Shown one piece after another: positions 1 to 64,000 of a stretch of 64,000 nt of DNA. A model generated the notes under the pieces. It was not told the DNA's origin. It searched no databases and saw nothing but the letters and a program-made list of their open reading frames with translations. Numbering within the stretch: the first letter of the stretch is position 1; every line of letters begins with the position of its first letter. Both the position numbers and the translations under genes were made by a program. The stretch comes from Branchiostoma floridae (lineage: Eukaryota > Chordata > Leptocardii > Amphioxiformes > Branchiostomatidae): assembly GCF_000003815.2 (NCBI RefSeq), contig NC_049980.1, forward strand, positions 30,869,045 through 30,933,044, in the 5' to 3' direction.

Positions 1-251
1 AACTAAAGTGTAAAGTCTGTTACAGGAATAATCACATACAATATTTTACATTCATTTAACAAGTGGAATAGTCAACATTTCTTGAGCTCTCAGTGCTGAT
101 CTAAGAGAGACCTGAACACCTGATTATGTGATGTGATGATTACCTCTTTTGCTCTTTCCCTCGAGTGGTTGCCTAAGATAGGTTTAACTTTGTTTTTGTT
201 TTTGTTCAACATTATCTTGTACCTTTACCCACGACCTCTGTTTTTCTGCAG

Positions 252-3015
252 GCCTTTGACCTTCCCCTTGAGGACTACACAGAAAAGGCGGCTGCAGTGT
301 GGGCAGGCATCTATCTGTTCTTCATCACAGAGAGGCTGCTGAAGATGGCATCCAAACAACGACAAAAGGTGAGTCAGAAATGTTGTAAGTTCAATCATTT
401 AAAGAGACACATGGTTTGTTAGGGCCTGATTTGCCTAATTAGTTTCTAGTTATGCCAATCATCACGTAAGCTCCCTACATTGTCCATGCCCATGCATCAA
501 TTTCATTCTTGTGTTATTCTCTTTCAAAGTCTCAATCAAAAGCAGGCCCTACAGTACCAAAAAAGCGGCTAGGAGGTTCAAAGATACACCGTTTTTTTCA
601 TAGTGGAAGAACACAAGAAAAATCATGACCATAGCATGTCTAGAACATCTGATAATAAACTTAAAACTCTACAGTAACAAAGAAAGCTTCTGAAGGTCTA
701 TATTTAAATTATCCTTCATTTTCAAGTACCCGACCAAATATCATAAAAATCTGACTACAACTTCTCAAGCCTGTCCACAAACAAGCTAACAAACGTTAAA
801 GATAATGTTTGTGGTCGCTGTATGTCACTTTTAATCAATATGGAAAACCAAGTTTCAGCTTTCTGATAATGTCAAACATAAAGTAAGATGTACATTAGAC
901 CATATTGGCACCTTTGATAAAAATTTCCCATGTCTCTCCTCTACAGAGAAAGGCCAGTAAGTATGCCAAGCAGAACGGGAAGGCGGACTTCAGAGCCGAT
1001 GCGGCTGTGTGTGCAGTCAGGGCACGCTCACTGTCTCACGTGGATCCGCCCTTAACAGAGCCACCGCGTCACCACAGTCACAGCCACGGGCACGTCTTTC
1101 ACAACCCAGACACAGAAGACAGCAGTACAGAGGACAGTCACAGTCAAAAGGTATCAATTGAAAGTGAAGTACAAGACACAGGATCTTGTACACCTACAAC
1201 CTACATGTATGAAAAGAATTGAGTGATTGAGAATGTCAGTCATGATTGAAAGAGAGTGAATGCTTTCTTCTGACTCTTCAGAGAATTTATTCAGTGCTTG
1301 ATTTTTTTTGTCAATAATGTTCAATCTGGATGTCTAACATTGACAAAACAAGTCTTCATTGACAAAATGACGTTTTCCTTCCTTCTCCAACAGAAGAGAA
1401 ACTGTTGCCAGGCGTTGTGTTCTAACACGGACACCATAGCCACCGTGGCCTGGATGGTGATATTTGGGGACGGGCTGCACAACCTGATGGACGGTCTGGC
1501 CATCGGCGCATCGTTCCAAGTGTCGGTCTTCAGTGGAATCAGCACCTCACTGGCCGTGCTCTGCGAGGAGTTTCCACATGAGCTTGGTAAGTCCCAGTTA
1601 TGTTGTGTAAGTTTATAGTGCTGCAGTTTTTCTGGAGGAGAGTATTATAACTAGCCAGCAATTTTTTTTCTGTATGTTGTACTCAGTAGGAGATGTTGCC
1701 AACCTGCTTTTAAGTCTTGAAACTGTATTTTCATCATCCAGGTTATATTTTGGGCAGTGATTTAGTGTGTGAGCATGTGTGTTTGCGTGTGCATGTATGT
1801 ATGTTGGCCAGGAAGATAGCTCGAGTCAAGAACAGCTGGATGGATAATTGCTTTACAATTTTTTTGTGGTTGGTAGGTTATGACAGAAAGAGTGTAAATG
1901 ATTAGATTTTGGGGTCCCTGGTGGCAACAGCAGACTTCAAGCCCAAAATGTAGTGCCTTGTTTTGTGGTGAATTCAGGACCCGTCCTTCCGTCCCAAGAC
2001 AGAAATTTGCTTGTAGGGCCATGGCCATGGGACGGAAAATAATCTTACTCCATCCGTCCAAAAAATAACACGAAACTGTTGAAAATGTACTCTAATAAGC
2101 TCAAAATGACATAATTAACCAGGAAACAACATGGGCTCAGAAACAATGAGTGGGATAGAAAAAAAAAGTTTAAGCTGGAGAAACCCTGATCTTGAGTAAA
2201 AAAAAGAGAGACTTCAAAAAATTGATGTCTTTTTTTCTGCAGGAGATTTTGCGATCCTGCTGAACGCGGGCATGTCGGTGAGACAGGCCATGTTCTACAA
2301 CTTCCTGTCAGCCTGCTCATGTTTCGCTGGGCTCATCATCGGCATCGTGGTGGGGGACAACAGCGAAGTGGGCCAGTGGATCTTCGGCCTCGCTGGGGGC
2401 ATGTTTCTCTACATCTCACTAGTGGACATGGTCAGTTGTTTGTTTCTGTGTGTGCATGATAAATGCATTGTACACAATTTCCATGCTTACAGTGCAAGGT
2501 ACTCGCCAATGCAGTTGAGCCTACTTGTGATTTCTATGACAAATGCTGTGATTTGGGCCCCTATGCTGTGTTTCAACCAGTGTAGGGGGCTTCCACTGTT
2601 GCTTTGTAGTGATGGTAAAAAATGTTGGTTTCAAGTTTACTGCAGCTGTTGTCACTCATGCACACTACTGGAAAAGGTGGCACTAATGACTTTTTGTAAC
2701 CTTTGTCACAATGTTGGACTTGTCAAAACAGCTAGGGGAATTTTCTGGTACAACTATTGAACCTGTAACTACTGTATGTAGCATATCTTCTCTGTCACAA
2801 CAATGGAAGAGTAGACCTGTTAGACATCCCTTTTATTTATTTGCCTTTCCACCCAGATGCCAGAAATGAATGCAGTAGATGAGGATGAGGAGAAAAATCT
2901 TCAGGACAGTGAAGGGAAGTCCTCATCTCTGCTGCGGTTCTTCCTCCAGAACTTGGGTCTGTTGACGGGCTTCGCAGTCATGCTGGTCTTGGCCAAGTTT
3001 CCCTTCGAGATCTAG
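252..3015 (+). CDS. SLC39A14-like: ZIP-family metal transporter, ZIP8/ZIP14 type, copy 1 (5' partial)
   Basis: This is the 3' part of a zinc/divalent-metal importer of the ZIP (SLC39) family; the upstream exons lie outside the window. Exons are 252-368, 947-1150, 1394-1586, 2243-2430 and 2857-3015 (stop TAG), all with GT..AG introns and continuous frame. The protein has a cytosolic His-rich loop ([11 protein letters not shown]), then the TM4 motif [13 protein letters not shown] and the TM5 motif [11 protein letters not shown] Glu in place of the first His of the usual HExPHE motif is typical of ZIP8 and ZIP14, which move Zn, Mn, Fe and Cd, so I place it in that clade. TM6 ends with LVDMMPEMN and the C-terminus is [21 protein letters not shown]-like. 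The gene is followed head-to-tail by a complete paralogue at 5928-13547 with matching exon phases. The ZIP8-versus-ZIP14 assignment is from memory and may be ancestral to both. Confidence 0.9.
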
Positions 3016-3113
3016 CTTTATCTGGTAGTATTAGACAGCTTCGATTTAATTTCAAATTTGGCTGTTTTTAAAAAGATAGACTGGAAAAAGGACACGGAAA
3101 CAGGGCTAAAGGG

Positions 3114-3290
3114 TAATCTCGAAGCAGATCCTACGGTAGCACAAGATGCATAGTATCAAAAGCTGCCAGAGGAGTGAGGCTGGTCATGGAATGTGTGGCT
3201 CCTAGTGGCTGATGACTCCCTTTGGCCAGCTGTACTCTTTAGCCAGCTTTGATACTATCTTATGTCACTGGTAAATCTGCCTGGAGATTA
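3114..3290. mobile_element. Foldback MITE (family A), copy 1
   Basis: This is a 177-bp element with long imperfect terminal inverted repeats: it starts TAATCTCGAAGCAGATCCTA and ends as the near reverse complement GGAGATTA. The arms share AGTATCAAAAGCTG-type sequence. Two further copies lie at 21675-21855 and 25929-26102, all bounded by TA, consistent with a TA target duplication. It has no coding capacity and lies in the 3' flank of the first ZIP gene. Confidence 0.8.
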
Positions 3291-3448
3291 AAGGGTACGC
3301 TGTAGTCAGATTCAAGTTCTCCTCCCTGCCCTCTGTCCTCTCAGTGCTAAATTTTCAATACAACCAACTTACAACTAAATTTGAGTGGCTTAGTATGGCT
3401 TAATATTGAGTGGCTAAACAATCAAATAAGCAATCATGCCTTTGAGAT

Positions 3449-3882
3449 TGGGGATGGGCACCGGTACCGCATACCAGTACAAAACCATTTTTTTCTTGTT
3501 GGACCAGTCCCCCCCCCCCCAAAAAAAATGAAAAATATCAGTGGACTGATTAGATTGTGAACAGATTATATTGGCAGGTGCTCACACATTTTGGGTTTAC
3601 CGGTCAAAGAAATTAGTAGAGTTAATAGGCATATCTAGTTTCTACAGTCAAACTTACAAGGGCAGTTAGTGTTGCTTTAGTAATACATGAACATAGGATT
3701 TTAAAGTCCAGTGGGAGTTGGATACCCCACCAAACAGATTCCTTTGTAGCAAAACGGACAATTATTTTGAATATCGCCCATTTACAGACAATCAGGTCCA
3801 GGTACAGGTCCAGACCTGGATCTGATGCTCTGGATCTAAAACGGACCTGTGCCTTAATTTTCTGTACCGGTACCCACTCCTA
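3449..3882 (-). mobile_element. hAT-type non-autonomous element (family B), near full length
   Basis: This 434-bp element has ends GGGGATGGGCACCGGTACC and its near complement GGTACCGGT..CCACTCCTA. It is flanked by an 8-bp duplication, TTTGAGAT at 3441-3448 and TCTGAGAT at 3883-3890 (7 of 8 match). Eight-base duplications are typical of hAT transposons. The interior carries overlapping GGACCTG/CAGGTCC motifs. Related copies are at 8200-8381, 17389-17660 and 23006-25908. It contains no transposase. Confidence 0.8.
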
Positions 3883-4659
3883 TCTGAGATCAATTATCTG
3901 AAGAAAAAAAGTATTACAGATATATTTTAGATAAAGCGACAATAAATTTTTAGTCTCACAAAAGTAAACCAGTTTTTATATATATGTATGGATAACCAGG
4001 GCAGCTTCAGCATACAGACACTGCTGTATGTGCAATGAGCAATGTACTTTTCTTAATTTGTCATGTTTTTTTTTACATGTTCATATTTTTATCAACTGTT
4101 TTACAATATTGACAAAATGTTGCAGTGAGAAGTCTAGAATATGCTTTTAATCATATTTACATTATACATTTATGTGTAGAAATATAAACATAGGACTCAC
4201 ACAAGTTTTTCGAATGAGCTTCCAGCCGCGTAGGGCATCTCTGCTGATGTGAACTTTCTTCACTCTTGTCAAAAATGACGATGATATGTTGCCACAATTT
4301 TTTTATGATAAAGGTACAATATTATGAATATGTGGTCTATTTTTCTACATTTCTCCCCACAAGGGGTTGCACTGTATCAGTGTGTGACAAACAATTAGAT
4401 CTATGTACTACATTGTACATGTAATGATGTTGCAATATGAGAGGGAATAAACTTGGCAATGGCACTATTGCAGTACACATGTAGGATGTAGGCTTAAATA
4501 ATGTTCCTGGACAGATACAATGTTGATACACCACATCATGTGTCATGTGGATGTGATGGGGTAAGAATAGGTGTGTATCATGCAAGTTCAATGTGCTGAT
4601 CTGTGATGCTCTCATGATTTTCTGTACACAATGTTTAATGAGCCGCTGTAACAGCCAGC

Positions 4660-5260
4660 ATCCCTACCGAGGTGTCCTTTTCACCCACAACCTCAAGTGG
4701 AAGGCACACATCAACGACATAACAGCCAAAGCCAACAGCACTTTGGGTTTCGTCAGGCAAGTAAAGAGGTAAGAGCCAAGGCTATGTACTTCCCTAGTTC
4801 GCCCTAAGTTAGAATACTCATCTTCAGTCTGGGATCCCCACAGACTCAAACATGCACAAACAAACTGCCTTGAGGAGAAACTGGAATCAGTCCAGCGTAG
4901 GGCTGCCAGGTTTGTCACAGGCAACTACAAACAATCAACCAGCACTACATCACTACAACAATCACTTGGCTGGCCTACCCTAGCACAGAGAAGGCAACAA
5001 GCGCGACTTACACTCATGTACAAGGCAGTCAACAATCTCATTGCAATACCTATCCACAGCGTACTTACAAAAAACAACAACACCACAAGAGGTCACAACC
5101 AGCGCTTCCACACCTTACCATGCAAAACCGAAACACACAGGGCAAGCTACTTCCAGTTATAGAGTGGAACAACCTGCCTGAACATCTGGTAGATGCCACT
5201 TCCATAGAACATTTCAAAGCAGGGGTAGCCATCCGATTATCGTCAGAGGCAAGCTTTGCG
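4660..5260 (+). pseudogene. Degenerate non-LTR retrotransposon tail (reverse transcriptase C-terminal region)
   Basis: The translation in three alternating frames gives a familiar LINE (CR1/jockey-like) C-terminus: YRGVLFTHNLKWKAHI, then LVRPKLEYSSSVWDPH, ESVQRRAARFVTGNY, RRQQARLTLMYKAVNNL, TRGHNQRF and finally VIEWNNLPEHLVDATS. At least two frameshifts (near 4770-4790 and 5155-5165) and in-frame stops break it. The element is 5'-truncated and dead. The family name is from memory; the RT-tail character is clear. Confidence 0.8.
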
Positions 5261-5269
5261 ACCTTGGTC

Positions 5270-5840
5270 ACCGACCCCTGCCACTTGCAAGGGGTAAGTG
5301 GAAAGACCAGTGCCCGTAAAGGCGCGGTATAGTAAATACGAAGGCCTATACCTACAACATGTAGAGACAAGGGGGTCATTTCGATATACGTGTGCATATA
5401 TCGATATCCCGACGGTCATTTTAGCGGTAGCGGAAAGTACCCTTGCCTTGAACGTTAGAGTGCAAGTCTTTGCTTTGTTGGCGAAGTTACCAACATTGCA
5501 CATGGCAATATCAATCATTTTCAGTAGATTGGACTTTGGCAGTCGACTTTTGAGACTATCTAGACAACGTTACCTAAGTCTTTGTGAGAAAGATTAGTGG
5601 GTCGGGTACTGAAATTTTTGCTCGTGGTCAATTGATCAACATTTTCTCTACAGTGGTCACCTGTCTATAGTGGCCACATTTCCTCCAGTCTCATGACTGG
5701 TCGCTATAGGCAGGTTTGACTGTACATCGAACTGACACCCTTGTATCTGTCTACATATTGTAGCTATGGGCCTTCGTATCTACTGTACCGCACGGGTACT
5801 GGTCTTTCCACTTACCCTTCAGCTGACAGGGGACGATGAC
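5270..5840. repeat. Inverted repeat pair just upstream of the second ZIP gene
   Basis: The left arm (about 5270-5363) contains GTAAGTGGAAAGACCAG and ATACGAAGGCC. The right arm (about 5749-5840) contains their reverse complements, CTGGTCTTTCCACTTAC and GGCCTTCGTAT. The arms are separated by about 390 bp that include a dispersed repeat (5595-5730, ending GGTTTGACTGTAC). The right arm ends less than 100 bp before the ZIP start codon, so it may lie in the promoter or 5' UTR. Confidence 0.7.
5595..5730 (+). repeat. Dispersed 'CTATAGTGGCC' repeat, copy 1 of 3
   Basis: The unit carries a GTGGTCAATTGATCAAC-like start, then paired TCTATAGTGGCCAC motifs, then GGCAGGTTTGACTGTAC. Closely related copies lie at 20510-20660 and 36330-36430, and weaker relatives at 10100-10190 and 54925-55090. 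It has no ORF; it is probably the end of a mobile element family. Confidence 0.6.
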
Positions 5841-5927
5841 CCAGATGTAGGGTCCGCTGGCAACATGCAGCAGCGCGAGGCTATTACTTTCGCCTAGCCA
5901 GTGTTGTTCGGTCAGACGTTTACCACG

Positions 5928-8900
5928 ATGGCTCGGTGTCTGTGCTGCGACAGTGTGGTCCTGGTGGAAACTCTCCTGGCGGTCTTCTCCGTCTCGAGTT
6001 TGTCGGTCCTGGGTTCGATCCCCAAAGACCTGAGAACCCCCGACAGCTTTGCCAAAGCCGTTTTGGATAGATACGGGTATGGAGGCAGGTTGACCGTGCA
6101 AGACCTGCAAGTTTTGCTGAGGAACGCGTCAAGTTGCCCCGGGGTGCGGCGGTGTGTTGGGCGGGACGAGGAGACGGGACAGCCCGTAGAGGAGCAGTGC
6201 AACTCCACGGTATGTTTACGGTGGGTTATGGCCTGGTAACCATTATGAACGCGCGGCCGGCTTAAATACTATAACGCAATGACCTTTTTCTGACAGCCCG
6301 CCTTTCTATTTGGAACCAACGCCGTAAGACCAAGGACGTTACATAACAATTCCCCAGCTTGACGGGCGACATTCCCAACACTGTTACAAATACAGGGGCA
6401 CCTAATGCGATGGTCGAATATTTTGGTGTAGTGTACGAACAGCTTTAACCTCCTTGAGTGACAGTACATGTTTACATATTAGGCAGGGTGTTAGTGGGGC
6501 TAAACTAGAATCCCCTAGCATGCCTGACATGGCGTACATGCCACCACGTTGTGCCCTGACGGGAAAGCCTGGCACTACACTTCACACTACACTACAAGCA
6601 TAGGTTTACGGCAAGGGCCGTGTTTGGCGTGTTATTTTTTAAACGTCTTGGCTGGGATTTCCATTTGTACCGCTTTCTTCATGTCGACAGCCGGCGCCGA
6701 ACTTCTCCACCCTGAGTTTTAAAAATGGCTGCCCGACTTCGGTTGGGGAGGTTATAGGCACCACTTTAATTTGTGCCCTCGGGAAAGACACTCCACTCCA
6801 CGCTACTCTCCAAGCAGATATTCGAGCACTGAGTATTGTGGGAGTTGTGGTGTGTTTTTGTCGGACTTTCTATTTTGTGCCGTTGGCTTCGTGTCTACAG
6901 CCGGCGTCGAACCTCTGCTTGGGGGGGATTAAACTCCACCGAGTTTTAAAAATGGCTGCCCGACTTCGGTTGGGGAGGTAGTAGGTAGAAAGAGAGGAAT
7001 GGGCTCCGCCTTCCGATAATTTACAGGGTTGGGCTGTTGTAGAATTTCCTTGGGGGCATGTTGGCCCCAGAGTCAGGGAGTTGGCTTGTATTGGCCCTGG
7101 AAACAGTCTGACATCAAGGCTATAATCGTGCGTCTATCATTAGGATTCCTCGTTCTGACCTTTGTCACTACTTCAGTTGTCTTCAGTCACTGTCACTGTG
7201 AGTCGCTGCTCTTAATGCGTACGGAGGGGGCGTTACGTTGTGGCACGGCAACATATCAGACTCTGGCTACATATAGCGCCACAGGCAAATCACAACGTGC
7301 GTGGGATTTATAAATGGACCTTGTCAGCTATGGCAGGCCTCACAGAATGGGCGAGAGATGCACAAACTGTTCGGGCAACGGCCCTGGCTAACTCGCTGGC
7401 GACCTATTCTTCCCATCTTCAGCATTTCTTTTCTTTGTTGACCTACTCCGTAGCTCAACAAAGAAGGCTGTCTTTATTTGCACAGCCCGACTGAGCGGGA
7501 ACGTTTTCACTCTGTGATTTACACTGAATGCAAAGAATGAATCTGAGTTGCTAAGAGGAGCTTAGAGATATGCATGCCGTCCAATGTTACATACACGCTG
7601 TGAACTTGCTGAATGTTACGCTAGATTTCAAGATGGGTTTGATACACGATCGCACTTCGAAGCTTCCCACACTCGCGGCCACTTGTCATGTGTGCTGACG
7701 GGTCAGGCACGCCCTGAGTCACTGAGCCATGACAGCACAGCAGAAAAGGTTAGAAGAGTCAGCCCGCCATCCAGGATCATCCAGAGGTGAAAACATTGCA
7801 AAAGACACATTTAAATCTTTCGCCAGATTTTAGAAAATTATGCACATGCTTCTTGCCTCCCTAACAGAAAAATCGAAATTTTTAATAAAAATTTTCCCAG
7901 CGTTTACACGTGTATATGAAGATTAAAATAAACATATCTTTGTTGATTTGGAGTTATTTGTAGTGAAATGGGAGACCGTGACAAGGATCACCAACTGGTG
8001 CCAGCTCCCTGACCAGACCATGACGTATTTTCTGAATATCTGGTGTCAAGTTTTTCCAGATGGCGTTTAGACAAGTGACAGCAACATTCGGTCATTTCAG
8101 TCAGTGAAGACAGGTGGGAGGGACGCACAATGACCTTCTTCTCCGTGCATCGATTTTTTTAAGACTTGGGCATGTCTATAGACGGTTTTGCCTCTCAACC
8201 TGATCCATTCCAAAAGTAGGCCAAACAAGCATGACGAAAACGGTACAAAATAGAAAGCCTGACAAAATACCTAAAAACACTTCAAAAACAGCCTGAGCTG
8301 GTACAGGTCCGAACATGTACCTGATCCTCTGGACCTGGACCGTACCTGTACCTGAATTGTCTGGACCGGCACCGACCCCTAGTTCCTGCTGATGAGGGGC
8401 CAGAGCCGGATATTCCGAATACACGAAAAATGCACTGGAACCCACTTTCAGTTTTCACCGGTCCCTCGTTTTCAGCGAGGTTTCGCGAACTTCAACGCCC
8501 GAGCTCTGCTGATGCAAATCTAGCCTGACTAAAATCGCGCTCCTAGCGGCCGGTCTTGTGTCATTAACCCCAGCCAGCGAGAGATTGGGTAAAAAAATGC
8601 AAGTCTAGGAGCGCTTAATTTCCCTTGGAAATTACTCAACAATAAATGATTAAAGACATAGATTCGGAACCGGGTTTCTTTGCAAGAGGAGTGAATGGGG
8701 ATGCGTACATTCGAGCTCTGTGACTGTCCGACTTTAACAGGGACGGGGTGTAACGGGTTTTGGCACTTACTAGTACGACCCACTGCAGTCACGTGGCTTT
8801 AAATTAACGTCATATTATTTGAAGTATTGGTGAGATAAAGTATAAGTGCTCCTTCACAGGTTTGATTGTACATCTTGTGTCTGATCATAGATTTCCTTGT

Positions 8901-11900
8901 GTAAAGGGAGGGCTTATCATTCAGTCTGTCTGTCTGTCCCAAACCACAGTGTATAACAGCAACAGAGGTGCTACAAATCCACGACCTGTCGGCAGACTCA
9001 GAGCTAAACGCTACTGGACTCCGGGAGGTTTGCCCAACACTGTTGTACAATGTGGACCGTACCATCGGCTGCCAAAGTCAGGGGGAGGACAGTATAGAGT
9101 CAACGGAAGAGGAGCACGATGGGTCTAGACGCCCCAGCCCCGCTGAAGGTTGGTCTGTTGTTAAAGGGGTATCCCAGAAGGAAGTGTTTTTTTATGGATG
9201 GAGAGAAGAATATTCAATTTGTTTCTTGTCATGTTTCTTCTTCTTCTGCCATATGGTCAAACATCTTTGTTATTGTTCAGCCAAATGACATGAAATTTGG
9301 CATGGAGGTAGACTGGGCAAATACCTTTAGGAGGTTTCTTCTGGAAGAGGCCTTTAAAATCATTTTATAGATTTTTTTTGTCATTTTCAGACAAGAGTGT
9401 ACATTTTTACAGCAGTATGACCTGGAATTCGGTATAGGGGTGCCTTGGACATGTTCCATTTTTTTTTTTTGCGGAGCGATTGTGGAACATTCCAATGTTG
9501 CACGGGAGGGAGAGTGAAATATGGTCTATTTACTTACCAATATTGCCTTTTTGTCTATTGTATTGTTATTGTTTTTTTTACATATTATAAATGAATCAAC
9601 CAGGACTCTGATTGTTATCCAGTGAGGTATGAACCTGATGAAACTTTTTATAGATGTTCAAACACCATTTAATTTTTTTGCAGTGTGGGGGTTCGGTGTT
9701 CTGTCGGTCTCTGTGATCAGCCTGTGTACTGTGATGGGGGTTCTCATCGTGCCCTTCATGAAGAAGAGGCTGTACACTCTACTGCTCACCTTCCTCATCG
9801 GACTGGCTGTCGGGGCGCTGTCAGGGAGTGCGCTGCTCCACCTCCTCCCAAAGGTACGGCACATCTTTTTATCATGTGACAATGATGAAGGGGCTAGCTG
9901 TACGAGCAATATCCTTGGAGTACCTCTAACAATTACTTGAAAGTGACGCTAACCATGCATAGCGCGCGGACGGAGCTAGCTCTACCAAGCTGGCAAACTC
10001 TTGCCGCAGTGTTGTAATTCAGTACTAGTAACTTCCATGGAGGCAGCTTTTGCCTTTGCCAGCGAGGAGGTTTGAGTCTCTGTGAAAGAATGGTGTCACT
10101 GTGCGGTCCAGCTCTGGGTAAGTTGGCCACCTGTCTGTGGCAACCATTTCTGCTCAGTCCCTTGAGTGGTCGCCGGGGGCGCCCTCGAGTGGCTGGCATC
10201 GCTATTGACATTTTGAAACAAGAAGGGAGTGGAAACAGACAGAAACAATAGATACAAATATCCTGACTCCGGATTCGAACCCGCGCCGATCCCGGGCCGC
10301 CAGCTCACAAACCTATAGCCAGCACGCAACCATTTGGCAAGATCGGTTGAGTTGAGTTTGTTGAGATGCCCTTTAGCTCAATTGTTGGTACTTGACACTG
10401 ATCATTACACCAGTTTGCTCTTCGTCCTTGCTGTTCTGCAGGCCATCGGCCTCCATCATGGGGCCGGCGAGTTCACAGAGAAGGCTGCTGCAGTCTGGGC
10501 AGGGATCTACCTGTTCTTCGTCACGGAGAGGCTGCTGAAGATGGCGTCTAAACAACGACAAAAGGTCGGAAACATTGTCGGTTCAATCATTTAAAAAGGC
10601 ATGCATGCTTAGGATTAGAACCTAAGAAAAATCATGGCACCTACCAAAGATAAGTTGCTCAAGCAACTGGATATGGTTTTGGAAACGGCATCACCATCTT
10701 TCGTCAGTCACACTCGCACTCCCGACGCCATCTCAACGTCTGACCGTTTCCAAAACCATATCCGGTTGCTTGGGTAACTGCTTTTCGTCGTATCTCATTA
10801 CGTGGATGTCTAACCTTCGACGTATGTTGGCACCTGCAGCTGGTTTAAACAAATCCTCATATTTCTTCTCTGCAGAGAAAGGCGCGGAAGTACGCCGAGC
10901 AGAACAGGAGGGCGGAACTGAGAGCAGACATGGCCGTGTGCGCAGTCAAGGCTCGACTGTCGCACATCGATCCGTCTTTAACAGAGCCGCCGCGTCACCA
11001 CGGACACTGCCACGGCCACGTCTATCACAGCCCGGACACAGAGAAGTTTGTGGAAGACTGCAGTACAGAGGATAGTCAGAACCAAAAGGTGTCGAAGGTG
11101 AGTACATAATAATTGCCAGGGTAGAGATTACAATCTGGCAGAACAAGGGGGGTTCTATCAGTATCTTAATTTGGGAGAACTTCCTTGGACAGAATCATTG
11201 ATTCTACAGGTAGAGTTTTCAATAGGTCAAAACTGTTCAAGTCACTTTGTCCAAAGACTTTGAATCAATCTGGATTGATGACTTGAAATTTAGGATTTAT
11301 TTGTGGGACTGTCACCAGAGACTACGAGCCGATCGTGATCACCACCGGCCAATTTTGCCAGATTCAATCTACCATCTTGTACATGTATATTATGTACATC
11401 TAAAAGATAGTTATTTTCTTAAATCGCTGACAGAAAATGCCCTTTAGTTCTTTTTAGTAGTCAGTTTATACCGGAGACAGGATAGAGCATAAATGTACGT
11501 CTCATAGTCCAACAATCTTCTCTTTTAGCACCTCTCATAATTTGTCTAAGCAGGTTGAGTACGTAATCTGAAAAAAAGTCACCAGGGCAAGAGACTTTTC
11601 ATGTGATTGTTTCATGAACACACTGTTGTGAAGGATTTGATAAGAGAATCTGTCATTGAGTTTTTTTGAAAGTTACTGAAGCAACTGAATAAATTTTGGT
11701 CATATAAGCCATCAGAAGAAAGACAATAGATGATATCTCATCTAACATCTGACCGTTTATAAAATCTATCTACTAGTACGTTGCTTGTAGTAACTTTTGT
11801 ATCTTTTAAATATGTTTCATTTGTATCTTTTTACCAGGATGTCTTACATAAAAGAAAATACATGTTTTTCCTCCTAAATAATCCTACAGAAGAGAAGCTG

Positions 11901-13547
11901 TTGCCAGGCGTTGTGTTCTAACACGGACACCATAGCCACCGTAGCCTGGATGGTGATATTTGGGGACGGGCTGCACAACCTGATGGACGGCCTGGCCATC
12001 GGAGCTTCGTTCCAATTGTCTATCTTCAGTGGGATCAGTACCTCAATAGCTGTTCTCTGCGAGGAATTTCCACACGAACTCGGTATGTTCTAGTTAAGTT
12101 GTACTTAAGTGCTGCACGTTTTTTTTGGTAATATTGGAATTAGCCTAAACAATTTCTTCTGCATGTTGCGTTCAATTTGAGATTTTGCCAACCCACATTA
12201 TTTCATTCGAATTGTGTTCACTAGTTGTTAGGAAGAGGACTCCTATAAGTCTTTTTTGGCTTCTACCTCTCTCCCGCACGGTTTTTAAGTATCATTTATC
12301 TTTACTCTATGTATGCCCTTTTTGTATGTGCAAATAAATAAAATTTAAAAGAAATAAAAATCACAGTGTGAAGTCTTGGAACTGTAGCTGTCTTCGTTCA
12401 GGTTATATTTTAGGCGATGTGTTGGCGTATGCTGGTCACCAAGAGGAACAACGGAATGGATTGGTTTTGCATTTGATGTGGTTGTTAGGAATTGTGAAAT
12501 AACTGGTGGATGATTTGATTTTGAAGTCCCTTGCGTCTTTCCGCAGTCCTACAGCTGAAATTCCGGTTTTGATCTCCTGTATGTCTTGCTCCCTAGGAGA
12601 CTTTGCCATACTGCTGAATGCGGGCATGTCGGTGAGGCAGGCCTTGTTCTACAACTTCCTGTCAGCCTGCTTCTGTTTCATTGGACTGGTCGTCGGCATC
12701 GTGGTGAGAGAAAACGGCCAAGTGGGCCAGTGGATCTTTGGTCTGACTGGAGGCATGTTTCTGTACATCGCCCTGGTGATCATGGTCAGTTGAGTTTACT
12801 TTGTTTGCGTGTGTGGTATATACAGCTACGGCCGCGTTTGGTACACCCGATCCCTCGATCTCGGAAGTTAAGCAACGCGCCGTCCGGACAGTCCTTGGAT
12901 GGGAGACCCCCAACCAAGGACTACCGGATTGCTGTAGCCTCACGAAGCTTTCCACGAAATCGTCTTCCAGGAGGGACGTAAAACGGGGGTCCCGTGGTCG
13001 AGGAGGTGCCTCGACCACGTTAAACAGCCTCATTACTCATAATTTGGGTACCTACTGCCAGTCAAAATACACGTGGTGAATATATATCTACAGTATTGCA
13101 CGGGCTTGTTAACCTCCTCCAAGCAGGCTCTATGAATCAGTCTTTTGGGGGGCTCATAGTCATAATCTGTTTTTTTCTGGTGGCATATCAGTTCTAATTG
13201 CTCTCAGCTTCCCTTCGGCCACCTCCGTAGACATATTTCTTTTGCGTACATTGACAGGACCTTTGGAGGGCATTTTTAATCCTTTACAGAGCAGTGTCTT
13301 CCATTCCCTGAAGCGTCCGTAGCTAAACTGTTCGTTGGTTTTTATTGAGCTGAACTTGTTTATATGGCTTTCCACCTAGATGCCAGAAATGAATGCCGTA
13401 GACGAGGATGAAGAGAAAAGCGAGAAAAATCGTCAGGACGGCGAAGAGAAGTCCTCATCTCTGCTGCGGTTCTTTCTCCAGAACATGGGCCTGTTGACAG
13501 GCTTCGCAGTCATGCTGGTCTTGGCCAAGTTCCACGTCGAGATCTAG
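5928..13547 (+). CDS. SLC39A14-like: ZIP-family metal transporter, ZIP8/ZIP14 type, copy 2 (complete)
   Basis: This is a complete gene: exons 5928-6209, 8950-9148, 9684-9853, 10442-10564, 10876-11097, 11890-12082, 12597-12784 and 13380-13547, totalling 1545 nt and 514 aa (human ZIP14 is about 490). The start [11 protein letters not shown] opens a hydrophobic signal peptide. The extracellular domain has [16 protein letters not shown] and a Cys-bearing [13 protein letters not shown] segment like ZIP14. TM1 is [16 protein letters not shown]2-3 end at SALLHLLPK and [15 protein letters not shown]. The His loop is [13 protein letters not shown]4 [15 protein letters not shown]5 [15 protein letters not shown]. 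At the end of TM6 the usual Asp is Ile (ALVIMMPEMN). The last intron holds a 5S-derived SINE; a poly(A) signal lies at 14703. Exon 5 could end at 11088 instead. The gene is the tandem duplicate of 252-3015. Confidence 0.92.
6548..6990 (+). repeat. Direct duplication of about 210 bp in intron 1 of ZIP copy 2
   Basis: Two similar blocks, about 6548-6755 and 6766-6985, both contain GAGTTTTAAAAATGGCTGCC followed by CGACTTCGGTTGGGGAGG, and upstream matching ACAGCCGGCG(C/T)CGAAC segments. The unit resembles no gene I recognise. The rest of intron 1 (6210-8949) shows no supported coding sequence. Confidence 0.7.
8200..8381 (-). mobile_element. hAT-type family B element, truncated copy
   Basis: The right end, about 8290-8381, matches the family B terminus (GTACAGGTCCG .. 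CCTGATCCTCTGGACC .. GGCACCGACCCCTA). The other end cannot be recognised, and no target duplication partner is seen for the flank GTTCCTGC. It lies in intron 1 of ZIP copy 2. Confidence 0.6.
9255..9530 (+). repeat. Satellite-like family C repeat inside ZIP copy 2 intron 2
   Basis: The block carries CCAAATGACATGAAATTTGG near its start and AACATTCCAATGTTGCACGG near its end, with about 1.5 copies of a roughly 150-170-bp unit. The same unit is tandemly repeated at 34391-35250 and 45165-46260, and an end fragment lies at 36985-37130. Confidence 0.65.
10040..10335 (-). mobile_element. tRNA-derived SINE-like element in ZIP copy 2 intron 3
   Basis: Read on the minus strand from 10335, the head contains a box A-like TGGCTATAGGTTTGTGAGCT and a box B GGTTCGAATCC about 30 nt later, as in pol III promoters derived from tRNA. 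The body then contains GACCACTCAAGGGACTGAGC, which resembles the dispersed CTATAGTGGCC repeat. No full tRNA cloverleaf is present, so it is not a tRNA gene. Confidence 0.55.
10652..10775. repeat. Foldback element in ZIP copy 2 intron 4
   Basis: The left arm CAAGCAACTGGATATGG..TTTTGGAAACGG (about 10653-10686) is the near-perfect reverse complement of CCGTTTCCAAAACCATATCC..GGTTGCTTG (about 10744-10775), with a loop of about 57 nt. The transcript could form a strong hairpin. A decayed relative may lie near 11640-11800. Confidence 0.75.
12824..13070 (+). mobile_element. 5S rRNA-derived SINE (SINE3-like)
   Basis: Positions 12824-12940 align along their length with 5S ribosomal RNA: GCTACGGCC start, CTCGATCTCGGAAG, TTAAGCAACG (box A region), TCCTTGGATGGGAGACC (box C) and GCTGTAGCCT end. 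The middle is diverged, so it is unlikely to be a functional 5S gene. It is followed by a non-5S body (GGGACGTAAAACGGGGGTCC, CCTCGACCACGTTAAAC) that looks like a SINE tail. It sits in the last intron of ZIP copy 2, in the sense orientation. An isolated 5S pseudogene is the alternative. Confidence 0.75.
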
Positions 13548-14725
13548 TTGTAACTGGTAGTAAGGCCACTGCAATTTAATTCATCGGCTCGCGGATTTTC
13601 AAAAAAATATGCTTAACAGTAAGGTATCTAACTTGAAAAATGACATGGAAACAGAGCCCATGGGCCAGTTTTTTTTATCAACAGGAAAGCAGACTGTGTT
13701 AGAAATCTGTACCCTCAGTTGGTACTCTCAGTTTTAGGGAGTGGAGAGCATCAGATTCAAGTTTATCTCTCTGCCATCTGTTTTCGTGCGGTCCCCTCAG
13801 TGCTAAATTTCACCTTACAATAGCCGCGAACCAAGAAAGTTATTTAGAGTGGCCTTATATGGAAATCAACAATCCAATAAGCATTCCTGTCATTTTCTGT
13901 AACTTTTGAGATAAATTGTCCAAAAGGAAAGAGAAAGAATCACTGATTTACTTTTAGTCTCACACAGGTGAAGTCAGTTTTTAGTTATTTTTGGTGACGC
14001 CACAAGGGTGGAGGCACTTTTGCAGTATTACGATTGATCTGAAAATATTTAGAAAATTGCATGAATGTATTCCCTTGGGAATTGGATCTGAGGTATACTT
14101 CGTCTGTTTGGTATTTGTTTGAACACGGGACAGAAAAGGCCTTTGCTGCTTTCTATGTGAAATATAGTCATTACACATATAGCAGAAAAAAGCCACCGTC
14201 GAATATTTAATACGAAAAAGACTATTTGAATAACTATAAGTCTGGAAGAGAATGATATCTACACATGGGAACAGACGATTAAAGTTGAATGCAGAAGGGA
14301 AATTAGAGGCGTGACTATCTGTAGTTTGCAAAAGCAGACCAACTGGAGACAGCAGCGAGGAGCACATGATGTGGAGAGTGAGGAGAGTGATGAAAAGCAC
14401 ACGTGACGAATCTGAAGCGGTAAGAGAGACAACAACAATATCTAATGCCCGTATTGGCAATTTAAAAGATCATATAGTCAACGACAATTTAATGGACAGT
14501 CATGTACTCCCTGATAACTATGACTTTGACCACCCTTTCCCCTGTAACAGTCAATATGGCCACAGGCAAGCCCAACCCTTTCTGCAAAAATCGAATTCTG
14601 TACTAACAGTAAAATTAAGAATTCTCTGTTATGTATACAATTCTGTTAATATATGTATACTGTTTTGCTTTGTTTGCAACTAGCATTTGGGAATGGTATT
14701 GCAATAAAGTTACTCTATTCTGTGT
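13548..14725 (+). other. Probable 3' UTR of ZIP copy 2
   Basis: No supported coding sequence follows the stop for about 1.2 kb. The first convincing poly(A) signal is AATAAA at 14703-14708, followed by a T/GT-rich stretch (TATTCTGTGTGTTTGAGTG). From 14726 to 15840 I see no gene. Confidence 0.5.
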
Positions 14726-15840
14726 GTTTGAGTGACCATTGATATTCATGTTTTCCCCTGTGGGGGAATGCATAATTGTTTTGCTGGTGTGTTCTTTTTC
14801 TGTCAGTAGCCAATCAGAGCTTAGGTTAGATTTTAGCTTGGTTGTAACAAATGAGAGCTTTTTTTTTCACGCACACAAAGTGACACAATACTATGAGCCT
14901 AATGGTGAAGAACAATTATGTTAATTACCTGGTCCAATAACTAAACAGATTATGTTTTTTTATCCTCACACAATACTACAGGGTGAGCCTAATGGTATAA
15001 TGGTATTGCGTGGGAGTAGCTAGACAAAATGCTACGGGAAAAAACTTTCTGCTGGAAATAAAGCCCTGGTCCACTGTTCATAGTACTTGTCAAAAACACC
15101 TGCAAATACAGCATCTGTCTTCTGTCACAACCAGTAGAGGATTAGCTCCTCAGCAAGCTTAACTGCTCACATTCATCGTTATATAGGGCTAGCATATCAC
15201 TTATCAATCTGCATTTTAAACATTCAACACGGTATACTACATATATATGGGCATTCAACATTAATGTCATCAATATTTTCCATACATCATCTTGTTACAT
15301 ACACAGGAATGTGATTATCAGAAGAATCAGAATGTACAATGTGCTTCTACTGGTTAGAAAAGCCTGTTTAAGTGACATTTGACAAGGGGCTTTCCATACC
15401 TATTTCTTTCACACTTTTCCACATAACATATACAATGTACTAACATCGGTTTACAGAGCAGTGGATGATTCAAAAGCCTTTGCAACAGTGGCTCTCATCT
15501 GCTACTTCTGCATGTCTGACCCTGAATCCTTGTGTATAAATCAGTACTAGTGACTACAGGTCTTTGTATACTGAGGACCTGTCACCATCTGGCTGTTGTG
15601 GCCACTTGCCGACTGCTGCCTAACCCGCATCAGGGACCCCAGCAGCTACAATATAATAAAACACTGAATGCTACTACTTGGGGGTAGCCTAGAATCCAGC
15701 CATAATATAACTACTGAGTCTCTTCTGTCCAAGGAGAGATTTGTAATTGCATATAGCTAAATCAGTGTGACTGTTCTCCATGCAGAGGTTTCGTTTGGAG
15801 GGATAGTAGTGGCTGGGATTTCTTATGGCAGCAGTGATTC

Positions 15841-15990
15841 AGTCCACATATGCCAGGTTCCCTTCATTCCCTACATACATGTCTATTGCGGCCATGCCGT
15901 GCAGGTACAGTGGACAGGGCAGAGTCCCCTCCCATTTCCCATTGGTCCTCGGACGGGTCATACGACTTGATAATGTCGGCAGGCTCACAT
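15841..15990 (-). pseudogene. Partial, frameshifted copy of the last kelch-gene exon
   Basis: On the minus strand this copies the 3' end of the KLHL24-like exon 6 (compare 16197-16340), including the terminal GTGGACTGA. It carries a one-base insertion after the WEM codons, and His to Asp and Lys to Met changes near the end, so it is not translatable. It lies directly downstream of the gene, in its 3' UTR or flank, and has no splice acceptor. Confidence 0.85.
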
Positions 15991-16196
15991 AAGGGTAGGC
16001 TCATTAATATTTATAAGCAGGGCGGTCAGGAACTGGTAGTGACGGTTGAGAAAGCAGAGTACAGACAATAGGCGGTTTGCCGGTGCCGCTCTGCGTAAGA
16101 GAAGGGGAGATTAAGGATGCCCAAATGTAGTTAGTACTTGTGATCTAACCGACATACTTCGGGTCAATCCTTATGTTAATGCATACAACTTATAGT

Positions 16197-19100
16197 TCAG
16201 TCCACATAAGCCAGGTTCCCTTCGTTCCCGACATATTTGTGTATGGCAGCCATGCCGTGTAGGTACAGCGGACAGGGCAGTGTCCCCTCCATCTCCCATT
16301 GGTCCTCGGACGGGTCGTAAGACTCGATACTGTCATCCGGCATGCTCACGCTGTCCGGCTTCCCGCCCGCCACATATATCTTGCCTCCCAGGCTCGTCGC
16401 CGCGTGGAATGTACGCGGTATGTTCATGTCCGCCACACGATACACCTCCATCGTGCTTGGGTCCAGCACCAGAACCTTGTTGGAGAAATCAAACATGTCA
16501 AATGCATCATTACCATAACCCATGTGATAGAAGACATAATTATGTACTTTTTACCACCAACTGTGCAATAGCTGTACTTTGTAGACATACTTGTTTCAAC
16601 TTCCCTGTGCTGGTCAAATGTACTCTAACTCATGTGATACCGAACATGTAATTTCTATCACTACCTGACGTGTGCAATAATTGTAGATTGTAGAAATACT
16701 AGTCCTATTGCCCTTAACAAATGTACTTTTACTCATGTGATAGTAGGAACTAGTACTTTGTATTACTCCCTGTACAATAGCTATAGATTATAGAAATACT
16801 TAGTTTTTGACAAAATTTTATGTACTATTTGTTTTAAGAATAATTTATGCTTTGAAAAAAAAAAGAACCTTGTTGGAGAAGCCGCCGATGAGGTAGATCT
16901 TGGCATCCATCACCACAGCAACGGCGCAGCGGTTCTCGACAAGAGGGAGTTCTACGGTCTCCCAAACAACGGCCTCGGGGTCGAAGATCTGCACCAGGCT
17001 CGAGTCTGAGCCGTCGTTACAGACGCCGCCCATCACGAACATTCTGTCCTGGCAGGTCGCCACGGCAGGGCTGCTCACGGCGGTCGGCAGCGGGACCGTG
17101 GCCTGCCATTGGTTGGAGGTGGGGTCGTATTTCTCCACCTGCATGAATCCGAAAATAATTTCATCAGGTTGGTAGATCAGAGGACATAAGAGTTTTCTTT
17201 TACACAACCAGTTTTTCTCACCTGCTGACGTTTCGATGTCTGTCGGCTTCATATAGCTGCAAGAAGCAGAACTCCAGTTAGAACCTCTGAGGAAGACGTT
17301 TGACAGACATCAAAACGTCTGCAGGTGAGACAAACTGGTCCCACCCGTACCCCTATGAATGAATGTACGACTATGAATGGTTCGTTGCTATGGGTGGGTT
17401 AACCTGTACAGAAAATTCAGGCACAGGTCCATTTCAGGTCCAGAGGATCAGGTCCAAACCTGAACCCGGACCTAATTGAGAAAAGTTGTAAATGAGTGAT
17501 ACTCCAAACAATGGTCCATTTTGCTATATAGAAATCAATTTGGTGGAGGATCTGATGGCATTCTAAAATACTATCTTCTTGTAAAAAAGTTTGACTTTGT
17601 AGAAATGACTATAAATTCTACTCTACTTTGCTCTTGTTATTTTCTTGAAATTTGCAATAAACTTTACAAACACAGAAAATAATGAAAGAATAGAATGATG
17701 ACGAAAATGCACCAACCTGGCTGAGCCGTTTGTTTCCATCGAACCCACCGACAACATAAATCTGTCCCTTCAGAACGCACGACCCATGGCGGTAACGAGC
17801 CACCAACAGACTTGCCACAAACCGCCAGTCATCCAGACAGGAGTCGTAGCAACACACCCGACACAGCGGCCTTCCCTTGAACACCCCTCCAATGAGATAG
17901 ATGTCGTTCACAAGGGTGACAACACTGTACTGTTCCTCGTTTCTCCGTGGAATGCTTTTCAGTGGGATCCAGCTACTGGTGATGGGGCTCCTGTAGTGGA
18001 CTGTGTTCAGCGTAGCTTCTTCGTACTCGCCTCCCAGCACCAGCATCACTTCTGCGAATCCCGTGGACAGTCTGGGCCTGGTGCGGGGACTCTGCAGCTC
18101 GTGACGTTTGTACGTCAGAAGCTGGTAACGTCTCGCTTCCACCACTAACTCCTGACACTCCTTGGAGTCGCGTATCAGGGAATCCGTCTCGACCGTGTCC
18201 AGTAAGAATTCAGACCTAACGAGCGGCAGCCGCACTACAGACATGACCTTCGCGAGACTGTCCTTTCTTGTCTCGACGTCGTACCGTACCCACGCCATGG
18301 CGACCTCGAACACCGCCTCCTCGGAATCTGTGTTGATGTCATCACTGGAGAGCAGCTCCATGAAGCTTTCCTCGGGGATCTGCAGAATCTCCTGATGCTG
18401 GGACACCTTCGAAGATATTAGAATATGTACTTATAACTTTTGTTCTCTAAGGCCACACCAATTTTATTTGTTGCTTCTCAGATTTGCCTGCCATTTTTTT
18501 TTTCATTTTCAAAATTAAGTCCCAAGAAAAAATAATACAGGTTTTGCTATCACAAGCCTGTGAATATTACCATTCAGAGCCACATACACATATTTTGGTC
18601 CTAAAACAATGCCTTTTATTCAGAAAATTAGTATCAAATCAAAGGAAGGCTTCATTGTATAAAACATGTCATTTAACATCTCAGGCTGTTGTGTTATTCA
18701 AGCCATTTATCTTCATGCTTTTCATGAATAAATAAAGGTTTAAACAAACAAACGCACCTCCAGAAAGTGCTGCAGGGAAAACTCCCGCGCCTTGGCGTAC
18801 AGCTCGGTGCAGGAGAGGGCGTCGGCCAGGTGCTGCACCCCCAGGCAGTTACAGGGGTCCAGGTTCTTGGTGAGGAAGCGACAGCAGCCATCTCGAAGCG
18901 ACGAACACTGGAACATGCAGGCGGCCTCCAGGAGCGCCTGGGCGTTGTGAGATGTGATCCGTACCCTTCCGGTGTACACGTACTGAACCAGCTCCCCCAT
19001 CACACTGGCTTTCACCTGCAGTGGGAAACAGTGACTGAGTTAGAGCTTAGAACATAGAGACGAACACTGGAACATACAGGCGGCCTCCAGGAGCGCCTGG

Positions 19101-22100
19101 GCGTTGTGGGAGGTGATGCGAACCCTTCCGGTGTACACGTACTGTACCAGCTCCCCCATCACACTAGCTTTCACCTGCAGACAGTAGGAAATGGTGAGAA
19201 CAAGTTTTCCACACTGAGACTATAGTTAGGAGGGCCTGGGCGTTGTGGGAGGTGATGCGAACCCTTCCGGTGTACACGTACTGGACCAGCTCCCCCATCA
19301 CACTGGCTTTCACCTGTAGACAGTGCCAATGAAAAACAGTGTCAACTTGAAACCAACTAAAGCACCATACAATAGACTTGGACCAGGTGAAAAGCTTGTG
19401 GGAGGTGATCCGTACCCTTCCGGTGTACACATACTGAACCAGCTCCCCCATTACACTGGCTTTCACCTGGAGACAGTGGGAAACAGTGAGAACTTATAAT
19501 TCACTAAGTATCATACAATAGACCTCGACCACAAAATTTTGCATGCGCGCAGTAGAACTATGAGGGAAAATAATTTTGTCGTTGAAACAATTCTCTAGTA
19601 CAGTACTTGTATAGTAACACATTGGACAGGCTTATTTGCAAGTACCAGTAAAACCAAAACAAACAATTCAGGATTTACAGTATGCTTCACAAACCTGGTT
19701 GATTTCTACTTTACAAAAGAACAGAAAAGAAGCAGTTATGCCACCAAACCAGGATTGTGGTGTTCAAAAATTTGAATGTATAATAATATGGGTATCCTCA
19801 CTTGATAACAAACTTGCAGCTAAATTTACATCTTTACGTGGTATACTCACTCAGGTCATCAATATAAATAAAGGCCACGTGCCTGCAGAGCTAATGTGCT
19901 ATCTCGAAGGGTGGATAAACTGGCTATACAGATACAATGTACATCATATACAGACAAACCTGTTTTATTTCTACTTTCTCAGCATTACTACTTCCCTGTT
20001 TACATGTTTGTGCAAATAATTGATTGAAAACCTCTTTGACTTATTTTCAAAACAAAACTTCGTAAACTGGCGCTACCCATACCCGCTGACAAACGAGGTC
20101 ATATAAGGTCAATAGACGACACCAATATTACGGAGGTAAATTGTGTTAAAGTTACGTTCTAATACACTATTGCTTAGATTAATTTACATCACAAAAATTT
20201 CTGAATAAATTGTTACAAAGACAAAATGATGTGAACTTCAGACTATGGTGAATTTTATTCTTACATTTATTAAGAGATAAGTCTAAAATGACGTGACTTT
20301 TCTTGTGAGTACCACATTAGCATAATGGGCGAATCTAACGTGTGAACGCGAGCGGGAACACACGGACGGCGAAGTATCAAAGGATACAAGAAGAAAGATC
20401 AAAGAAATATGACGATACCGGTCTCTTCAGACAATATCAACTGTAGAACATTTAAAACTTTTTATAGCTTTTGTTTTCTTAATACATATAGTGTAAAAAT
20501 CATGTATTATGTGAATAAAGATCAGTGGGTACTAAAACCATGTGTAACTTATTGCTTGTGGTCAATTAATTAGCATATTCTCTATAGTGGCCACCTCTCT
20601 ATAGTGGCCAATTTTGACCAGTCCCTTGAGTGGCCGCTATAGACAGGTTTGACTGTACTTTTATGTTTGTAGTTTTTGCAACTAAGTAAACAAACAAACC
20701 TGTTTGATTTCTACTTTTTCTGCATTGCTACTTCACTGTTAACATTTTGTGCAAATAAACAAATAACTTTATTATAACTTTAAAGTACTATGATTTCTCT
20801 TTCTTCACATTTGTTGAAAAAAATTTTTTTCCTGTGACTGGGGAACATTTAATTTGATGTATACAGTTTTTTGGCTCTTGAATAAATAAACAAGCAAACC
20901 TGTTTGATCTCCACTTTCTCTGCGTTGCTGTCCTTCATGTCGCTGCCGAACATGGCGCTGAAGTACGGCACGCTGGCGGCCAGCACAGCGCGGTGACACG
21001 GGAACTCTACTCCATCTGCACACACCACCACGTCCGTGTACTGGCCTAAAACAGTAACAACCAGAACACAACATATCAGAAGGTATGCTGCAGTACTCTA
21101 GAAAGCTGCTAGGGTGGCATGCTGGCGGCCAGCACCGCGCGGTGACACGGGAACTCCACTCCGTCTGCACACACCACCACGTCTGTGTACTGGCCTGAAA
21201 CAGTAACAACCAGAACAGTGCTGCAGTACTCTAGAAAGCTGCTAAGGTGGCACGCTGGCGGCCAGCACCGCGCGGTGACACGGGAACTCTACTCCGTCAG
21301 CACACACCACCACGTCCGTGTACTGGCCTGAAACAGTAAAAACAAGAAATCCAAGATCCTTATGATGGATTTGTATAAATTTTTGGTACGTAGATCTGCA
21401 ATACAAATTTGTATTCCATATCTCTCAAGGTTTTAGCCAGACCACGGAAGGACTGTATATGTATTTATGCCAGAAACCAGAGAAAAATTACGTTTTCAAC
21501 AACTATCAACTGCGCCACACTCAGTGCACGCAGGGTCATTTATTCGACACATGTGATACAGGTAAGACCCCGTGTGATAACGCAAGTTATTACCCAGTCC
21601 GGAACACCTGTATCAAACATTTCTGTGGTCGCAGGTATGACATAAATGCAGTCATTGTATGTTGGTAACTTATTTAATCTCCAAGCAGATCCTACAGTAG
21701 CATAAGATACATGTAGTATCAAAAGCTGGCAGAGGAGTGAAGCCTAGTATTGTGTATGCACCGGTAGCGAGTGATACACAGTTCTCCTAGGCCGGATTCA
21801 CTTCTCTGCCAGCTTTTGATATACATGTACTACTGGAGGATCTGCTTGGAGATTAGTGTACGGCTGACCGCGTAGCCGTTGCTCGTTGAGAGAGTCAAGG
21901 ATGTCGGAAGCGTGGAGGGAGTGGTGGTGCTTGTACCTCAGGTGATAAGGCATACACCGTGTTGTATTCTGTATTTAAATTGTATGTTGGCTGTGATATT
22001 GTGATAAGTGTAAGACTGACCGCGCAGCCGCTGGTCGTTCAGAGAGTCGAGGATGTCGGAAGCGTGGAGGGAGTGGTGGTAGGTGGAGTCGTCCTCCAGC

Positions 22101-22168
22101 TGGTGACTGTGGCTGCTCAGCTCCGAACCCATGGCCGCGAGGAACGCTGCCACGCTGCTCATAGACAT
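16197..22168 (-). CDS. KLHL24-like: Kelch-like BTB-BACK-kelch protein, KLHL24/KLHL35/KLHL6 type (complete)
   Basis: This encodes a presumed cullin-3 ubiquitin-ligase substrate adaptor. Exons on the minus strand are 22021-22168, 20900-21045, 18758-19015, 17717-18406, 16869-17138 and 16197-16475; together 1791 nt and 596 aa (human KLHL24 is 600). The start MSMSSVAAFLAAM leads into the BTB domain (about residues 40-165: YTDVVVCADGVEFPCHRAVL, YFSAMF, LVQYVYTGRVRI). BACK follows (LDPCNCLGVQHLAD, FLLDTVETDSLI), then the family signature LQSPRTRPRLSTGFAEVMLV. About six kelch blades follow with repeated GG doublets (IYLIGGV, IYVVGGFDG, MFVMGGV, IYLIGGF, IYVAGG). The LDPCNCLG and SPRTRPR-STG motifs point to the KLHL24 clade. 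Donors of exons 2 (GTTTGC) and 5 (GTTCTT) are weak but frame requires them. Many partial exon copies surround exons 1, 2, 3 and 6. Confidence 0.92.
16476..16868 (-). other. Kelch-gene intron 5: direct-repeat-flanked intron with internal tandem repeats
   Basis: The intron is bounded by two copies of TTCTCCAACAAGGTTCT, one spanning the exon 5/donor junction (around 16864-16880) and one spanning the acceptor/exon 6 junction (around 16471-16487). Inside are three degenerate units with CATGTGATA at 16521, 16631 and 16734 (period about 105-110 bp). Both splice sites lie at the AAG|GTT of the repeat. Confidence 0.8.
17208..17339. repeat. Hairpin repeat in kelch-gene intron 4
   Basis: Left arm 17208-17244 (ACCAGTTTTTCTCACCTGC .. 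CGATGTCTGTC) pairs with right arm 17302-17339 (GACAGACATC .. GCAGGTGAGACAAACTGGT). The loop is about 57 nt. No coding capacity. Confidence 0.75.
17389..17660 (+). mobile_element. hAT-type family B element, 3'-truncated
   Basis: It starts TATGGGTGGGTTAACC and continues with CTGTACAGAAAATTCAGG, the GGTCC-rich motif block and ATAAATTCTACTCTACTTTG, matching the copy at 25488-25740. The right terminus is missing. It lies in kelch-gene intron 4. Confidence 0.7.
19059..19466 (-). repeat. Three acceptor-side half-copies of kelch exon 3
   Basis: Copies end (5' side, next to the splice acceptor) at 19174, 19313 and 19466 and extend to about 19059, 19231 and 19394. Each starts with GTGAAAGC(C/T)AGTGT and encodes VKASVMGELVQYVYTGRVRI exactly like the true exon at 18758-19015. 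All substitutions I could compare in the matching region are synonymous. Each is cut short, at a different point, and has no donor site. Spacing is 139-159 bp. Confidence 0.85.
19695..20740 (-). repeat. Three donor-side half-copies of kelch exon 2 within intron 2
   Basis: Short copies of the 3' end of exon 2 plus its donor (CAG|GTTTG) lie at 20700-20740, 19960-20000 and 19695-19713. The first two still encode SNAEKVEIKQ with only synonymous changes relative to exon 2, although sequence just upstream has decayed by small indels or loss of similarity. The third keeps KVEINQ. The first two also share flanking sequence (TTTGTGCAAATAA), so they were duplicated as a larger unit. Confidence 0.75.
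20510..20660 (+). repeat. Dispersed 'CTATAGTGGCC' repeat, copy 2
   Basis: It contains GTGGTCAATTAATTAGCAT, two TCTATAGTGGCCA motifs, GACCAGTCCCTTGAGTGGCC and GACAGGTTTGACTGTAC. It lies in kelch-gene intron 2. Confidence 0.65.
21121..21327 (-). repeat. Two acceptor-side half-copies of kelch exon 2
   Basis: Copies 21121-21194 and 21252-21327 start with the splice acceptor (CTGTTTCAG) and encode QYTDVVVCADGVEFPCHRAV then LAAS, identical in protein to the true exon (20900-21045). They differ only at third codon positions. Both stop at the same point (GCCGCCAGC) and lack a donor. The tandem unit is 133 bp between these two and includes the intron segment CAGTACTCTAGAAAGCTGCT; the step to the true exon is 149 bp. 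Confidence 0.88.
21675..21855. mobile_element. Foldback MITE (family A), copy 2
   Basis: The 181-bp element starts TAATCTCCAAGCAGATCCTA and ends as its near complement GGATCTGCTTGGAGATTA. The inner arms contain AGTATCAAAAGCTGGCAGAG and CTCTGCCAGCTTTTGATA. It lies in kelch-gene intron 1. Confidence 0.85.
21869..21928 (-). repeat. Donor-side half-copy of kelch exon 1
   Basis: This copies the 3' end of exon 1 with its donor and encodes HHSLHASDILDSLNEQRLRG (true exon has LNDQ). It lacks the start-codon half and lies within intron 1. Confidence 0.8.
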
Positions 22169-23005
22169 CCAGACATCGGTGCGGTCATGGCAGGGTAGAT
22201 TGTTGACCAGCCGCGGTAGACCAGACGAACTTACGCTGGCTGAAAGATACTAAAATCAAATAGAGAGAAAATTTTGAGTCCATCAAGCTTCAAGGCACCA
22301 TCTCAGAATATGACAATATTGATATAACATACCCCACACCTGCACTCGGGCCCACAGATAATGATAAACATAAACTGATAAAGGTGAACTTTTATTACAA
22401 TTGATTAATGATTAGGCATGATTGATTACAAGTAATAGTGCATTCAGTGAATATGATAAATATAGTTATTTAACCTTCTTGGTATGATCAATGATGAAAT
22501 TGAAAATGGCTTGCAGACTTGTATCATGACCATGACCTCTGACCTGATAACGTCCAAACACTAATATGCATGCAAGCAATAATGTTCAACCTCGGCTTGT
22601 ATTTTTGTAATATGAAACGAGAGTCAAGTTGTGCCACTGAAAAGTCTTCACCATGTCACAATACTTAACACTAGCATCGTTGCATCATTGGTGTCACTAC
22701 TGTGACTGTGAGCTACTGTCCAGTCTGGCGAGATAATGTGGGGAGGGGGGCAGACAAACCTCATAAAAATGTTCTAACGAAGTCATAAATGCCAATTTTA
22801 ACACCTGTAAAGTATGACGTCAATCTTAAAGTTAGCCCAGACTTACCTGGTCACCCGTCTTCCTGTAAATTGCACAAAATGTGGCGAATTCATCGAGAAA
22901 ACGGCCGCTAGCTTGGCTTGAATTTTCTTTCAGAATCGCAACCTTTTCGAAGCGCCTCCTAGCGACAAATAGATATTCTGCAGCAAGTAACTATCATGTG
23001 TAAAC

Positions 23006-25908
23006 TAGGGGTGGGTACAGGTGTGACAGCGTTCTCGCCCCCCCGTGATATCGCCCCCCCGGGGGCAAAATCACTAGTGTTTTCGCCCCCCCCGGGGCAG
23101 GATCACTAGCGATTTCGCCCCCCCATTTCGCCCCCCTTTGGGGATTTCCCCCCCCCCCCGGGGGGAAATCCTTAGTGATTTCGCCCCCCCCCCCCCCCGG
23201 GGGGAAATCGCTAGTGATTTCGCCCCCCCCCCCTTCCCGGGGGGAAATCGCTAGTGAAATCGCCCCCCCCCCCCCCGGGGGCGAAATCGCTAGTGTTTTC
23301 GCCCCCCTTACCCTCTTGGGGCGAAATCGCTAGGGATTTCCAGTGATCCTTCTAGTGATTTGCATCTCCAATAAACCTATAAGTTACATTACTTTTGCTT
23401 CGTGCAAATCACATCATACCTCCATTAAATATTTTCAGCTCTTGCAGATTTATAGTGTCATCTAGTCTCATTCATTATGCAAATGAAGCTGTAATTGACA
23501 CGTTTAAGTTAACACGTGTGCAGATACTTTCGTTTAGCTGCATTTTATGATGACATTTTGTCCTGAATTAAGAAAATGACTTGCGCATTTGCACAATCTA
23601 TACATAGTGGTGCACAATTAATTTGCACATTGCACTTTAGAATTTTTGTACTTTGACATTAATTATGCAAATCAGAATCTCATTTTCATAATCATTATCT
23701 GATATGTTTCACCTTCCATAACCTTTAAATTACATAGATTACGTGTATTAAAGTCACAACATGGAAACACTAGAATTACATATTCGTCTCCTGAATCATG
23801 CACATTATGTGCTAATTTGCATTTTTGCATGTCATTTCGTAAAGCCCATGCCACTTATCCCTTATATCATGGTATGTGAAGGTAAAAAGAAAAAAGGGAA
23901 GTTCTGTTTCAGTGACACAAGCAGATTACATACATGTATCTGTAATTAGCACATGTTGTTATCTATGAAAAATAATTAGTTATGAAATATATTTGAGAAT
24001 GAAATCATTTCGTCAGCCAACAATGACGTCCAACAAGTATAGGATCCATTATGCTATTTTGGTCGACAGACTAACCAACAAACACAGGTACAGAACCATT
24101 GTGCAAAATATTCCGTATACCATACGTTCTATTCCGCATCATTTTTACAAGATGATAAGTATAAAAGTTACTGTACAAGTATTATATAAGGTTTACAAAT
24201 AATCTTAAAGATAATGGATACAAACATTTAATACTAGGTTCGCTCCGAGAATGATGCAAATATCCTCAATTTGGGCTCAAAGAGGAAAGTGTTAACCCCA
24301 TACGCTACGTTCAATATCTTTACTTCATGTCTGAGACCCTAATCACCACACTGCACTGTGCAGTTTTGCTCGAATCTACGACTGCATTGTTCCTATTGTT
24401 ACCTTCGCCAAGAAGTTTCACTTTATATTTTGGGTAGCGTTTCGAATTCTGTGTGTATTTGTGGAAAAGCGCCATCACTCAAGACCGCCTGCATTTTGTG
24501 CCTCCTAGCGGCTTGTTATTGCAGCGGAACTTCCGATATGGATATCTCGAGTTATGGACGTGCTGTTGTCATGCTTTTTAATTTTTAGCGTTAGATAGCA
24601 CATGGGGCCGACAGCAAGTGGTGTATGTTTGGGTCCCCTAGCAGCTTGTTACCTTTGCACAGGAACTTATATTTTTTGAACTGCAGGGCTGGTTTAGTGT
24701 GAGACTGTCAAAACTGTTAGTTTTGAACAGCACAATTTGTTTCAACTCATAGACAGGTGTGTATACCTCTGTGCTGATTGACAAATATTTACCAGTTTTG
24801 TTGTAACTCAGCAACAGGTGTGTTGATATGCATATGTTATTATACGTTCGTGATGTTAATAAAAGTCACCACAAATTCACAACAAAAATGTATCTGTTCT
24901 ATTTCAATGCAAAGTGTGCTTGCACCCAAGCAGGTAGGATCGGCTTCACAGGTACTGTATCTCATCTTAACATACTAAGGTGTCACGTATATATAGATAC
25001 CAGGTAACACACTATATACGTTACATCCAAGTACCATATTGTTCCAGGTAGCTCGATTAATATGCAGTAACAAGCTGCAAGTTAAGTATCTTAAGGCTAT
25101 GTAAAAAAGTAGGTAAATATATACAAAAGTATATATACATATATCTATAAGTATACATATATCTATAAGTATATATATACAAAAGTATATATATTTCCCT
25201 TGTAAACCCTATATATATAAGTATATATATATACAAAAGTATATATATACAAAAGTATATATATATATAATACAAAAGTAGGTAACAAGACAGTGCTAAT
25301 CATTATCACAGCAATAGGATTAAGATTCAACCGAACACTCTAGAAAACGGGAAGGATATCCCTAGGGGGGGGGGGCGAAATCGCTGGGATTGGGGGGGGG
25401 GCGAAAACACCAGAGGGGGGCGAAAACGCTAGCGATCTCGCCCCCCGGGGGGGCGAGATCCCGGGGGGGGCGAGATCCCTGTCACACCGGTACAGAAAAT
25501 TCAGGTCCAGGTCCGGTTCAGGTCCAGAGGATCAGGTCCAGGTCCGGACCTGAACCTGGACCTGATGCAGTATGACTCATACCAATGGTCCATTTCACTA
25601 CAAAGAGATCTGTTTGGGGGAGTATTAGACTTACGCTGACGTTTTAAAATCCTACAACGCTAACTGCACCTGTACGATTGACTGTAAAACTTGGAATGAA
25701 ATTACTATTAATTCTACTCTACTTCACTCTTGTTATCTTCGTACACCTGCAAGGGTCAAAACGTGTGAATGCCTGATAAAATAATCTGTTAATTTTCTAA
25801 TCGGTCCAACATCCGGTCTACCTAATTTTTTCAGGTCCGGTTTTTCTAGACCGGTCCAATAAGAAAAACCGGTTTTGTACCGGTACGCTGTACCGATACC
25901 CAGCCCTA
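23006..25908 (+). mobile_element. hAT-type family B element split by a nested insertion
   Basis: The outer element starts TAGGGGTGGGTAC and ends GTACCGATACCCAGCCCTA, and is flanked by a perfect 8-bp duplication GTGTAAAC (22998-23005 and 25909-25916). Without the 2.47-kb inner insertion (23021-25487) it is about 430 bp, like the copy at 3449-3882. It has no ORF of its own. Confidence 0.88.
23021..25487. mobile_element. Nested 2.5-kb non-autonomous element with GC-rich, sub-repetitive inverted ends
   Basis: The termini are GTGTGACAGCGTTCTCGCCC and its complement GGGCGAGATCCCTGTCACAC. The flanks are GGGTACAG (23013-23020) and CGGTACAG (25488-25495), an 8-bp duplication with one mismatch. The left end (about 23031-23340) is a tandem array of C-runs joined to G-runs plus GAAATCGCTAGTGATTT, period about 35-60 bp; the right end (about 25363-25480) is a shorter inverted version. 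The interior is AT-rich, without a transposase, and ends with a TATATA/AAAGTATA microsatellite at 25115-25275. Confidence 0.8.
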
Positions 25909-25928
25909 GTGTAAACCATAGCCATAGC

Positions 25929-26102
25929 TAGTCTCCAAGCAGACCCTACGGTGCCTTAGAAATAGTATCAAAGCTGGCAAGGCACCAAGGCACTCTGGTG
26001 CCCGTTTGACTCCCTTAGCCGGCTATCTCCCTTTGGTCGGCTATACTCCTTTGCCAGCTTTGATACTATTTCTAAGGCACCGTAGGGTCTGCTTGGAGAC
26101 TA
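25929..26102. mobile_element. Foldback MITE (family A), copy 3
   Basis: This 174-bp element has nearly perfect arms, TAGTCTCCAAGCAGACCCTA and TAGGGTCTGCTTGGAGACTA, and inner arms AAATAGTATCAAAGCTGGCA and its complement. It starts 13 bp after the family B duplication. Confidence 0.85.
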
Positions 26103-26189
26103 AGCCATAGCATAGGCACAGCTGTAAAAGTGCGGTTTTGATAATGGCATATGTCCAGGCATCCTCCTACGCAGGGGCATCCAACAGCC

Positions 26190-26300
26190 AAACTGCCGTT
26201 ATTGTTCTTAATATTGTTGCAGTTATATCTGCTGTATTGTTGTCTTGTTGGAAGTGCTGTTCGTTTGCAAAAGTGTTCATGTCAAGCTGTAGATGCTATC
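26190..26300 (+). pseudogene. Orphan, inverted fragment of the UGT last exon
   Basis: On the plus strand this encodes AVISAVLLSCWKCCSFA, identical in protein to the membrane-anchor segment of the UGT gene's last exon on the minus strand (28485-28770), with two synonymous differences in the core. Both sides diverge quickly and no splice sites or stop are preserved. It is a dead fragment, or the remains of a second, deleted UGT copy. Confidence 0.8.
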
Positions 26301-27621
26301 TTTGATTGTTGTAGGTCTTTCCTTTTAAAAATTCGTACTTTCGCTGAAGTCAATATCTTACCTTAGATCTATGGATGATGAAAGGAAATTGTCATTTATT
26401 ATAAAGCTCTAAAAGTATATAAATTATAGATGATAAAATGATAATTAAGTAAATGACAAAATGGCTAACTCTCATTACCTACCTGTGAAGTTGCCACGAC
26501 AACATTGTCCCCTCCAATGCTTTTAATATTTCAGCTTTTGACCTGTCTTCACTCTTCTTCGCTCGTGTATGAATTGTCTTTAGAGTTACTTTCTTGAATA
26601 TGCTCACCGCATCACTTATGTCTATCATTTGTTAATTTGTTTTTTCCCATTTCGTGTCAGAAACTTTGTAGAGTCTATATAGAGTCCATTCCAAGACACC
26701 ATGCGGATGTTTGTTGCCATTGTTTAGAATTGATTTTAAAGTTTTGTAATTATATGTCTAGGACATTTGATACTTCAGAAATATTTTTAACACTGTTTCA
26801 ACTTTATAAATATTTCCCTGGTCCTGTAAAACTTTGGAAATATTCATGGTGTGGAATTGGATACTTCTAATGGTTTCTAAATAATGATAACAGCATTCTA
26901 CCATTATTTACCATTTTCTACCATTTTTTGTAAATGGTTCAGTGGGCTGGGAAGATAGCAATTCACACATCCTTGCAAAGTATGGTTGGGTGCCATGCAA
27001 CAATGGCCCACCACAAAGGATCCACCAGTGCCCAGCTGTGAAATCTAAAAATATACAGATGCAACAATAGGGCTTACTTTTATGGGGGCAATAAACTAAT
27101 TTTACCATTTGGCCAGGTTTACCATTTTTTGTAAATATTTGTAAATGTGAAATAATCACAGAGAGGTTTCACAATTATTCTAAATAAAGATATTTTTGTA
27201 CAGTTACTTTCAAAATGTTTCTAAAATATTCAAAGAAATTCAAATAAATGAGTAATTTCTTAGTCATTTTTTTGAAAATAATTTAATTATTGTGGCTCAT
27301 ATATTCTTTTATTCAAAATAATTCAGACTAATTATAAATATCGCTTAAAAACCCTCATGGTGTCTTGGAATGGACTAATGCCATAAAAGAAAATGAATAC
27401 AATAATCAAGCTACATGTATAACAGATCCCTCGACAACACCGCAGGCATGCCTAAACTGTAATACCGCCATTCGTAAGCGTGGCGTCCATTATTTGTTTA
27501 TTTGTATGTCCCTTTTTGCTTCATGAATTTTGTGATGCCATAAAGACATAAAGATTATGAGAGGAAAATCACACAAGGTCCCTGGACAACCCTTGAACCT
27601 TGAACGTGGACATCTTCAGAG

Positions 27622-27940
27622 ATGCCTTCACGGGTCGCAATGGATCCTTCTTCTCCACTCAGCATTGTCCTCCATGAGCGAGTAAAGCTCTGCTGTGGTG
27701 ATGTAACTGATTTGTGTGTCTCTTTTAAGGTTGTTAATGAAAGATGTACGCATTCTGCCCCTTCTTCTCTTTCCTTCTGTTGGCTCCCAGAGGATAAGCT
27801 GGTTGGCTGCCGCTACCAGTTCTATGTGTTGGACACAGTGTCGGGCCAGCGCCATCCTCCGTTTCCTGATCTTGTGAGAGAGTCTAGGGAGGTCACCGTA
27901 CAGTGTGGAGTTCCTCACTCGGTCCTCCCAGGAGACAACC
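27622..27940 (-). pseudogene. Non-LTR retrotransposon C-terminal tail
   Basis: The minus strand encodes LYGDLPRLSHKIRKRRMALA, then ANQLILWEPTEGKRRRGRMR, INNLKRDTQ and ELYSLMEDNAEWRRRI. This arrangement (RR.R.AGHC .. LWEPTHGKRRRGRP .. L..DTG .. M.DR..WR) is the usual end of animal LINE ORF2 proteins. Only about 100 codons are left, so it is 5'-truncated. Confidence 0.75.
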
Positions 27941-28484
27941 TCTGGACAACATCACAGTCAGGGACTATATTCAAATGGGTACACAGCTACAGATCTGTAA
28001 TTTTTTTTTTATGTGAACATACAATATGGGATAACAAATACATAAGTTCTTCCCAATTTTCCATTGAACTCATTACAATTACTTATCGCAATGGCTGAGA
28101 AGTTCTACCAAATAGACACCATTACTCACTACTACTGCCTAACAATAAAAGACATGCTTAGAAAAGCAATCAGATTCACAGTCTTGCTGTTAGATTTAAA
28201 GTAAAACTTGTCATATCTCTATTTGCATTTCCAAAACATAGTCACCGACACTAATGACTCACTAATTACTTTTTTTTTACTTTTTTCAATACAAGATTGT
28301 TTTATCATGCATCATCATCACCGCATTTCACTATGTACTGAGGCGGACCTTCAAAAATATGATGTCGACATTATTAGTTATGGATATCCAGGCTACAGAA
28401 AAATAATTTTTGTAAGGGGAGTATGATATTCTTCTCTTCGATCATTTTGGAAGGAAATTCCCGCTTACAAAACGAACTTTGGGA

Positions 28485-31400
28485 TCAGTTGGTTTTCTTT
28501 TTGGTGTTGGTGTTATCCCTCTTGCACATGCAACATGCAAACGAACAACACTTCCAACAAGACAACAAGACAGCAGATATAACTGCCACAATCAGGGCAA
28601 TAACGTCTAACAGGTAGTACTGGTAGAAGGGGAGTTCGGGTGCCCTCGACCTGAGATGGGGGAGGCCGCCATGTTTGATGACGTGTTCTATCCACCACAC
28701 TGCCCGCTCCATGGGCGACTGTGGTTGGTCACGAAGATGCGTGGAGATCTGATTGGCTTTCTCCTTGTAGCTGTACAAAGAACAACAAAGTGTGAGTCCA
28801 AGTTGCGCCCACATTACGAACGATGTTCACATGTTCCAATATTTAGTTACTTTCGGTAAGTCATAAATGACAATATTGTCATCGCACTCACACCTACCTA
28901 GGATCCGAAATCACGGTACTGATAGCCCGGTAAACCTCCTTTGACGTCACCTTGTGGATGTCCAATGACACCCCCATCCCACGGGCCACCATCCTGGCGA
29001 TGTTATCGAATTGGTCAAGGAACAGAGGCATGCCGACCAGGGGCACCCCGTGGTACATGGCCTCTGCTACTCCGTTGTATCCACAATGTGATACAAACAC
29101 CTTTGTCTTCGGATGAGCTATTCGTATGAAAGTTAGATCAATTATTACTGGATGTATGACATGATATACTAAATAACTCATGCATATGATCCGATCGCTA
29201 AAAACTATCAAAGATAGGAAAGATATGTTTCTTGTTTGTCCTAAATTCAAACGAATTCATCATTCTCCACTGCTCATTGATGGCATTTACCTAGTAAGTC
29301 GTTTTGAGGCACCCACTCCATGGTCTTGGTGTTGGGCCCTAGACTTGGAGGTGGCGTCCCAGCGTAGCGCCACACAACCTTCTGTGGCAGACGGGCAAAA
29401 GCAGCGGCCAGCATGTCGGCTATTTCTGCAGGCATAGCTGCTATCATGGAGCCGAACGTCACAAGCACAACACCGTCATCTCCAGAACTCTGCACGAACT
29501 TCTCCATCTCCTTTGAAAGTACACCAGTTAGGCCAATCAGAGAATATAGTCTAAACCATTCATGTTAAGTTGTATCTTTATGACCATGTAAAAGTAGGCT
29601 GTGAATCTTGAGTACATGACTGAATACTGCGAAAGAGTGTTTATACCTTTCTGGTATGCGCTTTATGGGCGACCATGAAGAGATACAACAAGGGTCCAAA
29701 GCTTACTAACTGTATCCAACAGCTGTGCAACAAGTCCAGTAGTGCAGTTCATGTACAAGGCGCATGTGCAGTAGGAGAATAGTTTAGGACAACTGTTGGT
29801 GTACGGCGAGAAATGGGGGAGACTGTGTGCTCAGTTGCAAAGCGCTCCCAGTCAAGGGACAGGTAAGCGGCAATATACTTGTACTTTTCTATTTCACTTT
29901 TATGAACTGACCTCACTGAGGGGCTTGACGTCCTCAGCCACGTGACCAGCTATGCTGACCATATTTGGCATCATGGGTTTAGGGAAGTCGAACATGAGAT
30001 CTGATTGGTAGAGCCACACGTCGGTTCTTGCCAGGCCAGCAGACATGGTAAACTTCTCCCCAATCGTTCTGTTGATGGTGAGAAATTGATTTTTTGGTGC
30101 CGTTTTGCACATTTCTGTACACAGACTCATGCACATTACAAACATAGACCTAACGAGCATTGGTTCAAAAGTACAAATAGAATTGCCTTATCGAAAGTTT
30201 TGATGATGGCGCTAAACTAACATCCGGGGGTCGTCCCGAAAAACATGAATGTTAACGAAACTATAAGCATTTATCAAATCTAACAGTATGGATGTTGAAT
30301 TTCAATGTGAAGACAGTTGGAATTCCGACTTCGACGTCACTTGAAAACAAGTTACTGCTCTATAATTTTGTCATACACGCCAAATATGAATGTGTTAACA
30401 AATGCACAGACCTTTTGGCAACGTCGTCGAAACCTTTATCGAAAAGCAGCTGTCCAACAATAGAACCTGCGAAGTAAAACCGCACGTTCTTCACTCTCTG
30501 TGAGAACGTCATCCGATCTGACAACTCCGATGTAACTGTTGGCACGTAAGCAAGAGGATGGGGAACACCGGTGGCTCGGATGTCTGAAACATGGGATCAA
30601 ACGACACGTGCATGATTAGTGAATCATTTCCTCATAAATTGATCAATCAAAGAACAATCTGACAGGTATTCTACATGTACAAGAGATGCCTCTGGAACTT
30701 TTGAGCATGGCATGGAGAGACAAGGCAACACATAGGAAAGTCCATCCGAGACCAAGTCTAGCTGATTGTCAAGGAATACAGAACAAAGACGCCAGTACAT
30801 GTCTTTTGAATAGTAGATGAAAAACATGTGTCAGGTGTAGGTTGATCTGTATTGTACCGTTATGTACAAATATGAACAGACCTTGTCCCAAAGGCAACGA
30901 CCTCATCGTGCAGACTAGCGGCAGGTCCAAGAACTGCGCCACCAGGGGCCCACATGAGTTACCAGAATACGTCAGGACAACGTCATAGCGGCTGTTCTTC
31001 AGTTTTGTCAGTAGCTGATTGTCAACCAGCATCTCTTCACTGAGGTCCACCAAAGCAGAACTCAAAGCTCTGGCAAACGTTAGGAGGTCTAGCGTCCTAG
31101 GTGAGGAAAATACCTGCAACGGTCATAAGAAATACATCGTCATATTGTATGGATGTTATTCAGAAGCTTTGAGGAATGAAGCCTGGATATTTGGCACAGA
31201 TTTGGTGATTGAATATCACTTGATTTATGTAGCAAAATATGTTTTGCATTCGGTACGGTGAATGTATTTGATCTGATGTTGACTTGTTTTACGTAGTCTA
31301 TTTATTTTGATGCTGATAAATTTATATTTGCGAATTACTTTCAAGAGGTTGTTGGTACATGTCTTCTCTCCAGTCACCCATGCCAGTTTGTTAAAGTTTA

Positions 31401-31824
31401 ACATAGTATAGCATAGTACAGTACAGTATAGTATAGTCTGATCTGGTCTGGTATGCTTCTAGTGTCATAGTACATGTAGTACGTCCGTTCGAAGAATCAA
31501 AAGAAGTCAGAAATCTCAGAAATTTATCAGTACCTTTTGAGGCAGAGATTTTGTCAATTCCTTAATCGACGGTGTTTTTTCGGGATCGCCGAATGTTTCG
31601 TACTGCAAGGTCGGCCATTTACGCATCAGGTCGCTCTTCTGATTAGCATGGGCCAACACGGTGACGACGTGTCCGCGGGAGGCCAATGCTTCGGCAATCT
31701 TTGCCACGTCCATCCAGGGACTGTTGTAGGTTGATGTCACGACGAGGATGTCGGCAGACTGGACATGTTGAGACAAGATGGCGGCAACTGCCAGGAACAG
31801 GTGGAAACCAGCTGCAGTCGACAT
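28485..31824 (-). CDS. UDP-glucuronosyltransferase (complete)
   Basis: This is an ER membrane enzyme of GT family 1 that transfers a sugar from UDP-sugar to small lipophilic acceptors. Exons on the minus strand are 31534-31824, 30882-31113, 30412-30583, 29912-30068, 29291-29510, 28898-29117 and 28485-28770; 1578 nt, 525 aa, the usual UGT length. Residues 1-24 are a signal peptide (FHLFLAVAAILSQHVQSA). Family landmarks follow: PTVTSELSDRMTFSQRVKN, then MPNMVSIAGHV, VVLVTFGSM and the UDP-binding signature WVPQNDLLAHPKTKVFVSHC, GYNGVAEAMYHGVP, FLDQFDN. A C-terminal anchor (YYLLDVIALIVAVISAVLL) precedes a basic tail ending KKKTN, a dilysine (KKxx) ER-retrieval signal. The catalytic-dyad positions read Pro (SPWM) and Tyr (VVLTYSGN) instead of His and Asp. 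Every intron is GT..AG with matching phases. Confidence 0.93.
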
Positions 31825-32109
31825 GCTTTACAGCATCAGCGGCAGTACTAGCTACCGCGAAAAAAGTGCATCATCGCGCAAGTCCGTGCAGAGGACATGC
31901 CAAACTACATACTCATGCGGCAAAGTTAAGAATAGAGCGAAGTTATCAGGGATACCATGAACAGATGGTCCACGACATGGAGCAGCTGGTCAAAGCACAT
32001 ACAGTGCATGCAGTACATAAATAGAGCGCTACTTAGGTGACACTGCGGAACTTGGGAAAGAGAACGGGCGAGGACCAATAAGCGGCGACTGACGGCGCAA
32101 ACAAACCCG

Positions 32110-32890
32110 AGTACGAGATGTAGAACGGATCATCATGATTTTTGGCATGCTGATAGCTTAGTACAATTTGATATTGATTATGTGAATTTGGATCTAATTT
32201 GCATAATTAAGGGCGAAATTTTACAAACCCACTCCATGAAGAGGATAAGTCAAGAAAGGAACAACGGATTTTCATGATTTTTGGTATGTAGCTGCCTTAG
32301 ACAATTTTGTACAAAGTAAAATACTAATTATGCAAAATAGGAGTACATTTGCATAATGAATGAGAATATTCTATCATAGCAGTTTTTTCAGTGAATCTCT
32401 TGTTCCAGACATGATATGGTCTTGACAGTTGGGTGGTAGATAGCTTTTAGGGTCATGACAAAGTGGGAGAAGTTTGAGCCCCTAACATTAAATTTTGGAT
32501 CTGCATGGGCGTTTTTGTCAAGACATTCCAATGAGGATAACTGCAGAAAGGAACGACGGCTTGTCATCATTTTGGCATGCAGGTAGCTTGGGCAAGGATG
32601 TTAATAATGATATACGTGTTATGCAAATGTGGATTTGATTTGCATGATTAATGAGGAAATTGTATAATTTCGTCATTTGCATAAGATTTACACAAACTTT
32701 TGATATGTCATGGAGGTATGAGGTCGCCGAACTCTAGTTGATAAGAGTTTGTGTGACTTTATCAAATAACATATAAAATAAATTGCAATGAGGAACACAT
32801 TTATGTCTATAGACATCATTCTACATAACAAACCTGGTTTATTTGGTGAAGGTATGTGTTCGTGGAACTCTAGTTATATATACAAATGAC
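32110..32890. repeat. AT-rich dispersed repeat upstream of the UGT gene
   Basis: Three diverged blocks (about 32120-32230, 32245-32380, 32525-32700) share GAACAACGGATTTTCATGAT-, TTTTGGCATG- and ATTTGCATAATTAATGAG-like segments. Two nearby GAACTCTAGTT motifs (about 32737 and 32865) look like paired element ends. No ORF. Confidence 0.55.
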
Positions 32891-33276
32891 TGAACACACA
32901 GAGTATGGTGTACCAAACGATATATTCTTTATTTTTTGCTCTGTTACGCAATCTTTTTTACTTTGGGACTAAATTTAGCATTCTACGACATTAGTAGCCG
33001 TTTTCGATATCTGTTTGTAATCCACGGCATATATCTAAACTTTTTTGTCCTTCACAGTATGATTTAATTCATAGTAACGTTATGGTTGACAAGTTTGGGG
33101 CGGCCGAAAGTTGATGCGTGTGCGGATACATCCATTTACATAATCAAATCAACCTTAATCAATTATTAACACCAATAAATGCGGAAAACACAAACAAAAA
33201 GACCAGAAACAATACATACAGTAACAACGTTACCTAACCGTGAAGCATCTACATCTTCCATCCCCGAAAGATTTGA

Positions 33277-33648
33277 ATGAAGAGTGGGTCGCACATGCCG
33301 CGCACACGTGAGACATCACCGCACGTGCCTCGCACACGTGATGAGACATCACACAAACGCGGCAAGCGATTTCTGGAAAACGGGAACGGAATCGATAAAC
33401 GACGAGATTACAATTCCCCGGGGAACTCTCGTGCAACGTTAGCATTACGTCACTACCCACGCCTGCATGCCTCACCCAGACACATCATTCAATCCCGTGA
33501 CTACGAGATACAACCGAACATCACGTTGAAAAATCAGGTAAAACAGATCGCGGGACCTCCTACAACATCTCTTCGGGACCACCTGTACCTGTCCCCCGAA
33601 GCACTGCGGATATTCTACGATAGCACCAGAGAAAAGGGAGGGCAGTGA
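33277..33648 (+). CDS. Hypothetical 123-codon ORF, not recognised
   Basis: The ORF starts MKSGSHMPRTRE and ends LYLSPEALRIFYDSTREKGG. It is Arg-rich with a more globular-looking last third. No family is recognised, and no splice context, signal peptide or membrane segment is evident. It may be chance or part of an unannotated gene; nothing else supports it. Confidence 0.2.
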   Translation: MKSGSHMPRTRETSPHVPRTRDETSHKRGKRFLENGNGIDKRRDYNSPGNSRATLALRHYPRLHASPRHIIQSRDYEIQPNITLKNQVKQIAGPPTTSLRDHLYLSPEALRIFYDSTREKGGQ

Positions 33649-34390
33649 TAGCGGAGCAGTCATGCATCCTATGGATCAAGAGGATTTGTCAGCGGTATTG
33701 TGTTTTGCTATCTCTCTGAATATTTGCGTGTCAACAGTTTTACCTGTGTCAGCGTGACATGAGAGGTTTGATATGTATGATGCTGTTCTTTGTTCCTAAT
33801 CGTTATGCAACGTTTTGTTAGGATCGTACTAGGTTCTGTACTTAAGAGGCCTTTTTTCTAGGGAAAAAGAATCTGTGGAAACTAGAATGTTTAATGTCAG
33901 GTAGAAATGGCATGGGAACGAAATATAGATATCAATGTTAAGTATAAAATAATAAGGGCAAACAAGTTATTTTGTCACATGGCAGGGCCTTGTACCTTGT
34001 GCGATTGATCAGCAATAAATTCATTCATTCATTCATTTGATTTTTGCTGAAAAATATGTCTCAATATCGCTTCAGTAAGACGTTCATAGACTTACTCAAC
34101 CCCACACTGTTGCTAACCCTTAAAATAATCGGAAGAGGGGGCAATTTGTTGAGATTTATCTTCGAACCATTCCCAATTCTTGACCACCACATCACTCTCA
34201 TATTGTTACCACTTCATTTTCAACACCATTTCGCTGTTTAATGCCTGTGTATCTAAATCACATGCCCTAAATAGTGGAAATACTAGAAATCATGTGATCT
34301 ATCCAAAGAAGCCATGATACTGCAGGCTTAGAAGACCAAAGAGGCAGATGTCATAATAACTTAGATCAAACAGTTGGCAATGATATGCTT

Positions 34391-35250
34391 CTATAATTAT
34401 ATTTCAGCCATACATAGTATGGTGAAATATATTGTATTCGTAATGTTTCTTTCTTTCTTTCTTTCTTTCTTTCTCCTGTCAAATCTTCAAAGTGATTCAT
34501 CTCCGCCGTTCCTGGACCGAATGACCTGAAATTTGGCACAGGGGTAGAATGGGCCAATACCTTGATGCTTTTTTCTCAGTTTTTTCATATCTGCCTTTAA
34601 AATGATTTTAGTGAGATTTTTTGGTCAATTTTAGACCAAAACTGTAAATTTTGGCCCCTGTACCCTGGTATTACAACCAAATGAGCTGAAATTTGACAGA
34701 GATGTGCCTTAATAATGCCCCCATATAAGTTCGATAACACTTTTGGTGTACAGTACAACAAAATGCTTATTTTTGCGATTTTTTGACCAATTTTCTACCA
34801 AAAAAGGACACTTTTGGTCCCTGTACCCTGGTATTACAACCAAATGAGCTGAAATTTGACAGAGATGTGCCTTGATAAGTCCTTCATATAAATTCAATAA
34901 CACTTTTGGTGTACAGTACAACAAAATGCTTATTTTTGCGATTTTTTGACCAATTTTTGACCAAAAAAGGACACTTTTGGCTCCTGTACCTTGGTATTGC
35001 AACCGAATGAGCTGAAATTTGACACAGATGTGCCTTGATAATCCCTTCATATAAATTCAATAACACTTTTGGTGTACAGTGCAACAAAATGCTTTTTTTT
35101 GCGATTTTTGGCCAATTTTTGACCAAAAAAGGACACTTTTGGCTCCTGTACCCTGGTATTACAATTAAATGACCTGAAATTTGGTATAGATAGGCATTAG
35201 ATACTTGGTAACAAGATTCAAGTAAAATGTTTGACATAAACAACTTTAAA
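34391..35250 (+). repeat. Family C satellite-like tandem repeat, array 1
   Basis: The block begins at a palindrome around CCATACATAGTATGG, passes a (TTTC)n run (34447-34475), and then has about five units of roughly 165-175 bp. Each unit has AATGA(C/G)CTGAAATTTG, then AACACTTTTGGTGTACAGT and GACCAAAAAAGGACACTTTT. The minus-strand ORFs here are by-products of the repeat. Confidence 0.8.
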
Positions 35251-35456
35251 ATGATTAATTTTGGCACTTTTCTGAGGGGAAATTTGTTTTCTTTGGGCCT
35301 CCTGACGCGACCTTCCGTGACCCCGCACAGAGCCACACCTGTGCGCGTCAGCCGGAGAGTTAATTGAATCAAAGACCTAGCCAATCAGCGAAGAGGAGGC
35401 CAAAGGCTAATTAATATTCATAAGCGGGGCCTCATGATCCTGTATATAGCAGTGTT

Positions 35457-35472
35457 CCCGCCAGGGGGAGCG
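35457..35472 (+). promoter_or_regulatory. CTCF-like motif
   Basis: The sequence CCCGCCAGGGGGAGCG closely resembles the animal CTCF core (CCASYAGRKGGCRS). It follows a CCAAT-like AGCCAATCAG (about 35379-35388) and a TATATAG (about 35442). This is pattern recognition only. Confidence 0.3.
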
Positions 35473-36329
35473 AAGCCCGCCTAAGGCTCTCGCATTTTAG
35501 ACTATTCAGAAGGCTTTAGATTGTATCAGTTCTTAGGGGCATATCTATGATAATCGCAGCAGTCACTTAACTTCTCTTCAGGAGTTTAGCGTAACACTAT
35601 TTCAGGTCAAACCGTCAAAGGCAACTAAAAACAAACTTTAACGTTACTGAGTTCAACAGTACTTATAACTTGTTATCCGAAGTTGAAACGCTAGCGATGG
35701 TATTTTCGGGTCAAAGCTTCAAAGACAACTAAAACCTCATAAACAACAAACTTAACTTAGCTCAACAGTATACAAAAATATTGTACGGGTTGCCATCCTT
35801 AGTTGAAGCGCTTATTTATAGCGCTAGTATCTTCGCTGCGCCGTTAGCCGCCGTGCGACTTTTGTTGACGGTCTGATATCCCTACGTCGCCGCCTCGCTG
35901 ATGTTCCCACGGACATGTTTCAAGAAAAATACCCAGCAAAAACACTGTTCTGCGTCAAATTCTATTCTATAAAACATGTGGGACTCAGTGTTACAGTCTA
36001 AATATTTTGTATAAGCAACGCTGTAGGAAAGAAGGTCCAAGCAATGTAAAACATCACGTAGCATGAAGTTCGCTGTCAACTGGCACACAGCACATGACTG
36101 TTTGAAACTCTAAGTCTAATCAACAGCCGTGTTTGATTGATAGCCGGCGGTCCTTTGATGAAGTCGGCGAAAGGTGCGTTAGTTAGAAAATCTGCGTTTA
36201 GTTTTGATACGTAATTATAAGTTAGACAGTGGCGAGAATGATTATTTTCTCATCAATATTTCTCTGCAGAATTATTTGAACTTAATTGTACATCTAAACA
36301 ATTGGCTTACCTGTGCAATGTTTATATGA

Positions 36330-36430
36330 TTAATGATCAGTGTACTGAAATCATGTGTAACGTATGGCTCCTAGTCAATAGATCAGCATTTTCTCTATAG
36401 TGACCACCTGTCTATAGTGGCCCCATTTCC
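36330..36430 (+). repeat. Dispersed 'CTATAGTGGCC' repeat, copy 3 (truncated)
   Basis: It matches copy 2 from GATCAGTGTACTGAAATCAT through AGCATTTTCTCTATAGTGAC to CTATAGTGGCC, and then loses similarity. Confidence 0.6.
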
Positions 36431-36984
36431 TAGTGCTGTTGTTGTTTGACATAAACTTTGAACATTTAAATTGTAAGTAACTTTAAACTGCCAGAGTTTC
36501 AGCCCAATAAAACACTCTCAGCGCCAGGGTATGAACAGACTGACCAGACAGACGAAAATAAAATCCTCGAACAAGGTTCAATCGTATCTTCCGGGTCTGG
36601 CAGGAAGTTGTTAAACTAAAATAAGAATAGGCTCGATGGCTGATTGCATATAAAGTAAAACAATTTAACAGTTTTACAGCTTGAAGAAAACAAACGCTCC
36701 TACAGTACCTGCACCTGCTTGATAATTATCAAATCGTTTGCCCTACTTGAATAAAAAAAGTTCACTGCAATAATAAATGTACCCACATCACAAGGAGCTT
36801 ATACTTTTTTAAACTTACACCAAGTTATCGTACTGAAAATTGTTAATGACATTACATGAAGTCATTCAACAATTTTCAGTCGTGATGAAAATTTTCTGAA
36901 TGGAATGTGATTATTGTCATTTTCTGAAAAATAGAAGCAAGCTCTGTTTTTACCTGGAATCAATTCACAATACCAGTCCCCTTT

Positions 36985-37130
36985 GGGGAATAATGTACTG
37001 TTAATATGATGTTCCATTTTTGCGCAGGGGTGATTTTGAACAGTCCAATGTTGCGTGGGAAGGGGTATGGCTGAAATATGCTGTATTTGCTCTTAAGCAA
37101 ATGTCGGCCTTTCTAGTTCCCTTTGATATT
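36985..37130 (+). repeat. Family C repeat, end fragment
   Basis: It contains CAGTCCAATGTTGCGTGGG and GTATGGCTGAAATATGCTG followed by GCAAATGTCGGCCTTTCTAG, which also ends the array at 46190-46245. GTATGGCTGAAATAT is the reverse complement of the start of array 1 at 34391, indicating inverted termini. Confidence 0.6.
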
Positions 37131-38482
37131 GCAACAAGCTCTGCCTTATCATAAAATCTACATATCAAATGTAAAGAACCTTACATGATGAACAAAGCAC
37201 ATCATGTACTACTAGATAATATATTTAGATATGTTGAAATCGCAGAAAATGCAATACATGGAAAACCCAGGCAGCTTAGCTGATATTGGGTGCCATTTCA
37301 AAATAACATCCATGTCTGGTATCATTCCCTGATGTATATTCCTGATGTATGTATTATTCTGTGTGTGACTCATACCAGGTCATATCATCTCTAGGGCCTG
37401 TAACTGTACGTGCCTGGAATGCGTGGTTCTGATATAATTGAATCAAGGCTTCACTTAGCCCCAATTTGCTGCTAGGGAGTGGTCATGCTTCCGTATCCAC
37501 ACTTTACATTCATAGTGCTAGTAGTGCGCAAAGTGTTCACGTTCATGAGGTACATTTATAGGTATTTGTTGGGTTTTGAGCGGTGTGTAGAGGTCTACAT
37601 GTGTGTGTGTATGCAAGTGTGTATTAGGGTGGGGTGGGGTATTACCGCCAGTCTACTTTAAATTCAGCAGGCTGGCTTCGCTTTACGGTACATTCATGCC
37701 GAACTACGCTACGTATACTAAGAATCCACTAATTACATTTTACGTTAAATTTGAGTGGTCCGGCTACGAATCACGTCAGATCGATTACTCCCCCCTCCCC
37801 CACGTACCGGCATGAAATGGCATGCAGCCAAGTAGGTAACGTTACTCTGAATTAAGAAGAGCAAACTTTTCGTAGTAGAAAAAAAGATCTCGCATTTTCG
37901 AATGCACTGGTATACCCATTCTCATTGAAATGTCCAAATTGATGTCAATAGTGGTTAGAACTCAGGAGAATGTATCCATACATGTTTTGCATGAACAATG
38001 ATTTGAAAATTCCTCTTCCGTGCATTTTCCAGCAGTTGAAATCCATTTGTCTATTAATACAATTCTTGCCCATATCAAACACATCAAGTTGTAAGATACA
38101 TAAGCTATCAGTTATTCAAGAAACTGGGTAGAAATAATACAAAAGTTGCTTGCATTCTTATTCTGCGTTAAATGTCAGATCCTGCTGGAGATGCACACAG
38201 TCAAGGCAGGTAAAATCAGGAGAAACCAGACAGATGCGCATGGAAGAAGAAAAGCGAATCCTGCGAAAAGAACTCTACAACAGACCTGAGTCAGCTCACA
38301 GACGTGCCCTATGTGTCAGAGACTGTCATTCTTGTATAGGAATGTTTAGCCTGACAGTCGACGCTGTAGGACTGATATCAATTTGGATTTTACCATGGTC
38401 AATATTGACCGAAGGAGACCATATATATGTCTTGCATATATTAAACATAGTTTTGAAACTTTTTTGTGTATTTCTTTCGCAG

Positions 38483-38707
38483 CTGTTGAACTCCTTTGGG
38501 AGAAGCCCCTCGTGGGAGAAGATCGCAGAGACCTCCTCGGGGCTCCAGGAAGACTTCACCGACTTCACCTTCTGGCGGGATCCCCTCCCCCTCCTGTCCG
38601 AGGACGACTTCAACACCGTGGATCCGGCTCCCGAGTTCAACGACTTCAACTACTGGCGAGAACCAATACCTGACCTCGATATCAGTCTGGACATACTAGA
38701 ACTTTGA
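38483..38707 (+). CDS. Terminal exon of an unidentified protein with two WR(D/E)P repeats
   Basis: A strong acceptor (TGTATTTCTTTCGCAG) is followed by 75 codons including the stop. The reading frame contains two copies of one motif, DFTDFTFWRDPLP and EFNDFNYWREPIP, in an acidic context, beginning LLNSFGRSPSWEKIAE and ending ISLDILEL. The repeated motif and the good acceptor argue it is coding. GC content is higher than the surroundings. Upstream exons are not identified; a short candidate ends at the donor at 38208 but phase fit is uncertain. I do not recognise the family and infer no function. Confidence 0.5.
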   Translation: MLNSFGRSPSWEKIAETSSGLQEDFTDFTFWRDPLPLLSEDDFNTVDPAPEFNDFNYWREPIPDLDISLDILEL

Positions 38708-39584
38708 ACATGACGTGGATTTTTGCAGTCTCATTATTGGCAAGGTCGTGCATTTTAAGACCTGTGTACCTTGTATATTGATATAATCCAATCTGTCATT
38801 CATCATCGAATGAGAGTACACTTACTCTCCAAACAGATGTCCGGCACTGGCTGATGTTTTTTACATGTTTAGGTCATTTTATCGGACTTTCGATTTTGTT
38901 GACGGAAATCAGTACAAATATAGAAACCCGAAAAAAAACGCCTAAAACATTTCAAAAACAGTCGGAGCCGCACCTCTGCTTGGCCGGAGTAAATGACTTT
39001 ATGTTACATGGTGTTGTACCACTTCTAGATGTGTTTTGTTCATTATCATCCATATTGACTTCCTAATATGGGAATGTTTCTAAAATTCTAAAGTATGTTC
39101 CTACCGTCAACCATGTTAGTACCTGGACACGTAACTGCGATGCCTTGATGCCAATGTTTTTCAAGTTTGCGAACTAGAATGTCTCATCGACACCAGAGTT
39201 GGTATCAATAGACAGGCGACTTCCTCATTCACCATGTCAAACAACATGTGCAGTGTGATAAAATGACATTTTACAATCTGACATTGCCTCGGTGCTATTT
39301 TGAAGACAGAAACTAGGTTAGACTGTTTTAGTCAGTATTGTGATGTCATTGGACATGTCTGACAGCCACAGTAACTGTATTTCATGCAATTTTGCGTCTT
39401 GTATTGGAAGCCTAACGTTGAAAGGTACGCTTATGTTGAACCAATCTCCTATTGTGTGATTGTTTTTTGTGTCAATGTGAATAAAATTATCAATTTTGTC
39501 TATTGTGAAGCAAGCACCTTGAAGTGCCAATCATTAGTATGCATTTCATGTAGATAACATATTCATAAGGTTTGTAGTTACCCT

Positions 39585-39980
39585 TGTCCACTAACCAACC
39601 AACCCATCAACCAACCTAACAACTAATCAAACCAACCATTCAGTCAACCAATTGACGTATCAACTAAACAACCAACCAGCCAGCCAGCCAGCCAACCATT
39701 TAGGCAACCAACTAACCACCCAACCAACCAACCAACCACCCACCCAACCAACCAACCACCCACCCAACCAACCAACCACCCACCCACCCAACCAACCAAC
39801 CAACCAACCAACCAACCAACCAACCAACCAACCAACCAACCAACCAACCAACCAGTCAGCCAGCCAGCCAACCAACCAACCAACCAACCAACCAACCAAC
39901 CAACCAACCAACCAACCAACCAACCAACCAACCAACCAGCCAACCAAACAATCACTTTATCTATTAATCAACCAACCAAC
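39585..39980. repeat. (CCAA)n microsatellite
   Basis: About 400 bp of CCAA units with CCAC and CCAG variants. The long ORFs on both strands (Asn/Gln/Pro/Thr-rich or Gly/Trp/Leu/Val-rich) are low-complexity by-products. Confidence 0.95.
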
Positions 39981-40539
39981 TAAGCAAACAAATAAACGAA
40001 GAAGCAAGCAGTCCTTCAGTCAGTGAAAACATGAACGCCATATCTTATTACCACTGTATAAGACATGCATGTCAAAATGTTGCTCATCCCAGTGGTATTG
40101 TTGCCGTCTCCATGGTGCCTGCGTGCCAACTGCCAATGGCGGGAACCTGTCCCCCGCCAACAGGACACACATGACGCAGGTTGCGAGTACAGGGACTCAT
40201 GGAATAATGTGACTCTGATGATAAATACCACTCTAGGGAATCGGACGACATGCTCAACGTGACAACCGTATTATCATGTCCTGCGTTAGGGATTTGAATT
40301 TATAGCCAACGAGTCCATCAAAATGAAACGCGCGGCGTTGATGTAGGTCTAAGATCGTCTTGGACAAACATTAATTTTTTGCGTAATGTATTCTTCAAGC
40401 ATTGTGGTGTTAATGGGAGTGGACAACTTCAAGGCAACCGCGCGCACTCACACCACATCTTCAAAAGGGACCCTGCATGTTCCAGTTTAGAACTTTATTC
40501 GAACCGTATTCTTCAAGAATTTTAAGATGACATTCTTGT

Positions 40540-40880
40540 ATCCTTTACTTGCGTCATCACACTGACTTAGACTGACAAGACAGTGACAATAGTGTGAAGG
40601 CTTATGATGGAAGACTGAGGACTTCATCACTCTTCAAGAAGATGCATGCATTTCTTAACAACCAAACCCCATCATTTTGTGCGTCATCACGGTGACACCA
40701 ATGTGACAGTTTATGATGGAAGACTCCGGACCTCAACAAAATCTTAAGAAGCTGGTAATTCTTTAACCCTACTCCATCATTGTTTGCGTCATCATGGTGA
40801 CTAAGACTGACACCACAGCGGCCCCAATGTGACGGTTTAAGATGGAGGACCCTGGACCACAACAGAAGACCCTGTCCTCC
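40540..40880. repeat. Degenerate tandem repeat, period about 110-120 bp
   Basis: Three or so units share GTGACAGTTTATGATGGAAG, ATTCTTTAACCC and ATCATTTTGTGCGTCATCA. No coding content is seen. Confidence 0.6.
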
Positions 40881-40899
40881 GAGGATTGCCCGTAACTGA

Positions 40900-43800
40900 A
40901 GACGACAGACTTGTTTGTTTTCTATATGTACCACCAGTCCCACAAGCGATCGATCCTGTTGGCTCATTCAGGAAGAGGTGTCGTCAGCAGGATACCAGGG
41001 ATGAATCGGAAAGGTTTGTATCTGGAAGGTGTCGTCCTATGGTGTTAGCTTGCATGTAGCCTGTGTGCGTAACGCTAGCATATACGACGTAAGGTCGCGG
41101 AAAAGGCACACTGTTGGTGGCATCTGGATATCATATATTTCAAATAGGCAAATGATCACCACTAGTACAATACAGGTAAGTTTGTATTGTTACACTTGTG
41201 AGTCTAGTCATGTTGGTAGGTTGGTAATTTACAAGGTCATGTCGGTGTGAATGGTCGGTTGCTCTCACCATGACTACAATGGCTTTGGCACTGACATTGG
41301 CGTGCACTTGTCACTGATAATTCCTTGGTCGGACATTGCTTAACGTTATCTAGAGTCTGAATGCATTGCATGTAAAATTGTAAATACAACTCTTAATCAA
41401 AATTGGAGGGAAATATTCAGTTAGCAATTACTAGTAGCTCACTTCATATTAATTTGGAGCCCATGTTTTTAATTTTTGTTGCTAAATCTGTGATCTTGCG
41501 CTAACAAAAATACATTTTCATCAACTTCTTGTCATGAAGTTCAAATTTACATCAGCTCCAAAATCGCCACGAATGATCTATTGTGATTGTGATAGTCATG
41601 ACGAAGTGCCCTATACTCGATGCAGTTACCCATCCCATTTTCAACACCTATGTAGCACCAGCATCTGTTACAATCCGTTGGTGTATAGACCATACAGATA
41701 TATCTTTTGCTGTGGTTCTGATGTCCAGTCGACGGATTTCCAAAGATGACGCGTGCGATGATCATCATCAGATCTCAATTTTCACTGTACGCTCACTTTC
41801 GGGCTATACATTCGGGCGCCTCATTTCGTGTCTTCTAACTTTATCCAAGTGCCAATTGGTTATACAAGCAAGAGGAGGTGCAATTGTTTAGGAAAATGAA
41901 CCAGCTATGCGAGATTTGTTTTCGAATCATCATCACAGAAACAGAAACATGTCAGCGTTGGTAATTTTTTTTACAGATCTCGAGCATCGGCCATCCTTTC
42001 TAGTGAAAGAATGCCATGCCTTTACTACTGATGCATCGTTCATCTCATATAAACGATAATTAACAGAAGTGAAACCCAACAAATAAAGATTCGGAGTCAG
42101 AATTAAGGTAGAGCAGTCACATGTCATATTGTTCTTCAGATTTTGTTTTTGAACTTGAATTTAGTCTTCCGGCAATAATCTGTAATAAACGTATTATTTA
42201 TTCATATGGAAAACCCGGCTATCCAATACATAATAGATTTCTTTGGGGTCACTGCCGGTTCAATTGAAATATTTTGTCGATGGTGTTGTTTGCTTGAGGG
42301 TTGTTAAGTTGTCAAATCTTCCAAACGCAAGATTTGACTTAAACAAGGATAGAGTTTACATTCCATACAAACTCCTTGGGTCCTTCGAATAGTATCCATG
42401 AGATATCTGATCACCAATCGATAATGCTTTTGCGTATTTTATTCTCAGATGACAATCTTTTTATTGGTCTTTAGAGACAGAATCACAACATGCAGTTCAC
42501 AGAAACTGTATACGAAGAAATAACCAGTGCCAACTTCTCAGACAGAATCGCAACCTCTTCTCCTTGTATTTTTTCAAATTATTTGGGAGAAGGTTCAATG
42601 AATAAAACTGAGGGTTATACTCCAGTTGACTTGAGGCTGATTCCAGATAAGATTTGTCGAAATGTCACGTACGTGGCTGTGAACAACAATATTGAAGACG
42701 TTATCATGGAAGCTGAGGAAATGTCAATGTAACATTTAGGAACGAATTTATAATCTAAATATCAGCGATAACAATACTATTTTCCAGATGAACAACACCA
42801 CAGTGAGTTATGATCTAACATGATTCAGCGTCAGTGAACCATAAGATTAGCCGGTGAGTTGAAGACGAAAATTTATGATATGAATTGTTCTCTAAATGCA
42901 CGAGGGACCTGCACAAAGGTTTAAAACGTATCTTACGAGTATAACGCAGTGCCTGGGATATATCCATCACAGCTTCTCTTACCGCATTCCTGTCCTCAGA
43001 TAAAGACGTCAAAACAGGCCGTGCCTCCTATCGGTTTACTGAGTACCTGATAGCTGGAAGTGCAACAACAAATTCCTAATTGGCGTTAAACTTACTGGTC
43101 CCCATCAGACTCCGGGTAGCTGGAAAAATATTAAAAATTATCCAAACAGATTGAGTGCCAGGGGAGTTACCCTTCAGTGCAACCCAATGATGGTATCTCT
43201 ACAAGGTCAAACAATTCCTTTGACATATTATTCAGTCTATATGAGCAATATATTGCAAGCAACCTATTGAGTCTAGTATAGACTGAGGCGTTTAAACCTA
43301 CAGACATCGTTACGTGATAGTACTCAATCGGTTCCGTCGATATTCAATTTATTACCACGGGTTCGGTTCCGGGTCAGCGAGTCATCGAAAACACCCAGAT
43401 ACAACAATAACAAAGATAATGGCAAATACAAATTGAGTGATGGGCTCGTAGAATGGGTTGTGACAGGGGTTGCGTGGGAGACGAGCAGACAAAACAATGG
43501 GATGGGAACACTGCTGGCTATGAGTAATCGCAAACCGACTGTCCCACGAAGCAGACCGTATGTGTGTCGGTCTCCTAAGATCTCACATTAGATAAACCAT
43601 GTACGGTGCCGATGAGGAAGATAACACGGATGTCGCAGAAAATTCTCCGATGTCCTCTGTTGTAAGAAAAAGCGGTAGGTTGTGTGAGAAATTATGGTGC
43701 ATTTTTTATGCTGGAATAACAGCAGTACTTGGTGTGGGAGGGGCCAGTTGGTGTTTGTTTTTGTCGCGGGAAAATGTCCCGTACGTATAAATCGAGTTGA

Positions 43801-45160
43801 ATACATGCTTTACTGCTAACAGGTTGGAGCTTAAGGTAGTACCCCTACTATAAAGTTATGAAGATATAATGTGTAGTATAGAATGCAGTACAAAATACTG
43901 TTTTATCCCTCTTGGAAGAGGACAATGCCCGATGCCATTGTCAGCCTTTGTGCATCGATCGATAGGAATCTAATACACTTATGTTGTACGGGATATAACA
44001 ACGTTACTAGTCAGGGGAGTTTTCCAGTATATCGAGCATTATTTCATAGTAAATGTAATCTCTGATGAATTGAAAGTCTTTTGACAAAGTGTTAAAAGTA
44101 CACATTGTGTATAAGTACGGTCATCCTTACTAGATAGCTCTCAACAACGTCTGTAGCTAGATGCGCAAAGGTTAGGTGTGGCAGGTCGTTCTGTGCAATA
44201 TAACCAGCTGCTGCACAGATGCGCGCCTGAGAAGCTGTTATCAGTGACGACGAAGGACGACGGTTATACCGACTATATACAATATAGTTACAGACATGTA
44301 TTGTACGTGCTGCTATCAATGGCGACATTTAGTGACCTTGAGGCGGGGTCGACGTCACGTGATCACGCCCAACACAATGTCGTCTGCCTGAGAGAATGAA
44401 CGTAAATAAGCATATCCGCTACAGTTCCGGTATCACTATTTAGACCCATATCACAATCAGTGGTGGCGCTGTATTGGTAGTCTCTAGCAGACTAACTACA
44501 CTATACTAGTAGGGAGAATTATGCCAAGGGAGTTTTGCTACCAGTGGGGAAATAATGAACCTAAGTATGGGCTGACTCCCCTGCCTGGCCAATTTCCCAA
44601 TTTTTTTGCCGAATTCTACCGTACCCCCGTAGGAAGGCCTGGCGGGGGCTACTGTTTTGGGAGTAACCCGGAAATCATCCTACTTTAGCTCCAGTTCGCT
44701 CTTCTGAATGAACGAGAAAGATAACTTTATCGATTTTGATCATGATTTGTCAAAAGTCATAATCACATAGCGCAGATGATCGCAACTTTTAAAGACTAGT
44801 ATGCAACCAGGCGAACAAACTTCCAACTAGGAATGACCTTGCTCCCGACGGACTCCCAACCATGGCTATTGAATCAAGAAATTGGTTTTAGAAGGAATGA
44901 ATTAATGAAGGAATGATTGTTTATTGCGCAACAATTGCATCAGTGACAATGTATGGCAATGTATAGATAAAAGAAGTTACAGTTTAATACTCGTACATAT
45001 ACACGTTATATTACAAGTTTTTAGTTACTACAATTATACTAGCTGGTTGTATCAAGTGAAGGGAGCAATCGTAACGTTTATCACTAACTTCAGATGGAAA
45101 CTCGATCCTTCGAAGGAACTCATCGAATACTTAGAAACAGATAGAACTGTCCTTGTTATA
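40900..45160. other. Region without a supported gene
   Basis: No homology, no consistent splice pairs and no repeat family could be established. Short ORFs at 42490-42732 and 43599-43790 have no supporting features. The second could be a first exon (ATG at 43599, possible donor about 43674), but nothing links to it. Confidence 0.4.
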
Positions 45161-45164
45161 TTGC

Positions 45165-46260
45165 AATCCATACATAGTATGGGATTGCAAATAAAAATAC
45201 TGTTTTTTCTTTGTTTCTCCTCCTGTCAAATCTTCAAATGGATTCAACTTTTTTATTTTTTGGCCAAATGACCTGAAATTTGGCATGGGCATAGAATTGG
45301 CAAATACCCCCAGGCGTTTTTTTGTTCACTTTCTTGATAGAGGCCTTAGAATTTATGATATTTAGGGTTTTTGGTCATTTTTAGACAAAATATGTATATT
45401 TTGGGCCCCTGTGCCCTGGTATTACAAGCTAATGACCTGAAATTTGGTACAGAGGTGCATTGGACATATGAGCACAGAAAACCATCAACACTTTCTTCAT
45501 AGATCACTTAAAAAATGAGTTATTTTAGGGGTTTTGGCCATTTTTGACTAAAAATGTATATTTTTGGCTCCTATGCCCTTGTATTAAAACCAAATGACCT
45601 GAAATTTGGTACATAGGTGTGTTTGACATATGACCACAGAACCCCACCAACACTTTATTCATTGTTTACTCCAAAAATGAGTTATTTTAGTTTTTTTGGC
45701 CATTTTTGACTAAAAATGTATATTTTTTGCTCCTATGCCCTTGTATAGAAACCAAATGACCTGAAATTTGGTACAGAGGTGAATTGAACATATGCTCACA
45801 GGGTCCCATTGACACTTTCATCATAGATCACTTCAAAAATTAGTTGTTTTGGGGTTTTCAGTCATTTTTGACTAAAAATGTATATTTTTGGCTTCTAGGC
45901 CCTTGTATTTAAACCAAATGACCTGAAATTTGGTACAAAGGTAACTTGGACATATGACAACAGGACCCCATCAACACTTTCTTCATAGAGCACTTATAGA
46001 ATGAGTTATTTGGGGATTTTTAGCAATTTTTAACTAAAAAATGTATATTTTTGGCTCCTATGCCCTTATATTGAAACCAAATGACCTAAAATTCGGCATG
46101 AAGGTGTGTAGGACAAGTGCCCACAGTACTTCATTCTCCTTTTGAGCAAACATTACTTCAAATTGTTGAATTTTGGGATTTTTTCAAGGATGAAGATGGA
46201 TTGCAATATGCTGTATTTGCTCCTAAACAAATGTCGGCCTTTCTAGTATTTTTATTGTCT
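45165..46260 (+). repeat. Family C satellite-like tandem repeat, array 2
   Basis: It starts at a palindrome, TTGCAATCCATAC then ATAGTATGGGATTGCAA, and ends at GATGGATTGCAATATGCTG, so the whole block has inverted termini (ATTGCAATCCATAC). Inside are six units of about 150-175 bp with CCAAATGACCTGAAATTTGG and CTAAAAATGTATATTTTTGG. Compared with array 1 the termini differ (TTGCAAT versus TATTTCA), but both remain self-complementary. Confidence 0.8.
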
Positions 46261-49200
46261 TTGTGTCCATTCCGATTAGGTAATGTTCAGGTGCTCCGGA
46301 CAGTTGTGGAAGAGAGAGAATCCATGTCGTCATCTGTATCCAGTCAGGTAATTATATTACGGACACTGAGAAAAGATTATATTTCCTACTTTAATTACAT
46401 AAACGCTATGCAGATATTTCTTCACTTATCAGCCTGTACCTATAAAGCTGTTGCCCACACATTTCGTTTTCGAAACTTATCATGATAGCATCCTGCCATT
46501 CCAGTTGACCAATCTACATTGTTCAAAACACACATACGATACGGCATGACCATGAAAATGTGGCATGAAAGAACGTTAACTGCATTGATGCTATACTTTT
46601 GCATTGTTATCAGCCGACGGAAATTGAAGACTTCTTTTAGATATCCGTTAAAATGCGTGAGGCACTCTCCACGGTGCTTGGATGCCATCACAGCTGAGTT
46701 GGCTTTCCGCGGCCAATGGCACATATACCATGTGTCTCACATGAATTTGCCAAAGCAGCTTAAAGTCTCTTTAACTTTGTCTCTCAATCATGCTTTGACA
46801 TGTTTTTTTCTTTTCGGCCGCACGTTCCGCACAAACCTTGTCACCTTCCCCGTACTTTGTACCGTAAAGGGCACGCCTGCACGAAAGTTTTCCGCAGCCA
46901 AGGAGACCACGCCGAGTTCAATACGGCTGGGTCAATGCATGCGAGCCTGAGCGAATTCCAATAGACTAAAGCGCTAGCGTCAACACAATGAAAAACGGCC
47001 TTTTATTCAGTTCTTCTGTGTCTTTCACTTGCGTACTACAATTACCCCTCCCTTTACTGCCTTTGTTACTTTTTTCTAAGAGTGAAAAGGAAGTATGGTA
47101 TTAACTTTATGAATTCACGATTTGCTATGTAATCAATGCTAACGCAACGAAGGAACCATTAGTGTACACATGCCTTTGTTGTGACCTGTAACGTTTAACT
47201 TCCCGCTAACGTTACAAAGTGTGACAAAATAATCAATAAAAGTCCTCAATTTTCATTCGCTATTGCGTAAAATTTTGTTTGAAAATCAAGAATCTGATAC
47301 TGGACAAATGTAAAAAATGTTAAGCAAAAGCAAGGAATTAACAGTTTTCTGAAAACTCTTTGCCAAAACTTCGAAGCCGCACAACCCGTCCCACTTTCAC
47401 AGTTCATTGACAGTAAATACACACCGGTGAACTTTGAACCCTCCGCTTTGAGATTTCAGGCGAACGCGTCAGTTTGTATTTCAAACACAGTAGCTCCGAA
47501 ATGCCAACCGAATTTTGTGGATTTGTGAAGGATTACAATGGTTCCTGTGTGACTGGGAGGATCGGCGAAAACTCTGTGGAACTACAATGACTCTGTGTGT
47601 GCTGAAAATTTTGTCTAATCTTGAGAATTCCTCGAAAAACAGGCAAGCGAAGGACAGCTTTCGAAGAGGGCGAAGACAAGTGCCGTACGATCATTGAAAG
47701 AGAGGGCTAAAAGAGAGGTACAGGTTTCAGGTAAGACAAAATACCTTGTCTAAAATCAGATCCCAACCGTTTTCAGTTTGCTGTGTTAATACCGAAGTCT
47801 CGCCTTTTGGTACAAAGGGTGTAACTACCAAACTGGTTAGACGAGAAAAGGGGGAGGGGGGCGACCATAAATTTTTGAGGCGTCGTTTGGGGACCATAGC
47901 GTTGACAGGGCAACGGAAAGTCGCGGAATTAAAAAGGTAAAGAGAGAGTATGTTTTACACCTTATCTAACGTTAATGGTTAATCTTTCTGGGGTCATGTG
48001 CATGTAGGGCCTTTTGTGGTTGTAATACCTTAGATAAGTAATTCGATATCAATATATACTGCACTATAGTTGATGATGCTAACGCTACATCATGTTGTAA
48101 CTGAAAACAACGACATAAAATTGTGATTTAACTGCAACGTTGTAGTCAATATTTTCATCGCAGTCTCAAACGCGTGTATTTATAGAAGTATAATGATACT
48201 TTTTAGATTTGCTAGTGTGAACTCAACTTAATCAATGTCTCATAATGAGTTGATTAATTTATTGCCTTCTTTTCTGGCTGTTCAAATTCCACCTGTCTGA
48301 TTTTAAAGTAAATGTAAAAATGTTTCTTTTTTGCCATTTTAGTCAATGTTCAACAATTTCAACTTTTTCTTGAATAGTCCAAACTTTAGACTTTCAAATA
48401 CAAAAGTAAAGTTTTGTTAAAATATAAAGCTATTTACCATGTGCATTTGTACCTTCCAACTGCATTTAATATATCTGTAACATTGTATCATGAATCTATA
48501 GGGCTGTAGTTGCCTTAAATTTCATTTTGTTTTCAACTGCATGAGGGCTCCTAGGACCATGTTTTGTAAAGTCAGGACAAGCTAACCAGGGTTTGTAGTC
48601 TTAACAAGACACCAGACAAAAAAGCAAATAATGTTGTTTTTCACACTCCAACATTGTTTGGGATCAGATTGCCTGTGTTGGTGCCAATAATTGTGCTGGT
48701 TTTGTGCATGTGAAAGACTCACCCAAGAAGTTTTCCTTTGTTGGTAGCAGTGGGTTATTTTCTATTCAGACGAGTTATTGTCACCTTTACAGGCGTGTAG
48801 AATCGTTTGTTTTGTTTTGTTTTGTTTGAAAAGCTAGCCGGAGGTATGTCTTCCTTTGTAGGTTTAGCTTTGCAGACAAACAAATCTGTGTGTTAGCAGT
48901 TCTCATTAGAAAGTTATTTATTAATAAGCAGTTATTTTTGTTGGACAACTGTGGGACAAAAATAATCTGTTTTCACAAAATTTCACAAAGATATATTCGT
49001 GAACATTGTAAGTTAACACGACACGTTTACACCGAGTGAGTGGATTCAAAACAAACACTTCCGTCAACTCTGTCAGACAAATAATCAATAGAATATCTGA
49101 CATGACTCTTGCTCTGATAAGAGACCAGGGTTGGACAAATGATCTACTACTAGTACTAGTCCGATTGTCCACCTGGCAAGTGAAAGTGCCAATCGGGCAA

Positions 49201-50122
49201 CGCATGTCCAACCTCACTTGCCCGATCAGGCAAGTAAGATTTTTTCATGGGTGAGATTTTGACATACTTGTTACTTTTCATAGTCAATGCATCAATCTTT
49301 GGTCAACACAGAAAAATAGAGTTGGCATACTGATAAAAGAATTCCAAAGAAGAATGTTACTAGTATTTAGATTTTGGGCAAGTGAAAAGTTGATTTGGGC
49401 AAGTAAATTTGACAAGTGAATTTTAGAAAACTTGTCTAAGACTCTAAACCTATAGACTCCAAACTTCAAGTAAACTCACAATGGCTGAGACTGACTGAGC
49501 ACTTATACCAGTCCCACATCTCTTAAGGGTACAACATGATCCATTGAAAAGTCTAGGTTGACAAAGTTTGACCTATTTCTGTAGACCTACCAAACTAGAT
49601 TGGAGTACAGTCACGTAATGCGACCACCTCATACAATTTAAACAAAATTCACTTCATAAACTGTCATATACTCAGTACCTGTACTAGTAGGCTTGTGCAG
49701 GTTAGAAATACCTCTACTAGTACAACTACAATTTACCTGTCTATGTCTATGTCTGTGATATTTGGAGCCTTGACATAAATTAAGATTGAATTACACATGT
49801 TTTATACACACTTGAGTCGACTTGGAGCTGCAAAGTTAACCCCACATTGACTTTTGATTCTTTGGTGTGCATTTGTAACTCTTTTTCATTATGAATTACT
49901 ATCAATTAATCAATCAATGAATAAATCATTCACAGGCATCAGATGCGCTGATACAATACAGCTTTAGAGACATTTCTCTAGGATGTTCTATTTTTGCATA
50001 GTATAGCAAAATTTTGCAATGCTACATTTTATTATTATAATTGTAAGATTTCAATATGATAACATTACTAGTATGTGCATGTTATGTTCAGTCCGGTTGA
50101 TCTGCATTCTTGTTTTGTGTAG
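46261..50122. other. Region upstream of the coiled-coil gene; no settled exon
   Basis: A candidate first or second exon ends at a donor at 47730 (TTTCAG|GTAAGA). In the frame that would join the exon at 50123 it reads EFLEKQASEGQLSKRAK, then TSAVRSLKERAKREVQV, and is open back to a TGA near 47620 but lacks an ATG. Either an upstream exon joins it or it is not coding. The rest shows no gene. Confidence 0.35.
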
Positions 50123-53100
50123 TATCCAGGGACTCCAGAGCAGTTAGAGAATCTAAGAGTGTCAAATTCCACAGAAAGGTAAGCATTTAAGTGCTAATTA
50201 TGTAGTTACAAGAAAAAAACATCTTTTTAATTTTGGCCTTAATGTTCTTTGCTCATTTTGCTCTACATTGCTAGTAGATAAGAGACAATACGAGGGATAA
50301 TAAGAGGGACCTGTCAGAGTACTCAAAAGAAAAATCTATGTCTGCCTAAAGTTTGGTATGCTTGACCTGTAACGTGTCATCATCTCTTACTCTAAATCTT
50401 GAAATATTCCCAGTGTTTGTTCAACACAAACCCATCACACTGCAAACATTTGCCTACTAGTAACTAGTTGCCATACCCTATTATAGACTATACCTAGCTA
50501 TGGCATCAGCCTGGAATTGTTCAGCTGTCAACTGTGTCTCAAAGTCACAAAGGAGTCAGTTTGTCTAGGGCAAAAATGCATTGAGAATTGAGACTGGCAG
50601 TGGTAGTCTCATACTATACCTTCTCTGTGTATGAAATTCTAGGCATATAACGAGAATATGACTAATTGAAGTCAGTTACAAGTATAGTAGATCGGTCACT
50701 AAGGTCCCTTGCTGGCTGTGCATAGCTCCTTTCCAGTTCAACCATGAAATTACCTTTGAACATCACATTGAGCTTACAGTATAATATGGCGTCATTGTTC
50801 ACATAGCTTCAGCAGAGGTAGCATTGTTTCATGACAGCTTTCACCAGTTATTCAACAGAAGAGTTTTCTTTGGTCACACAACCATATTTGTTTTCTGCCA
50901 ACATTTTGGCAGATGGATAGCTGCTTTCATCAGTGTAATGTGATTTCTCTATATGTATTGTGAGATCTAATTTCTAAATGACAAGGAGGTAGTTCATACC
51001 ATCCTGATGAAGGCAGCAGAGCAGCTGCCAAATTGTTGGGAGAGAAAATATGGGGCTGTGTTTCAACTGACAGGATTTTACTATACACACATTGATTTTC
51101 CAACCGGATGGAACTATTTATGGGTGCCTCACCTGTCCAGCGAGTTTGCAAAGCTTCGTACAATATTTGAAGGACTAACAACTGAATTCCAGGGGCATAC
51201 TCTGTAGTGATCTTATGTAAAACTTGTTGCAGGAGCGAAGACGAAGATCTTTCCAGGGACACCCTTATGAAGATCTCTTCAATAACTTACTTGGTAAGGC
51301 AAATATCTTCTTTTTTTCAGCTTCAGTGATTTATTTAGTGATTTAGGTAGATATACCGGGCATGAGTCAGTACTCAATCAAGATTTCAGTCAAAGGGCAA
51401 CCCCTACCCCTATAGATACATGTATTCTCTTCTGTAACATCTAGCATGTATAATAAGTAACTACTAATTACTAAATTGAATTTTTGAAGTAGGGTGTGCA
51501 TATACTCTGTGAGTTTAAAGTACAAACTTGGTGCCCCCCCCCCCCCCAAAAAAAAGGACATAGTTGTTGAACATAAGAAGGACCAACATCTATTGAGTTC
51601 TCTGGACTAACCTCTTTTGCTGTCTTACTCTTAATCTGAAATTTCAAGTTTAATTGAGGGATGTTGAAATGAAATACAAATTCATGATAAACACTTTCTT
51701 TCAGCCACTGACGGCAATGACCTGCAAAACTCGCGTATAAAGCGCCGTGCGAGCATCGCCACAGGTCGGCCCGCCATCATGGAGGGGAGGGGCAGACAGA
51801 GCCCCGCGTCCTTCAGCGACCGCTCCGGGAGTCCGTCCGGCGGGATCATACGCGCCGTCCTCGCACAGGCGGCTGGGAAACGGCTCAAGAAAGTGCAGAA
51901 AAAGATTGAGTAAGTGGTTGCAATCACGTCTTTTACCTTTGTATGTTTTGGAATCCTAGGCCAATTAAATATGATTAAGGCTTAAAAAACTTTCACCATG
52001 GACCATTCAGTCATTCAATTAATGTTAGTAATCAATTGTTTATAACAAGGTTTCTGTATCTGCACAGCTGGTATAAATCGCCCTTCAGCAAGACGCACCA
52101 GCTTCTGTAGCTGTATTCTGTATAGCTGGTACATGTATATCCACCCTTTGGCGTTACACAGCTTTTGTAGCCGGTGTATCAGCACTTCTGTATAACCCAT
52201 TCTGTATTTGTAGCAGTTGGTTATATTACACTGATTAAACGACCACTCACAACCTTTGTACATCCGTTCGCAAGTGTTGTTTAAAGCTATGTCTGTGTAG
52301 GATGCTCTTACTTTAGGCATATATTACCTTAGCTAAAGAAACAAACATGTTGTGATTGTCAACAGGAGAGCGAAAACGCCCACCTTGCTGGAGGGGGATG
52401 AGCACAGGTACCACTCAGGAATATCTGACTACGACGAGGCAGAGAGAAGCTTGGCTCTGAGTGATAAAGATGGTGAGTATTTAAAAAATGATAATTTCAT
52501 CAGGTTAGCAGGTCGTACATTGATAGATTTTTCTTTTACGCAACCAGTTAATATTTGAAACCAGACATTTTGGTAGATACAAATAGTTTCAAAATTGTTG
52601 TTCAAGCCAATTTAGGTGTACTTAGTACTTAGTACTTAGGTCCTCCTGTGCCGTGTAGTTTCCATCGTCCTCTGTCAGATGCAGCCTGCTCTGCCATTCC
52701 CCATGTGATTTTAGGTGTAGCCTGGATGAAAAACAGTTTCCAGGGCCTACACAGGCCAGGTCCTTGGCTCTAGGACCAACATATACCCCCAAGAAAAGTT
52801 AACCACACTTTCCTTGGAGGCAATTTGTTGGCCCTGGATTTAAGGAGCCTGTGTGGGCCCAGGAAATAGGTGTCAATATTTTGGTTGCATGTTTTTCTTA
52901 GCAAAGGATTATAGATGCTGGGCAGGAATGACAGAATGATTGTAATGAAACTACCAAAGATACACAAAAGTGTATATATATATGTATTGTATTCTGGGGG
53001 ACTAGATTGGCCAAATGGAACAGATATCCTCTAACTTAGAGTCTAACATTTTCCTACAACCCTGTTTGATCCTTCCTGTGTTATCCATAAGTGGTTTAGC

Positions 53101-56100
53101 TAATATCATTAGTTGCTGCTGACCTTTTTGCCATGTACATTTCCTTAGCATTCTTCTCTCGAAGGAGATGGTCTATCGCAGGTGTTGTGATTTCAAAGTT
53201 GCGCTTGCTTGGGTGACAGTAACAGTCTGACCTAAACAAAAACTTCTCTTAGCAAAAATGATCTTTCAGTTAGGATACTTCTCTTACTAGTTTCCTTAGA
53301 GTATGCTCTGGTCTGGTCTATTGCAGGTGTTTGCAAGCTACACTTGCATGGGTGTCTGTTATAAACAGAAATTTCTCTTACTGACATGATCATTAAGTAA
53401 GCATTCTTCTCTTATTTCATTCCTTATCATACTTATCTCCATGGGATGGTCTATTGTTGGTGTTGTACTTTTAGAAGTGCCCTTGCTTGGTGTCTGAAAC
53501 AGGCAGAAACTTAGAAACTATAATAGTATTATGGGAACCATAACAGGATAACATGTCAAAAATGCAACAGCATATGGTGTATTTTATGGTGTTTCTCAAT
53601 TCTGAATATATAAGATATGTACAACTTTTCCTTACCTAACAGTTGTCCTCAACCGATTTCTCAGAGCAATGTAGTAGATAACACTTTCCTTAACCAAGCA
53701 ACATTCTGGTGCTGGTGTCTGTGGAGTAGATTGACGTAACATTTTCTTTATACATGCATATGAGAAAGAATAAGATCTTAAGTATGTTATTTTTTTTTGC
53801 CGGTTTTAACACCATATTTTGCCATGAAGGCCCAGTGTCCCTCCGTTCCCTCCGTGCCGGAACACCTCCACTGTTGGGCTCCAGACCCTCGTCAGGGCGG
53901 ATACCTCAGATCAGGAGGGACACTGATGACGAGAGCGGGAGGGAGGTGTGTAGATTTTATTACTACCCTTTGAAGAGCAAAGTTTTTTTTTTTAATTGCC
54001 AAAGTCTTGTAGTTTTCCTTTTTAAAAAAAATTATGAAAAGGACAATAAACCATGATTTCCTTAATATGATTCTAAAAATTACATTTGGGAACCTTAGTT
54101 GTATATTCTTAGCTAGCAATATCGAGCACTTCTCTCTCAAGTCCAAAAACAGTGTCCTAATCACCAAATTAGGTGCCCCTGGTACATGAATAAGTGTGCA
54201 TGATTTCTTGTAAGCTCCAAAATGTGCAGAATGTGAGGAAAAAACATGTTAACACAAAAGGTGGGGCTCTAGTAGTATAGATGTTTGTCCTTTACACTAT
54301 ATAACCTATATAAACTATTATTTTAGGGGTCTGATCCTTCTACATTTTGTACCTTTTTGAGTACTATACAGTTGTTTGTTTAAATTTTGTAACCTGACAT
54401 TTGTCAGAAACTAAATCTGTAAAATCTTCTCTTTTTGCAGGGAGATGATTCCGTTCCAAGAAGTGCAGCTTCCACCCCTCGAGGAGAGGTAAGTTATGCA
54501 TAGTGATCCTTCTCTGAGTCAGTCTTCTATATTCATGTAGATAACAAATATTATTAATATTTAAATGACTAATAAGTATTTTTCCACTTTACAGGAAATG
54601 TAGGTACAATTGTATCATTCGATACAAATGTTTCACAACTTGTATATAAACATCAACTGTTACACATTGCAGCAAATAAAATAATTTAGTACTCAGTAGA
54701 CAAACTCTTAAAAAGGAGGAATAAAAATGTAGACTTTAAAAACATACATTATGTAGAACTTATACTAATTCTTAGTCCTGCAAGACTTACAAATGCCTAC
54801 TACACAACTGTAAGTAATATGAAATACAAATACAGTCTAAACACACATTTCTGACTGTCTTTCTTCTTGGTGTTGGTTTTCTATTTTTCTTTCATTATGA
54901 TTGAATGATAACATTATATATTATAGTCAAACCTGTTGAAGTGACCACCTTTACACAAGGACTACCTCTTTTTGGTGGTCCCTAAGATAGTTTTTCCCAT
55001 TTACAAAAGTAATTTAAAATCCAGTCTATCATGATCACCTATCTACATAGACCAAATTTTATTGGTTGCCTGAACAGGTTTGACTGTATACTATAACTTA
55101 CGTGTGATTTGTTTAATCTCTTGAACTCTTCTTTCCTCCTCTCTTGACGCGTCGGCAGTACCGGGTTTTTGGTACCCGCAGGAAAAGAAACGTACATGTA
55201 ACTCCTGATTTATTTCTTACCTCAGATTCTGATTTAGTTTAGCTTTGCTTCCTGCTCGGTGTGAGAAATGTATATGTAGTTGGATTAAGTCCACTGCTAC
55301 TACATGTAAGTACAATGGCAACTGCTTACTCTAGCAGTAGAAAACAACCCTAATTGCTTACTTACCCTTAACTATTTTCCCTGTCTCTGCAATCACCCAT
55401 ACTGCTACACAATAAATGAATGCCTGTATTAGACAACATTTACGGTTAATGGCTGTTGCATGTAGTGAACATGTAGACATCCTTTATGTGAATGTGATTG
55501 CCCTGCTTATGCTGCTTACTACATATAAGAAACTATATGTTTGTAAGCATGGTTCTGTTATGATGTGAATATGTACATGTTTTAGGTTTCCTACTTGAAA
55601 TGAGCCCTCTTATATAAAGTAACTAACTGCTGCAATGGTCTAGCGGTCACTTTAATAACAGGTCTCATATCAAGTAGGAAATCTAAGAAATGCATATTCA
55701 TATTGTTGTGGTATGCCATCTTTTATTTCAGATTACAGGAAGTGTCAAAGAACTTTCTGTTTCATTCTCAAAAAAGAGTCCACAAGGATCCCGTGCCCTG
55801 AGAATTGAAAAGGTAAGCCAAAGTTTTAGGTTAGGTTTTTTCACTGTCACAACATGTTAATCAATGTTGCTGGTAATACTAACCTGTTACCTGTCATAGT
55901 CACCGGTACAGTGGCCAGAGTGTTCGCCTTGCATTTGGCAGGTCGTGAGTTTGATCCCCGGCCGAGTCATACCGAAAATTTAAAAATTTGGACTAAGCTG
56001 CTTTGTCTGCTGAGCATTCAGCATTTGGGAAAGAGTATGACACTCGATCACACAGACCACTGCCGGTGGACTAAATCTGCTTTAGTGATTGCACAAATTT

Positions 56101-59100
56101 GTGTGGCCAAAGGGCTATTGAAATGGAAATGGATGCTGCCCTATGAACCATCAGATATGGGAAGGACTTGAAAACCTATCAGGTATTGCAATCTGGCAGA
56201 ATAGCAGATATACTGGTAAAAATCGCGATCTGATGATCTGCATCTCTGCCAGTAAAATCAGAGACTCTGCTGTTAGAGATCCTGGTCTTCATCTATACAC
56301 TCTGTGCATGTTGATATTTGCTTTAAAGATAGTCTGTACTTGTCAGCTGATTCACTTTACGTAAGATCAATGGATTGACTTGAAACTCATGAAATTCATA
56401 CATGGCAGACTGCCTAACACATTCCTAGCATCCCATTTGCGTCCTTTGTTGATGGAGAGACTCTAAACGCAATCCGCCAATTCTGCCAGATTCCATTCTG
56501 AACACAGTCAAACACTATAATGTATATCCCTACCTTCCCTGAGTCTGAGACTGATTTAATTGTTTACTAGCATCCCGATTGCATTCCTTGTTCACAGAAA
56601 GACTCTGAACGCAGTCCGCTAATTGTACCAGATTTCATTCTGTATGCACTTAAACTAAAAAACTGTGTATCCTAACATATACAGGGTTCTCCACAGAATT
56701 TTTTAGTATAGTGGAGGGGCTGGCAAAAATAACCCGCACCAACGTGCTGCACTTTCATGAAAATGGGTTCATTTTGCAATGACAGAGGGTGTCAAATACT
56801 ACAAGTATAATATACTGTTGTTATTCCTTTGTTGTGAAGTGGCAAAACTACTATTGTTTTGATCATTGCTCATTCACAAGTTTTTGCAGACAATGCTGAC
56901 TGGAAAAGTGATGGGTACAAAAATCTGTGAATTGTCATTAATCTTAGCAAAACTAACAAAGAAAATAGGGAAGAAACACACTAAATTTGAAAAATAGTAT
57001 AGTGGAGCTGGCTGAGAGTATAGTGGAGGGCCTCCTTTATTCCACTCTCTGGGGAGAACCCTGATATATATTACCATTCCCGAGACTGATGTAACTGTTT
57101 CCCTACAGGAGAGATTGGAGAGTGAACTTAGAAAGGAGAAGGCAGAGCTCTCCAACATGCGGTTTGACAGAGAGATGTTACTGGAAAGAGAAAAGCAATA
57201 TGGCAGTAAGTATTTTATGGTCCCCTTTGTTGTTAGTGCACAAACTGCTGCAGTGGCCTAATGTGTTGGATGTGTTAAGTATGTTTGTAAGTTTGTAAGT
57301 TCAAATTTTTTTGTATGTTGAGCACTCAGTACTTATGGGGAAAAGTATGGAAGTAGAAGACATACCACTTTCAGTGGACTAGTCGCCTGTTAGGTGCATT
57401 AAAAACAGACTAGCACCACCCTATATACCATATGTTGTAGGAAGGAGTTACTAAACCTTTAACTGTATTAGAAATATTTTTAGAAAGCAGTTTTCAATTA
57501 AAAATTGGTTGCATATTCTATCAAAAATCGTTGGCTTCAACTGTATCATTCTTACTACTACGTTGTACATAAAACCTTTATCCTTCCTGTAGAAAACAGA
57601 AGGAGCATGGCATGGAGCTGTACCCACTGTTCCTGTACCTCTACTTGTACCTGTACCTGTACCTGTACCTGTACTGTACCTGTAACTGTACTGTACCTGT
57701 ACCTGTACCAATCTTACCTTTATCCTTCCTGTAGAAAACATCCAGGACCTGCAGAACAGAGTGTCCCAGCTGTTGACCCAGCAGGACAGACTACAGAAGG
57801 AGCATGGCACAGAGCTGTACCCACTGTACCTGTACCTGTACCTGTACATGTACCTGTACCTGTACATGTACCTGTACCTGTACCTGTACCTGTACCTGTT
57901 CCTGTACATGTACCTGTACCTGTACCTGTTCCTGTACATGTACCTGTACCTTTACCTGTACCTGTACCAATCTTACCTTTATCCTTCCTGTAGAAAACAT
58001 CCAGGACTTGCAGAATAGAGTGTCCCAGCTGCTGACCCAGCAGGATAGACTACAGAAGGAGCATGGCACAGAGCTGTACCCACTGTACCTGTACCTGTAC
58101 CCACTGTACCTGTACCTGTACCCACTGTACCTGTACCTGTACCTGTACCTGTACCAATCTTACCTTTATCTGTCCTGTAGAAAACATCCAGGACCTGCAA
58201 AACAGAGTGTCCCAGCTGCTGACCCAGCAGGACAGACTACAGAAGGAGCATGGCACTGAGCTGTACCCACTGTGCCTGTACCTGTACTGTACCTGTACTG
58301 TACCTGTACCTGTACCTGTACCAATCTTACCTTTACTCTTCCTGTAGAAAACATCCAGGACTTGCAGAATAGAGTGTCCCAGCTGTTAACCCAGCAGGAC
58401 AGACTGCAGAAGGAGCATGGCAAAGAGCTGTACCGACTGTACCTGTACCTCTACCTGTACCTACTGTACCTGTACCTGTACCTGTACCTGCACCAATCTT
58501 ACCTTTATCCTTCCTGTAGAAAACATCCAGGACTTGCAGAATAGAGTGTCCCAGCTGTTGACCCAGCAGGACAGACTACAGAAGGAGCATGGCACAGAGC
58601 TGGGGCGCTTCCAGAGCAAGGCCCTGGCGGACGTGGAGAGAGAGAAGAAGGATGCAGCACAGAGGGCCAGGATACTGGAAGGGGAGCTGGATGCACTCAA
58701 AGTGGAGGTAGGCTGATAAGGCATTGGTAATTAATGTTTTACCAGAAGTTTGATGATAAAGAATATGTCAATATGTTTGGATAGTGTTCAGCACCAAGGA
58801 TAGGCATGTTGACCTGTATATGGGTGGTGTTCAGTACAAGGGACAGGTGTGTTTACCTGTTTGTGGATAGTGTTCAGCACCAAGGACAGGCATGTTGACC
58901 TGTATATGGGTGGTGTTCAGTACAAAGGACAGGTGTATTTAACTGTGTATGGATGGTGTTTAGCACCAAGGACAGGCATGTTCACCTGTATATGGGTGGT
59001 GTTCAGTACAAGGGACAGGTGTGTTTAGCTGTGTATGGATGGTGTTTAGCACCAAGGACAGGCATGTTCACCTGTATATGGGTGGTGTTCAGTACAAGGG

Positions 59101-62100
59101 ACAGGTGTGTTTAGCTGTGTATGGATGGTGTTCAGCACCAAGGACAGGCATGTTGACCTGTATATGGGTGGTGTTCAGTACAAGGGACAGGTGTGTTTAG
59201 CTGTGTATGGATGGTGTTTAGCACCAAGGACAGGCCTGGTCACCCTTGTGTTTAGCACCATATGCCAGAAGTTGAGGTAGGCTGACGAGGCATTGAAGTC
59301 ACAGGTAATGTTTTGCCAGACGTTTGATATGAAAAATTATATCAATGCTTGGAAATATGAAGGCATCTGATTATTAAGTGTGTCTATTTCAGGAGAATTG
59401 AAAAGATTTAAATGAAAAGATTGAACAGCCAAAGATTACCAAAAAGTATTTTGAATTATTTATTGTCTTGAAGAAAGAAAGCTCTCAAGGGATCCCCAAG
59501 TAGATGATATTATTGACAAACACAATCACCAGGGTTATAGTCAGGATTTCATTTTAGCGAAGTGGGAATGTCATGGTAGCAAAGCGACAAATCAGGAGAT
59601 TGATGAGATTTTGACAATGTCGAGTTAAAAGTTGGCACTCTATTAACATCACATGTAATTTGAAGGATTTTTGGTCAGTTTTGAATGGCATATCATCATT
59701 TTTCATTGTTCAGACATTGATTAGACATTGCTGAACAACAAAATGATAGCAAAGCACCACTTCACATGTTAAAAACTAGCGTAGTGGCCCTTATTTTAGC
59801 GTAGTGGTCACAAATTTTAGCGTAGTGGCCCACTACGCTAAAATGCACTAGCTAGAACCCTGCAATCACAATTGTGCATATGTCATTTAGCACCAAGGAA
59901 TTGCTTGATAATAGTTTTATGGATGGTATTCGGTGCCAAGGAGAGGCTTGTGTGTGGTGTGGATAGTGTTCAGCACTAAGGGCAGGTATGTTACCTGTGT
60001 GTGGATGGTGTTCAGCACCAAGGACAGGTATATTACCTGTGTGTGGATGGTGTTCAGCACCAGGGACAGGCATGTTTACCCGTGTGTGGATGGTGTTCAG
60101 CACCAAGGACAGGCATTGCTATCTTTGTATGGATGGTGTTCAGTGCCAAGGAGAGATTTGTTTGCCTGTGTGTGGATGGTGTTCAGTGCCAAGGAGATAT
60201 TTGTTTGCCTATGTGTGGATGGTGTTCAGCACCAAGGACAGGCATTGTTATCTTTGTGTGGATGGTATTCAGTGCCAAGGAGATATTTGTTTGCCTGTGT
60301 GTGGATGGTGTTCAGTGCCAAGGAGATATTTGTTTGCCTATGTGTGGATGGTGTTCAGTGCCAAGGAGATATTTGTTTGCCTATGTGTGGATGGTGTTCA
60401 GCACCAGGGACAGGCATTGCTATCTTTGTGTGGATGGTGTTCAGTGCCAAGGAGATATTTGTTTGCCTGTGTGTGGATGGTATTCAGCACCAAGGACAGG
60501 CATGCTTTCATGTGGATGCAGTAGCAACATTATAACCATGATTGTTAACGTCATATCACATAGTATGAACATAACTTCTGTTGTTGCCCCCTTGCAGAAT
60601 GCATCTCTAGAAAAACAGTTGAGAGTGGCTAAGACCACGAGTGCTCTGGCGAAGGAATCAGACAGGACTGGTCGGGAGAGGCATCAGTCTGAACTCAGAA
60701 ATATGCAGGTGAGATTACCTTGTATTGATTTGTCTACCAGACATTATACGTTGTCATGTATTAGACCTAGAAAAAATCGTGGTGTTCCAGGCTAGGCCTA
60801 GGAGAAAAATGTTGTGTTTCCTGTTTCCCTACCTACCCTAGAAAAACCTGCCGACCCTAGCCTTTTTGGGGGTGGGAATTTTTATTCAGCCTGCTTCCTA
60901 TTGGAGAGTAAACACTGCTTGTCCTATCTTATGAAGGATAAATTTATCCATTATGCACAAAATTAAAGATTGACATTGAAAGACAATTAGTGTCCTCATG
61001 CATTTCAGTTTACTTTGTTCAACTGGATTGTAACATGTATGACACTAGAGTTTTGGCCAGCCTAAAAAAAATTACAAGAAAAAAAAATCCGTACCCTAAT
61101 TTTTTCTGGACTGAAACAGGAAACACAACCTTTTTTTTACGGGCCTTACCTGACCTATTTGTTTCCTATTTTTTGAAAAGCTTCTTACTAGAAATGCCAT
61201 CATTGTACATCAATTTTTCTGCACCCTATGATAGCAATCATGGTTAACATTCAAACAAATAAAATTTGGTAAAGCCAACACTGATGTTATCAAAAATTCT
61301 GAAGATCTTGCAAGTGATACAAATATTTTATGACTGTCATCATGATTATACTTAGTTGTTTATCTTGTATATGGTCCAAGAGACCTGAGTATGTTGTCCC
61401 ACTACAACATATGGTACATACAGTAAATGTTACATTAGTACAACATTTTGTAATACCTGCTATGTCTTGTCGTGATTACTTCTGGAATTTTCAACCTGTA
61501 AACCTTTCAATTTTCTTACTCTTTTAGGATGAGATCAGATGCACACCCACAAGCAGTGAACTTGCTGCATATTGTAGTGATGCATGCCATGTCATGATTC
61601 CTTCTTGAATTTTCAGTCTGTAAAAACTAAAATGTTTCTTCCTCTTACAGGATGAGATCAGAAGAACCCACCAGCTCCTGGCCGAGCAGGAGAAAGTTGT
61701 GGAGGAGAGCAACAAGAAGAGCAATCAGATGCACGAGAAGTTCACAAAAGCCAGGGAACAGAAGACTCAGCTGGAGAGAGACTCAGAAAACAGCAGAAGT
61801 GTTGCAGAGCAAAGAGTGAGTTGGAGATTTCTGTTGGAAACTCTACTTTTCACACTTAAATTACAAAACCAGTTGGTGCTGAATTTTTGACAAATTTTGT
61901 TTGCTGTTTGGGCTTAGCTTTGTATCATGAAATTCATACAATGTATTATTGAGAAAATGTAGTACATTAATAGCAGAATAACAACTTGCTGAAGAATCTG
62001 TGAGCTTTAAAGGACATGTTTGCAACAATGCTACAAGGACCTCTCAATCCCTGCCCAGTTTTACAATTTTGCTAAAGGAAAAGCTCAAAATTACATGTAT

Positions 62101-63771
62101 TACATTATAGATGAGGTTCATGTTATGTCTTCTTCACTTTCAGATTAAAACATTAGAGGGTAGAGCCAAAGTGCAGAGGAAACCTAGAGTTGGCAAGGAC
62201 TGAACATTCCGAGGAACTAGCCAAAACTAGAGAAGAACTTATCACTCAAGTCATGCAGCTACAGGTACAGAACATTTGTAGTCACAGCTTGTCATCAGCT
62301 CAACATGCTCAATAAGGAATACAATGCAATTGCCAGCTCAAAAAGGACTGTTAAACATGAAAGCTGCTTCAAGAGCCCAACAGCTTTATGCCACACAAAA
62401 ATCCTGACCATACCATGTCTGGATCATGAGATATCAAAACGTATCTGTTTGCATGTGTGTTGCTGCAATTCCCAACATACAGAATCCAGCATTGCTACAT
62501 GACACAATCCTGTATATCATTAGTACTGTAATTTTTTGTGTGACTGGAAAGGTCACAAAGCAGTAAATATGATTGCTTTGTTTTCCTTTCATTTAATGTC
62601 TAATAAGACAATTATTATATTACTATAGACAGTGTCTAGACAATACTCTTGGGGGGGGGATACTCTTATAGAAAGATATACACTCAATGTACTTAAATGC
62701 TATTAACTTATGTACCTATTCAGTACTCTTATATACTCTATTCCCTTGCATATATCTCAGACCAAGCAGCCAGAGCTGCCCTGCCCTTGACTGGTATAGC
62801 ATCTGTCATTTACATGGCATGTTTGAAAACTATTTTTGATATCAGTCCTTAATCATTGAATATTTGTATCCATTGCGTATGTCCCAGACCAAGCAGTCAG
62901 AGTTGTCCCGTCTCCTGACCATAGAGAGAGAGAAGACCAAGTCTCTGCAGTCCACAGTCAGGCACCTGGAGGACCTATAATAGTATACGTACTTTATACA
63001 GCACACTTACCTTGTACATATTCCATTCCTTTTTGAATCCAGACCAAGCAGTCGGAGTTGTCCCGGCTCCTGACCATAGAGAGAGAGAAGACCAAGTCCC
63101 TGCAGTCCACAGTCAGGCACCTGGAGGACCTACTTACTCTGTACAGTACACTTACATATTTCATTCCCTTTTGAATCTCCCAGACCAAGCAGTCGGAGTT
63201 GTCCCGGCTCCTGACCATAGAGAGAGAGAAGACCAAGTCTCTGCAGTCCACAGTCAGGCACCTGGAGGACCTATAATAGTATACGTACTTTATACAGCAC
63301 ACTTACCTTGTACATATTCCATTCCTTTTTGAATCTCCCAGACCAAGCAGTCGGAGTTGTCCCGGCTCCTGACCATAGAGAGAGAGAAGACCAAGTCCCT
63401 GCAGTCCACAGTCAGGCACCTGGAGGACCTACTTACTCTGTACAGCACACTTACATATTCTATTCCTTTGTGAATATCCCAGACCAAGCAGTCAGAGTTG
63501 TCGCGTCTCCTGACCATAGAGAGAGAGAAGACCAAGTCTCTGCAGTCCACAGTCAGGCACCTGGAGGACCTATAGTATATGTACTCTGTACAGTACACTC
63601 ACATATTCCATTCCCTTCTGACTATCCCAGACCAAGCAGTCGGAGTTGTCCCGGCTCCTGACCATAGAGAGAGAGAAGACCAAGTCTCTACAGTCCACAG
63701 TCAGGCATCTGGAGGACAGGCTGGAGCGACAGCGATCCTCATCCAGGAGCTCTGGTTTCGCAGGTTCGGAG
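50123..63771 (+). CDS. Long coiled-coil protein gene (5' unresolved, 3' continues beyond window)
   Basis: Exons with consistent phases are 50123-50178, 51233-51293, 51705-51909, 52366-52472, 53830-53945, 54441-54488, 55732-55812, 57109-57205, 58520-58707, 60598-60708, 61651-61815, 62144-62264 and 63631-63771, about 500 codons. The first third is basic and Ser/Arg-rich (SRDSRAVRESKSVKFHRK, RIKRRASIATGRPAI, SLRSLRAGTPPLLGSRPSSG). From 57109 on it is heptad-rich coiled coil (ERLESELRKEKAEL, NRVSQLLTQQDRLQKEH, HQLLAEQEKVVEESNKK, SELSRLLTIEREKTKSL). This layout suits a centrosomal or cytoskeletal scaffold, but I cannot name the family. Exon 62144-62264 is 121 nt where 120 would keep frame: an extra base near 62178 creates an early stop. 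Two exons have tandem partial copies. Confidence 0.75.
53120..53500 (+). repeat. Degenerate tandem repeat, period about 130-140 bp
   Basis: Three units share CTTCTCTTA, GGTCTATTGCAGGTGTT and CTTGCTTGGGTGTCTG-like segments. It lies in the intron after 52472. Confidence 0.5.
55159..55191 (+). other. Possible 33-nt microexon of the coiled-coil gene
   Basis: The sequence between GTCGGCAG and GTACATG encodes YRVFGTRRKRN, phase 0 on both sides, so it could be included or skipped without a frame change between exons 54441-54488 and 55732-55812. The basic composition fits its neighbours. The acceptor tract CTTTCCTCCTCTCTTGACGC is good; the donor is weak. Confidence 0.35.
55895..56175 (+). mobile_element. 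tRNA-derived SINE
   Basis: The head has a box A-like GTGGCCAGAGTGTTCGCC and a box B-like GAGTTTGATCCCC about 30 nt apart, ending CGAGTCATACC. The body (GCTGAGCATTCAGCATTTGG, ACCACTGCCGGTGGACTA, GATGCTGCCCTATGAACCAT) is shared with a decayed copy at 57225-57440. It lies in an intron of the coiled-coil gene, sense orientation. Confidence 0.75.
56682..57064. mobile_element. TIR element with CAGGGTTCTCC ends
   Basis: It begins CAGGGTTCTCCACAGA and ends TCTGGGGAGAACCCTG, about 383 bp. TAGTATAGTGGAG repeats lie near both ends. CAGGG..CCCTG termini are hAT-like, but the flanks (AACATATA, ATATATAT) give no clear 8-bp duplication because both are AT repeats. Confidence 0.65.
57225..57440 (+). mobile_element. 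Decayed copy of the tRNA-derived SINE
   Basis: The part GTTGAGCACTCAGTACTTAT .. TTTCAGTGGACTAGTCGCCT .. CACCACCCTATATACCAT matches the body of the SINE at 55895-56175. The box A/B head is barely recognisable. Confidence 0.55.
57585..58430 (+). repeat. Array of acceptor-side half-exons joined to a (CTGTAC)n microsatellite
   Basis: Four 83-nt copies of the start of exon 58520-58707 lie at 57735, 57994, 58181 and 58348, plus a deleted remnant at about 57590. Each is preceded by an intact acceptor (CTTTATCCTTCCTGTAG) and all end at GAGCTG, where CTGTAC repeats begin. They encode NIQDLQNRVSQLLTQQDRLQ then KEHGTEL; the only amino-acid change seen is Thr to Lys in the copy at 58348. They have no usable donor in frame. 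Unit spacing is 167-259 bp. The Tyr/Leu- and Thr/Cys-rich ORFs here come from the microsatellite. Confidence 0.88.
58785..59240 (+). repeat. Minisatellite in coiled-coil gene, array 1
   Basis: The higher-order unit is about 86 bp, made of two related halves of about 43 bp (GTGTTCAGCACCAAGGACAG and GTGTTCAGTACAAGGGACAG), about five units. It is related to the array at 59925-60520. Confidence 0.9.
59530..59862. mobile_element. hAT-type small TIR element with CAGGGTT ends
   Basis: The 333-bp element starts CAGGGTTATAGTCAGG..ATTTTAGCG and ends CGCTAAAATGCACTAGC..AACCCTG. It is flanked by CAATCAC at 59523-59529 and 59863-59869, giving a 7- to 8-bp duplication. Repeated GCGTAGTGGCC motifs lie near the right end. 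It sits between the two minisatellite arrays. Confidence 0.8.
59925..60520 (+). repeat. Minisatellite in coiled-coil gene, array 2
   Basis: About fourteen units of roughly 43 bp (GTGTGGATGGTGTTCAGCAC .. AAGGACAGGCAT or .. AAGGAGATATTTGTTTGCC). All three plus-strand frames are open for 178-264 codons. This follows from the unit length not being a multiple of three and lacking stops, so I do not call it coding. Confidence 0.9.
61465..61545 (+). repeat. Partial copy of the acceptor and start of exon 61651-61815
   Basis: GTGATTACTTCTGGAATTTT .. TCTTACTCTTTTAG|GATGAGATCAGA repeats the intron end and first codons of the true exon (ATGATTCCTTCTTGAATTTT .. CTTACAG|GATGAGATCAGA), about 120 bp upstream of it. 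Coding similarity stops after about 12 nt. Confidence 0.65.
62761..63569 (+). repeat. Array of acceptor-side half-exons of exon 63631-63771
   Basis: Five 87-nt copies start at 62888, 63043, 63184, 63342 and 63483, with a decayed sixth at 62761. Each follows an acceptor ending CCAG and encodes TKQSELSRLLTIEREKTKSL then QSTVRHLED, identical to the true exon, with only synonymous differences (for example TCA/TCG, CGT/CGG, TCT/TCC). All break at GAGGAC, where the true exon continues AGGCTGGAG. Steps alternate 155, 141, 158, 141, 148 bp, suggesting a two-unit higher-order repeat. Confidence 0.9.
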
Positions 63772-64000
63772 GTAAAACTGCTCATTACAAATTTAATAAG
63801 AATTTATCAGTCAGGTACATATTTGCTGGTCCCTACCAGACCCAGAAGACCAAGTACGCTGGATGACTTTTAGCTATACCATTGGTAGCAAACAGTAACC
63901 CTCTGGTGGGGTTACTTCTCTGGCAAATTGTGCAACCTATTTGATCAGTATCTACTATAGTTGCAGCTCCCTACAGTCTTGTAGAAACTACGTCTTTGCT
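63772..64000 (+). other. Intron start after the last seen coiled-coil exon
   Basis: The sequence following the donor at 63772 (GAG|GTAAAA) shows no further exon. The frame stays open to a stop at 63871-63873, so read-through to a short C-terminus is an alternative to splicing. Confidence 0.4.

Follow-up and report, generated by a model that had tools for sequence, protein, structure and literature searches.

How can copies of half an exon, each running into an in-frame stop, differ from the translated exon almost only at silent positions? The question is raised by two exons of a coiled-coil gene, located in a 64,000-nt stretch of genomic DNA (hereafter the window, contig C2:30869045-30933044 in a 513-Mb, 431-contig assembly).

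Organization of the two arrays

A preliminary description of the locus had claimed tandem copies of the 5′ halves of two exons, and such copies are indeed present upstream of both. The repeat unit consists of the intron end and the first 83 nt (array 1) or 87 nt (array 2) of the exon, with identities of up to 92-96% between some units. Array 1 comprises four complete copies and one internally deleted copy on the plus strand. TGTAG acceptors precede the outermost, deleted copy, which retains its acceptor and the exon start (57593..57620), the half-exon copies C1 (57735..57817), C2 (57994..58076), C3 (58181..58263), and C4 (58348..58430), and the true exon (58520..58707), whose first 83 nt are common to the copies and which is followed by the donor GTAGGC. 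The spacer stretch of this array (57621..58519, plus strand) is composed mostly of (CTGTAC)n hexamer tracts, followed by a polypyrimidine tract and AG. Array 2, on the same strand, comprises five good copies and a decayed one, all with CAG acceptors: the decayed outermost copy (62761..62791), which meets an in-frame stop after 27 nt, the half-exon copies U1 (62888..62974), U2 (63043..63129), U3 (63184..63270), U4 (63342..63428), and U5 (63483..63569), and the true exon (63631..63771), sharing its first 87 nt with the copies and followed by the donor GTAAAA. A full exon with a donor is found only in the final unit of each array. The cut point claimed to be common to each array is exact in both, all four complete copies of array 1 stopping at GAGCTG, 83 nt into the exon, and all five good copies of array 2 at GGAC, 87 nt into the exon; the claim does not extend to an array in a KLHL gene of the same window, whose copies end at approximately 69, 86, and 119 nt (by eye).

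Among the matches listed in the 513-Mb assembly, each true exon is the sole full-length match and neither exon occurs outside its own array, the damaged outer copies not being listed either; no paralogous donor was thus found, and paralogous donors were discounted as a source of the copies. No Pfam domain was detected in 187 aa of the coiled-coil protein, the exon at 63631 yielding a sub-threshold match alone. A third exon of the gene (61462..61675, plus strand) has one older upstream copy, consisting of an acceptor and the first exon bases, in which a blind pairwise test found no coding signal. A predicted exon between the arrays (62144-62265) has its frame broken close to a short run of A, for which an allele or a base error may be responsible. 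Much of the intron after the array 1 exon is occupied by a 43-bp minisatellite in two blocks (58774-60503), which shows no coding-phase bias.

Host genome and relation to published mirages

A search with the mNeonGreen protein yielded 68 exon-level matches in the assembly, with identities of 34-88% and many of them clustered on contigs C4 and C17; the same query also matched PDB entries, amphioxus GFPs included. A search with the Pfam GFP family (PF01353) gave no match in the genome, its controls being equally blank. The GFP cluster, together with two globin arrays resembling the BflGb6 and BflGb9 mirages, identifies the host as amphioxus, in all likelihood B. floridae. The two arrays are amphioxus mirages, i.e., minisatellite-like duplications of intron/exon boundaries, a kind of structure that has already been described. 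Mirages have been reported in Adh3, the globin genes BflGb6 and BflGb9, TnC, and PGBD5 (PMC3087553, PMC3902484), the term being credited to a 2002 paper cited in PMC3087553. The BflGb6 mirage covers the 3′ intron end and the 5′ part of exon 2 in a unit of 150-160 bp, is present in 6 units in one haplotype and 3 in another, and leaves splicing regular as judged by RT-PCR; the BflGb9 mirage, of 157 bp, covers the 3′ boundary of exon 2 (PMC3087553).

Likeness to the mirages described in PMC3087553 and PMC3902484 extends to the amphioxus host, to tandem units across an intron/exon boundary on its 5′ or 3′ side, to the retention of splice signals in many units, and to an edge unit that escapes homogenization; the difference is that other genes are concerned. 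In the window, the repeat unit lies across the boundary in both coiled-coil arrays and in the KLHL arrays, AG and an upstream tract precede the copies in four 5′ arrays, and homogenization inside is accompanied by exclusion at the edge, exon and spacer types being shuffled and the outermost copy being internally deleted in one coiled-coil array and decayed in the other. The kind is therefore known; what is confirmed here is an unusually clean synonymous signature in a well-formed pair of mirages. The preliminary description named neither this class nor the additional examples in the window. The word "synonymous" does not occur in the main text of PMC3087553 or PMC3902484, and no discussion of such a signature was found in the further literature as represented by search listings.

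If haplotypes of a very polymorphic animal had been stacked in tandem by the assembly, differences restricted to synonymous sites would follow. Amphioxus is highly heterozygous, the number of PGBD5 repeats differs between two assemblies (PMC3902484), a draft BflGb6 array has been called aberrantly assembled (PMC3087553), and the frame break at 62144-62265 implies that base errors may exist. Against such stacking, the second exon half is present in no copy, the repeated part being limited to 83 or 87 nt at the exon start; the copies of an array stop at exactly the same point and have spacers peculiar to that array; array 2 contains five distinct exon types, more than two haplotypes can supply, and similar structures in other genes have been backed by traces or re-sequencing (PMC3087553, PMC3902484). 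An assembly artefact is regarded as very improbable.

Splice signals of the copies

The copies had also been claimed to be untranslatable for reasons of stops or frame loss, and all 11 copies of the two arrays do run into an in-frame stop. Between 25 nt into the copy and this stop, the best GT scores -0.95 or lower in 10 copies and the copy at 62761 has no GT; the same donor matrix gives nine predicted real donors scores of 0.14 to 6.58. By this measure the claimed lack of an in-frame donor holds for all 11 copies, a cruder 7-point consensus count being indecisive in array 1, where CATGTACCT in the hexamer tracts and the true donor both reach 4 and are not separated.

In exon definition, acceptor-bearing copies that lack a donor would be passed over. 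Splicing probably ignores the copies, because all of them, in both arrays, lack a competitive donor, and a role as decoy acceptors that splicing must skip, as had been proposed, is plausible. This would agree with the published mirages, by which regular splicing is reportedly undisturbed (PMC3087553, PMC3902484).

Synonymous bias in the coiled-coil gene

The preliminary description had further claimed that copies and true exons differ almost exclusively at third codon positions, and the count of synonymous and nonsynonymous changes for which it called bears this out. Over 81 and 87 codon-aligned nt, and with both damaged outer copies (57593, 62761) excluded, the nine complete copies differ from the true exons by 15 changes, 14 of them synonymous (8:1 synonymous to nonsynonymous in array 1 and 6:0 in array 2). 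Third codon positions account for 12/15 changes and first-position leucine changes for 2/15; the single nonsynonymous change, T to K, is borne by copy C4 (58348). With a transition weight of 2, neutral drift is expected to yield approximately 26-28% synonymous changes, resulting in a joint P of 9.5e-8 for 14/15. Mean synonymous divergence among copies amounts to 0.178 in array 1 and 0.108 in array 2, which is 4.5 and 2.7 times the published synonymous diversity of B. floridae (0.0397; PMC12862219, PMC8994340).

A neutral tandem duplication too young for decay would agree with the high identity of some units and with a copy in a GFP gene that shows 0 synonymous and 3 nonsynonymous changes (see below). 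It is nevertheless very unlikely to account for the arrays, since neutrality predicts a synonymous share of roughly one quarter, as given above, rather than 14/15, or 18/20 among changes private to a copy (see below). Even with a silently changing true exon, no more than approximately 44% would be expected (P = 9e-5 for 14/15), and a mean synonymous divergence of 11-18% is not that of very young copies.

Mirages in the KLHL gene of the same window

Four further mirages with countable changes occur in a KLHL gene of the window, which is encoded on the minus strand and was recognized by its BTB, BACK, and Kelch domains and by alignment to KLHL3. Two of them consist of 5′ copies, each at one exon, and two of 3′ copies with donors, each at one exon end; copy ends were set by eye, short of doubtful codons. 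Three 5′ half-exon copies (19466, 19313, 19174) precede a true start at 19015 (18902..19466, minus strand) and show 11 synonymous and 0 nonsynonymous changes, and two (21327, 21194) precede a true start at 21045 (20967..21327, minus strand), with 5 and 1. One true exon end with its donor (20926) is followed by two downstream copies (20726, 19986) within 19960..20926 (minus strand; 6 synonymous, 0 nonsynonymous), and another by one downstream copy within 21865..22080 (minus strand; 4 synonymous, 1 nonsynonymous). Pooled over six arrays in two genes, 40 synonymous changes stand against 3 nonsynonymous ones (P = 1.9e-20). When the count is restricted to the five arrays that have three or more members, the ratio is 18:2 (P = 2.3e-9) for changes private to one copy and 9:0 for those private to the true exon. 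Since a private change should fall on the copy's own lineage, that lineage was probably translated when it changed; in other words, copy-private changes probably arose while their own lineage sat in the translated exon.

Not every KLHL copy is covered by the absence of a donor. The copy at 19466 (19313-19466, minus strand) keeps an open frame over 153 nt, a length divisible by three, before reaching an in-phase CAG/GTGAAA, which is the acceptor of the next copy and at the same time a potential donor of fair strength (score 2.77) that the copy could use. At 19951-19995 (minus strand), a CAG preceding a 3′ copy delimits, by eye, an in-phase micro-exon-like unit of 36 nt with the donor GTTTGT. 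A downstream copy also exists of the terminal part of the last KLHL exon together with its stop codon (15838-16349, minus strand); it differs in frame and shows 8 synonymous to 3 nonsynonymous changes in the best frame.

Direct selection on copies that are translated in some transcripts, as alternative or micro-exons, would explain the synonymous bias at once, and the open copy at 19466 and the 3′ copy behind an in-phase CAG speak for it. It is given as little credence as young duplication: all 11 copies of the coiled-coil arrays hit in-frame stops with no GT above -0.95 before them, the published mirages reportedly splice normally (PMC3087553, PMC3902484), and an ungapped alignment to KLHL3 is obtained with the true KLHL exons alone.

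For the KLHL 3′ copies, synonymous divergence reaches 0.71 over 27 nt, a value not explained by allelic exchange. Their distances of 200 and 940 nt, combined with homology over 47-73 nt, also make them poor exchange substrates.

Mirages elsewhere in the genome and a blind control

Two globin loci of the assembly carry comparable structures. In the BflGb6-like locus (L014), the true exon is accompanied by three partial units at spacings of 154, 158, and 158 bp, and the BflGb9-like locus (L010) has a 157-bp-spaced duplicate of an exon 3′ end. Without its outermost copy, the BflGb6-like array shows 3:1 synonymous to nonsynonymous changes; the outermost copy shows 7:3 in its first 72 nt, and its inclusion over 93 gapless nt results in 12:18 because it loses the frame. 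The BflGb9-like copy gives 9:3. Two mirages were found in GFP genes: L038 (contig C17) contains a 98-bp-spaced copy of an exon end that appears identical by eye and is uninformative on bias, and L039 (contig C4) is an exon with one 5′ half copy and the 0:3 ratio mentioned above. The synonymous bias is thus strong in the window, weaker in the globin genes, and not universal.

As a control, a blind pairwise coding-phase test was run on 200 kb of contig C1 and on the window. In a self-comparison of the window, simple-repeat stretches and the 43-bp minisatellite were excluded by coordinates. The 200 kb contained 15 tandem families, 11 of them testable and 2 with P below 0.01. The window likewise contained 15, of which 14 were testable; five exon-derived families (15838, 18897, 19947, 57590, 62721) had P below 0.005, and three boundary families did not stand out significantly from shuffles (20967, 7/100; 21851, 5/100; 61462, 61/100). 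None of the six testable families without an assigned exon reached P below 0.01, two of them (16562 and 40580) beating at least 99/100 shuffles. The control is supportive of a coding bias without being clean. A separate tandem array on contig C1 (L029, 4766-8015), with a 351-bp offset and 99% identity, shows 16 synonymous and 5 nonsynonymous changes when read in the frame that fits best.

Probable exchange between copies and the translated exon

Considered as a whole, the observations are probably best explained by exchanging mirage units that pass through the translated exon. Each unit extends from the intron end into the exon, so that every copy comprises an acceptor and half an exon and no competitive donor. 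The last unit alone is joined to the remainder of the exon and its donor; the spliceosome would use this unit and treat the rest as intron. As the patterns described below suggest, unequal crossing-over or conversion would move units among the positions of an array and from one homologous chromosome to another. Lineages would in this way repeatedly traverse the single translated position, where nonsynonymous changes are purged, and copies that drop out of exchange would decay. The copies would then resemble translated sequence because units are exchanged between positions and homologues.

The effect of such exchange was illustrated by simulation of 150 haplotypes with four copies and one functional unit each, at a synonymous diversity of 0.0397 and with six replicates per setting; nonsynonymous changes were lethal in the functional unit and copy number was fixed. 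The synonymous fraction was 0.30 with no exchange. Exchange restricted to one haplotype, with 0.34-0.56, was discarded as falling short of the observed bias, almost no differences being left at 0.56. Copying from the true exons of other haplotypes produced 0.88-0.99, and two-way exchange between haplotypes 0.51-0.95, climbing with the rate. Fractions of at least 0.85 were obtained only under frequent exchange between haplotypes. An earlier simulation at higher diversity, with two replicates, ranked the settings in the same order: the fraction was 0.32-0.49 for exchange within a haplotype and rose to as much as 0.84-0.93 for exchange between haplotypes. The settings that reach 0.85 retain 1.4-3.6 synonymous columns as compared with the 8 and 6 observed, and the amount of silent difference is thus not fully explained by simulated exchange.

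Signs of exchange are also present in the sequences themselves. Two pairs of sites in array 1 show all four gametes, and in array 2 the exon types A/T (U1, U5) and G/G (U2, U3, U4) are paired with differing spacers. Together with the simulations, these signs uphold the core of the earlier proposal that the copies were taken from functional alleles or are kept similar by conversion; recent copying from alleles alone is insufficient, considering that the copies diverge by 18% and 11% at synonymous sites, well beyond the allelic level.

A related scenario is that of a master copy, in which the true exons of various haplotypes seed the copies in one direction and units never return to the functional position. 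It accounts for the bias, one-way copying yielding the highest synonymous fractions in the simulation, and it predicts approximately allelic divergence, which the copies exceed by the factors of 4.5 and 2.7 given above. Two-way exchange can store old lineages and leans in the right direction on silent diversity, which was only slightly higher than under one-way seeding, so that the simulated margin is small. One-way seeding is unlikely, if less so than any other alternative to passage of exchanging units through the translated exon.

Relation to duplicated exons, donor cassettes, and intron gain

Tandemly duplicated, mutually exclusive exons also place coding copies under coding constraint beside an exon. 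In contrast to these, the copies described here comprise one splice site and half an exon and thus cannot replace the true exon; none of the 11 combines its acceptor with a donor, no GT exceeding the -0.95 stated above, with the cruder count being indecisive in array 1. Silent donor cassettes, such as those of bacterial pilS and the chicken immunoglobulin pseudogenes, are truncated untranslated copies with possible exchange with one expressed copy. While such cassettes diversify the protein, half-exon copies differ almost only silently, with 1 amino-acid difference in nine complete copies.

In the model of Rogers, cited in PMC3087553, introns are gained by tandem duplication of AG/GT; mirages have been proposed as raw material for new introns, and intron gain has been proposed for globin genes (PMC3087553). 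The duplications described here are of the same kind, the two arrays being without a new intron, and a possible case exists in the KLHL gene of the window. Its intron at 16470-16890 (minus strand) has a 17-nt direct repeat, TTCTCCAACAAG/GTTCT, across both ends and degenerate tandem units of approximately 109 bp inside, and may have been gained through such a duplication.

Implications

The half-exon copies and the translated exon may constitute one pool, from which units of different haplotypes take turns in the one functional position. Purifying selection at the protein level would thereby shape untranslated intron DNA, and the pool would store old silent variants, so that diversity would be higher in the first exon half than elsewhere in the gene; this extension is tentative and possible rather than probable. 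For annotation, the copies are a warning that incomplete exons may be taken for genuine ones when their acceptors are good and hardly any amino acid has changed, and that coding constraint on a copy outside the translated sequence does not necessarily imply translation. In amphioxus, the synonymous signature offers a gauge of how often mirage repeats exchange with the working exon.
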